The notes beneath the pieces were generated by a model, which saw only the letters and a program-made list of their open reading frames with translations, searched no databases and had not been told where the DNA came from. DNA of 39,988 bases from Lactiplantibacillus dongliensis (GTDB taxonomy: Bacteria; Bacillota; Bacilli; Lactobacillales; Lactobacillaceae), in NCBI RefSeq assembly GCF_005405105.1, contig NZ_BJDK01000034.1:1-39988 (forward strand), read 5' to 3'. Each line of letters starts with the position of its first letter. Position 1 is the stretch's first letter. A program made the position numbers and the translations under genes. Positions 1 through 39,988 of this stretch are shown piece by piece.

Positions 1-75
1 ATTTTCACCGCATTTATCATGATACGAATGATCATGCATATAACCCGGTAAAATATTTAGTTTTAAAACAGGCTC
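1..75. mobile_element. Possible end of an insertion sequence interrupting the surface-protein gene
   Basis: The reading frame of the neighbouring BspA-like gene loses its family pattern exactly at about position 77, just after SSFDT. Read on the minus strand, the new sequence starts GAGCCTGTTTTAAAAC directly after a TA dinucleotide. That resembles the terminal repeat of IS5-type elements, which can target TA, but I recognise it only by general appearance. An open frame starting ATG at 39 (M-H-D-H-S-Y-H-D-K) runs off the left edge and could be the start of a transposase. Only 75 bases are visible, so the identity is a guess; a plain rearrangement would look the same. Confidence 0.35.
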
Positions 76-1135
76 TAGTATCAAAACTGGAGAGATCAAA
101 TGTGCCGCTAAAACGATATTTATCAAACATATGTGACATATTCGTCACTTTGCTGGTATCAAGCCCAATTACATCAACATTATTGGCGCCATCCCTTCCC
201 TCGGGTGAAGTGGTACCAGCAAACATTCCAGCCATATTAGTCGTGTTTTCGGTGTGTACTTTTTTAAGATCACTATTCATGTAAGTTAACCCTGAAAACA
301 AATAACTGGCATCTGTTCCTGTAGTGATATCACCATCTAAGCTCAAGGTTAAAGATGGGTGTTGACCATCAACCTCATAGTTATTCCAATCAAGGGCGCC
401 CCAATCTGTGACTTTACCATCCGCATCGGTCTTTACATCAGTATTAGCTAATGTTCCTGCTCCAATATGCAACACTTTTTGCTGATAATCACCCTCAGTT
501 TCAATCGTCCAGACACTGGTTCCTAACATTCCAGAAGCATGATCATTAACTGGTGCAACAGTTTTAAGCATCGGTCTGGCAACTCTAGCACGACGTACAA
601 AGCTAGTCTCAGTGCCACCTGTAGCTTGAGTCAGTGCTGGTACTGCCGTTCTGACTTCTTGTGGTGGTACAGTCGATTGTACTGGTGTTGTCCCAGTCGA
701 TACATCAGTTGGCGCTTCGGAACCCGGATGATGCACCGGTGTCTCCGGTGCTGGTTGTTGCGATTCCAGACTGTTACTTTCAACTGTATTATTCGCGTCG
801 GGTGCTGCAGATTCAGTCTCAGGTGCTGGCTGTTGCGACTTTTCAGTCTGACTTGTATCTATATCACCTGAATCCGGTGTCACCTTTTCGGCAGGTGTAG
901 CGGACGGTAGGGTCACATTTGAACCCTTAGTCTGCGTTTCTAGACTAGCTTTAGACGTATCCGTTTTAACAGTCGTGTTAGCTGCCGGTACAATAGTTGT
1001 GTCGGCTTGTACAACTTGGTTATTAATTTGCCAGGTCAGTAAAGCTGCCCCCGCCATTAGCCAAAAACGACCAGCCATTTTCTCCGGGTGAGGATTGGTC
1101 AATTGACCAGTTTCGATTGCATTCAAAGTCTTCAC
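32..1135 (-). pseudogene. BspA-like cell-surface protein, 3' end lost (host gene)
   Basis: This is a secreted surface protein of the host. The N-terminus has a KxYKxGKxW-like export signal (EKMAGRFWLMAGAALL, then VVQA-D). A low-complexity Thr/Ser/Pro/Glu stalk follows (about residues 45-180) with repeated QQPAPET motifs. The start of a BspA-type DUF285 repeat region comes next (SYLFSGL, NMAGMFAG, VTNMSHMF, DLSSFDT). Such proteins normally continue through many more DUF285 repeats and a wall anchor; this one stops after SSFDT with an unrelated tail (RACFKTKYFTGLYA), so it is a 3'-truncated fragment. The GTG at 1135 abuts GGAGGA too closely; TTG at 1126 (codon 4) has better spacing. Known DUF285 proteins are thought to act in adhesion; no role is shown for this copy. 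Confidence 0.75.
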
Positions 1136-1389
1136 TCCTCCAGTAATATAGTTAATGCTTTAGTTTAATATAACCCCATTAATAGTGTACGCTATTAGTT
1201 GTATGGATGAAAGCGATATCGAAGCCTTATAACTTGCTTCATATTAATAGCCAATTAATGCTTATTACAGTCATTACGACTCAAAACAATACCTATCAAG
1301 TTGAGTTACCTTATCTATGTGCATTATTCATTAAACTGCTTGCTTAGAACAGCATTAATGAAATTTTCTTGCATAAATATAGAAAAGGG
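1136..1389. other. Intergenic region between the surface gene and the tRNA
   Basis: This stretch is AT-rich with no convincing reading frame. It holds the divergent upstream sequences of the surface-protein gene (minus) and the tRNA (plus). The minus-strand ribosome-binding site GGAGGAG lies at its left edge. I see no repeat or RNA structure in the middle that I would defend. Confidence 0.5.
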
Positions 1390-1418
1390 TTTATTTCTAA
1401 TACATTTTTCGCTATAAT
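1390..1418 (+). promoter_or_regulatory. Probable promoter of tRNA-Leu
   Basis: A perfect TATAAT -10 box lies at 1413-1418, 23 bases before the tRNA. The hexamer 17 bp upstream (1390-1395, TTTATT) is a weak -35. The position fits a start a few bases before the mature tRNA 5' end. Confidence 0.6.
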
Positions 1419-1441
1419 TAAGCATGTTGTTGAATAACCAT

Positions 1442-1525
1442 GCCCCAGTGGCGGAACTGGCAGACGCGCAGCGTTCAGGTCGCTGTATTGGCAACAATGT
1501 ACAGGTTCGAATCCTGCCTGGGGCA
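1442..1525 (+). tRNA. tRNA-Leu (anticodon CAG)
   Basis: Cloverleaf of 84 nt. The acceptor stem is GCCCCAG paired with CTGGGGC, and the discriminator base is A. The anticodon loop has TTCAGGT, giving CAG. A long class-II variable arm (ATTG-GCAA-CAAT) precedes the TTCGAAT T-loop. Base 49 of the T-stem is an unpaired A opposite C. CCA is not encoded. The 3' end points into the prophage, so this gene is the probable bacterial attachment target, as for many temperate phages of lactobacilli. Confidence 0.93.
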
Positions 1526-1544
1526 TAATTAGGTAAACTAGATG

Positions 1545-1592
1545 AAGCTTGAATTATGTTAAACGTTGATTTAACGGCATTCAAGCTTTTTT
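1545..1592 (+). terminator. Rho-independent terminator after tRNA-Leu
   Basis: A perfect 10-bp inverted repeat (AAGCTTGAAT / ATTCAAGCTT) is followed by a run of T. Inside the loop, GTTAAA and TTTAAC can pair as well, extending the hairpin. Confidence 0.8.
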
Positions 1593-1626
1593 CATTTGTA
1601 CTAAAAAACACTACTAATTTCAAAAA

Positions 1627-1646
1627 TTTGTCTTTATTTGTCTTTA
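1627..1646 (+). repeat. Tandem 10-bp repeat next to the presumed attachment site
   Basis: TTTGTCTTTA occurs twice back to back between the tRNA terminator and the end of the lysis operon. Short direct repeats beside an attachment core are typical integrase arm-binding sites. That role is inferred from position only, because the integrase and the other att site are outside the window. Confidence 0.45.
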
Positions 1647-1680
1647 AGACATAAATGTATACTTTTGAATATTAGTTAAC

Positions 1681-1713
1681 AAAAAAATCCCCCACGCCGA
1701 AACGCAGGGGATT
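1681..1713 (-). terminator. Terminator of the late/lysis operon
   Basis: On the minus strand, AATCCCC and GGGGATT form a 7-bp stem around a partly paired loop, followed by seven T. It lies 24 bases past the holin stop and marks the end of the phage late transcript. Confidence 0.85.
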
Positions 1714-1736
1714 AGCAAATTCAATATTTAATTATA

Positions 1737-2117
1737 CTACTTTTCGCCTGCTTGTGAGGCGGATTCTGACGCCGTTTCAGTGTCAGATGCTGTAGAACTA
1801 TTCACTACAGCAACTGTGGACTCTGGCCCTTGCACTTCATAAGCAACCTTATTAGCTGCTGCTTCGACTTGACTTTCCTCTTTACTATCAACTGTTGGTG
1901 ACGTCACTGTTTGAACATCAGTAATAACGCCCAGCATACCAAGGATTGTTAATACAGTGTTAATCACGGCAATGATGGCTGACCAGTCGCCAGTAAACTT
2001 AACACCAAACATGGCAAAGACTTGTTGAATCAAAACGATTAGCAAGGAAATAATCCCAGCAATCAATTTGCCATTCAAACTACCGTCGACATTCTTGAAG
2101 CTAATTTTTTTAATCAT
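1737..2117 (-). CDS. Phage holin, phiLC3 family
   Basis: Holins form lesions in the cytoplasmic membrane that time lysis and release or activate the endolysin. The 126-residue protein begins MIKKISFKNVDGSLNGKLIAG, a pattern typical of phiLC3-type holins. Two hydrophobic segments follow (about residues 15-37, LIAGIISLLIVLIQQVFAMFG, and 45-67, with IIAVINTVLTILGMLGVI). The C-terminal half is hydrophilic and rich in Glu, Ser and Ala. The start has a GGAGGG site at good distance. It is the last gene of the late operon, 11 bp after the XhlA-like gene. Confidence 0.9.
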   Translation of the reverse strand: MIKKISFKNVDGSLNGKLIAGIISLLIVLIQQVFAMFGVKFTGDWSAIIAVINTVLTILGMLGVITDVQTVTSPTVDSKEESQVEAAANKVAYEVQGPESTVAVVNSSTASDTETASESASQAGEK

Positions 2118-2128
2118 TATTTTCCCTC

Positions 2129-2392
2129 CTAAAGGAACTTTTCCGCGATGTAAATAACTAACGTGACAAGCACGCCACTAACCAAGACACCGATCAGCCA
2201 ATTTTGAATCTGTGTCACGCGGTCAATTTGATGGCCGGCTTCGATGGACTTGGCCAGTGCCTTGTCCGCTTTGTCGCCAATATCGTCAACTTGATTCAGC
2301 TTTTCTTCGATGTTCTCAACTTTCGTTTTGGTGGCGGCCACATCCTTTTGAATATCCATTAATAGCTTAGTTGTGTCATCGTATTGTGCCAT
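2129..2392 (-). CDS. XhlA-like haemolysin/holin-associated protein
   Basis: The 87-residue protein has a long amphipathic helix with heptads (about 5-60: DVAATKTKVENIEEKLNQV) and a single C-terminal membrane segment (about 65-85, NWLIGVLVSGVLVTLVIYIA). This is the layout of XhlA, which in Bacillus phage PBSX works with the holin in lysis. The ATG overlaps the endolysin stop by one base (TAATG), so the two are translationally coupled. A holin or holin partner is likely; which of the two small membrane proteins makes the pore cannot be told from sequence. Confidence 0.8.
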   Translation of the reverse strand: MAQYDDTTKLLMDIQKDVAATKTKVENIEEKLNQVDDIGDKADKALAKSIEAGHQIDRVTQIQNWLIGVLVSGVLVTLVIYIAEKFL

Positions 2393-3555
2393 TATCTCAC
2401 CACCAATCGCTGGCCAGGATAGATAGTGGTGTAAATCGTCTTGCCGTTCTGACTAGCTAATGTAGTCATATTTAGGCCGTTGCGTTGTGCGATTGCCCAC
2501 CAGCTGTCGCCAGACTTGACTGTGTAGTACGTGTGAGTTGCACCACTCTTTACATATTCCAGCGTATTGCTTGCCGGGCCAGTTGCTAGATAGCCATAAC
2601 CATTAAATCGTGACTGACGTACCCATCGATAGTCACCTTGAATGATAGCTTGGTCGGTCTTGACCGTGGTTCCAGCCGGCAAAATAGTGATCGTGTTTGA
2701 TGACGTTGACGCACCTGTGCGCAGCTTAATCGCCGTCTTGAGTGTGTAAGTCTTCGCTTCCTTGACCCACTTGGCCGAGGCAGCTGGCTTGTAAGTGTTT
2801 TTGTTGGCTTTTCGGTTGTTGGCCTTAACTGCATCCTTATTAGTCGGTTTGATTGTTGATTTCTGATCAGCAGTGTAATAGTTGCTATTTAACTGGCTAA
2901 CATCAAAGCCACCATAGCTGATACGGAACTTAGCCGTTGATGACCACTGCCATGCGTGATTAGTTGAATACCAGTTCTTACCGCTAACCACATACGGATA
3001 AGCAGCAATCCAGCCTGTTTTGCCCTTGATGGTCATCTTGTTGTTAGCCCATGATCCTGACGTGTAAATGTCGGCCCGATAACCAAACTTCTGAATTTCT
3101 TCCATGAAAGCTTTGTTATTGACATCGTTGGTCGCTTTGGATTGGTTATTCTGTTCTTCAGCTTCAACGTCGGTCGCTAATACCGCGCCAACTGGTAGCC
3201 CTGCCGATTTAGCTGTTTGACCGGCAAAATCAGCTTCGGCGATTGCTTGTGCCTTAGTGGCATAGCGTGCAAAGTGGTAACCATTGATATACATTCCAGC
3301 TGCTTGGACATTTGCAATGTTACTTGCAGCATACGGATCCTTATACGTACCGCCTTCACTAATCTTGACCGTAACAGTCTTAACCCCAAATTCATTACGC
3401 ATTGACGTGTATTCGGCTGTAGACATATAGCCGTTGTTATTCGAAACATCGACCATATCCATACGGGCAGCCTGACTGGTAATGTTGAACATTAAAAAGG
3501 CCATAAAAATGGCGCCCACCATTAAGATGAGTGCCTTTAATTTGTGCTTATTCAA
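2392..3555 (-). CDS. Exported endolysin: GH25 muramidase with SH3 and LysM domains
   Basis: This enzyme cleaves the MurNAc-GlcNAc backbone of peptidoglycan at lysis. The start is TTG at 3555, with AGGAGG eight bases upstream; the longer frame lacks a site. Order: hydrophobic export segment (about 5-28, LKALILMVGAIFMAFLMF, then SQA-A), GH25 domain (about 30-225) with MVDVSNNNG near its start, GYHFARY and the acidic LATDVEAEE, SH3-type wall-binding domain (about 275-335, KLRTGASTSSNTI), and a C-terminal LysM (YTVKSGDSWWAIAQRNGL...IYPGQRL). The N-terminal segment suggests a Sec or signal-arrest-release endolysin, so the holin would control timing more than transport. The combination of GH25, SH3 and LysM is known in Lactobacillus phages. 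Confidence 0.93.
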   Translation of the reverse strand: MNKHKLKALILMVGAIFMAFLMFNITSQAARMDMVDVSNNNGYMSTAEYTSMRNEFGVKTVTVKISEGGTYKDPYAASNIANVQAAGMYINGYHFARYATKAQAIAEADFAGQTAKSAGLPVGAVLATDVEAEEQNNQSKATNDVNNKAFMEEIQKFGYRADIYTSGSWANNKMTIKGKTGWIAAYPYVVSGKNWYSTNHAWQWSSTAKFRISYGGFDVSQLNSNYYTADQKSTIKPTNKDAVKANNRKANKNTYKPAASAKWVKEAKTYTLKTAIKLRTGASTSSNTITILPAGTTVKTDQAIIQGDYRWVRQSRFNGYGYLATGPASNTLEYVKSGATHTYYTVKSGDSWWAIAQRNGLNMTTLASQNGKTIYTTIYPGQRLVVR

Positions 3556-3566
3556 TTGTCTACCTC

Positions 3567-4064
3567 CTAATTTAGTATGTCTTCTGGTGCTGGTGACCAA
3601 GGAGTTGAAATTGTGCCTTTCTCCACTTTCAGGAACCTAACATATACGTCCATTGTTCCGTAAAAAATAAAAGGATGTTCTTTATCGTCAAATGAGCACG
3701 TTCTTGAAACGCGTTGCCAATTACTAGTTGGAGTCATACTGTCTGTGGAAATGCCGTCCCATCCTAGAAAATTTACTTTACCTGTACCTTTAGCCTCGAC
3801 CGAGGCAGTATAACTTCCACCTGTTTGAAGATTAAACCAGGCATAAAATCCTGACCAGGTGTCAAGGCCAATGACATGTAGCGCCACTTCACCGCTATCC
3901 ATTGTGACTTTCTGAATTGTAGCATTCCCAATACTAGTAAAATCCCATGAAGAGCCGTATGAACCCCTAATAAAGTTTCTGCCATATACTTGCCTGCCAT
4001 CGCTGAACACCTTGTCGACAGGCACGCCATCAACAACACACGCTCTACCATTGATTGTTGTCAT
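3567..4064 (-). CDS. Tail/baseplate accessory protein with carbohydrate-binding-like jelly-roll domain
   Basis: Its 165 residues start with a short adaptor (MTTINGRACVVDGVPVDKVF), then a predicted beta-sandwich from GRNFIRGSYGSSWDF to FLKVEKGTISTPWSPAPED. The same module, bounded by GRNLL and WTPAPED, sits inside the large BppU protein at 6690-8843, where it resembles CBM_4_9-like domains used by phage fibres to bind glycans. Here it is a stand-alone gene placed directly after the second BppU-collagen protein, which lacks it. ATG at 4064 follows GAGGGGTGA and lies 4 bp after the preceding stop. Binding to wall polysaccharide is inferred. Confidence 0.7.
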   Translation of the reverse strand: MTTINGRACVVDGVPVDKVFSDGRQVYGRNFIRGSYGSSWDFTSIGNATIQKVTMDSGEVALHVIGLDTWSGFYAWFNLQTGGSYTASVEAKGTGKVNFLGWDGISTDSMTPTSNWQRVSRTCSFDDKEHPFIFYGTMDVYVRFLKVEKGTISTPWSPAPEDILN

Positions 4065-4068
4065 TCGC

Positions 4069-5058
4069 TCACCCCTCAATAAAGTAGACGCCGGACTTGT
4101 CAGTCAATTTATCATAATCAGCTTGCGAGATGATGTTGATTACAGCGTCTTTACCGCTTGCACCTTGTGGTCCAGTAGCACCCGTTTCGCCAGTATCGCC
4201 CTTTGGACCTTGCGGACCCGTTGCACCAGTATCACCTTTCGTTCCTTGAATACCTTGTGTGCCTTGTTCTCCTTGTAACCCTTGTTCTCCTTGGATACCC
4301 TGTGCGCCAGTATCGCCTTTGACACCGGTAGCTCCGGACATGTCGGTCACGAAAGTGAATGCCGTGCCGTTCCACAGATACAGTTTAGCGTTATCTGGGT
4401 CATCTACTGTTGATGAAATGATAACAAAATCACCAGTGTTCAGCCCATCACCGCTCATTGATGCAGCGCTAGGAAATGTTTCTGCAATTGAAAAGTCATT
4501 ACCAGCTATGCCCTGAATGCCTTGCGGGCCGGTTTCACCTTGTTCACCACGCTCACCCTGAATCCCTTGAATTCCTTGTGCATCAGTGTCACCTTTAGCA
4601 CCTGTTGCTCCCGTATCACCTTTTAATCCATTAGATACAGCATCTGTAACTTCCTGTTTGAGTTGTTGGCTGAGGCTGCTGAACTGCTGAATAAAGTCAT
4701 CAACTGTAATGCTGCTGACGAGCCCCCCAGAAAGACCAGCGACGTTCTCGTTGATTTGAAGTGCCAAAAATCCATCACTAGGATAGATGGCAGTGCCACC
4801 GTCTACGGTGTCCCACAATTCAATTAGATAGCTGCCTACTGGCAATTGAGCCAATTGGCCACTAGTGATAACGGCATGGTTGTCCGTGATACCGGCACTT
4901 ATCCCCAGCAAATATCCGGAGTCGTTTTTGATTTTGACCTTTGCATCTGCTGTTAAATCTGCTGCGCTACCATCATCAAACGCGTTCAGATGTATTTCAG
5001 TTGTGGTATCGGAAAATTTAAACTGACTATCGCCATAGCCAAGATATAGTTTTCTCAT
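4069..5058 (-). CDS. Baseplate upper protein-like (BppU N-terminal domain) with collagen-like repeats
   Basis: The 329-residue protein has a BppU-type N-terminal domain (about 1-130; DSQFKFSDTTTEIHLNAFDDG, then PVGSYLIELWDTVDGGTAIYPSD). Two collagen-like Gly-X-Y stretches (about 145-185 and 245-305; [16 protein letters not shown]) surround a small knob-like domain (SIAETFPSAAS...LYLWNGTAFTFV). BppU connects receptor-binding proteins to the tail tip in lactococcal phages, and collagen-like stretches trimerise as stalks. ATG at 5058 has GGAG at suitable distance; the longer frame lacks support. It is a shorter paralogue of the protein at 6690-8843 and ends before a receptor-binding head, which the next gene may supply. 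Confidence 0.8.
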   Translation of the reverse strand: MRKLYLGYGDSQFKFSDTTTEIHLNAFDDGSAADLTADAKVKIKNDSGYLLGISAGITDNHAVITSGQLAQLPVGSYLIELWDTVDGGTAIYPSDGFLALQINENVAGLSGGLVSSITVDDFIQQFSSLSQQLKQEVTDAVSNGLKGDTGATGAKGDTDAQGIQGIQGERGEQGETGPQGIQGIAGNDFSIAETFPSAASMSGDGLNTGDFVIISSTVDDPDNAKLYLWNGTAFTFVTDMSGATGVKGDTGAQGIQGEQGLQGEQGTQGIQGTKGDTGATGPQGPKGDTGETGATGPQGASGKDAVINIISQADYDKLTDKSGVYFIEG

Positions 5059-5108
5059 TAAAGGATCATCTCCTAATTTTTGACAAATTAAAAGCACTGA
5101 CTAACTGG

Positions 5109-5279
5109 CTATTGATTGCTAGTTGTCGTTGCTTGAGTTGTTGGTGCTACATATGCTTCGCCGGTGATAGCCTTGTAATCGTCAGCAGTAATCCCATCTG
5201 GTAATCCAACGATCGTTGCCAACGTTTCCTTGGTGATTGTTTTCCAATCTTGATATGCCCACGTATAAATTTGAACCAT
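5109..5279 (-). CDS. XkdX-like small tail protein
   Basis: The 56-residue protein (MVQIYTWAYQDWKTITKETLATIVGLPDGITADDYKAITGE) has the XkdX-family pattern: a hydrophobic, Trp-rich start followed by a predicted helical stretch ending in an ITGE-type motif. XkdX proteins lie in tail/baseplate clusters of Firmicutes phages; their function is unknown. ATG at 5279 is preceded by GGGGAC and overlaps the upstream stop. The Gln/Thr-rich C-terminus is not informative. Confidence 0.65.
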   Translation of the reverse strand: MVQIYTWAYQDWKTITKETLATIVGLPDGITADDYKAITGEAYVAPTTQATTTSNQ

Positions 5280-5280
5280 A

Positions 5281-5661
5281 TTATTTCGTCCCCTTTGCTG
5301 ATTGACTGAGTGCAAGTTCTGTGACTGACTTCTGTAACTGGTTGATACCAGTTTGTAACTGGTTGATACTCGTTGCGGATACCGTTTGCTGTTGTGCTAA
5401 ATCCGTTGCCGACTGTACCGCTTGCTGACTAGTTTCCAACACGCTGGAATACTTGGTATTCAATTCATCAAGGGATATGTCTGGCAAGTTACCCGGATTG
5501 AGTACCACATTTTTATCAGTGTCATATCGGAATTTGTCGGAATGCTGGGAAAACTGGGTAATCCACGAATCTAAGATGAACACCTTGGTAAACCCGTCTG
5601 CTTCAGTATTTTGGTAAGCTGTAATGAAACCGTCTTTATCATACGTGATATAAATAAACAT
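5281..5661 (-). CDS. Hypothetical phage baseplate-region protein
   Basis: The 126-residue protein has a globular N-terminal half (MFIYITYDKDGFITAYQNTEADGF) and a C-terminal helical tail with repeated INQLQTGINQLQKSV heptads that could trimerise. It resembles short DUF2977-like proteins found between fibre genes in lactobacillus phages, but I cannot name the family with certainty. Its position between a propeller protein and an XkdX-like protein suggests a small structural or linker part of the tail tip. Confidence 0.6.
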   Translation of the reverse strand: MFIYITYDKDGFITAYQNTEADGFTKVFILDSWITQFSQHSDKFRYDTDKNVVLNPGNLPDISLDELNTKYSSVLETSQQAVQSATDLAQQQTVSATSINQLQTGINQLQKSVTELALSQSAKGTK

Positions 5662-5729
5662 CTAATCGTCCTTTCTAAACTAACTCCGTTTCCTTATTAA
5701 ACTTTTGAAATGCTTACTAATGCTGGGTT

Positions 5730-6671
5730 TTATGTTGCTGTATTAGAACCATCTGGTGTTATCTTGTACACAGAACTACTACTAGTACCAGCGTATACAT
5801 TACCACTGGAATCTACTGCTACTGAGTCCACATAAATATCTGCAGTAAACTGCCACACTTTATTTCCACTAGCATCTAACTTGTACACAGAATAACCATA
5901 AGTACCAGCGTATACATTACCACTGGAATCTACTGCTACTGAGTACGCAATACTATCTGCAGTAAACTGCCATACTTTATTTCCACTAGCATCTAGCTTG
6001 TATACAGAATTACCATCGGTACCAGCGTATACATTACCACTGGAATCTACTGCTACTGAACGCACATCACGGTCCGCAGTAAACTGCCATACTTTATTTC
6101 CACTAGCATCTAGCTTGTATACAGAACTACTACTAGTACCAGCGTATACATTACCACTGGAATCTACTGCTACTGAACGCACATCACGGTCCGCAGTAAA
6201 CTGCCACACTTGCTTTCCACTAGCATCTAGCTTGTACACAGAACTACTACTAGTACCAGCGTATACATTACCACTGGAATCTACTGCTACTGAGTCCACC
6301 CAATTGTCTGCAGTAAACTGCCACACTTGCTTTCCACTAGCATCTAACTTGTACACAGAATTACCATAAGTACCAGCGTATACATTACCACTGGAATCTA
6401 CTGCTACTGAGTCCACCCAATTGTCTGCAGTAAACTGCCACACTTGCTTTCCACTAGTATTTAGTTTGTACACAGAATGACCAGCAGTACCAGCGTATAC
6501 ATTACCACTGGAATCTACTGCTACTGAGTTCACACTATTGTCTGCAGTAAACTTCCAAGGCTTACTATCAATAAATCTCCAGATTACTTTACCATTTTTA
6601 GCTTCTCCAAGAATATTTTTACCATTAAGTACCAATCCAATAATCTTCTTACCATTAATTGCTAACCCCAA
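5730..6671 (-). CDS. Seven-repeat beta-propeller protein, candidate receptor-binding protein
   Basis: After an N-terminal adaptor (about 1-37, two INGKKIIGLVLNGK-like motifs and NGKVIWR, as in phage tail proteins), seven copies of a 39-residue repeat follow with core SVAVDSSGNVYAGT and SVYKLDASGKQVWQFTAD. Seven WD40/PQQ-like units equal one complete seven-bladed propeller. Identity between repeats is very high, also at DNA level (117-bp units); variation is concentrated in the four residues after FTAD and the three after YAGT, which would lie on the loops of one face. Start is TTG with AAGGAGGTG nine bases upstream. Position among fibre genes suggests glycan or receptor binding; this is inferred. 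Confidence 0.8.
   Translation of the reverse strand: MGLAINGKKIIGLVLNGKNILGEAKNGKVIWRFIDSKPWKFTADNSVNSVAVDSSGNVYAGTAGHSVYKLNTSGKQVWQFTADNWVDSVAVDSSGNVYAGTYGNSVYKLDASGKQVWQFTADNWVDSVAVDSSGNVYAGTSSSSVYKLDASGKQVWQFTADRDVRSVAVDSSGNVYAGTSSSSVYKLDASGNKVWQFTADRDVRSVAVDSSGNVYAGTDGNSVYKLDASGNKVWQFTADSIAYSVAVDSSGNVYAGTYGYSVYKLDASGNKVWQFTADIYVDSVAVDSSGNVYAGTSSSSVYKITPDGSNTAT
5740..6560 (-). repeat. Tandem 117-bp repeats inside the propeller gene
   Basis: The repeat period is exactly 117 bp (for example TGTCTGCAG at 6305 and 6422). Seven units are present, several nearly identical over long stretches. Such an array can gain or lose whole blades by homologous recombination or replication slippage. Confidence 0.9.
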
Positions 6672-6689
6672 ATGTAATCACCTCCTTAA

Positions 6690-8843
6690 TTAACCTTTTG
6701 TCCAATAATAAATGTTTCCTAGATTACTTGATTGTGACTCAGATATTGCGCTTGCTTCATCATTTTTTGAAGCTTCAATATACTTAGAAGAATTACTTAC
6801 AGCAGTGCTGACAGCATTTGTAACATCCGTTGTGGTTGCCACGTCAATTCCAGACTTTTGAAGTTTTCCTGTAAAATTGGCATCCTTAGTTGTATCTGCA
6901 AGTGTTGGTGAAACTGCTGGTACACCGTCTTTAGTGATATATGGGTTACCAGTTGTCTTGTCAATTGGCGCTGTATCAAAGGTATTCTTACCCGTAAACT
7001 CTTGGTCTGAACCTGTACGTGCTAGGTCAGATGGCAAACTGCTTGCTAGTAATAACGGATTATTATTGACAGTTGGAACGGTATCAAAGTTATTTGTGCC
7101 AGATAGGTGGGAAACTTTACTATCATCAGCAGGTGTGTAACCAATTTTATCTTGTTTGGCGTTAACCTCTTCAATTCCCGCTAAATCACTGGCTGGTTTA
7201 CGCATATCTGAAACATTAACTTTATCTTCTGGAGCTGGTGTCCAATCGGTTGCTATTGAACCTTTTTCAAGCTTGACATGTCTAATATAAACTGAGCCAT
7301 CCGTGGAATATGAATGACCACATCCAATATTAAAGTTAGTTTTGGCGAAAGATGACGGTGTTGTGAAAGTTAGACTCACTTTTACAGAAGCACCATCTAA
7401 TGCATTTAATGTGGCGTTTACATAATCACTAGCTATTATGTTTCCGTCACTACCTTTAGAATATCCAATATATATTGGAGCTGTTCCAGCACTTTGCCCT
7501 AAGGCATCAAAAGAAACAGTATAAGTTGTAGATTCCACTAAAATGAACCCAGGAGCTACTGCCGATGCACTAGTAAATAGATGAGCATAGGTTAATCCAT
7601 CGGTAGTACCTTGTGTTGTATTACCGCTCAGAGTCCAACCTGTAAAGTCTGATGTCCCTATTAGCAGGTTTCGTCCACCAATAGTATCTGATAACTTATT
7701 GAACGGCTGTACCTGAACCCCATTAAGTTGTTCAGTTCCATTTTTGTTATCAGTAACTTTTGTACTCAATCCGTTATTTAAATCAGTAACAGTAACGTAG
7801 TTTTTTAAGTCTGGGCTTACGTTTCCGCAATTTTTCCATGCACCAGCATCCCAAACATACAAATCTGTACCAACAAAATAACAATATCCTTCTTGATTAC
7901 CAGTCGTTGGAAGTTGTGAAGCATTATTGACCGTACCCTTAACAACTAACCCAGAACCAACAGGACCTTGTGGACCAATTGGTCCAGTAGCACCAGTATC
8001 GCCTTTATCACCCTTTGACCCTTGCGGGCCGGTTGCTCCAGTGTCACCTTTGGGACCTTGGATACCTTGTTGACCTTGAGGACCAGTTGCGCCCGTATCA
8101 CCTTTATCACCTTTTGGACCTTGAATTCCTTGAATACCTTGAGGCCCTTGTAATGATCCGCAATCTTTCCATGCACCATTAGTCCAAACATATAATTCCT
8201 CACCAACTAAGTAACCATCACCTTCACTAGCCGTTGCTGGAAGCTGGGAAGTAGTGTCAACCTTGTCTTTAATCTCTAGTCCTTGTCCGGTATCACCTTT
8301 TGGGCCTTGCAATGTGGAAACCTGATTAGTTAAGTCAGTCTTAAGCTGGTCGAACTCCTGCTGAAACTCATCCAGACTCATAACTGGGATAACATCACCA
8401 GAGTCACTCATAACATTTTCAGTAATGGTGAATCCTTGTGGATCATCGCTCGGAAAGATGGCGTTGTACGTAGTCGTAGCAGTTGATGAGGTAGTGGTAT
8501 CGCTGGTTGCACCATCAGTTAATCCTTCTTGACTACCCGGGGTAATCAGGCTGGATAAGGTCACCCAAACTTCAATTGTATAATCATCGGGTACTAAGGC
8601 ATTCATCACTTCGGCATCCACTGGCATAGTAATCAATCCAGCCAATGGTTGCTTAATTGTAGCCATATCAATCGGCTTATCGAATACATATCCGGTATCG
8701 TTGGCAACCTTAACATCAATGGCCGTGGCATTAGTTAGGTCGAATGCTGATCCATCTTGGGTAATTGCCAAGTTAAAACTGGCTGTGGTATCGAGGTATT
8801 TTACTTCATTGTTACCGTCAGTGAAGTACAGTTCTTTACTCAC
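6690..8843 (-). CDS. Large baseplate/fibre protein: BppU domain, collagen-like stalk, knob domains, jelly-roll
   Basis: Of about 717 residues, the first 150 are BppU-like ([21 protein letters not shown]...TIEVWVTL). Collagen-like Gly-X-Y segments (about 230-290) alternate with two related knob domains ([23 protein letters not shown] and [24 protein letters not shown]). A carbohydrate-binding-like sandwich follows (about 394-540, [14 protein letters not shown] to WTPAPEDK). The C-terminus has repeated SNxFDT/FTGK motifs ([15 protein letters not shown]) and ends [14 protein letters not shown] at 8843 has AGGAGG eight bases upstream, better than the GTG two codons earlier, and overlaps the preceding gene by 8 bp. 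A trimeric adhesion device is likely. Confidence 0.8.
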
Positions 8844-9075
8844 TTGCACCGCCTCCTAGGGCATTCGTAGCTTCAGTTTTCAACCGGGTTAAGACCAGTC
8901 GCTTAAATCCAGCCCACATATCTTTTTTGGTTGACCCAGAGAAGGCTGTAGAAGCTTCCTCAGACGTTGCATCAAAGTTACCATAGGCTTGGTGATTGGT
9001 ACCACTGAAAACGACCGTGTAGACAACGTGAGTCGTGTTATCCGAGTTTTGCTTGACATCTAAACTTGTAATCAT
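8836..9075 (-). CDS. Small hypothetical phage tail-region protein
   Basis: The 79-residue protein ([23 protein letters not shown]...[22 protein letters not shown]) is predicted to be a beta-rich N-terminal half plus a C-terminal helix. I do not recognise the family. It overlaps the fibre gene upstream by ATGA and the BppU gene downstream by 8 bp, so it is tightly coupled to two structural genes and is probably a linker or assembly factor of the tail tip. Confidence 0.65.
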
Positions 9076-10130
9076 TGAGCGTTCTTCCTTTCTAATTGAG
9101 TGATCCGGTAGCTGAGTCCATCTATCCGCTGGTTGGACTTCTTTAAAGCTGCCAGCAGAATTGAAATAGTATTGGACTCGTTAAGATAGTAATTACCCTT
9201 ATCATCCGTGCTAATCATATCGTTTGAAATACTTGCAGACTTTTTACCAATTGAATTAACGTCATCAATAATCGGTCCAATATGCTGGGAATCTGCTGAG
9301 TTATCGGAATCCTTATACTTCCACTTTTTAACATCGGTATTCATGACAGCAGATAAGGCTTCATCTGGTGAATAATCTGTCACATCTCGCTTAGCGGATA
9401 AGGCGGACTTCAGCTTGGTACCGTTGGAATAAACATAAGCGGCATGGATATTAGCCATGTTTCCCCCACCTGCATTATTTTCAAAGTAAAGTTCACCATT
9501 GTCTGCACACGATATTGTGTGACCGTCAATATTGAGGCCGTTACCCGATACGCCCTTGGTGGCAGCCACTCCACCAGTTGAAGTCATGAAGAATTCGCCC
9601 CCATTTTCTCGAATATTAAATCCATCACTATCCATTCGCATATCGAATGAATTATTACCGTTGGCCTTATAGTGAAACCCATTGTAATCTGCCCCTAGCT
9701 GAAAATGGACACCATTAGTTGAGGTGAAGTCTTGGTAAATAGCACTACCGGTTATTGTGCCACCATTAATGGTACTCCCGGAGATATTGACTCCATTAAT
9801 ATTCCCAGCTTGAACGTTACCTAAGTTGGCAGATAATGCTGACAGATTTTCAACCGACAAGCTATTTACGTCCCACTTTTTCAGCGTCCAGCTTCCACCA
9901 GAATAGATATACATACTAGTTGCGACATCGCCACTCATTACCAGCCACATATCGCCATCGTTATGTTCTTTACCATCATCGAATGGGGTGTTGGTTGATT
10001 CGATAATTGTTCCATCAAGAGAAGTCTTGATGTTTTTAATCTTATCGGCTAAGTCATCGGTACTATTTGAAGCTTCTTGAGCTAACTTAGTTGCTTCGTT
10101 AATATCAACTGAACCCGTTGCAATAATCAT
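9072..10130 (-). CDS. Tail fibre protein with S74-like C-terminal chaperone domain
   Basis: The 352-residue protein has an N-terminal helix, a WL-rich knob (GDMWLVMSGDVATSMYIYSGG), a trimeric beta-helix-like stretch (about 95-150, NVQAGNINGVNISGSTINGG), and a C-terminal region (about 240-352). The latter, from LSAKRDVTDYSPDEAL through QHIGPIIDDVNSIG to a terminal coiled coil, resembles the S74 intramolecular chaperone that trimerises fibres and is then cleaved off. The usual SDxRLK signature is degenerate (SAKRDV), so self-cleavage is uncertain. ATGA overlaps link it to both neighbours. Confidence 0.7.
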   Translation of the reverse strand: MIIATGSVDINEATKLAQEASNSTDDLADKIKNIKTSLDGTIIESTNTPFDDGKEHNDGDMWLVMSGDVATSMYIYSGGSWTLKKWDVNSLSVENLSALSANLGNVQAGNINGVNISGSTINGGTITGSAIYQDFTSTNGVHFQLGADYNGFHYKANGNNSFDMRMDSDGFNIRENGGEFFMTSTGGVAATKGVSGNGLNIDGHTISCADNGELYFENNAGGGNMANIHAAYVYSNGTKLKSALSAKRDVTDYSPDEALSAVMNTDVKKWKYKDSDNSADSQHIGPIIDDVNSIGKKSASISNDMISTDDKGNYYLNESNTISILLAALKKSNQRIDGLSYRITQLERKNAQ

Positions 10131-12721
10131 CCTTCAACCACCTCCTGATACGTTGAACCATTATCAATATTAAAATCAGAATCGTCATCACTGGCACTAT
10201 CTGAGTCGTCAGTATCATCAGGGATTACCACTGGTTCTTCTACCTCGGTGTTTTCACCCTCATCTTCTGCGGGGTAAGTGACGGATAAGTCCTTGCTATC
10301 ATCACGGATACCAATTGGAATTGACCATAGGCCAGAGTGACTAATCATGACGTTATGAGCCGCGTCTCGGTACTCGCTGACGTTGAATCCAATTATTAGC
10401 TGGTTATGAGCTAAGTCCGGGTATACCCCTTCTGGTTCAAAGTGGCCACCATACTCAATTGGTACAGATAGCTGGATATCCTGACTGGGTTCAATTTGGT
10501 AATTAAAAATGACTGACTGGGTAATGAGATTGATACACATTACTAGTCGGTCATCCTTATTATTTACGTCCCCAGCGGTAAAGAAGGCGTATGGGTATGC
10601 AATTGAGTTAGACTGAATCGTATTATATTTTCCATTATTGGTGACCCCACTTGGTACAGGGTACCAGCCGAAGTCCTGCAATTTGAAGCGAATAATCGGG
10701 GAGTAATTGTCAGCTTTCAAGTCGGAGATATTACATACTTCTACGGTCCCGTCCATCTGACTTCCAATCCATAATCCGTTGGTTAAATCAACGTTAGGCC
10801 GGACATAAGTCTCAATCTCACACCACTTAGTTACGGTGCTGGAATCGCTATTAATTACAGCATGCGGGGTGTATGGGAAGGTTGCCAGCCAATTCTTGCC
10901 ACCACTTAAATCCTTAACCTGAGAGTAGATAAGGTTGTTTGCTTCATCATAGCCAAAGGAAGAGCCATGTTGCCCACCTTGTACAATCATGGAATCAATT
11001 AGTACACCATTAGCACTCCAGTGTAGATATTGGCAATCACTTAAATTGGACTGATTCTGCTTTCCCTTGTATGAATAGCTGGCAAGTATCTCACCATTAC
11101 TCATAACGTACGAGAATTGAAGCGCCCCAACGTGATTGTTGCCAAACTCATCAGGGTTACCATCGGTAGTCTCCCACAACTTCTTGAAGGTACCATCAGC
11201 ATTGGCTCCAGTGTCTATCCACATCTCAGACTCATCCTTCACGAAGGCGTCATCAATTGATACCACTAATGATCCGACAAATGGTGGGGTAATGGTGACT
11301 TCATAGCCATCTTTTGAGTGCTGACTCTCCCAATTCAAATTATGGGTACCGTCTTGTTGGATATATTCCCAGTTGAAAGCCGCCGCTGATAAGAAGGAGG
11401 TAACATTCTCGCCTTCAATGAACAATCGGGCAATTACCCTTTTACTGGTATCAGTATTCGTCCATGATTGCCCCAGTGGGGTAATTAGGCTGATACTAGC
11501 AGCATTTTGGTTCTTCTTGGCGTCTTCAAACAGCTTTTTTACGTGGTCATTCCATCTCTGTTCCATATTCTTGATGAAATTGGGAGTAACAACTGTAACC
11601 GTTGAAAATTCCCCAATGACTACCTTATTCTGAGTTGGGTCACTCTCACTAGTTGTCCGTTGAATTACTCTAGCTTGAAGGGTTAATACTGGGGACATAG
11701 TCAGGTCGATTACCTTAATGGTATCGCCTAATTGGGCATCAAAATCTGACGTTACATCAACGGAATAATTGACCCGCGGGTGGTTATACAGTCGTAACGT
11801 CTTCAATCCCAGTGATAGTAAGGCATCGGGTTCACTGACCGTAGAACTGGTAATGCTTCCTTCTAGCCAAGTGTTGGCATCATTGTTATACAGGCTATTA
11901 GCAGAGGCATCGGTGACAAAGTTACGACCACCATTACCTTTAGAGGTACTAATTGAAGCACCACCGGAACCATAGACGTACAGTTTGGTAATCAAGGTAG
12001 TATCAACTGTTTCACGCTTAATACTAAGCATATTGTCGCCGTAAGTGATACGTCTACCGGTATTCTGTCCCCGTTGGTCGGATAACTCCAGAATGGTATC
12101 TGTCACAATTCCAGAACTATCTAATTTCACGTACCCATCAGCCTCACAATCGTAGGTCGTCAGGATTGTTTGAAGCAAAGTTTGAGAAGAACTCTCCCCA
12201 TCAATGGAAAAATCTGAGAGTAGCCCTGATGTTGCATTATCCACCAGTGTTATCCCGGTACCAGCAATAATCCAATCCATAGCCGCTGGTATGGTACACT
12301 CTTTAATCTCTTTCTTAGTGGGAATTGTCTTCCCTAATCTCCAGATTAAGAGGTTAATGGCATCAGCTGAGATAAGATTAGTTCCAGAGGTGGTATCCAT
12401 CGTCTCATCAACGGTATATATTCGGTACACTCGCCATCGGTCATTGGCTTGGTCGTAAGCCGCTAAGTGATTACCTACTCTCAGGTATTGAGCCGCTGGA
12501 CTATCTGCTACCATGGTGAGACCGGTAAAGGTATCATTCCATGACTTGCTGTTAGCGTTGGGGTCAGATGTATTAGCTAGACTGGCTTCAGAAATGCTAT
12601 CGTTTGAAGAATTATCATCGGCAAGTTGTTGCTGAATAGTCTCACCCCAGAAGATATTTGTATCAGTCGCCGTATCTAAGGTGGCGACTCGTTTGAGGTT
12701 CTTATCAAGAATGACGTACAC
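10127..12721 (-). CDS. tal: Tail-associated protein (Tal/prophage endopeptidase-type) with C-terminal propeller-like domain
   Basis: The first 370 or so residues match the siphophage Tal fold: MYVILDKNLKRVATLD..., WRVYRIYTVDE, DGYVKLDSS, QRGQNTGRRITYGDNMLSIKR. This caps the tail hub below Dit. From about 525 to 800 the sequence changes to repeated beta strands (NNHVGALQFSYVMSNGEILAS, GSSFGYDEANNLIYSQ, HNQLIIGFNVSE, GLWSIPIG) like helveticin J and the TagC/P68-type receptor-binding propellers. The last 60 residues are acidic and disordered (DDTDDSDSASDDDSDF). GTG start with AGGAG nine bases upstream. The peptidase activity of some Tal proteins is not evident here. Confidence 0.8.
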   Translation of the reverse strand: MYVILDKNLKRVATLDTATDTNIFWGETIQQQLADDNSSNDSISEASLANTSDPNANSKSWNDTFTGLTMVADSPAAQYLRVGNHLAAYDQANDRWRVYRIYTVDETMDTTSGTNLISADAINLLIWRLGKTIPTKKEIKECTIPAAMDWIIAGTGITLVDNATSGLLSDFSIDGESSSQTLLQTILTTYDCEADGYVKLDSSGIVTDTILELSDQRGQNTGRRITYGDNMLSIKRETVDTTLITKLYVYGSGGASISTSKGNGGRNFVTDASANSLYNNDANTWLEGSITSSTVSEPDALLSLGLKTLRLYNHPRVNYSVDVTSDFDAQLGDTIKVIDLTMSPVLTLQARVIQRTTSESDPTQNKVVIGEFSTVTVVTPNFIKNMEQRWNDHVKKLFEDAKKNQNAASISLITPLGQSWTNTDTSKRVIARLFIEGENVTSFLSAAAFNWEYIQQDGTHNLNWESQHSKDGYEVTITPPFVGSLVVSIDDAFVKDESEMWIDTGANADGTFKKLWETTDGNPDEFGNNHVGALQFSYVMSNGEILASYSYKGKQNQSNLSDCQYLHWSANGVLIDSMIVQGGQHGSSFGYDEANNLIYSQVKDLSGGKNWLATFPYTPHAVINSDSSTVTKWCEIETYVRPNVDLTNGLWIGSQMDGTVEVCNISDLKADNYSPIIRFKLQDFGWYPVPSGVTNNGKYNTIQSNSIAYPYAFFTAGDVNNKDDRLVMCINLITQSVIFNYQIEPSQDIQLSVPIEYGGHFEPEGVYPDLAHNQLIIGFNVSEYRDAAHNVMISHSGLWSIPIGIRDDSKDLSVTYPAEDEGENTEVEEPVVIPDDTDDSDSASDDDSDFNIDNGSTYQEVVEG

Positions 12722-12737
12722 ACGTCTTAGCTCCTTT

Positions 12738-14738
12738 CTATTTAACCGCTGGCTTGTACTCCAAAGTTATATCTGAGTTTGCTGGATCAGGAGTGAAGTG
12801 CATCTCTTGGCTGACATCGCCTTCAATTGACGGGAAGGTAGACAGCCATGAGACATACTTATCAACACTTCTACCAGCAACGGTAACCGTGTTATCAGCG
12901 GAATCAATGATGATTTCTTCACCAGCATGAGCAATTACATGAGGAATATCGTCAGGATCATCGCTACCATCAGAGGTGTATATTTTGAGGTCGGTCAGCG
13001 TTTCAAAGTCAGAATAATATCCAACTTTTGGACTGACTAAATCTTCCTTAATATCATGCTTCATGAATGTTGCGGCAACATTAGCCAAGGCAAATCCAAA
13101 CTTTCCCGACTTGTCTAATTTCTCCGTGTGAATGTGGACCCGGTTAGTATTGTTTGGACTATAAGCTACTCCGTGGAGAGGGTCCCATTCGTTAATCTCA
13201 GCCACCCAGTTGTCATACACCTTGCCGTCAATGGTCTTCTTTTGGCGTTCCAATGAGAACTCACCGAAAAAGTTAGAATAAGCGTCAGAGTTCATGTACG
13301 TGGTCTCCATGACATAAGTCTTAATAGTTTTGGACTTAGTACTAACTTTTGGCTTAGAAACCTTGGTAGACTTGCTCTTACCACCGGACTTCTTCTTGGT
13401 AACCTTCTTAGTTGCCTTCTTTTTCTTTTTCTTAGAAGTTTTCTTCTTAGCTGCGGTCTTGAAGGCTTCCCGCTGAATGGTGGCTTGATACATTCTGGCT
13501 GACTTAGCTTTGGCTTTAACCTTGGAAGTAGTCTTAACTTTAACGGTCTTAGTTAAATGGACCTTTACATCATGATTATTCTGACCATTATTCTTACGGC
13601 CACCCTCGTTGTACAAAAGGGTGAGGTAATTGCCTTTATCATCTGTTGCATTGAAGGAACTCCCCAATTGAATGTAACCACGAGGGTAACGTCCTTCTGC
13701 ATAATCAGTAATACCCATTCGTCCACATACATTGCCATTAGAATCCAGCAGATAACCTTCAACCTTACCCATGGCCCGTTCATTTTTCATCCGTTTGATA
13801 TGGTGGAACCGCATCGACACTTTCCAATAATTGCTAATCTTGGGAATACCTTGGTGGATAATAACTGGGCCGTAGAAGTCCTTGTGCTTACCAGTAGAAC
13901 CCCAGTTGTAATGGCCTTTATTATCCTTGACAACCATTAGTGCTGAGGCTGTAGCCGTTGCTTTACCATCGTTTTCCCCACGATATACCTTAATTTCTTG
14001 GGTATCTTGACCAGCTTGAAACCACGTACTCATTGAGTTGCAAGGATCGTGTACTTGTAATTCTTGGTGAGGCGTTAAGCTAGTGACATGACCGTTAGCA
14101 TCAGTAACCGTTGAGCCATCGTCAACATGGTAACCAACTGCTACATATTGGTCTCCCAAGGTGTAACCAAAATAGTACAGATCAGTCTTGGGGATAATGT
14201 GAATAACTGGTTGAACAGTGGTATTACCAGCTGGTGAAATAATCTGATCATTACTGGTGATCTTAATATCCCGTTGAGGCAAGAACCCCCGTGGGTCAGC
14301 CAGCATGAACGTTAGTGTAGTGGTACAATCCTGAACCCCTTCATTAATAAAAGTGGGGGTAGGAATGGCGGTAAAGTGACCATAATAAACTACCTCTGGC
14401 TGGTCATTAAACCGTAACGGGTACTGAGTATCAGCATCATCATGCGTATTAATGAGGGCTTTAGATAGGTTGTCCATCTTACGGTTGTACTCATCACGGC
14501 TGCTAGCCATGATTGTAATAGGAATATCTATCTGCTTCTCGCCGTAGGAATTGCCTAAAAAAACGCCCCCATATCGCCCAGGGACGTCTTGGAAGGATTC
14601 AGTGATGGTGGGAGCAATCGGCTTCGAAACATGGTTAACAAGAATTTCTAAGTCTTTGAAACTATTAAACCCATCCGAACCATCTTCAGAAAATGCATAA
14701 TCAAATGTATCTACCATGGCTGTTCTACTGAATACCAT
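12738..14738 (-). CDS. dit: Distal tail protein (Dit), enlarged form
   Basis: The N-terminal 150 residues match the siphovirus tail component family: VSKPIAPTITESFQDVPGRYGG, EKQIDIPITIMASSRDEYNRKMDNLSKAL, and ADPRGF. Classical Dit is about 250-300 residues; this one is 666. The extra part carries a beta-rich, fibre-like domain (about 230-400) and then an extremely lysine-rich stretch (about 425-470, KKKTSKKKKKKATKKV...). It returns to Dit-like sequence at the end (SDITLEYKPAVK). Such evolved Dits carry inserted carbohydrate-binding domains in Lactobacillus phages. The ATG overlaps the tape-measure stop. Confidence 0.85.
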   Translation of the reverse strand: MVFSRTAMVDTFDYAFSEDGSDGFNSFKDLEILVNHVSKPIAPTITESFQDVPGRYGGVFLGNSYGEKQIDIPITIMASSRDEYNRKMDNLSKALINTHDDADTQYPLRFNDQPEVVYYGHFTAIPTPTFINEGVQDCTTTLTFMLADPRGFLPQRDIKITSNDQIISPAGNTTVQPVIHIIPKTDLYYFGYTLGDQYVAVGYHVDDGSTVTDANGHVTSLTPHQELQVHDPCNSMSTWFQAGQDTQEIKVYRGENDGKATATASALMVVKDNKGHYNWGSTGKHKDFYGPVIIHQGIPKISNYWKVSMRFHHIKRMKNERAMGKVEGYLLDSNGNVCGRMGITDYAEGRYPRGYIQLGSSFNATDDKGNYLTLLYNEGGRKNNGQNNHDVKVHLTKTVKVKTTSKVKAKAKSARMYQATIQREAFKTAAKKKTSKKKKKKATKKVTKKKSGGKSKSTKVSKPKVSTKSKTIKTYVMETTYMNSDAYSNFFGEFSLERQKKTIDGKVYDNWVAEINEWDPLHGVAYSPNNTNRVHIHTEKLDKSGKFGFALANVAATFMKHDIKEDLVSPKVGYYSDFETLTDLKIYTSDGSDDPDDIPHVIAHAGEEIIIDSADNTVTVAGRSVDKYVSWLSTFPSIEGDVSQEMHFTPDPANSDITLEYKPAVK

Positions 14739-17700
14739 TTACATATCCCCTTCCTAGATTTTTGCTTAGACTCTTTTTCGTTTTTACTTGGTTATACCCA
14801 CTGTATATATCGTTAGCAGATACAACAGCCGGTGTTGGGTTCTGTTGACCAACAAGCAAGCTTTGCATAAGTCCAATGACTTGATCTAACTTGTCCATCA
14901 ACTTATCTGAGCTTTTGTTGTCGTTACTGGATTGAACCTCTAAGTGATCTCGCTTAGCCATAATAGCCGCCGTTTTACCTAGAAGCTCGTAGCCTCTTGA
15001 AGACTTTAGCTTAGACAGTGGAATGACCATCTCCGGCATGTTTCCCTCGGAAATATGGGCCAACTTTTCTTTTTGGCTTAATCCGCCGTTGGCATACCAA
15101 TTATGAACACGTCTGAACGCTAATGCTTTATTAGCATTACCATATCTGCCAGAGATATATTTCTTCATGGCTTTCAGTTGTGTGATCGGGTTAGTTCTCC
15201 AATCGGATCCAGCAGCTCGCAAATTTGCTACAGTTGTTTGTGGGATACCTTGGTACTGCCCATTGGAAGCATTCACTCGCCACCCAGATTCAGCATCGAT
15301 AATTTCCGAAATTGAATTAAACCAAGATTTAGGAATCCCAGCTTGTTCCAGCCAATGCTTATGACTGCCTTTAGGAGCCGGGCTATCACCAGCTGCAGAT
15401 CCTGATGCAGCATCTGCTAGTGGTTCTAAAAACTTTTTTACCCACTTGAGAACTCCAGATGACTTTAGCTGTTTCTGCGCGAATCCTAGTAACCCTTTGG
15501 ATTGCTTTTCGTTTTTGGGGCCATTCCCTTTTCTGGAAAGCCCTTTAACGCTGGCAAACATTGGTGAATATCCTGGAACAGAACCAGATATAGAATACAT
15601 GCCAATGTTTGGATGTGCCGATGGACTAAAAGCAGAGTAATACTTGTTTGCACCAGCATATACGCCAACGTGTTTGCCTGGTCCCCAAAATACTAAGTCA
15701 CCAGATTGTGCACTTTCACGGCTAATTGGGTGAGATTTGTCATATTGTGCCCCAGAGAAATGTGGGTAATTAATCCCAAAAGCATGTTTTAAGGCATACA
15801 TAACTAGCCCGGAACAGTCGAAACTGTCTGGCCCAGCAGCACCCAATACGTATCGATGCCCTTTACCATATTTTTCAACAGCAGCTAAAAGGCCTGTAGC
15901 ATCTCCGCCACTAGCATTAGCTGCACCGTTAATCACATTCCACGCCGCTGACCACCATTTCTGGCCTTGATTCTTGATCTTATGATTGGCAATGTGCGCA
16001 TATCCCTTTGCAACACCACCTTTTAGACCGCTAAAGTCTGGGTTAAAGGTTGAATTGAAACTCTTAGTAGCATTACTGGTAAAACCTGTAATGGCTTTTA
16101 GTTTGTCTTTCAAGGAACCAAACGCATTTTTAAAGAAGCTGCCAACCTTACCTACTGACTTAAACAGACCGCTGAGGAATCCCGTACCGGACGCAAAGTG
16201 CATTAATCCCAGCTGGCTCATCAGCTTAGTTTCAGACGCGTTAAGAACTTCTGCACCGGGTTCTAGAACCTTCATGGTGTTACTCCCGTGAATTAGTTCC
16301 GCGCCCCCATCTGGGTGCAAAACAGCTTCCTGGTTACCTGTTTCTGGTGAGTCATGCCCATCATTGAGAACAGCTAGCGTAGGCTTCGTGATTGCACGGC
16401 GTAGGCCACCCAATAAACCCGTACCAGTTGCATAGTATGAAGCTGTAATTGGAGCTAACGTATTAGTACCGCCATATTGTTTGAACACTTGGTTCTGCCC
16501 TTTAACAGCACCCTTGTTTAGCCCACCAATTAGCTTCCCAACCCAGTTGCCAACGGTCTTCCAGATACCATGCCAAGTTGAATAATAATTGTCTTTCGTT
16601 TTTCTATTATTTTTTTTGGTATTTTGATATTGATTGGCCGACTGCTTAGTAACACCTTTATTTTGCTTATGCGCATAATCAACCGTTTTATTATACTGAT
16701 CATCAGCTTTTTTAACGGTACCGTGGCGTTGCTTCTCCGCAGCTGCAATGGCATGGTCACGTTGAGCGTGTGCATGTTTCTCAATTGCCGCCCGTTGTTT
16801 CTTAGCGTAGCTAGAATTACCCTTATATTCATCTTTGGCAGCCTTAACGGTTTCATAATACTTCTTATAAGCAGCCCGAACAGAAGTTTTATACTGCTTG
16901 TTGGCGTTAGCAGAAACGGTTTTGCGCTCCTTATTAGAATCAATCAAGGCCTGTTCTAGTTGCTTTTTAGACAGCTTGCCTTTTTCTTTGGTCAGCTTTT
17001 TAATGATTGACTCTTGCTTATTAGCAGAAAGCTTAATTTTTCCATCAAGTGTCGTATGAAGCCGTGCTTCCTTAGCAGTTACCGATGTGGCAAATTTAAG
17101 TTCCTGTTTTTGCAAAGCTTTCTTTTTCGCTACTTCGTCTTTGGCAACTTCCTTAGAGTTTTTGCCATACTTTTTCTGGTCAGCCAGGATCTTACGATTC
17201 CACTTTTCGGTAAGTGATTGACGTGACTGTGCATAATACTTTGAAATGGCATTACGATCTTTTTCAGACATGGAAGATAAGCGAGTCATTTTGGACTCAC
17301 TTTTTTGAATGATAGCAAGACGCTTCTGATATTCGGATTTTGTAATGTCGCCATTCTTATACAGCAGCTTAAGATTCTTGGTATCTTGGTCAACTAATCC
17401 TTTGTAATGACTTTTTGCAGTCTTAGTTAGTTTGTCAAAAGCAGAACCATCAGATAGCTTAGGAACATGGATTTTCTGGAATGATAACCCTTTTTGAATG
17501 GCTTTACCTAACTTGCGACCGATTCCTTCACCAGCAAGACCACCAAGTCCAGCACCAATGGCCGTACCAATTCCGGGAGCAATCATCGTCCCAATAGCTG
17601 CACCAGCAGCCGTGCCACCAAGTGATCCGCCAGCTGCACCAACATGTGAACCAGCAGTTTTCTTAGTAGTGCCAATTAAATCGGTTCCAGCATTTAAAAC

Positions 17701-19950
17701 ATCAAATAAGCCAACTGATCCAGCAAGTAATTTACCGGCTTTAGTAACGTTACCAAGCTCACCGAATCCATGTAGTTTAGAAGTTAAGCGACTAAGGCCC
17801 TTAGTCTTTGAGCCATATTTTTCAACACGAGTAAGCTCTTTTGCTTCCTTGCCAACGCCTCCGCCTGCTGATTCTGTCACGTCTTCAATAGCGTTCTCTG
17901 CTTTGGACACTTTACCACTGCCAGTGCTTCCGCCAATGCTTGTATCAGCATTTTCTTGGCGGGCTCGACTATTACGATTAAGTGCGGCTGTTTCTTCATC
18001 AATAGCCGCTTTTTCCTTTTTCAAGCCAAATATTTCAGCAGCTTTTCCGAAAATATCCTTAAAGCCTTGAACGGTCCTCAGCCCTTTGTTGAAAGCCTTA
18101 AGCCCCTTACTAGCAACAAACCAAGTTGCAGCAAATTTAGCGAACGTGTCGGCATTACCACCGATCAGCTTAACAAATGGCTTCAATAGGAAATTAGCAA
18201 TTTTTAACGAATCAATCAGCGTCTTAAAACCAATTCCGCCTAAACTCTTAAGAGTTACCAATAAATCTTTGATTTCAGGAGCATTTCTGGCAATTGACTT
18301 TGAGGCATCAGTAACTCCCTTAGCCAATGAGTTCATCGCACGATTCATAGCTTGCGGGGCTGATTTAATACCGAACGCTTGTGCAAATGCCTTTGTAATC
18401 GTGTTGATTCCTTGGCTAGCAGATCGACCCACTTTAGTGAATTCTTTGTCCGTTCGCGGATCAGAAACCCATTTAGCCACCGCCGCATATAACGGATTCT
18501 TGGCCGTCATAATTGGCTTCTCCATATCACCTAATAACGCGGGCACACGTGCTTTGATAGTTCGTTCCATGCCCACCATCGTTTGCAGCATATTGTCAGC
18601 GGCCTTGTCATATTTACCAGATCCTAGTTGATTGAATGTTTTTTCAATATCATTAGCTGAAATTTGACCGGACTTTGCCATGGCAGCTAAATCTGCTACA
18701 GTGACTTTCTTTCCGTGATGAACTTGTGTTTCATACTTTGCCAATTGTTCCCGGAACATCGGGAAATATTGGCTAATTTGGTTAAGCATGCCGGCATTAG
18801 CCTTACCACGGGATAAACCGTTGACCATGTCTTGTGTAACTGCTTGAATTTGCTGACTGTTCAATCCAACGGCATCAGACATGTTTAACATCGATTTAGT
18901 TAGCTCATCAGATTCTTTTTTGCTGGAATGCAAATGATAGAACCCTTGTTCTAACTCATTAACAACGTCCACGGCCTGACCTGTCTTGACTGACAATTCA
19001 TTGATTGTTTTAACCATCGAATCAGATTTTTTTGCTGTCCCCGTCAAGGTTAGCCAAGTGGCCTGCATTTTTTGCTGTTCTTTTTCGTAATCAGCACCCG
19101 CTTTAACGGCATCACTAATATGATTAGTCAATGATTGCCATGCGTTGATGACGCCACTAGCCAATAAGTGTGCTCCGAATATCTTGCCAAACAAATGGTC
19201 AGCTTTTTCTGTCTTATGGTTAGCACGATCAGTAGCAGCAATCAACCGGTTAATTCCTGTCGGATGAAGTGCGTTATCTTGGCGCCGAACATCGGCTAGC
19301 TCCGTCTTAGTGTGAGCCAGCTTAGTGCCTAGTTCATTGACCCGAATGGACTGTTTGCGGTACTCATCAGAGCTTTTTCCGCTAGCTTCCGCCACCTGAT
19401 TAAGCCGCTGCTTTTCGATAGCCAGCTGTTTGTTCATGCCAGAATAAGATTCTTGTAGTCCCTTATGCTTAGCGGTAACTGCGTCAGCCGTACGCCCTTC
19501 GGCCTGTAGTCGTTCTACAAATGCTTTGCTGGCTTGCGTTGCCAATTGGGTACTACGCTGAACGTCAAGAACACCAGATTTAAAAAGTTCAGCAGACTTC
19601 TTAGCGCGTTCCTGTTGCGCCAACAAATTGCTAATCTCAGTTTTTGCTCGCTTAATCTGATTCTCATAGCGCACATAGGCTGAACGTCCCTTTTCGGTGT
19701 CCATATCTAGGCCCTTTTGTTGCTCTCGCAGTTTTTTAATAACTGCCTCTTGACCGGAGATGGCCCGTTTCGCATCAGCCACTTTGCCGGCATAAGCCTT
19801 CATGGCATCACCGCCTGACTTTATTTCAGTAAAGTTAGACTTCATAGCCGTCTTTAATAGCTTGGCTTCGTTGCGTATCTCCTTTAGGGAGCGTGTCATA
19901 CCGCCGTCATCAAGATCGATGCCAAACTTATATCCCTGAATTTCTTCCAC
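14725..19950 (-). CDS. Tape measure protein with NlpC/P60 and lytic transglycosylase-like domains
   Basis: The 1741 residues set tail length. Long helices fill the first 600 residues (coiled-coil phases with KRAISGQEAVIKKLREQQ) and about 840-1120, with Gly/Ala-rich hydrophobic segments (about 770-810) between. Near the C-terminus is an NlpC/P60 domain (about 1355-1450) with the nucleophile in DSFDCSGLVMYALK and the His in GKHVGVYAG. A lysozyme/transglycosylase-like domain follows (about 1535-1620, IIDAESGWRVNASNGQYQG). These would open the wall during DNA entry. GTG start, AGGAGG in place. At one residue per about 1.5 angstrom, the tail would be about 250 nm; this is an estimate. Confidence 0.93.
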   Translation of the reverse strand: MEEIQGYKFGIDLDDGGMTRSLKEIRNEAKLLKTAMKSNFTEIKSGGDAMKAYAGKVADAKRAISGQEAVIKKLREQQKGLDMDTEKGRSAYVRYENQIKRAKTEISNLLAQQERAKKSAELFKSGVLDVQRSTQLATQASKAFVERLQAEGRTADAVTAKHKGLQESYSGMNKQLAIEKQRLNQVAEASGKSSDEYRKQSIRVNELGTKLAHTKTELADVRRQDNALHPTGINRLIAATDRANHKTEKADHLFGKIFGAHLLASGVINAWQSLTNHISDAVKAGADYEKEQQKMQATWLTLTGTAKKSDSMVKTINELSVKTGQAVDVVNELEQGFYHLHSSKKESDELTKSMLNMSDAVGLNSQQIQAVTQDMVNGLSRGKANAGMLNQISQYFPMFREQLAKYETQVHHGKKVTVADLAAMAKSGQISANDIEKTFNQLGSGKYDKAADNMLQTMVGMERTIKARVPALLGDMEKPIMTAKNPLYAAVAKWVSDPRTDKEFTKVGRSASQGINTITKAFAQAFGIKSAPQAMNRAMNSLAKGVTDASKSIARNAPEIKDLLVTLKSLGGIGFKTLIDSLKIANFLLKPFVKLIGGNADTFAKFAATWFVASKGLKAFNKGLRTVQGFKDIFGKAAEIFGLKKEKAAIDEETAALNRNSRARQENADTSIGGSTGSGKVSKAENAIEDVTESAGGGVGKEAKELTRVEKYGSKTKGLSRLTSKLHGFGELGNVTKAGKLLAGSVGLFDVLNAGTDLIGTTKKTAGSHVGAAGGSLGGTAAGAAIGTMIAPGIGTAIGAGLGGLAGEGIGRKLGKAIQKGLSFQKIHVPKLSDGSAFDKLTKTAKSHYKGLVDQDTKNLKLLYKNGDITKSEYQKRLAIIQKSESKMTRLSSMSEKDRNAISKYYAQSRQSLTEKWNRKILADQKKYGKNSKEVAKDEVAKKKALQKQELKFATSVTAKEARLHTTLDGKIKLSANKQESIIKKLTKEKGKLSKKQLEQALIDSNKERKTVSANANKQYKTSVRAAYKKYYETVKAAKDEYKGNSSYAKKQRAAIEKHAHAQRDHAIAAAEKQRHGTVKKADDQYNKTVDYAHKQNKGVTKQSANQYQNTKKNNRKTKDNYYSTWHGIWKTVGNWVGKLIGGLNKGAVKGQNQVFKQYGGTNTLAPITASYYATGTGLLGGLRRAITKPTLAVLNDGHDSPETGNQEAVLHPDGGAELIHGSNTMKVLEPGAEVLNASETKLMSQLGLMHFASGTGFLSGLFKSVGKVGSFFKNAFGSLKDKLKAITGFTSNATKSFNSTFNPDFSGLKGGVAKGYAHIANHKIKNQGQKWWSAAWNVINGAANASGGDATGLLAAVEKYGKGHRYVLGAAGPDSFDCSGLVMYALKHAFGINYPHFSGAQYDKSHPISRESAQSGDLVFWGPGKHVGVYAGANKYYSAFSPSAHPNIGMYSISGSVPGYSPMFASVKGLSRKGNGPKNEKQSKGLLGFAQKQLKSSGVLKWVKKFLEPLADAASGSAAGDSPAPKGSHKHWLEQAGIPKSWFNSISEIIDAESGWRVNASNGQYQGIPQTTVANLRAAGSDWRTNPITQLKAMKKYISGRYGNANKALAFRRVHNWYANGGLSQKEKLAHISEGNMPEMVIPLSKLKSSRGYELLGKTAAIMAKRDHLEVQSSNDNKSSDKLMDKLDQVIGLMQSLLVGQQNPTPAVVSANDIYSGYNQVKTKKSLSKNLGRGYVNGIQ

Positions 19951-19966
19951 CGTTGCTCCTCCTTTC

Positions 19967-20559
19967 CTACATGTTTCCTGGAGTGATTCCTAACCTCTTA
20001 AGCATTTCCATTGGGTCTTCTGGCCGTTCGTCAGGATCGCGGGCTTGAAGAATTTCTTGCATCCGATGGAAATTAGCATCGTCGAACTCATCAGGGGACA
20101 TTCCCTTATTGATCATCAGTTGCTGCGCATAGTAATCAAAGTCTTCAATTTGATTTTCTAACTCTCGGATGCGTTTTCGCCGTCTGATTTTGGGTCCGGT
20201 TCGTCCTCCTTGTCTGTATCTTCGGCATTCGGGTTAATGTCCGACAAAGCGTATTGCAAACGACCTGAGAGCTCGCCAATTTCATCATTGGTTAAATCTT
20301 CCAATCGATCTTGTTGCTTTTTGTTAAGGCCTAAAGTGGTTGTCAAAAATTCTTCTGTCTTATCTAATAATTCGATTGCTTGATCATGTTCTTTTTGCAA
20401 ATCATCAAACGTTTGTAGCTCTTTGCCTTCGCTTGAAAACGCTTTGGCTTGAATGAGTTGTAAGTTCCAAATCTTGCGCATATTACGATTGCTAGGCTTG
20501 ATTTTTTTCGTTTCGCTTAGTCCAATTTCAGGAGCTGAAAATTCAATGTATTCAATCAT
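19967..20559 (-). CDS. Tail assembly chaperone gpGT (-1 frameshift fusion)
   Basis: The second reading frame, without a start of its own, overlaps the end of gpG and runs to TAG at 19967-19969. After slipping at 20188-20194 the ribosome adds 73 residues (IRRRKRIRELENQIEDFDYYAQQL...), giving a 197-residue fusion. As for lambda gpG/gpGT, both proteins together load tape measure and major tail protein; gpT binds the tail tube subunit. The gene ends 17 bp before the tape measure, the expected place. Confidence 0.88.
20158..20559 (-). CDS. Tail assembly chaperone gpG
   Basis: The 133-residue protein (MIEYIEFSAPEIGLSETKKIKPSNRNMRKIWNLQL) is a phage tail assembly chaperone lying between major tail protein and tape measure. 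It is largely helical with an acidic C-terminus (DTDKEDEPDPKSDGENASES). It is made in excess, bound to the tape measure. ATG follows AAAGGAAA. The frame contains a heptanucleotide shift site eleven codons before its stop, counting the stop. Confidence 0.88.
   Translation of the reverse strand: MIEYIEFSAPEIGLSETKKIKPSNRNMRKIWNLQLIQAKAFSSEGKELQTFDDLQKEHDQAIELLDKTEEFLTTTLGLNKKQQDRLEDLTNDEIGELSGRLQYALSDINPNAEDTDKEDEPDPKSDGENASES
20188..20194 (-). promoter_or_regulatory. -1 programmed frameshift site
   Basis: On the coding strand the sequence is C CCA AAA, a canonical X XXY YYZ slippery heptamer in the gpG frame (codons 123-124, Pro-Lys). A -1 tandem slip places the ribosome in the gpT frame, which is open for 75 codons counting from CCC. 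No obvious pseudoknot was worked out downstream. Confidence 0.88.
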
Positions 20560-20578
20560 AAATATTTCCTTTCATAAT

Positions 20579-20622
20579 AAAAAAGCCGCCCCATTCGGTA
20601 TTGTTAGCTTTCTTAGGCGACT
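20579..20622 (-). terminator. Intergenic attenuator/terminator between major tail protein and gpG
   Basis: On the minus strand AGTCGCC and GGCGGCT form a 7-bp stem with one G-T pair, followed by six T. It lies after the highly expressed major tail gene and probably lowers transcription of the tail genes beyond it. Confidence 0.7.
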
Positions 20623-20677
20623 ACTATTTAGTTAATTAGCATTAACAGTTGCATGTTTTGAATCCGTGCTAACTGAA

Positions 20678-21301
20678 TTAACCTTTGGCTGGACTGCTCG
20701 CCGGTGTTACACCAAAAATTTCTTGATCAATAACACTTTGATCAAACCCTGTCTCACCATCGTAGTAAATTTTGCCAACGTGATTGTTGTCATTAGCAAA
20801 TGGCGTGAAGGTGAGTGCGTCGTTGACTCGTGTTTCGTTTTCGTTGTTAGTCCCTAGTGATAAATCACCAGCAGTGACGTATCCGTCGTAGAATCCGAAG
20901 TGAATACCACCACCAGCAACTGTTTCTGAAACGATTTCTACCGCTACATCGACTGGGTGGCCTTCAAGATCGTAACCACCCTTGCCATCAGCTTCCCGTC
21001 CTAAAATAGCTGCAAGCACATCATGAGCCAAGAAGTTAATTGTCAATGCAACACTTGGTTGAGCCTTACCGACTGAAATATCGGCAACAGAGTTGTTCCC
21101 CCAAATGCGGGTAACAGAAGGTGCCAGCCCGGATAGGGCCGCACTAGCAACACCACCATCTGTAGACGTCGTAACCTTGTAAATGCCATTAGCATCAGCA
21201 CCTGGAATCCCAGAAGTTAACGCTTTGCCAGTCGTAGCATCTAATAATGCAAAGCGAGCATAGGAAACACCTACATACCCGCCGTCTTTTGCTTTTGCCA
21301 T
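20678..21301 (-). CDS. Major tail protein
   Basis: The 207-residue protein forms the tail tube by stacked hexamers. It matches the phi13-type major tail protein pattern (GGYVGVSYARFALLDATTGK, GLAPSVTRIWGNN, ALTINFLAHDVLAAILGRE, FTPFANDNNHVGKIYYDGETGFDQ). The start has AGGAGAG eight bases upstream. Upstream is the tail terminator gene, downstream a terminator and gpG, the standard siphophage order. No extra Ig-like domain is present, the protein being near the basic size. Confidence 0.9.
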   Translation of the reverse strand: MAKAKDGGYVGVSYARFALLDATTGKALTSGIPGADANGIYKVTTSTDGGVASAALSGLAPSVTRIWGNNSVADISVGKAQPSVALTINFLAHDVLAAILGREADGKGGYDLEGHPVDVAVEIVSETVAGGGIHFGFYDGYVTAGDLSLGTNNENETRVNDALTFTPFANDNNHVGKIYYDGETGFDQSVIDQEIFGVTPASSPAKG

Positions 21302-21317
21302 GTTAAATATCTCTCCT

Positions 21318-21692
21318 TTATTTTTTGTGATTGAATTTTAAAGTTGCCATCAATTGACCATCATCTGGGGTCAAAATATGACCATTATCGCTAAAACAGT
21401 AATAACGATCTGAACGCATTACTTGTTTTAACTGATTTTCTAAGTCGCCCATATCACCGGCATAATCTTTCGGATAGTAAATTTGAATCTGAGCTTGCTG
21501 CTGTAGATAGGTAGCCTCATTGTCACCATATCCAGATTCATTGTTTGAGATTTCTGTAATTAAAAAGACGGGCTTATCGTCCGTCCAATCATTGGCTTTA
21601 ATTCCGAATGTATTAATCTGGTCACTACTAACGTTTGGCAACTTTTCAATAGAGTTAACAATTACCTGACGAATCTCACTGGCTAACGTCAC
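21318..21692 (-). CDS. Tail terminator protein (DUF806 type)
   Basis: The 124-residue protein (ASEIRQVIVNSIEKLPNV, VFLITEISNNESGYGDN, QAQIQIYYPKDY) has the alpha/beta pattern of DUF806/tail completion proteins, which cap the tail and join it to the head. GTG start at 21692 overlaps the preceding stop by GTGA, with AAGGTG upstream. Position between the gp10-like protein and the major tail protein is the one expected. Confidence 0.8.
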   Translation of the reverse strand: MTLASEIRQVIVNSIEKLPNVSSDQINTFGIKANDWTDDKPVFLITEISNNESGYGDNEATYLQQQAQIQIYYPKDYAGDMGDLENQLKQVMRSDRYYCFSDNGHILTPDDGQLMATLKFNHKK

Positions 21693-22135
21693 TGGATATG
21701 CACCTTCTTATCCATCGTTGCTTTTAACGAATCAGCTACAGCCTTGCCAACTTCTCCTTTAGCTTCACGTTGCGTTGCTTCCCAAAAATGCTTTCCTGCT
21801 ACAGGATCATAATTTGATTGCTTAGCACGGCCTCCTGGTGGCTTCGGAATCCAACCATCATTGATGATTCTAGCCACGTAACCCTTCATGCTTTTCTTAG
21901 TAAAACCAACATCGACCGACCCATTCGCATGTTCCACATTAATCAGGGAATCGCGCAGATGAGCTGTTTCTCCCTTACGCAAATTAAATCGATAAGGAAC
22001 TTTGGGCTTCATAATTTGGGCGAATTTTTTTGCCCCAGCTTTGTTGGCTTGAAACCGTTCTTCACGCCCAAACCCATCTGCAAGATCGTCTAGCAATTGG
22101 TCAAAAGATGTTTCATTGCTAATGTGACTAGCCAT
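21689..22135 (-). CDS. HK97 gp10-like head-tail protein
   Basis: The 148-residue protein carries the HK97-gp10 signature: repeated helices, VPYRFNLRKGETAHLRDSLINV, a beta turn of GSVDVGFTKKSMKGYVARIINDG, and HFWEATQREAKGEV. This family forms part of the neck between head closure and tail. It starts inside the last codons of the upstream gene and ends with a 4-bp overlap with the tail terminator. Confidence 0.83.
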   Translation of the reverse strand: MASHISNETSFDQLLDDLADGFGREERFQANKAGAKKFAQIMKPKVPYRFNLRKGETAHLRDSLINVEHANGSVDVGFTKKSMKGYVARIINDGWIPKPPGGRAKQSNYDPVAGKHFWEATQREAKGEVGKAVADSLKATMDKKVHIQ

Positions 22136-22484
22136 GCTTAGTCACCACCAGATGGCACGTGATTAGGTCAAAGCCCTCGTTTTGTAATCCGTCATCCGCC
22201 GCTATACTGTCAATCTTGTACAGATCCGATCCACGCTGAACTTGCAACGCCTCGTTAACGGCCGGATTATGGCGAATAAAAAAGACCACTGCATTAGTGA
22301 TCCCAGCTCCGGCTATGGTTAATTGCTGCTGCACATTCAACGACCACTGGCCCGCCCAACAGCTAAAATCTGCTGAAAATTGTTGAATTGGCGTGCCAGT
22401 ATTCGGGTTAATCTCGCCAGTATCGGCATCATGGCCAAAAGCGATACGGAAAGTCATTCGTGAAGGATTAATTGCTTTGGTCAT
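22128..22484 (-). CDS. Phage head closure protein (SPP1 gp16-like)
   Basis: The 118-residue beta-rich protein (FRIAFGHDADTGEINPNTG, FSCWAGQWSLNVQQQ, VVFFIRHNPAVNEALQVQRG, LYKIDSIAADDG) has the SPP1 gp16/head-tail adaptor pattern. It closes the connector after packaging. The ATG has GGAGGCG nine bases upstream and overlaps the connector gene by 17 bp. Confidence 0.83.
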   Translation of the reverse strand: MTKAINPSRMTFRIAFGHDADTGEINPNTGTPIQQFSADFSCWAGQWSLNVQQQLTIAGAGITNAVVFFIRHNPAVNEALQVQRGSDLYKIDSIAADDGLQNEGFDLITCHLVVTKHG

Positions 22485-22794
22485 CAGTGATCGCCTCCAT
22501 TTTCAGATCATAGAGCCCTCTCAGTTGCCCAATGATCGAATCAACCGGTAGATTAATGCTAATTGCTGTGGTCGGAACCAAAGAGCTGCGGTAGTTATAG
22601 TAGGCCGAGGCCAATGCCAGCACAGCTGTATTAAACAAATCAACCACACTGGCATCATCATAAAAGCTGTCTGATTCCGTCCCAACTGCTTGTGTGATAT
22701 AGCTTTTTGCAGTATTTAAATATCCGGTCAGAAGTTGATCATCGGCATCACCATCTAGGCGTAGCGATAGTTTGAGTTCATCTAGTGTTGGCAT
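22468..22794 (-). CDS. Head-tail connector protein (gp6-like)
   Basis: The 108-residue helical protein (LDELKLSLRLDGDADDQLLTGYLNTAKSYI...FNTAVLALASAYYNYR) matches the gp6-like connector family that forms a ring beneath the portal. ATG has AAGGAGGTGG upstream. It follows the capsid gene, as in HK97-type phages. Confidence 0.87.
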   Translation of the reverse strand: MPTLDELKLSLRLDGDADDQLLTGYLNTAKSYITQAVGTESDSFYDDASVVDLFNTAVLALASAYYNYRSSLVPTTAISINLPVDSIIGQLRGLYDLKMEAITDDQSN

Positions 22795-22816
22795 TTAACC
22801 ACCTCCTTACTAATTA

Positions 22817-24046
22817 TTACTTACCAGGTGTGGTTGTAGAACCTGCTGCAAAGTTCGCTGGTTGGTCAGCAATCGCCGCAAACGAACCAGCAACAAAAGC
22901 TTCGGTATCCGTTGGTTCAACGTCAAACCGATCAATTACACGAATCTTAGTTTGATCGGTTTCAAAAGCACCGCCACCAATGTTGGTCGTCAGCAAGGAC
23001 ATGTTTTCCCGATCAAACAACGTCACGGCTTGTGATAGATCACCATAATACAGTGGGTAAGCTGGTGCAGAAGTCGTACCAGCGTTTGGCAACCACTTGT
23101 CGGCCACTTCAACAATGCGCTTTCCACGAATTAAATAGCGATCGGGTTGTGTTGGGTCTGGCTGCAATAAATAACGGCCCATTGCGTCCTTAACTTCTGA
23201 CAGCACATTTAAGCCGGACGTATTCGTCATCAATAATGAAGTAGACTTGATAGCTGGATCAACGGCCGTGTTGATCATCGTAATGATGTCATCAAACTTA
23301 GCTAAAGTCGGCTTCTTTGGCGCCTTGTTCATTACTTCAACAATCTTAGCGTTGCGAGTAACTACAACCTTCTTAGCAATCCATTGAGACAGCCAAGCCA
23401 AAATGTTGTCAGCTGTATCCTTTAGTAACGAATTAGTGGCAGTGGTAATACCAGCATACCGATGGATCGTGTATTTGATAATGGATAGCTTAGGATCATC
23501 ATTATCACCAATGGTAGCCGTTTCATCATCTAAATCAGCTAAAGGAGTCACGTCAGTCCACTTTTCGTAAACTCGTGACCCAGTTTGAGTTGTAACGGCT
23601 TCTCGATTAACATACTGTTGCAATGAATCATATTGGCGAACCAACGTATTAATTGCTGTTTGAATATCTTGAGGAATAGTCAAACCAATTGCGTTTCCAG
23701 CTGCGTCAGTAGAAGAAGTTACCAAGTTCATAACTTTCGGGTCACCTTTAATCATGCCTTGGAAGTTCTTAATGAACTCAGCTTTGATGTCTTTTTCATT
23801 ATCATCAAGTGGGGCCTTATCCTTATCATCCATATTGGCAATTTCTTGGGCCTTGCGTTCTTCTTCCAATTGTTCATGTAAAGCATCACGCCGGGCAACC
23901 GCATTGTCGCGATCTTGTTTCATTGCTTTAAATTTGTCTTGATCAAAGCTGTCGTCAAGGACAGCTGCGTTTAACTTGTCGTTTAAATCTGATACCTTTT
24001 GCCCTTGGGCAATCCAAGCATCATTCATAGTGTTAATATTAGCCAT
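22817..24046 (-). CDS. Major capsid protein, HK97 family
   Basis: The 409-residue precursor has a helical N-terminal scaffolding/delta region (about 1-105; NAAVLDDSFDQDKFKAMKQD, LHEQLEEERKAQEIANM) expected to be cut by the upstream protease. The HK97-fold domain follows: AIGLTIPQDIQTAINTLVRQYDSLQQYV, VEVADKWLPNAG, YYGDLSQAVTLFDREN, FVAGSFAAI. ATG with AAGGAGG. It is coupled to the protease gene (shared base at 24046), which fits co-assembly. Confidence 0.95.
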   Translation of the reverse strand: MANINTMNDAWIAQGQKVSDLNDKLNAAVLDDSFDQDKFKAMKQDRDNAVARRDALHEQLEEERKAQEIANMDDKDKAPLDDNEKDIKAEFIKNFQGMIKGDPKVMNLVTSSTDAAGNAIGLTIPQDIQTAINTLVRQYDSLQQYVNREAVTTQTGSRVYEKWTDVTPLADLDDETATIGDNDDPKLSIIKYTIHRYAGITTATNSLLKDTADNILAWLSQWIAKKVVVTRNAKIVEVMNKAPKKPTLAKFDDIITMINTAVDPAIKSTSLLMTNTSGLNVLSEVKDAMGRYLLQPDPTQPDRYLIRGKRIVEVADKWLPNAGTTSAPAYPLYYGDLSQAVTLFDRENMSLLTTNIGGGAFETDQTKIRVIDRFDVEPTDTEAFVAGSFAAIADQPANFAAGSTTTPGK

Positions 24047-24804
24047 TAGTTGGCCTCCTTTTTATTTTTTCCAAATAAAATAGCCAATTTGCTGTTTCGT
24101 AATTCAGCAGATTGACTATTAGCAGTATTTTCTTCTTTAGACGGTTTAGTTTTATCCTTATCCGCCTTGTAAATAAGATTCATTAGCTTATTAACTGCAG
24201 ATTTAGGTGGAATATGTGAAATAGCATTCACCGGTTGCAATTGTTGATCATTAGCAAACATAATTTCGTCAGCGAAGCCCTTATCAACGGCATCACTAGC
24301 AGTTAACCATGTTTCATTTGCCATTAGCTGTAGCAAGTCAGCTTGATCCATGCCAGTTTTAGCTTGATAAGCACTGGCAATTGATTGATCAATGCCATTT
24401 AAAATACTGGCTTTATGCTCCAGATCGTCAGCATTACCAGCTGGTTGTGACCAAGCCTTATGGATCATAATCTGAGCAGTTGGTGAAATGTTGATGTGAT
24501 CGCCAGCCATAGCAACCACGCTTGCCGCACTAGCGGCTAAGCCTTGAATATTAACTGTTACATTGCCAGCATAGTTCTTTAGCATGGTGTAAATTTCACT
24601 AGCTGCAAAAACATCGCCACCATTGGAAGCAATGTCAACTTCAAGTTCTTCATCGTCACCATCGTCATCGTCAGTGTCGCCGTCATCATTTAAAATGTCA
24701 GCAACACCCGAAGGTGATACTGCTGGCATTCCGAAGAACTGATAGAAACTGGCTGTTTGATCATCAACAATATCGCCTTTAATCATCACTTTCTTTGTCA
24801 TCAT
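24046..24804 (-). CDS. Capsid maturation protease, ClpP-like (S14)
   Basis: The roughly 252-residue protease processes the capsid delta domain. Residues around GGDVFAASEIY, GLAASAASVVAMAG (catalytic Ser) and QIMIHKAW (catalytic His) show the ClpP fold. ATG at 24804 follows AAGGAGGTGATA; ATG at 24801 is an alternative. An unusual acidic insertion (DDGDTDDDDGDDEELEVD) lies just before the glycine-rich strand. The C-terminal 70 residues are charged and may hold the protease in the prohead. Confidence 0.92.
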   Translation of the reverse strand: MMTKKVMIKGDIVDDQTASFYQFFGMPAVSPSGVADILNDDGDTDDDDGDDEELEVDIASNGGDVFAASEIYTMLKNYAGNVTVNIQGLAASAASVVAMAGDHINISPTAQIMIHKAWSQPAGNADDLEHKASILNGIDQSIASAYQAKTGMDQADLLQLMANETWLTASDAVDKGFADEIMFANDQQLQPVNAISHIPPKSAVNKLMNLIYKADKDKTKPSKEENTANSQSAELRNSKLAILFGKNKKEAN

Positions 24805-25972
24805 TATCACCTCCTTTTCCCGATTGAATTACAACTTGTTGTGTCGTTGGATTCTTAGCATCAGGCATTTCATCTGGAAAATAACCAGTCTGCTGTAGTA
24901 ACCAAGTTGCTTGATTATTAGCAATTGTGCCATCTTTAGCTAGCCCTGATAGGACAGCTGCGAATGAGTCTCCCAATGGGTCTACAGCAGTCCGTATATT
25001 GGCCGTAATCTTAGCATTAAGCTTATTATCCAGCTCAGCTAAAATCGCCTGTAAATAGCGATTAAGGGCATTGGTGTACATGCCTTTGATTTGGTCGATA
25101 TTACTTTGCTGGTCGCCTTGGCCGTTTAAATAGCTATCAGGAATGCCGAAAACTTTAGCAATTTGCTTACTCGTCCAATCTGTTTGGCTTAACAGCTTAG
25201 TAACATCGGCTTTCATTTCTAGTGGCTTGTAATCTTCAAGTTGATCAATAACTACTGGGCCGCCGTTTGACTTGTTCACCTGTTTCATGAAGTTACGTGA
25301 ACGGCTGGCCTTCATCTTCTCACTCAGCAGCCCACCGTGCTGAATAGATAGGACGCCAGGAGCACTAATTGAACGCGCTAATGCAGCCAACGTTAAACTG
25401 TTAGACGAACTCTTGACTTGTAACTCACTCGATAATGCTTTTAATGGACTGTTACCTGTCATACCGCCATCGGTACTAGCCCAGCGAATATGAATCATGT
25501 CAGACTGTGGTACATATTGAAGAACGCCCAAATTAGGCTCGTCAAAGGTAACTGTATAGGTTAAACCACTGCCATCATCTAATAAGTAGGTTTGCACTTG
25601 GCTAGGTCGTAAATATTCCCAGCGCAAATCTAAACCGTTAGGATTACGCCAGCGATATGCAAAACATTCACCACCCAATAACAATTGTGAATACATAGAC
25701 TGCCAAAATGTGTGACCGTTAGCTGTCGTGCTAGGATTGTTTAGAATCCCTTGCGCTCGTGGCATATTGGCCATTAATTGCACCGTAGCTAAGTCTCCAG
25801 ATATTTGATTAACTGCTGAATAAATATCTGAATTTTCCAAAGCATCTTTGGCACTAACATACTCATTATTGCCAGTTGGTGACAAAAAATTAACGATATT
25901 ATCGTCTTCTACTGGCACGCTTTGAATACTAACTGAATTATTTATTGCCGTTGGTGGTTCAAAAAAGGGCAT
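24779..25972 (-). CDS. Portal protein, HK97 family
   Basis: The 397-residue protein forms the dodecameric portal vertex. Characteristic parts: SDIYSAVNQISGDLATVQLMAN, ANGHTFWQSMYSQLLLGGECFAYRWRNPNG, MIHIRWASTDGGMTGNSPLKAL, and the wing/stem helices AKVFGIPDSYLNGQGDQQSNIDQIKGMY. AGGAGG lies before the ATG. The 3' end overlaps the protease start. The first 30 residues are probably disordered. Confidence 0.93.
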   Translation of the reverse strand: MPFFEPPTAINNSVSIQSVPVEDDNIVNFLSPTGNNEYVSAKDALENSDIYSAVNQISGDLATVQLMANMPRAQGILNNPSTTANGHTFWQSMYSQLLLGGECFAYRWRNPNGLDLRWEYLRPSQVQTYLLDDGSGLTYTVTFDEPNLGVLQYVPQSDMIHIRWASTDGGMTGNSPLKALSSELQVKSSSNSLTLAALARSISAPGVLSIQHGGLLSEKMKASRSRNFMKQVNKSNGGPVVIDQLEDYKPLEMKADVTKLLSQTDWTSKQIAKVFGIPDSYLNGQGDQQSNIDQIKGMYTNALNRYLQAILAELDNKLNAKITANIRTAVDPLGDSFAAVLSGLAKDGTIANNQATWLLQQTGYFPDEMPDAKNPTTQQVVIQSGKGGDNDDKESDD

Positions 25973-25974
25973 TA

Positions 25975-26169
25975 TTAATCACCTCCTTTTTGGCCAGCTG
26001 TTACGACTTCCGAAAGCCAGCCAACTAAAAACAAAGCGACAGCAATTGCTAGAACGCCCTGTGCTTGCCCAAATAAAAAGGCTGCATATACCCCAGCAAT
26101 CATACCTAGAATGAAACACAGCACATCAAAGTAATGCCAGATAGTTGCAAAAAATTGTTTAAAAATCAT
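25975..26169 (-). CDS. Small membrane protein, DUF1056-like
   Basis: A 64-residue protein with two hydrophobic helices (FDVLCFILGMIAGVYAAFLFG, then VLAIAVALFLVGWLSEVV) and a short charged tail. Small proteins of this type (DUF1056) sit between terminase and portal in many lactococcal and lactobacillus phages; their function is unknown. ATG at 26169 has AGGAG nine bases upstream; the earlier ATG abuts it. The gene overlaps terL. Confidence 0.75.
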   Translation of the reverse strand: MIFKQFFATIWHYFDVLCFILGMIAGVYAAFLFGQAQGVLAIAVALFLVGWLSEVVTAGQKGGD

Positions 26170-28057
26170 TAATATCATCTCCTAGCAATCCCGACTCTGG
26201 GTCATTAAACCATTCGAGAACTTGTTTTTCGTTCATACGTTCCACTTGCTTATCAGGATTGTTCACATCTGAAAAGTCTTCAAAGTGATACATGGCTTGA
26301 TACAAGGCATCAATCAGCGCATCAACCACATCAATTTTAAGTGTGGCTTTAGCCTTATCAACCTGAATTCCAATCTTATCTTCATAGATTTCTGCATTCA
26401 GCAGCGCCTTTTCCATAATTCGATCATCAAGCCGGTCAACTGACCCTTCAACAAACACCTTTTGCAGAAACTTGGTTGGATCTTTCAGTTCACTGGTTCG
26501 TTGACGAATAGCTTCTAACGGCCAGCCAGAATTAAGTTCCAGCTGTTTGATAGCCGGCGTAGCTCCCCAAGCATCATAGCCAAAAAAGACCACCTCTAAC
26601 CGGTGACGATCCACGAAGTTAAGCAGCCACTGATAGACTTGCTCGTCATTAATCAGACCTTGTGGGTGGCTACTAATCGTGCAGAAACCTTTTTTAGCTA
26701 AGTCCCGATAATTAATACCGTCTTGTTTTTCTTTAGCTTCAATCGAACCAGCTTTCTGCCACGGAATAAAGCTATGCTGATACATAAACCATCGTGGATT
26801 GCCCTTAGCATCCTGATAGGGGAACACAAATGCCAAAGCGGTATTATCGCTAAACATTGAGTAGTCAAATCCAATGTAGACTTGGCGATCATCAAAACTA
26901 AATGATGGCACAATGGCTTTTTCAACGTCAGGCAGTTTTAAGAAGCTGTCGGTCGATTGTTCTAGCCACAGGTTTAGATTTTTGTTTTGGAAATCGTTGA
27001 GTGTGCCCGACAAAGCGTCAGAATCGCGCTTATCTGTCAAGCCGTTCAGCAACACTTCTCGTTGGCTCGGTAAATCTAGTAAGGGATTACTTTTAACCCA
27101 CATATCGGGCTTATAAGTTTCGCCCAGATTGTCCTGCGACCAAATAAGTCCCAAATATGTATCAGCATCGCGTAAATAATCTTGTTCCATGGCTTGCTGA
27201 ATCATGCGCTCATCATCATGGAACGGAACAGTGGGATCGGGATATGCCGTTGAAATTTGAATAAATTGTTTATTGCGTACCTTAACTTGACCCGAAACAA
27301 TTTTAGAAATCTTCTGCCGTGTCTTAATTTCACCAATTTCATCAAAAATAGCAGTTGTAAAGTGAAATGAGTCGTACTGACCGGCCTCATGGCTAATCGC
27401 ACGTAGCTTGTTATTAGTCTTGCTCATTGTGACTTGATCGGCCTGTGAGGACAGCGTCCGTGTATCTAATCCACTATCAGCAATCAATGACTTAAATGGC
27501 TCAATCGTTGCAATCTTAGCGAGCATTGACTTAATGTAGCCTAGAATTTTACTAGTTTGTTTGTAATTAATAGAAGATACTAAGTAATCTTGGTTAGATA
27601 GTCCCAATGACTCAATCAAAAAACTATAGGCAGTGATAATCGCCATCAGATAAGTTTTGCCTTGGCCACGCGCAACGGAAACAATTGCTCGTGAGAAACG
27701 CTTGCCGCCGTCATCATTACGCCAGCCAACCAGCATAGCCATAATGAATTCTTGCCACGGCATAAGCTTGGTTGGTTCGCCTGTATCAACGTTTGGACAG
27801 ATGGAAGCAAATTTAAGCACTTGGTCTACTTTCTTAACCGAATAAGTAAAGGGAAATTCAACGCTGCCTTGACGTTGCAAGTCTCTAATATGGCGAAAAG
27901 CCGCTAACTTGATCAAATAGCCAGTAATTACCTTTTCATCAAGGACATCAAAGGCATACTTTGTGCCTAAATCAGTGTATTGTTGGCGAATTGCTGAGCA
28001 GTCTAATGATTGATAGGCTCCAATAACATCATGTGTTTGTGTTAAATCAATCTTCAT
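26159..28057 (-). CDS. terL: Terminase large subunit
   Basis: This 632-residue motor pumps DNA into the prohead and cuts it. Walker A is SVARGQGKT (about 127-135), Walker B is AIFDE (about 236-240) with catalytic Glu 240. The C-terminal nuclease starts YIGFDYSM with metal-binding Asp about 398. Sequence style (PWQEFIMAMLVGW, LISTAYPDP-like QISTAYPDP) fits the Terminase_1 family that pairs with P27 small subunits and cos-type packaging. AGGAG in front of the ATG. It follows terS by 2 bp. Confidence 0.96.
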   Translation of the reverse strand: MKIDLTQTHDVIGAYQSLDCSAIRQQYTDLGTKYAFDVLDEKVITGYLIKLAAFRHIRDLQRQGSVEFPFTYSVKKVDQVLKFASICPNVDTGEPTKLMPWQEFIMAMLVGWRNDDGGKRFSRAIVSVARGQGKTYLMAIITAYSFLIESLGLSNQDYLVSSINYKQTSKILGYIKSMLAKIATIEPFKSLIADSGLDTRTLSSQADQVTMSKTNNKLRAISHEAGQYDSFHFTTAIFDEIGEIKTRQKISKIVSGQVKVRNKQFIQISTAYPDPTVPFHDDERMIQQAMEQDYLRDADTYLGLIWSQDNLGETYKPDMWVKSNPLLDLPSQREVLLNGLTDKRDSDALSGTLNDFQNKNLNLWLEQSTDSFLKLPDVEKAIVPSFSFDDRQVYIGFDYSMFSDNTALAFVFPYQDAKGNPRWFMYQHSFIPWQKAGSIEAKEKQDGINYRDLAKKGFCTISSHPQGLINDEQVYQWLLNFVDRHRLEVVFFGYDAWGATPAIKQLELNSGWPLEAIRQRTSELKDPTKFLQKVFVEGSVDRLDDRIMEKALLNAEIYEDKIGIQVDKAKATLKIDVVDALIDALYQAMYHFEDFSDVNNPDKQVERMNEKQVLEWFNDPESGLLGDDINDF

Positions 28058-28059
28058 TA

Positions 28060-28518
28060 TCAGTCTCCTAGAAATTCTTTCATACGATCACTAATACTTC
28101 GCTCGTCTTTGTGGTCATCTAAGTTTAACTTGAGCAAATCACTACGTGACTTAGGAGATAGTCCCAATTCAGCGCCTAGTTTAGTCAGATTTTTAACCGC
28201 TGAATCGTAAATTTGTGTCATAGGATTACGCTTGTATCCCACGAAGTCTCGACCAATTTTTTTACCGGTCTGATCTTGTAACGTTTTATAGATTGCTTGG
28301 ACTTCACCGTTTTCCTGGATATGTTTATACGCATTGCGGTAAATCTCATACTGAGAAGCATATTGTTCCACAAGTCCGCTATCAATGCGTCTAACTGGGG
28401 TGTTATCCTCTAAAAAAGGCACTAATCGACGCCAAACGACCTTAGCTTGCCGTCCTAAGTAAGCTGGCGGTGTGCGCGTTAATTGACCGTTGTTGACGTC
28501 TTTATCTGCTTTTTTCAT
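28060..28518 (-). CDS. terS: Terminase small subunit, P27 family
   Basis: The 152-residue protein recognises phage DNA for packaging. P27-type features: TPPAYLGRQAKVVWRRLVPFLEDN, VEQYASQYEIYRNAYKHIQENG, NPMTQIYDSAVKNLTKLGAELGLSPKSRSDL. ATG is preceded by AAGGAGG. A 205-bp non-coding stretch, the probable cos region, lies before it, and the HNH gene stands on its other side. That triad is usual for cos phages of Firmicutes. Confidence 0.93.
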   Translation of the reverse strand: MKKADKDVNNGQLTRTPPAYLGRQAKVVWRRLVPFLEDNTPVRRIDSGLVEQYASQYEIYRNAYKHIQENGEVQAIYKTLQDQTGKKIGRDFVGYKRNPMTQIYDSAVKNLTKLGAELGLSPKSRSDLLKLNLDDHKDERSISDRMKEFLGD

Positions 28519-28723
28519 TTTCTCTGCCTCCTTTCATTATTTGGTGACCCCCCTACCTAAAAATTTTAAAAAAACGTTTGCGTCACAAAATGATGGTTAT
28601 GTGTGGCTCTTATCACGTCGTATAAGGGGGCGGGGGCTGTTTTAATTATCATTTAGTATAATTACACTCATAAATCTAAAGCCATTTAAATCGCACGACA
28701 GACACCAATAAATTGATTTAACT
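28519..28723. other. Putative cos/packaging region
   Basis: The non-coding interval between the HNH nuclease and terS has a GC-rich C6 run (28548-28554, in GACCCCCCTACC), a G-rich block near 28626-28637, and AT-rich spacers. In P27/HNH phages, cos lies here, and the HNH protein is needed for cos cutting. The exact nick sites cannot be read. A TATACT-like element (minus, about 28657-28662) could serve as a promoter for terS, but its -35 is weak. Confidence 0.45.
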
Positions 28724-29236
28724 TTATTTCTCATTCATTAATACAACGATTGACGATACATCATTGATTGGTGTTACACTTTGTAGCTCATTGCCTTGAC
28801 CAGTGCCATAGTATGATTGTTCCCAGTCTGTCTTAGCACGATGGCAGCTCCTACAGATTACGGCTAAGTTATCAACGTTAGCTTTCAATGTTTCATCAAA
28901 CTCAATTGGCACAATGTGATCGACTGTCTTAGCAGGTGTGATAACGCCTTGCACTTTGCAGTAAGCACATAAGTAATGGTCACGCTCTAGGACTTGTTGC
29001 CTTAGATGTGACCATTGCCTTGTCCGATAGAAGCTGTATTGCTGACGCTTAGTGTCATCACGATTACGTGTGACCGTGTTGTACTTGTGAGTATATTGTT
29101 TGTCATTGCTACGTGCCCAACGTTGACGACTAGCCAGGTACTCAGCTTCATGCTCATAGTGCTGCTGACAATAGTGGTCAGGGAAAGTGACCATCGCATG
29201 GCAGTTAGGATAGCGGCATCTTCTTGTCTTTGGCAT
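28724..29236 (-). CDS. HNH endonuclease of the packaging module
   Basis: The 170-residue protein begins MPKTRRCRYPNCHAMVTF with a Cys/His cluster, then carries a classical HNH motif: CAYCKVQG, VDHIVPIEFDETLKANVDNLAVICRSCHRAKT. Homologues next to TerS/TerL support the terminase in cleaving cos DNA in cos-type phages. ATG at 29236 follows GGGGGA and starts within the small gene upstream (32-bp overlap). It is the first large gene after the early/late terminator. Confidence 0.88.
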   Translation of the reverse strand: MPKTRRCRYPNCHAMVTFPDHYCQQHYEHEAEYLASRQRWARSNDKQYTHKYNTVTRNRDDTKRQQYSFYRTRQWSHLRQQVLERDHYLCAYCKVQGVITPAKTVDHIVPIEFDETLKANVDNLAVICRSCHRAKTDWEQSYYGTGQGNELQSVTPINDVSSIVVLMNEK

Positions 29237-29381
29237 GTTGCTTCCCCCGTTTCTTTTCCAAACTAAAAGCGCCATGCTTCTTAGCACGACGCTTCATCCA
29301 TTTATCTAAGTGGGCATCCATCTCCGCTTCTTTCGGCGTGACGTAGCCGTATTTTGTGTTAGTCATCTTTGCCATATTCAT
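29205..29381 (-). CDS. Small basic phage protein (58 residues)
   Basis: This frame (MNMAKMTNTKYGYVTPKEAE, then MDAHLDKWMKRRAKKHGAFS) ends LEKKRGKQHAKDKKMPLS. ATG at 29381 has AGGAG nine bases upstream, and an internal ATG is possible at 29375. The protein is very basic. It begins 27 bp after a strong terminator and overlaps the HNH gene, so it opens the packaging operon. Family unknown to me; nucleic-acid contact is plausible from charge. Confidence 0.65.
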   Translation of the reverse strand: MNMAKMTNTKYGYVTPKEAEMDAHLDKWMKRRAKKHGAFSLEKKRGKQHAKDKKMPLS

Positions 29382-29407
29382 TGTGGTTACTCCTAAATTT
29401 ATGTATC

Positions 29408-29434
29408 AAAAAAGCCCAGTGATTAACTGGACTT
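29408..29434 (-). terminator. Strong terminator between the tRNA-like element and the packaging operon
   Basis: On the minus strand AAGTCCAGT and ACTGGGCTT form a 9-bp stem (one G-T pair) around a 5-base loop, followed by six T. It stops transcripts arriving from the regulator gene or from the promoter near 29570, unless antitermination operates. Confidence 0.88.
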
Positions 29435-29451
29435 ACTGAGCTGTATAACTA

Positions 29452-29511
29452 TATCACCGGCAGGCCTCGAACCTGCATCCCATTGTGGCTTACCAATTAG
29501 CCCACAGCGAT
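29452..29511 (-). ncRNA. tRNA-like RNA lacking the anticodon arm
   Basis: Sixty bases read as a tRNA. The acceptor ATCGCTG pairs with CGGTGAT (two G-T), then T8-G9. The four-pair D arm GGCT/AGCC holds loop AATTGGTA with A14, G18G19 and A21. The five-pair T stem GCAGG/CCTGC holds TTCGAGG, and the discriminator is A. Between base 26 and the T arm are only nine bases (CAAT then GGGAT, the latter resembling a variable loop). The 17-base anticodon arm is thus replaced by four bases. It cannot decode. It could be a relic or a structural RNA that RNase P and RNase Z may cut, as these read the acceptor/T half. Confidence 0.75.
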
Positions 29512-29525
29512 TGCCAGTCTGTAAT

Positions 29526-29599
29526 TGCACGTCAATCACATTTGGCATACTACCAATTTAGCACGATTATAGGGGTCGAAAGTGCACGATTAGTGCACG
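29526..29599 (-). promoter_or_regulatory. TGCACG box cluster, likely activator operator
   Basis: TGCACG (CGTGCA on the minus strand) occurs at 29526, 29583 and 29594, with a one-mismatch copy AGCACG at 29560. Offsets are 34, 23 and 11 bp, close to whole helical turns, so the boxes face one side of the DNA. They surround a TATAAT box and follow the RinA-like gene, so they may be its binding sites. Confidence 0.5.
29566..29594 (-). promoter_or_regulatory. Putative activated promoter for the tRNA-like RNA or late operon
   Basis: TATAAT (29566-29571 on the minus strand) is a perfect -10 box. The hexamer 17 bp upstream (ACTAAT at 29589-29594) is no -35, and the TGCACG boxes overlap that place. 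This is the layout of a promoter that depends on an activator. The start would be near 29558. Confidence 0.5.
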
Positions 29600-29602
29600 T
29601 TT

Positions 29603-30028
29603 TTATATTTCATACAATCCAAACCCCTTAGCGCAATCGTTGATAAAAGTTTTCTTTAAGTCAAACGCTTTTCGACGGCTAACATTTATCATATGATTTG
29701 CAATTAATCCGTCAATTGTGTACTGCTGGTGTTTCTTAAAATATAGCTCATTTATAATTACTTCTGTATCACGGCCAACGCCGTCTAAACAATCATCAAT
29801 CACTTCTCGCTGACGCTTCAATGTGTTAATGCGCCGATCATCGTCAATTGTAATGAGCGTATTTAACGCCGTTTCCGGATACTTGTATTGCGCCTTGCCA
29901 CCTCCGACATTATCATCACGTGGTACAGTTGGATAACGTAATTCCTGTTCACGTTTCTCGATATACTTGTCAATCTTGGGATAGTCACGTAGAATATCTT
30001 CAACTTTTCTAATCGTCGTTCGTTTCAC
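29603..30028 (-). CDS. RinA/ArpU-family late transcription activator
   Basis: The 141-residue protein has the family pattern: KRTTIRKVEDILRDYPKIDKYIEKREQELRYP, NVGGGKAQYKYPETALNTLITIDDDRRINTLKRQREVIDDCL. A C-terminal helix-turn-helix follows (YTIDGLIANHMINVSRRKAFDLKKTF). RinA switches on packaging and late genes in staphylococcal phages; ArpU-type proteins are similar. GTG at 30028 has AAAGGGG eight bases upstream. Its place between early and packaging genes fits a late-gene activator that acts on the boxes just downstream. Confidence 0.85.
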   Translation of the reverse strand: MKRTTIRKVEDILRDYPKIDKYIEKREQELRYPTVPRDDNVGGGKAQYKYPETALNTLITIDDDRRINTLKRQREVIDDCLDGVGRDTEVIINELYFKKHQQYTIDGLIANHMINVSRRKAFDLKKTFINDCAKGFGLYEI

Positions 30029-30179
30029 TACCAATTCCCCTTTCACTCAACTCCGCAATGTCAGCAATGAAGTCCTAGCCAATTTGTGCCTGTTGCTCAA
30101 TTGTCAGTGCCGCGTTCATTTCCAAATTGGCAACTGTGGCTTTCGTTTGAATTGCTTTGGCGTATTCGATGTCAGTCAT
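30009..30179 (-). pseudogene. Small phage protein gene interrupted by an amber codon
   Basis: ATG at 30179 has GGAGG seven bases upstream and overlaps the YopX-like stop (ATGA). The frame gives 34 residues (MTDIEYAKAIQTKATVANLE, then MNAALTIEQQAQIG) and TAG at 30075-30077. The same frame then continues DFIADIAELSERGIGSETND to the next stop at 30009, so one CAG-to-TAG change would explain a broken 56-residue protein. The 34-residue product may still be made. Family unknown. Confidence 0.6.
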
Positions 30180-30598
30180 TCGTTATCCTCCAATAGCTCC
30201 GGGTTATTGTGAATATTACCAATTAGCCGCATTTCATTACTGAAATAGTACCCATCTACGCCAAATTCCTTGCTAGAAACATCCTTAGCAATCCATTTAC
30301 CGTATACATAATTGCCTTTCTTAACTTCAAAAGGTTTGCCAATATTCCTCTTAGTGTAAGAAATGACTGGCTGTAAAACATCGCCTTCATAGATATCCTT
30401 GCCACTCACGTCTGTCAGGCCGGTAAACTGTTCAAGCTCAAACAGCGCGCCAATTCCATCTGCTTTACCATCATTAGAATAACTACCATTGCCATCAGTG
30501 CTAGCTTCTGCCCAATAGGCTTGGCCATTAATTAATTCGATATTGTCAGGTAACAGCATTTTATTCTGAACTTTGTCCCACGCTCTAAGCTTAATCAT
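30176..30598 (-). CDS. YopX-family protein
   Basis: The 140-residue protein matches the YopX pattern of phage early genes: MIKLRAWDKVQNKMLLPDNI at the start, LFELEQFTGLTDVSGKDIYEGDVL in the middle, then a YxYGKW beta region and a MRLIGNIHNNPELL end. YopX proteins are common in Firmicutes and enterobacterial phages and their function is unknown. ATG at 30598 lies nine bases after AGGAG; the earlier ATG abuts it. Confidence 0.88.
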   Translation of the reverse strand: MIKLRAWDKVQNKMLLPDNIELINGQAYWAEASTDGNGSYSNDGKADGIGALFELEQFTGLTDVSGKDIYEGDVLQPVISYTKRNIGKPFEVKKGNYVYGKWIAKDVSSKEFGVDGYYFSNEMRLIGNIHNNPELLEDNE

Positions 30599-30610
30599 CG
30601 TCGCCATCTC

Positions 30611-30916
30611 CTAAAACAAACTAAGTTGTGGTTCTGGATCCCGGAGCTGATCGTATGCCACCAAATTGTGCATGGCACTGGTTCCATCATTGAACATGCC
30701 CAAATTAATAAATAGATTCTGTTCAATGTTAAAAATCAGCTCATTATCGTCATTAATGAACCACTTCCGTGAATGCCAATGTTTGCCCCATGCATCGAAC
30801 TCAATCAATGTCCGGCACGCGTAAGCGGTCACGTTGCTATGGTTCATAATTTTCCCACAAGGCTTATCAGGCCAATAAACTCTTTTCAGTTCGTCCGAAT
30901 TATTAACTATTGTCAT
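30611..30916 (-). CDS. Hypothetical phage early protein
   Basis: A 101-residue protein rich in aromatic residues (VYWPDKPCGKIMNHSN, FDAWGKHWHSRKWFIND, FNIEQNLFINLGMFN). I do not recognise the family. The gene has TGGAGG upstream, and ends LSLF just before the YopX-like gene. Likely non-essential early gene of the accessory cluster. Confidence 0.6.
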   Translation of the reverse strand: MTIVNNSDELKRVYWPDKPCGKIMNHSNVTAYACRTLIEFDAWGKHWHSRKWFINDDNELIFNIEQNLFINLGMFNDGTSAMHNLVAYDQLRDPEPQLSLF

Positions 30917-30935
30917 TATTTACCTCCATCTCCTA

Positions 30936-31085
30936 TCATCTGTTAGAACTCGATAGTTCCAGTGCTATCACAATCCATGCCACAACACTGATAAAAGCAA
31001 CCCCATGCCAAAATCCATCTAAGAAGCTCCCAATGGTTGTGACTAAAATAAATATCGTTGAACGCTTCTTAGTGTGTTTAGGCAT
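30936..31085 (-). CDS. Small membrane protein (49 residues)
   Basis: MPKHTKKRSTIFILVTTIGS begins a basic N-terminus followed by hydrophobic segments (IFILVTTIGSFLDGF, then GVAFISVVAWIVIALEL) and ends SSSNR. ATG at 31085 has AAGGA upstream and follows the previous stop by 3 bp. One or two membrane helices with a positive inside end. Function unknown; small membrane proteins in this region of lactobacillus prophages can act in superinfection exclusion, but nothing shows it here. Confidence 0.6.
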   Translation of the reverse strand: MPKHTKKRSTIFILVTTIGSFLDGFWHGVAFISVVAWIVIALELSSSNR

Positions 31086-31088
31086 AAC

Positions 31089-31400
31089 TCACAGTCCTTC
31101 CGGTACACGCTCTTTAATGTACGTGTCAAATTGCCGCTCAATTTTACGACTCTCTCTGGCTAACTGATCCACTGTTGTAATACGTTCACTACCGGTCCGG
31201 ATTAAATACCCACGAAGCCAGTGCAATGCGTCCTCGACATTCTTACAATGCGCTAGGGGTGCTTCTACTAGGCGATTGATGCCAGACTTATCATCATAGC
31301 TAGTTACAGGGTGGCCCTGACTGTCTAATGACATCCTGTTAACCTTAACTTCGTATTTGTCACTAGTCAGATGATACTGTCCAATTTTCATATCAATCAT
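31089..31400 (-). CDS. Hypothetical phage protein, possibly DUF5405-like
   Basis: A 103-residue protein (MKIGQYHLTSDKYEVKVNRM, LVEAPLAHCKNVEDALHWLRGYLIR, then ITTVDQLARESRKIERQ). The pattern of a TSDKY strand, a central aLxWL helix and a C-terminal amphipathic helix resembles DUF5405 proteins, but this is by eye. GGAGG precedes the ATG. Function unknown. Confidence 0.55.
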   Translation of the reverse strand: MIDMKIGQYHLTSDKYEVKVNRMSLDSQGHPVTSYDDKSGINRLVEAPLAHCKNVEDALHWLRGYLIRTGSERITTVDQLARESRKIERQFDTYIKERVPEGL

Positions 31401-31402
31401 GT

Positions 31403-31705
31403 TTATTCGTCCTCCGTAATGTAGTATTTGTTTTCGTCAATCGCGCGAATACGTCTATCAATCCAACTGTTACTGTGCTTTAACTCCCGAGACACCCTAT
31501 TTTTACCCTGCTTGCCTTTCATGACTAATTTAATGGCATTATACTGGGTACGCGTAATCTCCGTGTAATCGCCTGATACGGCCTTAATTCCAGGCATCTT
31601 ATGCAAGTTAGCTAGTTTGCTCTCAGGCACGTTATCCAAGCTGCCATATCTCGCTTCTAGCTTATGAATTACTTCCAGCTCTTTCAACCAATTTTTACTT
31701 GTCAT
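31403..31705 (-). CDS. Hypothetical phage protein with HTH-like C-terminal half
   Basis: A 100-residue protein (KNWLKELEVIHKLEARYGSL, IKAVSGDYTEITRTQYNAIKLVMKGKQGKNRVSRELKHSNSWIDRR). The segment QYNAIKLVMKGKQGKNRVSRELKHSNSWI looks like a helix-turn-helix of the kind in small phage regulators, with many basic residues. No family name. It starts with GAAAGGA upstream, inside the 3' end of the zinc-binding protein gene. Confidence 0.55.
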   Translation of the reverse strand: MTSKNWLKELEVIHKLEARYGSLDNVPESKLANLHKMPGIKAVSGDYTEITRTQYNAIKLVMKGKQGKNRVSRELKHSNSWIDRRIRAIDENKYYITEDE

Positions 31706-31844
31706 AGGCTAACTTCCTTTCAAGCTCTTGTTCGTAATGAGCGTGTATCTCATTCGTACAATTCGGGCATGGCCCAAAAGTGAAACCATAACTCCCAAGT
31801 GGTTGCTGAACAACTTTACTACCATGACATAATTCACAACTCAT
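31695..31844 (-). CDS. Small zinc-ribbon-like protein (49 residues)
   Basis: The protein has two CxxC-type pairs: MSCELCHGSK at the start and FGPCPNCTNE in the middle, fitting a single zinc site like a DnaJ-type or small zinc ribbon. The C-terminus is helical and charged (YEQELERKLAYDK). ATG overlaps the stop of the helicase loader (ATGA), with AAGGAG upstream. Unknown function; it may aid the neighbouring replication proteins. Confidence 0.65.
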   Translation of the reverse strand: MSCELCHGSKVVQQPLGSYGFTFGPCPNCTNEIHAHYEQELERKLAYDK

Positions 31845-32626
31845 ACACTTCTGACTCCTTCCATGTTGTCAAACAGCAATTGACAGCTAGTATCCTTGGT
31901 ATATAAGCGATCAATTGTCTGACCACTATACATGTTTTCTAACTGGCTTCGTGTATTGTTGGTAGTGATAATCGTTGCTAATTTGCCATCGTTAATGTTA
32001 AGGTTCCATCTGGCATTGGCAACGTCATACATCAACGTACGTAAATCTTTGTGCACTGGCTTGTAGAACCCTTTTTCAGTCGGCTTACTACCTTCAGTAC
32101 CAAAGTCGTCTAGCACCAACACGTCGACTTTTTTCATGTCCTTTAGAACATAGTTTAAGTGTTCTCTGACATCTGGCGCTTCGTATTTCTCATTAACCAG
32201 CCGTAGCAACTCAGCTGTTGAGACAAACATTGCTGTTTGGCCTACACTCATTAGCTGATACATGATTGCTAGTGCTAACGATGTTTTACCAACACCAGGG
32301 CCGCCTGCAAGTGCTACGTTGAACTGGTTAGTCTCTAATTGCCTAGCTAACTTAAATGCTTGATTGCCAAGCTCTCTAGTTTTAGCTTGATTAGGCTGTT
32401 TATCAACCTGCCAATCATTAAAGCTAAATCGTAGTGGCACGCCTCCAGACCAGACTGACATGCGATAGTAATACCGTTTTCGGTTAGCAATTACGCTCGC
32501 ATTCGCCCAATCAATTGTTTGATGATCCAATTCTTCTTTGGTTGGCAACTTAGTTGTATCAATTCCTCTAGCCGCTACTACTTTCCGAATCGTGGCTTGA
32601 TTGAATAACTTCGTTACATTTTCCAT
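31841..32626 (-). CDS. DnaC/DnaI-like helicase loader ATPase
   Basis: The 261-residue AAA+ protein loads the host replicative helicase at the phage origin. Walker A is GGPGVGKTS (about 105), Walker B VLVLDDFG (about 165), sensor I TIITTNNTRSQLE, and the arginine finger region is DRLYTKDTSCQLLF. The N-terminal 90 residues (RKVVAARGIDTTKLPTKEEL) form the helicase-binding region in this family. The start overlaps the initiator stop (TAATG). Confidence 0.88.
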   Translation of the reverse strand: MENVTKLFNQATIRKVVAARGIDTTKLPTKEELDHQTIDWANASVIANRKRYYYRMSVWSGGVPLRFSFNDWQVDKQPNQAKTRELGNQAFKLARQLETNQFNVALAGGPGVGKTSLALAIMYQLMSVGQTAMFVSTAELLRLVNEKYEAPDVREHLNYVLKDMKKVDVLVLDDFGTEGSKPTEKGFYKPVHKDLRTLMYDVANARWNLNINDGKLATIITTNNTRSQLENMYSGQTIDRLYTKDTSCQLLFDNMEGVRSV

Positions 32627-33423
32627 TAGCCAAACCAGTCCTCTCGTGTTTGTGGCGCAACATTAGTCGGGCGATCCCGCTCAGCCTGACCCATGAGCGT
32701 GTCATACTGCTTGCGTAACTTTCCTGCCGATAAAATGTTTGCTTGCCAGAATGAATTATCCTGTGACCAATCTACTAGCCAATCTAATTTTTCATAATCA
32801 CGATGATCACGTTCGTGTGCCAATCGAATATCATTAGCCCATTTTTGTAAGTTTGGGTCTTTGAAGTCAGGTTGCCGTTGCTTAATTCTGGTCAACAAAT
32901 GACTAGCAATTTTGTATGGCTGAGAAGACGGGTCATAATTCGGTTTTGTCGAATGGTGACTATCTTTATTATCCTTACCTAACCTAACCTCTACTAACCT
33001 ATCCTTACCTAACCTATGCGGTCCATTGCCCGTCCATTGGTTGTCCATTGGACGTCCAGTAGTCTTACCCGTGTCAGCACGTGGTTTTGGTTCAGTTAAT
33101 TCTATGTTTGGCAAGACTTCTAATAGCAAGTCCTTATATATCGAATCCACTTTTCTATCCGCTCTAATTCGATTATTTTCGTTCCAATCCGTGATATAGG
33201 CAACTAAGTCATCGTTTAAAACATTTACAAAATTCTTAGCTACTAGTATTCGCAAATCGTCCTCAACTGCACCAGTTTGCCGCATAACCGAGAACGCTTC
33301 TACAACACCATCATCATCCGCATGCAACCCCAAATGGAAATAGAGCGCCTGACTGCTCAACGGCATCTTTAAAAGTTTAGCGCTATCAGTTATACGGTTA
33401 CTAAACATTCTTCTCTGTGCCAT
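32626..33423 (-). CDS. Phage replication initiator (DnaD-like replisome organiser)
   Basis: The 265-residue protein begins MAQRRMFSNRITDSAKLLKM with a winged-helix type N-terminal domain (LSSQALYFHLGLHADDDGVVEAFSVMRQTG), common to lactobacillus phage initiators. A hydrophilic linker (about 115-165) is encoded by DNA full of direct repeats and so probably holds the origin. The C-terminal domain (WANDIRLAHERDHRDYEKLDWLVDWSQDNSFWQANILSAGKLRKQYDTL) is of the DnaD/DnaB-like type that recruits helicase loaders. AGGGAGG before the ATG. Position next to the loader supports the role. Confidence 0.8.
   Translation of the reverse strand: MAQRRMFSNRITDSAKLLKMPLSSQALYFHLGLHADDDGVVEAFSVMRQTGAVEDDLRILVAKNFVNVLNDDLVAYITDWNENNRIRADRKVDSIYKDLLLEVLPNIELTEPKPRADTGKTTGRPMDNQWTGNGPHRLGKDRLVEVRLGKDNKDSHHSTKPNYDPSSQPYKIASHLLTRIKQRQPDFKDPNLQKWANDIRLAHERDHRDYEKLDWLVDWSQDNSFWQANILSAGKLRKQYDTLMGQAERDRPTNVAPQTREDWFG
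32970..33061. repeat. Iterons inside the initiator gene, probable replication origin
   Basis: TATCCTTACCTAACCT occurs at 32970-32985 and again at 33000-33015, with extra TAACCT copies between (32985-32990, 32995-33000). Next, GTCCATTG starts at 33021, 33032 and 33043, with a degenerate copy (GTCCAGTA) at 33054: a strict 11-bp period. Initiator-bound iterons inside the initiator gene are known in lactococcal and lactobacillus phages. Confidence 0.7.
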
Positions 33424-33472
33424 CTCTTAATCCTCCCTTATTTACTAGTAGGCATTCCACCTACCCGGTGTA

Positions 33473-34165
33473 TTAGTCACTGCTGTATTTACCTTTCAAG
33501 CCAATTCGTTTTAACGTTTCTTTATCTAGTTTTATCCCCTCTACTGGGACGTGGTATTTTGCACTAAATGCCACGGATCCAATTTGCTCAATCTCGCTGT
33601 GATGGACTCGACACAATGCCATAACGTGCCGTTTGGTGTGGTCAACGTGTGTTCTGTTCAAGCCGGCTCCGATAACGTCTACATGATGGATATCAGCACG
33701 ATTACCACAGATCATGCAAACTCGATGGCGGCAACATTGAAACAGATAATACTCCTGCTCACGTGGTAATAGTTTATAGCCTTCCTTGAACGGCACGTGC
33801 CACTCAAACATGAATTCGATAACTAGGTCGAGTAACTGGTTAGCATCGCTCACAGACGATTCTGTGGTGTCTGACAGGCTAATCTGCTTGCCAAACGTGT
33901 ATGACTCATACTGCAAATAAAACAAGTTTTTCAAGAAGTCTGTCGGCATGCCTGACCACGTATAGATGTCACTAAGTAACGCGAAGAACAAGCGTCGTTG
34001 TTGTGGCCTAGCTTTACGTGTGTCAGCTATTTCACCATCAACGTAGAACAAGTCTCGTGAACCACTAACTGTTTCGGCATGATCTAAATTAGGTTGCTCA
34101 TTCAGTTCCACCAACAAGTAGTGTTTGCCCTGTCGTTCAAAATATTTAGCCCGTGAGCGTTGCAC
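33473..34165 (-). CDS. Putative HNHc nuclease (HNHc_6 type)
   Basis: The 230-residue protein has a beta-rich N-terminus (VQRSRAKYFERQGKHYLLVELNE), a central helical region (QQRRLFFALLSDIYTWSGMPTDFLKNLFYLQYESYT) and a C-terminal zinc/HNH-like motif: HRVCMICGNRADIHHVDVIGAG, then KRHVMALCRVHHSEIEQIG. Such nucleases accompany SSB and ERF/RecT in Firmicutes phages and may process recombination intermediates. GTG at 34165 lies eight bases after GAGGAG. It ends 49 bp before the initiator gene. Confidence 0.82.
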   Translation of the reverse strand: MQRSRAKYFERQGKHYLLVELNEQPNLDHAETVSGSRDLFYVDGEIADTRKARPQQRRLFFALLSDIYTWSGMPTDFLKNLFYLQYESYTFGKQISLSDTTESSVSDANQLLDLVIEFMFEWHVPFKEGYKLLPREQEYYLFQCCRHRVCMICGNRADIHHVDVIGAGLNRTHVDHTKRHVMALCRVHHSEIEQIGSVAFSAKYHVPVEGIKLDKETLKRIGLKGKYSSD

Positions 34166-34170
34166 ATAGA

Positions 34171-34737
34171 TCACTCCTCACGCTGTACAATAATCTTGTA
34201 TTCACCAAAATTTGTAATGCCACGGTTCACTAGGCCCGAAATAAATCCATGATTCATACCCAGAAAATTGCTTGCTTCTGCCATGCTAATAAACGAATGC
34301 TGAATGTTATCGTATGAGCCAACCAAAACAACCCGTTTACTGCTCTTGTTGAGCCCAGTCTTAAATGCATGTTTTTGGTTCTCTTTATACGTACACCATT
34401 CCAAATTTTTCGGTGCGTTGTTTAACGGATTCCCATCAATGTGATTGATGCATGGTTTGTTTTCAGGATTTGGAATAAAAGCCGACGCAACTAATCTTGA
34501 AACCAACTTAGTTTTATGGGAACCGTTTTTCCAAAGGTCTACTCTCAAATCACTATGCTTGCTTCGAACCCTTTTTTCACGTTTGGGCATTATCTGTCGT
34601 CGTTTCCAAATACGTTTTTGAATCTGCCCATTTTTCATTTTTCTTGTGGTTCGTTTACCCTCAACACTCCAAATTGTTCCATGATCACTGGCTTCATATA
34701 TACCTTCGTACCGTGGAATTTTTTTATAAACTGTCAT
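34171..34737 (-). CDS. HNH homing endonuclease with NUMOD4 domain
   Basis: The 188-residue protein starts with a NUMOD4 motif (YKKIPRYEGIYEASDHGTIWSVEGKRT), then HNH_3 (SRLVASAFIPNPENKPCINHIDGNPLNNAPKNLEWCTYKENQKHAF), and ends in a NUMOD1-like DNA-binding element (HSFISMAEASNFLGMNHGFISGLVN). This is a free-standing mobile gene of phages, spreading by cutting DNA in uninfected alleles. It is inserted between ssb and the HNHc_6 gene. ATG with TTGGAG upstream; no intron is visible. Confidence 0.9.
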   Translation of the reverse strand: MTVYKKIPRYEGIYEASDHGTIWSVEGKRTTRKMKNGQIQKRIWKRRQIMPKREKRVRSKHSDLRVDLWKNGSHKTKLVSRLVASAFIPNPENKPCINHIDGNPLNNAPKNLEWCTYKENQKHAFKTGLNKSSKRVVLVGSYDNIQHSFISMAEASNFLGMNHGFISGLVNRGITNFGEYKIIVQREE

Positions 34738-34752
34738 TAATCACAACTCCAA

Positions 34753-35214
34753 CTAGAATGGTAAATCGTCTGAACTAATATCAATCTGGCCACCATTATT
34801 TCCATACTGGTTTTGATTGTTATCATATTTTCTATTATCGCTATTGTTTGAGCTGCGACCATTACTATTAGCACTTTGATGATGTTCAGATTCAGCACGT
34901 GATTCAAGCAATGAGAAGTTATCAACGACTACTTCAGTAACATAAACACGAGTTCCCTGCTGATTTTCATAGTTTCTCGTTTGAATGTGACCATCAATTC
35001 CAATAAGTGATCCTTTATGTGTGAAATTAGTTAAATTTTCAGCAGCCTTCCGCCAGATGACACAGCTAATAAAATCAGCTTCACGTTCTCCATTTTGATT
35101 TGTAAATTGGCGATTTACAGCAATCGTGAACGTTGCAACCGCAGCACCGCCATTCGTATAACGTAATTCTGGGTCTCTTGTAAGCCTACCAACTAAAACG
35201 CTTCGATTAATCAT
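34753..35214 (-). CDS. ssb: Single-stranded DNA-binding protein
   Basis: The 153-residue protein has a full OB fold ([86 protein letters not shown]). A low-complexity Asn/Gln/Ser linker follows, then the acidic tip DISSDDLPF that binds host repair and replication proteins. It overlaps the ERF gene by ATGA-type coupling. Confidence 0.95.
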
Positions 35215-35837
35215 GCCTTGTCACCCACCTTGCCCGTTAATTTTTCAAGTTGTTCTGTGATTAGCTTAATCAATGAATTTGCCATGTCATGACGCAATGC
35301 ACCAATTGTTGTTAACCCCAGATATCCCTTCTGAACATCCTTTGCTGGTTTACCAGTAGTTTTAGCCATTTCGTTAAACAGATTAGTTAACAATTTTTGC
35401 TGATCATGACTGACCTGTTCGAACTGCGGTGCACCTTCATTTGCTGACTGACCATCATCATCGGTTTCAGAGTTAACGCCAAACGTTGTACTCAATGAAT
35501 ATCGACGCGCATAGGTCATAGCGCTGCCGACATCTTGCGCTTTGCCACTTGTTTTTATTTCAGTCCATGATGATTCAAATCGATAACCGTCTTTGTGAAA
35601 GACAATTGTTCTAACCGATACAATACCAGCATTTGTCTTAGTATCTTGAAGCCAAGCCAATCCTGTTTCTTTGATTCCTTCGTTGATAGCTTTAATCAAA
35701 TCTTTTAACATAACATAATCATATTTTGTGCTTTTATAACTAACATGTCCGTTTTCTTTTGGTGCAACAACTTGCTGTTGGAATAATGCTAATGCACTAG
35801 CAAATGCTCCCACAGCCTTAGCTTCTTCAATACTCAT
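35211..35837 (-). CDS. erf: ERF-family single-strand annealing recombinase
   Basis: The 208-residue protein promotes annealing of complementary single strands during phage recombination. ERF hallmarks are visible: [54 protein letters not shown], then [21 protein letters not shown]. The C-terminal third is a helical tail. It stands between DUF1351 and ssb, the usual ERF cassette. Confidence 0.93.
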
Positions 35838-36697
35838 TAGTTCACCGCCTCAAATTTAATACCATTCTTTTTCATATATGAAGATAGCCCCCACATCTGG
35901 TCTTTAGTGGCTGTAATTTTCAAAGTTCGAGTAAGGGACACTACTTCGCCGGTGTCTGTATCGACAATTTTACCGGTACTCGTTTCTTGCTGATGCTCTG
36001 CAGCCACTTGCTGTTTAAGCTCTCGCTGACGTTCACGTTCTTTGGCTGATTCGACTTGCCGGTCAATTGCCTGCAACAAGTACTGGACGTCCTGTCCTTG
36101 CTTCAACTGGTCAATCCATGGGATGGGATCAACGTCGACTGCTTGAGCATACTTGGTAATCATCGTTGTGGCAGTAGCCAACTTATCCTTGGCTTGCTTT
36201 ACCACCGTCATCGACGATGCAACTTCTTGAGTGATTTGTTTGTTGCTGATGCTCTTATTCAGCCAACGAGGATCGAATTCAATTTCATCCACCCCAACGT
36301 CGTAATTGGGTGCCATTTCAGCAATCAAGTCCATCACGTCAGCTTTGCGTTGTTCACGGCGTTTAACCTCCAGCTCACCAAGCCCTTCATCAATCGGATC
36401 AATGATCATGTCGATGCTGGCTTCAAGCTTTTTTACCTCGGTTTCAAACTCACGTAATGGTTGATTATAATTTCGCTTGATTTCTTTGCGCCGATCATCA
36501 AGCGCCTTTTTGAGCTTGTTCAATTTGGCCCGCACTTGCTTGCTGTCAGTTACGTTATCTTCGGTAATTACTAAATTTGAGTAACGCGATACATATTGCG
36601 CAATGGACGCCTGCAATCCTTCCAAATTGTTAATTTTAATTGGTACCGGTTGATAGTCCACCGTGTAGTCTGGCAGATTAATTACTTCATTCGCCAT
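35837..36697 (-). CDS. DUF1351 protein of the recombination cassette
   Basis: The 286-residue protein (VDYQPVPIKINNLEGLQASIAQYVSRYSNLVI...LKKALDDRRKEIKRNYNQPLREFE) matches DUF1351. A long helical region (about 60-245) with coiled-coil heptads is followed by a short C-terminal domain (LTRTLKITATKDQMWGLSSYMKKNGIKFE). It is placed before ERF and SSB in Lactobacillus and Listeria phages; an accessory role in recombination is assumed but not proved. Confidence 0.88.
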   Translation of the reverse strand: MANEVINLPDYTVDYQPVPIKINNLEGLQASIAQYVSRYSNLVITEDNVTDSKQVRAKLNKLKKALDDRRKEIKRNYNQPLREFETEVKKLEASIDMIIDPIDEGLGELEVKRREQRKADVMDLIAEMAPNYDVGVDEIEFDPRWLNKSISNKQITQEVASSMTVVKQAKDKLATATTMITKYAQAVDVDPIPWIDQLKQGQDVQYLLQAIDRQVESAKERERQRELKQQVAAEHQQETSTGKIVDTDTGEVVSLTRTLKITATKDQMWGLSSYMKKNGIKFEAVN

Positions 36698-36843
36698 TAT
36701 TCAAGCCCCCGTAATTCGTTCAATTCTGTTTCACTCTTATCCAACATCTTGTACAACTTGGCCAGCGATTCACCATCACTGATCCAAACACTGTTGATAA
36801 CATGCTTTATAAACTTGATGTGATTGTTCACGATTTCTTCCAT
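36697..36843 (-). CDS. Small hypothetical early protein (48 residues)
   Basis: MEEIVNNHIKFIKHVINSVW begins a helical acidic protein that ends LYKMLDKSETELNELRGLE. The stop overlaps the DUF1351 start (TAATG), so the two are coupled. The upstream site is weak (GGTAG). No family recognised. Confidence 0.55.
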   Translation of the reverse strand: MEEIVNNHIKFIKHVINSVWISDGESLAKLYKMLDKSETELNELRGLE

Positions 36844-36845
36844 AG

Positions 36846-37010
36846 CTACCGTCCTCGCTTTCTTAGCACTTGCAAACGAGACTGCTTTGGAATAGAGTAG
36901 ATGTTGTTTATAATTGTCTCTTCCATTAGTCCATCGTTAGCCGCTACTAGCGATGGCTTTTTTTGCACTCGTTTCCAGTTGTTAACTGATAAAACTGATG
37001 CTTTTGGCAT
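36846..37010 (-). CDS. Small basic early protein (54 residues)
   Basis: MPKASVLSVNNWKRVQKKPS is followed by LVAANDGLMEETIINNIYSI and a very basic end (PKQSRLQVLRKRGR). ATG at 37010 has AGGAGG seven bases upstream; an earlier ATG at 37016 sits too close. Charge suggests nucleic-acid contact. Family not recognised. Confidence 0.55.
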   Translation of the reverse strand: MPKASVLSVNNWKRVQKKPSLVAANDGLMEETIINNIYSIPKQSRLQVLRKRGR

Positions 37011-37021
37011 GATCATTCCTC

Positions 37022-37222
37022 CTACTTGAGCACTTGAATACCATTGGTAATAATCTCGAATTGTTGTCCATTTTGTTCAATTACAGCTACATCTTTTTGA
37101 GTGCGCAATGTGAACGGAATTTTTTTAATATCCACTACTTTGCCAACGCCGGCTTCTCGTATTAATTGGCCGCAACTATACTCAGCCTTGAAACTCACCC
37201 GATCGCCTACATGAACTTTCAT
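37022..37222 (-). CDS. Small hypothetical early protein (66 residues)
   Basis: MKVHVGDRVSFKAEYSCGQL begins a small beta-rich protein with an SH3-like or KOW-like pattern (VGKVVDIKKIP, VAVIEQNGQQFEI). ATG at 37222 has GGAGG seven bases upstream; longer starts lack a site. Unknown function. Confidence 0.6.
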   Translation of the reverse strand: MKVHVGDRVSFKAEYSCGQLIREAGVGKVVDIKKIPFTLRTQKDVAVIEQNGQQFEIITNGIQVLK

Positions 37223-37224
37223 GA

Positions 37225-37479
37225 TCATTCCTCCATTTCTAATGCTTCTTGCCAATCAATGACATATCCGCCACCAGGACACTTGCTAACTGAAATATCT
37301 TCTTCTGATAGTGTGTTGATAACGCCAACACTAATTCCAGACTTGTTCCAGATGATTGAGTGATGGCCTGACAAACTAGCAACATTCATTTCACTTAGTA
37401 AATCATTTGCTTGTGCCTTGTCAGAATTGGCAACTAATTTATTGCCAAGCCCAACAAATGCATCTGTGTCTCTTACCAT
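37225..37479 (-). CDS. Hypothetical early protein (84 residues)
   Basis: The protein (MVRDTDAFVGLGNKLVANSD...MNVASLSGHHSIIWNKSGIS...CPGGGYVIDWQEALEMEE) has no family I recognise. AAGGAGG precedes the ATG and the gene is followed after 2 bp by the next one in the early operon. Confidence 0.6.
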   Translation of the reverse strand: MVRDTDAFVGLGNKLVANSDKAQANDLLSEMNVASLSGHHSIIWNKSGISVGVINTLSEEDISVSKCPGGGYVIDWQEALEMEE

Positions 37480-37512
37480 TACATTTCCTCCTTAAATTTC
37501 CCGTTAAATGGT

Positions 37513-37692
37513 TTAAAACGTTTTTGAATTTAGGTATTTTTCAAGTTCCTTACGTTCAATGCGTTTTAGTCTGCCAATGCTAGTTACCTTTAAACCGTCA
37601 TTAATCATCTTATAGACTGTATTTACACTACCAATGTGAAGCTCTTCCATCACTTGCTGATAAGTAAGCCATTGAATCTCCGTTTTACTCAT
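37513..37692 (-). CDS. Small helix-turn-helix protein, excisionase-like
   Basis: The 59-residue protein carries an HTH_17/MerR-like helix pair (WLTYQQVMEELHIGSVNTVY) and a wing (KMINDGLKVTSIGRLKRIER), ending in a basic helix. This is typical of phage excisionases and small regulators. ATG at 37692 has AGGAGG seven bases upstream. A role in excision or early regulation is likely; which one cannot be decided without the integrase region. Confidence 0.75.
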   Translation of the reverse strand: MSKTEIQWLTYQQVMEELHIGSVNTVYKMINDGLKVTSIGRLKRIERKELEKYLNSKTF

Positions 37693-37703
37693 ATCATTTC
37701 CTC

Positions 37704-37787
37704 CTAAATTCCAAACCAGTTTCTAATCTCACGACGCTTGTACCACACGGTTGTTAGCGCCCAAGTTAATACCGCTACTTCTACCAT
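37704..37787 (-). CDS. Micro-protein of 27 residues
   Basis: MVEVAVLTWALTTVWYKRRE plus IRNWFGI is a hydrophobic N-terminal segment with a basic, aromatic end, like a small membrane-anchored peptide. ATG at 37787 has GGGAGG at ideal distance. The 5' end overlaps the DUF771 stop and the 3' end carries the ribosome-binding site of the HTH gene. The site strength makes translation likely. Confidence 0.5.
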   Translation of the reverse strand: MVEVAVLTWALTTVWYKRREIRNWFGI

Positions 37788-38110
37788 GGCAATTCCTCCC
37801 AACGAGATTCCAAAAAGTCAGCCATCACGCTAGCCTTAAACTTCCAGGCGCTACCGCGTCCCTTGTGAATTATTTGACCTTGTTGCTCCATACGTCCAAT
37901 CTCACGACTGTACTTAGGATTTTCAAGTATGTTCTTTTTCAACCAATCAATTGACTTGTTACCGCACCAGATTCGTAAATCTGCCATAGTCCAAGTACGG
38001 CCATTCATAGTCTGATCCAGCAACTTGTTATACGTATCTTCATCAACTAATACATATTGATCCATATCTTTAACGTGCATCGGAACCGTTGCCACTTTTA
38101 ATGCTTGCAT
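37781..38110 (-). CDS. DUF771-family phage protein
   Basis: The 109-residue protein (YVLVDEDTYNKLLDQTMNGRTWTMADLRIWCGNKSIDWLKKNILENPKYSREIGRM...GSAWKFKASVMADFLESRWEELPW) fits DUF771. It contains a winged-helix-like part (about 40-100) that may bind DNA. AAGGAG precedes the ATG. Common in early operons of Firmicutes phages; function not established. Confidence 0.8.
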   Translation of the reverse strand: MQALKVATVPMHVKDMDQYVLVDEDTYNKLLDQTMNGRTWTMADLRIWCGNKSIDWLKKNILENPKYSREIGRMEQQGQIIHKGRGSAWKFKASVMADFLESRWEELPW

Positions 38111-38283
38111 AATAGAGTCTCCTTTCTAATTTAATATTGCTAGTCCTTCCATGCTGGCTTAGTTGTATACTTGGCTTATTCCAATTAATCGAGGTGATAA
38201 AATTGGAAATTAATGACTACAATCTTACGAATGATGCTAAGTTTCTAATTTGTTTCAAAAGTTAAGAATGCTATTCCTTTTGT
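38111..38283. other. Intergenic region holding a decayed plus-strand unit
   Basis: No minus-strand gene lies here. On the plus strand AGTTGTATA (38161-38169), GAGGTGATAAAA and TTG at 38203 copy the leader found at 38506-38540 before the plus-strand gene. The frame (MEINDYNLTNDAKFLICFKS) ends after 20 codons at 38265. A CAAAAG/CTTTTG hairpin follows at about 38256-38281, too weak to call a terminator. Confidence 0.5.
38203..38265 (+). pseudogene. Truncated 20-codon frame after a duplicated leader
   Basis: TTG at 38203 follows GAGGTGATAAAA at perfect distance. The frame gives MEINDYNLTNDAKFLICFKS and stops with TAA. It lies on the plus strand like the intact gene at 38548 and shares its leader. 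Probably the remnant of a second plus-strand cassette; a real short peptide is possible. Confidence 0.35.
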
Positions 38284-38487
38284 TTAACCAATTACAAACC
38301 AATCCTTAGCCGTCAAATCATCTAATCTTGGCTCCCAACGAATAAAAGCTTGCTGATAATTTGGCAGTACAATGATGCCAGCTGAAGTGTTTGTTGGAAT
38401 ATAAATACATGGTCTTGGCTCGTCCTTATGCCTTGCAATTCCACGTCCGCTTTTTTGTGCTTCTTTAATCGCTTTACCTATTTTCAT
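38284..38487 (-). CDS. Tad2-like (DUF2829) anti-Thoeris candidate
   Basis: The 67-residue protein follows the DUF2829/Tad2 pattern: MKIGKAIKEAQKSGRGIARH, a middle strand (CIYIPTNTSAGIIVLP) and the closing FIRWEPRLDDLTAKDWFVI, equivalent to the usual W-P-S-x-x-D-x-x-A-x-D-W ending. Tad2 proteins bind the signal molecule of the Thoeris defence and stop NADase activation. ATG at 38487 has GGAGGTG eight bases upstream. This member is short and divergent in its N-terminal half; binding residues cannot be confirmed by eye. Confidence 0.65.
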   Translation of the reverse strand: MKIGKAIKEAQKSGRGIARHKDEPRPCIYIPTNTSAGIIVLPNYQQAFIRWEPRLDDLTAKDWFVIG

Positions 38488-38516
38488 TCCGTTCACCTCC
38501 TTGCTAGTTGTATAAT
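38488..38516 (+). promoter_or_regulatory. Promoter of the plus-strand gene
   Basis: TATAAT at 38511-38516 is perfect; TCCGTT at 38488-38493 is a poor -35 at 17 bp. It lies 31 bp before the ATG and inside the leader of the minus-strand Tad2-like gene, whose ribosome-binding site it overlaps. So the two are divergent and could interfere. Confidence 0.55.
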
Positions 38517-38547
38517 TAAGCCATCTCAATAAAGTGAGGTGATAAAT

Positions 38548-38991
38548 ATGAATTTAAAGCAAGCCGCTATACTTGATTTTAGTTTCAATGAATTGCTCCA
38601 CGATCTTGATAGGGGCAAAGCTAAAAGATGTGTTTGGTCTTTCAACAATGAACTTTTCACGGCATCTTTTTATAAGAACAGTCCATTCAAAGATGGCAAA
38701 AAGCTGTTTTCCTATAACGAAGCTTTTTCGAAACGTTTTCCCAGAAAGGATTCATTTACTGACCCAAGAATTTTTTGGCTTAACAATTTGCCGCTATTCA
38801 TAAATGATCTTAAAAACTTTATTCTTTCCGACCAGGTTGATGAAGACGATCTAGTTGAAAATTTTGTTTTGACAAACGTTTCCTTTTTCAAAAAAGATTT
38901 AGGCAATTTCAGTTTTTATCTTTTTCCAGAAGACGCTCAAATTGAAATAGTTTCAGCTATTTCAGTCGAAACTTTGGATCAAAATGTTTGA
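38548..38991 (+). CDS. Plus-strand accessory (moron-type) protein of unknown function
   Basis: The 147-residue protein (MNLKQAAILDFSFNELLHDL...VWSFNNELFTASFYKNSPFK...FSKRFPRKDSFTDPRIFWLNNLPLFINDL) is rich in Phe, Asp and Lys, soluble and acidic at its C-terminus. No signal or membrane segment and no family I know. ATG at 38548 follows GAGGTGATAAAT. It is the only sizeable phage gene on the plus strand, has a TATAAT box before it and a terminator after it, and its last 35 bases overlap the end of the convergent minus-strand gene. This cassette layout is that of genes expressed in the lysogen, such as immunity or defence factors; the function itself is unknown. Confidence 0.75.
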   Translation: MNLKQAAILDFSFNELLHDLDRGKAKRCVWSFNNELFTASFYKNSPFKDGKKLFSYNEAFSKRFPRKDSFTDPRIFWLNNLPLFINDLKNFILSDQVDEDDLVENFVLTNVSFFKKDLGNFSFYLFPEDAQIEIVSAISVETLDQNV

Positions 38992-39160
38992 TATGTTCCA
39001 ATACATTTTGAAGTTCAGCACTAAGTTGCTGAGCTTTTTTTATTGCATTTTTCAGATCTTCACCATTTTCTAACACTAATGTGATTCCAGGTTCTTCTTG
39101 GTCTGCTGAGAAAGCTTTGTCATACTTTCTAACGCCCAACATTTTTTCTTCATCTTTCAT
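38957..39160 (-). CDS. Small hypothetical early protein (67 residues)
   Basis: MKDEEKMLGVRKYDKAFSAD is followed by a short strand (GITLVLENGEDL) and a helix (AIKKAQQLSAELQNVLEHIKHF) that could pair as a coiled coil. AGGAGG precedes the ATG. Its C-terminal part is antisense to the plus-strand gene and contains that gene's terminator. Unknown function. Confidence 0.6.
   Translation of the reverse strand: MKDEEKMLGVRKYDKAFSADQEEPGITLVLENGEDLKNAIKKAQQLSAELQNVLEHIKHFDPKFRLK
39014..39041 (+). terminator. Terminator of the plus-strand gene
   Basis: TCAGCA (39015-39020) and TGCTGA (39027-39032) form a 6-bp stem with a 6-base loop, then GC and seven T. It starts 23 bp after the plus-strand stop and is embedded in the coding region of the convergent gene. 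Confidence 0.7.
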
Positions 39161-39172
39161 GTTCCAATCCTC

Positions 39173-39382
39173 CTATGCTGGCTGTTCATTTAAGTAAAGG
39201 TCGCTCATACCAAGCATGTCCGCTGCTTGTGCTAAAGCGTCATAGTTCGTCGCTTGAACTTCACTAACTGTGCTTGGCTCCCACTTACCACCGTTAACCC
39301 GAGATTTAAGGTTAGGGTTCAATGTCGTATCGTTATACTCAAGCAAGAATTTCAGTGTTTCACGTACATTTTCAAATTCCAT
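39173..39382 (-). CDS. Small hypothetical early protein (69 residues)
   Basis: MEFENVRETLKFLLEYNDTT is a helical start, followed by LNPNLKSRVNGGKWEPSTVSE and ATNYDALAQAADMLGMSDLY. AGGAGG lies before the ATG. Family unknown. It stands between the antirepressor fragment and the next early gene in the same direction. Confidence 0.6.
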   Translation of the reverse strand: MEFENVRETLKFLLEYNDTTLNPNLKSRVNGGKWEPSTVSEVQATNYDALAQAADMLGMSDLYLNEQPA

Positions 39383-39394
39383 TGTTTTTTCCTC

Positions 39395-39958
39395 CTATGC
39401 TGGCTCCTTGTCTAATCTAAGTGACGTCTGCCGAATAATCGTCTTAGTTGCTGTAGACGGCTCCCAGTCGTTGATGAAGTCCATTACCATCTGGTAGTCC
39501 TTCTTGCGTAGCATTGACCGAGCACTCACGTTAGCAATCTTCTTGATTCCACTGCCGATATCTTTGAACAGCTCGCCTCGTTGTTTCTGTGTGATATGAC
39601 CATAGCTATGTGCGACTTCCGACACGCGCTGATTAACACGCCGGTTAAGCACACTATATTCAGGATTAGGAATAACTTGGTTCTCTTTGAGGTCTTTCAC
39701 ATCGCCCTCTACACTGTCTAGGCGCTGATTAGTTTCCTCATTGGCTTGCAGCGCCAATCTGGCAATCTCTCGTGGCGATGTTGGTAGTGCAAACTGTTTC
39801 GGGTTAAAGTAGTTTTCTTCCAGCTCATCAAACATGTCCCAAGCTTGATCAGTTCCAAGCATTTTTGAATGCCGGCTAGCACCACGCTTTGTCCAAAGAT
39901 ATAAAGAACTAACGCTTGGTGCTAGTTGATTTGGTTTATAGTATCCACTAATAAGCAT
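39395..39958 (-). pseudogene. ORF6N/ORF6C antirepressor, C-terminal part, probably amber-interrupted
   Basis: The C-terminal half (about 105-180) is an ORF6C domain: YSVLNRRVNQRVSEVAHSYG, TQKQRGELFKDIGSGIKKIANVS, LRKKDYQMVMDFINDWEPS. The N-terminal piece (SLYLWTKRGASRHSKMLGTDQAWDMFDELEENYF) is the end of an ORF6N-type domain whose first part is missing. Upstream of the first ATG (39958) the frame reads ARTM after a TAG at 39968-39970, and SKRLSS before it. So either the gene was cut by an amber mutation or this ATG gives a shortened protein. It runs off the window. Such proteins act against the lysogeny repressor. Confidence 0.7.
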
Positions 39959-39988
39959 TGTTCTAGCCTAGCTTGAAAGCCTCTTGCT

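Follow-up and report, generated by a model that had tools for sequence, protein, structure and literature searches.

In a 39,988-nt stretch of DNA from Lactiplantibacillus dongliensis (contig NZ_BJDK01000034.1, hereafter the window), a 60-nt sequence, element A, looks like a conserved phage RNA with the shape of a tRNA rather than a broken tRNA, to judge from its sequence and from those of its relatives; its function is putative. Comparison of these sequences shows that the upper half of a tRNA, namely the 7+5-bp acceptor/T stack and the D/T elbow bases, with T74 and no CCA in this genus, is maintained by selection and that the lower, decoding half is absent or exchanged and can be dispensed with.

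A tRNA-like element without an anticodon arm

On re-reading, all three arms and the conserved bases that the initial annotation had recognized at 29511-29452 of the minus strand were confirmed. The element and its parts are as follows.

29452..29511, minus strand: element A, anticodon-less tRNA-like, 60 nt including discriminator A73 (sequence reading, alignment, covariation, model score)
29505..29511, minus strand: acceptor 5′ strand ATCGCTG, 7 pairs with 29459-29453
29487..29502, minus strand: D arm GGCT-AATTGGTA-AGCC (sequence reading and covariation)
29482..29485, minus strand: CAAT in the place of the anticodon arm (sequence reading and alignment)
29477..29481, minus strand: variable region GGGAT (sequence reading)
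29460..29476, minus strand: T arm GCAGG-TTCGAGG-CCTGC (T stem by covariation)
29453..29459, minus strand: acceptor 3′ strand CGGTGAT, paired with the acceptor 5′ strand
29451..29451, minus strand: T74 after the discriminator, without CCA; predicted RNase Z cut before T74

The acceptor stem forms 7/7 pairs, with G-U at pair 4 and U-G at pair 6, and is followed by two linker bases; the D stem forms 4/4 pairs and is accompanied by A14, G18G19 and A21; and the T stem forms 5/5 pairs around the loop TTCGAGG. The D arm is followed, in this order, by A-CAAT-GGGAT, the T arm, the acceptor 3′ strand and A73, the CAAT and the 5-nt variable region replacing positions 27-48 of a tRNA. With phage and host tRNAs, element A shares the acceptor, D and T arms, the elbow bases and the 3′ flank, where T74 and the lack of an encoded CCA fit the host maturation route; it differs from them by the absence of the anticodon arm, and hence of decoding.

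Conservation and covariation of the three arms

Relatives were taken from 21 genomes of the same genus, the named phages Sha1, zrk29-2 and phiJL-1, and prophage-like plasmids. The exceptions in the alignment were a masked copy (L008), a degenerate copy that had lost its T arm (L014) and one with an odd D arm (L026); these three, along with L013 (a near copy of L010) and L027 (the same place as L012), were dropped before the counts on this first set. No anticodon arm with an anticodon was present in the window copy or in any aligned relative complete at element A, in line with the lack of the arm initially described. In the 19 remaining sequences (17 distinct), 98.9% of 272 cells were standard pairs. 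Among the 17 distinct sequences, 7 of the 16 pairs had changed on both sides, and the covariation score of 0.303 (0.209 in shuffles) was reached by none of 500 shuffles, control structures slid along the alignment pairing at only 19-45%. RNAalifold recovered the three arms unprompted, adding pairs 8-28 and 9-27, which are foreign to an ordinary tRNA. A model built from 17 relatives with the window copy left out (R2) scored that copy at 86.9 bits (E 9.2e-23), the runner-up being the tRNA-Leu at 23.5 bits. The shuffles, the slid controls and this out-of-sample score thus bear out the claim that the pairing exceeds chance, and the alignment of related phages that had been proposed as a check displays both compensatory changes in the arms and a constantly missing anticodon arm.

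The same model found all 100 of the pattern-chosen loci supplied to it (73.7-91.6 bits; 20 further loci were not supplied). Among the 57 distinct sequences of these loci, 98.5% of cells paired; none of 500 shuffles reached the covariation score, and 8 of 500 reached the count of pairs changed on both sides. G-U cells outnumbered A-C cells by 60 to 12 in the 57 sequences and by 21 to 3 in the 17, an excess which argues that selection acts on the RNA. Pattern scans yielded at least 120 stretches in IMG/VR and 12 from genome contigs, some of which may repeat one prophage; 131 of these 132 instances had at least 6/7 acceptor and at least 4/5 T pairs, and the remaining one, L199 (4 acceptor and 4 T pairs), was rejected as a chance match. 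Because the pattern demanded a short distance from D to T arm, this set cannot by itself prove the absence of the anticodon arm.

These data bear on two alternative explanations. One holds that element A is a DNA-level site near the packaging genes, such as a terminase recognition site, with an inverted arrangement arisen by accident. Terminase genes are indeed near and the phiJL-1 copy lies close to the end of its record, but the predominance of G-U over A-C cells, the retention of the T-loop and D-loop bases of a tRNA and an orientation fixed with transcription make this very improbable. The other, the main alternative in the initial annotation, is that of a tRNA relic which lost its anticodon arm and kept the rest by chance or recency. 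Its loops are those of ordinary tRNA, and two probable homologues from one other genus carry something in the arm's place: L051 (67 nt) has a CTCA-GTGA-TGAG mini-hairpin below, and L050 (75 nt), the nearest to a complete tRNA that was found, has an odd arm and is read by ARAGORN as 'tRNA-???' with a four-base anticodon. Against this, the arm-less form is maintained by compensatory changes and arm-less forms occur on unrelated backbones too, and neither a complete tRNA in homologous phages nor loss of the pairing in relatives was encountered. We give hardly any credence to a relic as the present state of element A, of which a tRNA relic may nonetheless be the origin. Two more specific derivations were discarded: a complete tRNA cut by a single deletion in the window, the 16 extra bases of relatives sitting in the leader and not in the arm, and an attP remnant of a host tRNA, which is unsupported, the next matches of the element model in the same genome reaching at most 24.2 bits and being mostly ordinary tRNAs.

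Genomic context of element A

Element A is oriented like the late genes and lies between an activator gene and the HNH and terminase genes.

29603..30046, minus strand: upstream gene, late activator (profile match to phrog_36, weaker to the Alt-like phrog_2198)
29582..29599, minus strand: two direct repeats CGTGCAC-TAAT-CGTGCAC, probable activator site (spacing kept; binding inferred)
29555..29563, minus strand: probable late promoter core, extended -10 TGCTAAATT (kept in ArpU-type alignment rows)
29512..29554, minus strand: leader, without the 16-nt CCTCC piece common to most relatives (alignment)
29412..29434, minus strand: terminator-like hairpin, 9 pairs, 17 bases past element A
28724..29287, minus strand: HNH endonuclease, downstream
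28060..28518, minus strand: terminase small subunit, downstream
26159..28057, minus strand: terminase large subunit, downstream

The initial annotation pointed to a TATAAT box ahead of the element. This box lies at 29571-29566, but varies in relatives (TACAAT, TAAAAA, TGAAAT and others) and is probably not the promoter core; conserved instead in the ArpU-type rows is the extended -10 TGnTAAATT, also TGnTA(A/T)ATT, with its window copy at 29563-29555. Because the pattern used for the motif count prescribed the TG, its conservation was read from the alignment alone, and 62 of 159 instances had no such motif within 260 nt. The 9-bp terminator described downstream is likewise present (hairpin 29434-29412), at a spacing of 17 bases and not 18.

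Direct repeats of about 11 bp, roughly one helical turn apart, precede the late promoter, and their sequence, which differs between phage groups, is perhaps matched to the type of activator. A different contig of this genome has a stretch similar to the window repeats (G000:C3:897-928). Among the leaders of relatives, 4 of 7 clusters showed a loop bearing CCTCC or the like that could pair with Shine-Dalgarno sequences and was often antisense to a start site, as against 0.35 in shuffles; the window copy does not have this loop, and the finding is a lead only, the test having been devised after the motif was seen. Most relatives have further T arms downstream, whereas no tRNA-like other than element A precedes the terminator in the window. 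The window copy is thus a trimmed version, with a leader piece lost and the downstream T arms missing.

Among 135 loci, each represented by one instance, an ArpU homologue lay upstream in 69, at 100-119 nt in 66, and 58 had a tblastn match to the HNH, TerS or TerL protein of the window downstream. Another T arm followed within 420 nt in 93 loci, and a terminator within 140 nt, with no tRNA-like before it, in 10. In about 52, a phage tRNA-Trp and/or tRNA-Asn preceded the element within 600 nt, one of them (L083) being preceded by a phrog_248 activator and followed by TerS and TerL. The flanks differ widely among loci. That element A is an autonomous anticodon-less unit, as first suggested, is supported by the lack of the arm in complete relatives, the covariation of the arms and the recurrence of the unit with different flanks. 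In phiJL-1 (AY236756, about 36457-36674), element A and an element B described below stand unannotated at the right terminus of the linear record. The region of zrk29-2 (OP650937, L032), whose recorded host is Tenericutes, resembles Lactiplantibacillus prophages, and this host label may be wrong.

Two explanations in cis draw on this arrangement. With the late promoter on one side and, on the other, a terminator-like hairpin followed by the HNH and terminase genes, element A could be a leader of the late operon, its RNA targeting RNA polymerase or the following terminator by antitermination or attenuation. We regard this as improbable, since the element comes after real tRNA genes at the 52 or so loci mentioned and is terminal in the phiJL-1 record, and many other viral-contig elements are placed otherwise; the part in the late-gene switch that had been proposed is a positional argument. 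Alternatively, the element would serve only as punctuation, RNase P and RNase Z excising it and so releasing the leader RNA and whatever tRNA-likes or late mRNA lie downstream, with the excised piece idle. The kept features are just those that processing enzymes read, further T arms lie downstream at 93 of the 135 loci and phage tRNAs ahead at about 52, and the leaders carry a possible small-RNA loop. In the window and at the 10 loci where a terminator comes first, however, nothing tRNA-like is left to be freed, the flanks differ widely, and mere cutting would not call for so strict a retention of the D arm and elbow, all of which leaves punctuation alone an unlikely explanation, if a less remote one than the leader. 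That element A is the sole tRNA-like before the window terminator favours a role of the RNA itself.

Comparison with gene finder output and known RNAs

ARAGORN did not call element A in the window, where its sole tRNA was a tRNA-Leu at 1441-1526 and no tmRNA was found, and it reported none of the element A copies among the loci tested. At gathering thresholds, Rfam found the tRNA-Leu of the window and did not report element A, and a permissive Rfam scan of 29300-29700 gave no tRNA. Elsewhere the Rfam tRNA model calls some copies 60-nt tRNAs (e.g. L005, L007 and L177) and misses near-identical ones, because of which the annotation of element A will be patchy. Folding energy by itself gives no preference for the tRNA-like form: the minimum for element A is -20.3, a value matched by 32 of 200 shuffles, whereas its tRNA-like fold has -17.5, and several relatives' copies also prefer other folds as single strands. 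For the 154-nt stretch to the terminator, 3 of 200 shuffles fold equally well, and its fold is not a cloverleaf. The case therefore rests on comparison.

Like element A, YrlA (RF02553) is a noncoding RNA with a tRNA-like domain, one without an ordinary anticodon arm. Element A has no Ro-binding stem and appears to sit outside an rsr/rtc operon; Rfam gave no YrlA match in the window and a 13.3-bit partial match in L012 alone (gathering 69). The tRNA-like domain of YrlA is mentioned, and a decoy role proposed for it, in PMC7790460. As in tmRNA, a tRNA upper half occurs without an anticodon, but the 60 nt of element A hold no tag reading frame and its pair 3-70 is C-G, not the G3-U70 alanine identity pair. 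GOLLD and ROOL, phage noncoding RNAs near tRNA islands (PMC12286853), are much larger and structurally unrelated. No GOLLD (RF02032) was found in the window, nor above gathering in 13 further loci; a GOLLD piece in L006 (2687-2940, plus strand; 78.9 bits, gathering 150) lies about 1 kb downstream of element A and is followed by a tRNA that ARAGORN reads as Met. The skipping-rope RNA (RF02924), similar in its two-hairpin layout, had no match in the window and a single weak one in L012 (25.7 bits, gathering 36.7), where tRNA scores 48.8. Searches of an open-licence library, which mostly lacks subscription papers, turned up no account of phage tRNAs without an anticodon. We rate element A as neither a tRNA, having no anticodon, nor a tmRNA, and place it with the tRNA-like RNAs.

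Related elements beyond the genus

When 301 family genomes were scanned with a model, the matches listed included 55-60-nt ones in at least six other genera beside many ordinary tRNAs; only the 55-60-nt rows and L050 and L051 were carried forward. Membership of all 150 R1-positive genomes of the 301 was rejected, most matches listed being 83-86-nt tRNAs. L204, L206 and L208, from three genera, carry elements that lack the arm, have unrelated stems and are preceded by a phrog_248 activator, and in L206 TerL lies downstream; L207 and L209 are similar by eye only. A tRNA-Ile-like sequence with a D loop insertion was seen by eye downstream of the L207 element. From this wider set, L205 (no late junction seen), L210 (host tRNA cluster) and L220, L221 and L232 (poor D stem) were dropped; the arm-less tRNA-like of L210 (885-941, plus strand) stands within the cluster beside a run of N.

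A generic pattern matched 32 of 397 family genomes, which is not a census because the pattern misses this genus itself, whose D arm ends AAGCC; 11 of 30 family loci passed the pairing filter, three of which coincide with L204, L206 and L207. Sixteen of 398 Bacilli genomes had matches, and none of the 21 loci examined there passed. Matches such as GGTAAAACCGTCTCG were set aside as ordinary tRNA-Ser/tRNA-Thr whose anticodon loop reads GGTA (by eye). In IMG/VR, at least 121 instances were found, of which 21 of 121 passed, with at least two sequences present twice; the null was a mean of 0.35 and a maximum of 3 in 300 flank shuffles (single-base shuffling). The IMG/VR elements have varied surroundings (DNA polymerase, tail, capsid and TnpB-like genes, as judged by eye or Pfam), so that a place at the late junction characterizes lactobacilli and is not general.

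Several further arrangements were noted. Three arm-less tRNA-likes surround a TnpB-like gene on a 180-kb viral contig (L298:350-3610, minus strand), and one lies just ahead of a TnpB-like gene in L326 (373-1735, plus strand). In L149 (3767-5549, minus strand), an AAA_21 ATPase and a RloB-like protein, which resemble known defence pairs, are encoded between the prophage's tRNA-like island and its terminase genes. Element C, seen by eye downstream of element A in L007, L023 and L153, has an acceptor such as GTGATTG/CAATCAC, an ordinary T arm and unusual content between the two.

Element B, as in L004 from about 1714 (plus strand), was represented by 52 distinct sequences among the loci examined. 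It has a Leu-type D arm, a 6-bp T stem and usually the acceptor GTGCTTG/CAAGCAC, and in place of the anticodon and variable arms it carries an insert of 33-103 nt, the inserts falling into 15 classes unrelated to one another; the same layout, built on different stems, recurs in L206. When one insert per class was compared by blastn with the collected loci and the window, the matches were to further copies of element B; one class also matched 17 bases in L276 and L374, both of which carry the same element. A reading of the inserts as antisense RNAs was set aside. The pair of an empty element A and an element B with a variable insert suggests that the tRNA fold is used as a processing scaffold.

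3′ end signals and predicted maturation

T74 was present in 159/159 and A73 in 156/159 instances, counts that are redundant, overlapping loci having been counted repeatedly. Of 58 host tRNA matches, 30 were examined, 27 with T74 and one encoding CCA. T74 occurred in 14 of 16 typed elements of mixed origin, including the window's family; among the 21 viral-contig elements, C or G is frequent at 74, and none has CCA at 74-76. The T74 signature is therefore not general, being weaker outside this genus.

RNase P, RNase Z and the CCA-adding enzyme need just the upper half of a tRNA, the half that is kept, and the simplest inference is that element A probably matures like a tRNA. Processing by RNase P and RNase Z is likely given T74 and the missing CCA: the host enzymes would cut element A from the late transcript as they do host pre-tRNAs, and addition of CCA would leave a stable RNA of about 60 nt. 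In a streptococcus, RNase Z is documented to cut CCA-less tRNAs directly behind the discriminator (PMC8549757). The first acceptor pairs are not shared among the 16 typed elements and G3-U70 occurs in 0/16, which makes one common amino acid unlikely.

Possible role of element A

With confidence that is evenly balanced, we propose that element A is a functional RNA gene of the phage whose product, an anticodon-less tRNA, is transcribed where the late region begins; because this RNA cannot decode, it would most likely act as a tRNA mimic. It would occupy an enzyme that grips tRNA by its upper half, the most attractive target being a tRNA-cleaving defence nuclease, which would find no anticodon loop to cut; the same cuts that release it may trim the leader and neighbouring tRNA-likes. 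The narrower role of a decoy for tRNA-handling enzymes, among those first suggested, would fit the missing anticodon loop and is put forward tentatively. A shade more doubtful is its extension to a general class of phage upper-half tRNA RNAs of several origins, lacking the decoding half (element A) or bearing a payload instead of it (element B), which host tRNA enzymes would mature and stabilise and which would act late in infection as uncleavable decoys or tRNA-scaffolded effectors against tRNA-attacking defences.

tRNA gene finders look for an anticodon, and such genes consequently escape notice. Should element A be transcribed and processed as tRNAs are, phages maintain tRNAs incapable of translation, and the question of what phage tRNAs do would become testable apart from decoding; since the loci sit in cultivable food lactobacilli, such tests are feasible.
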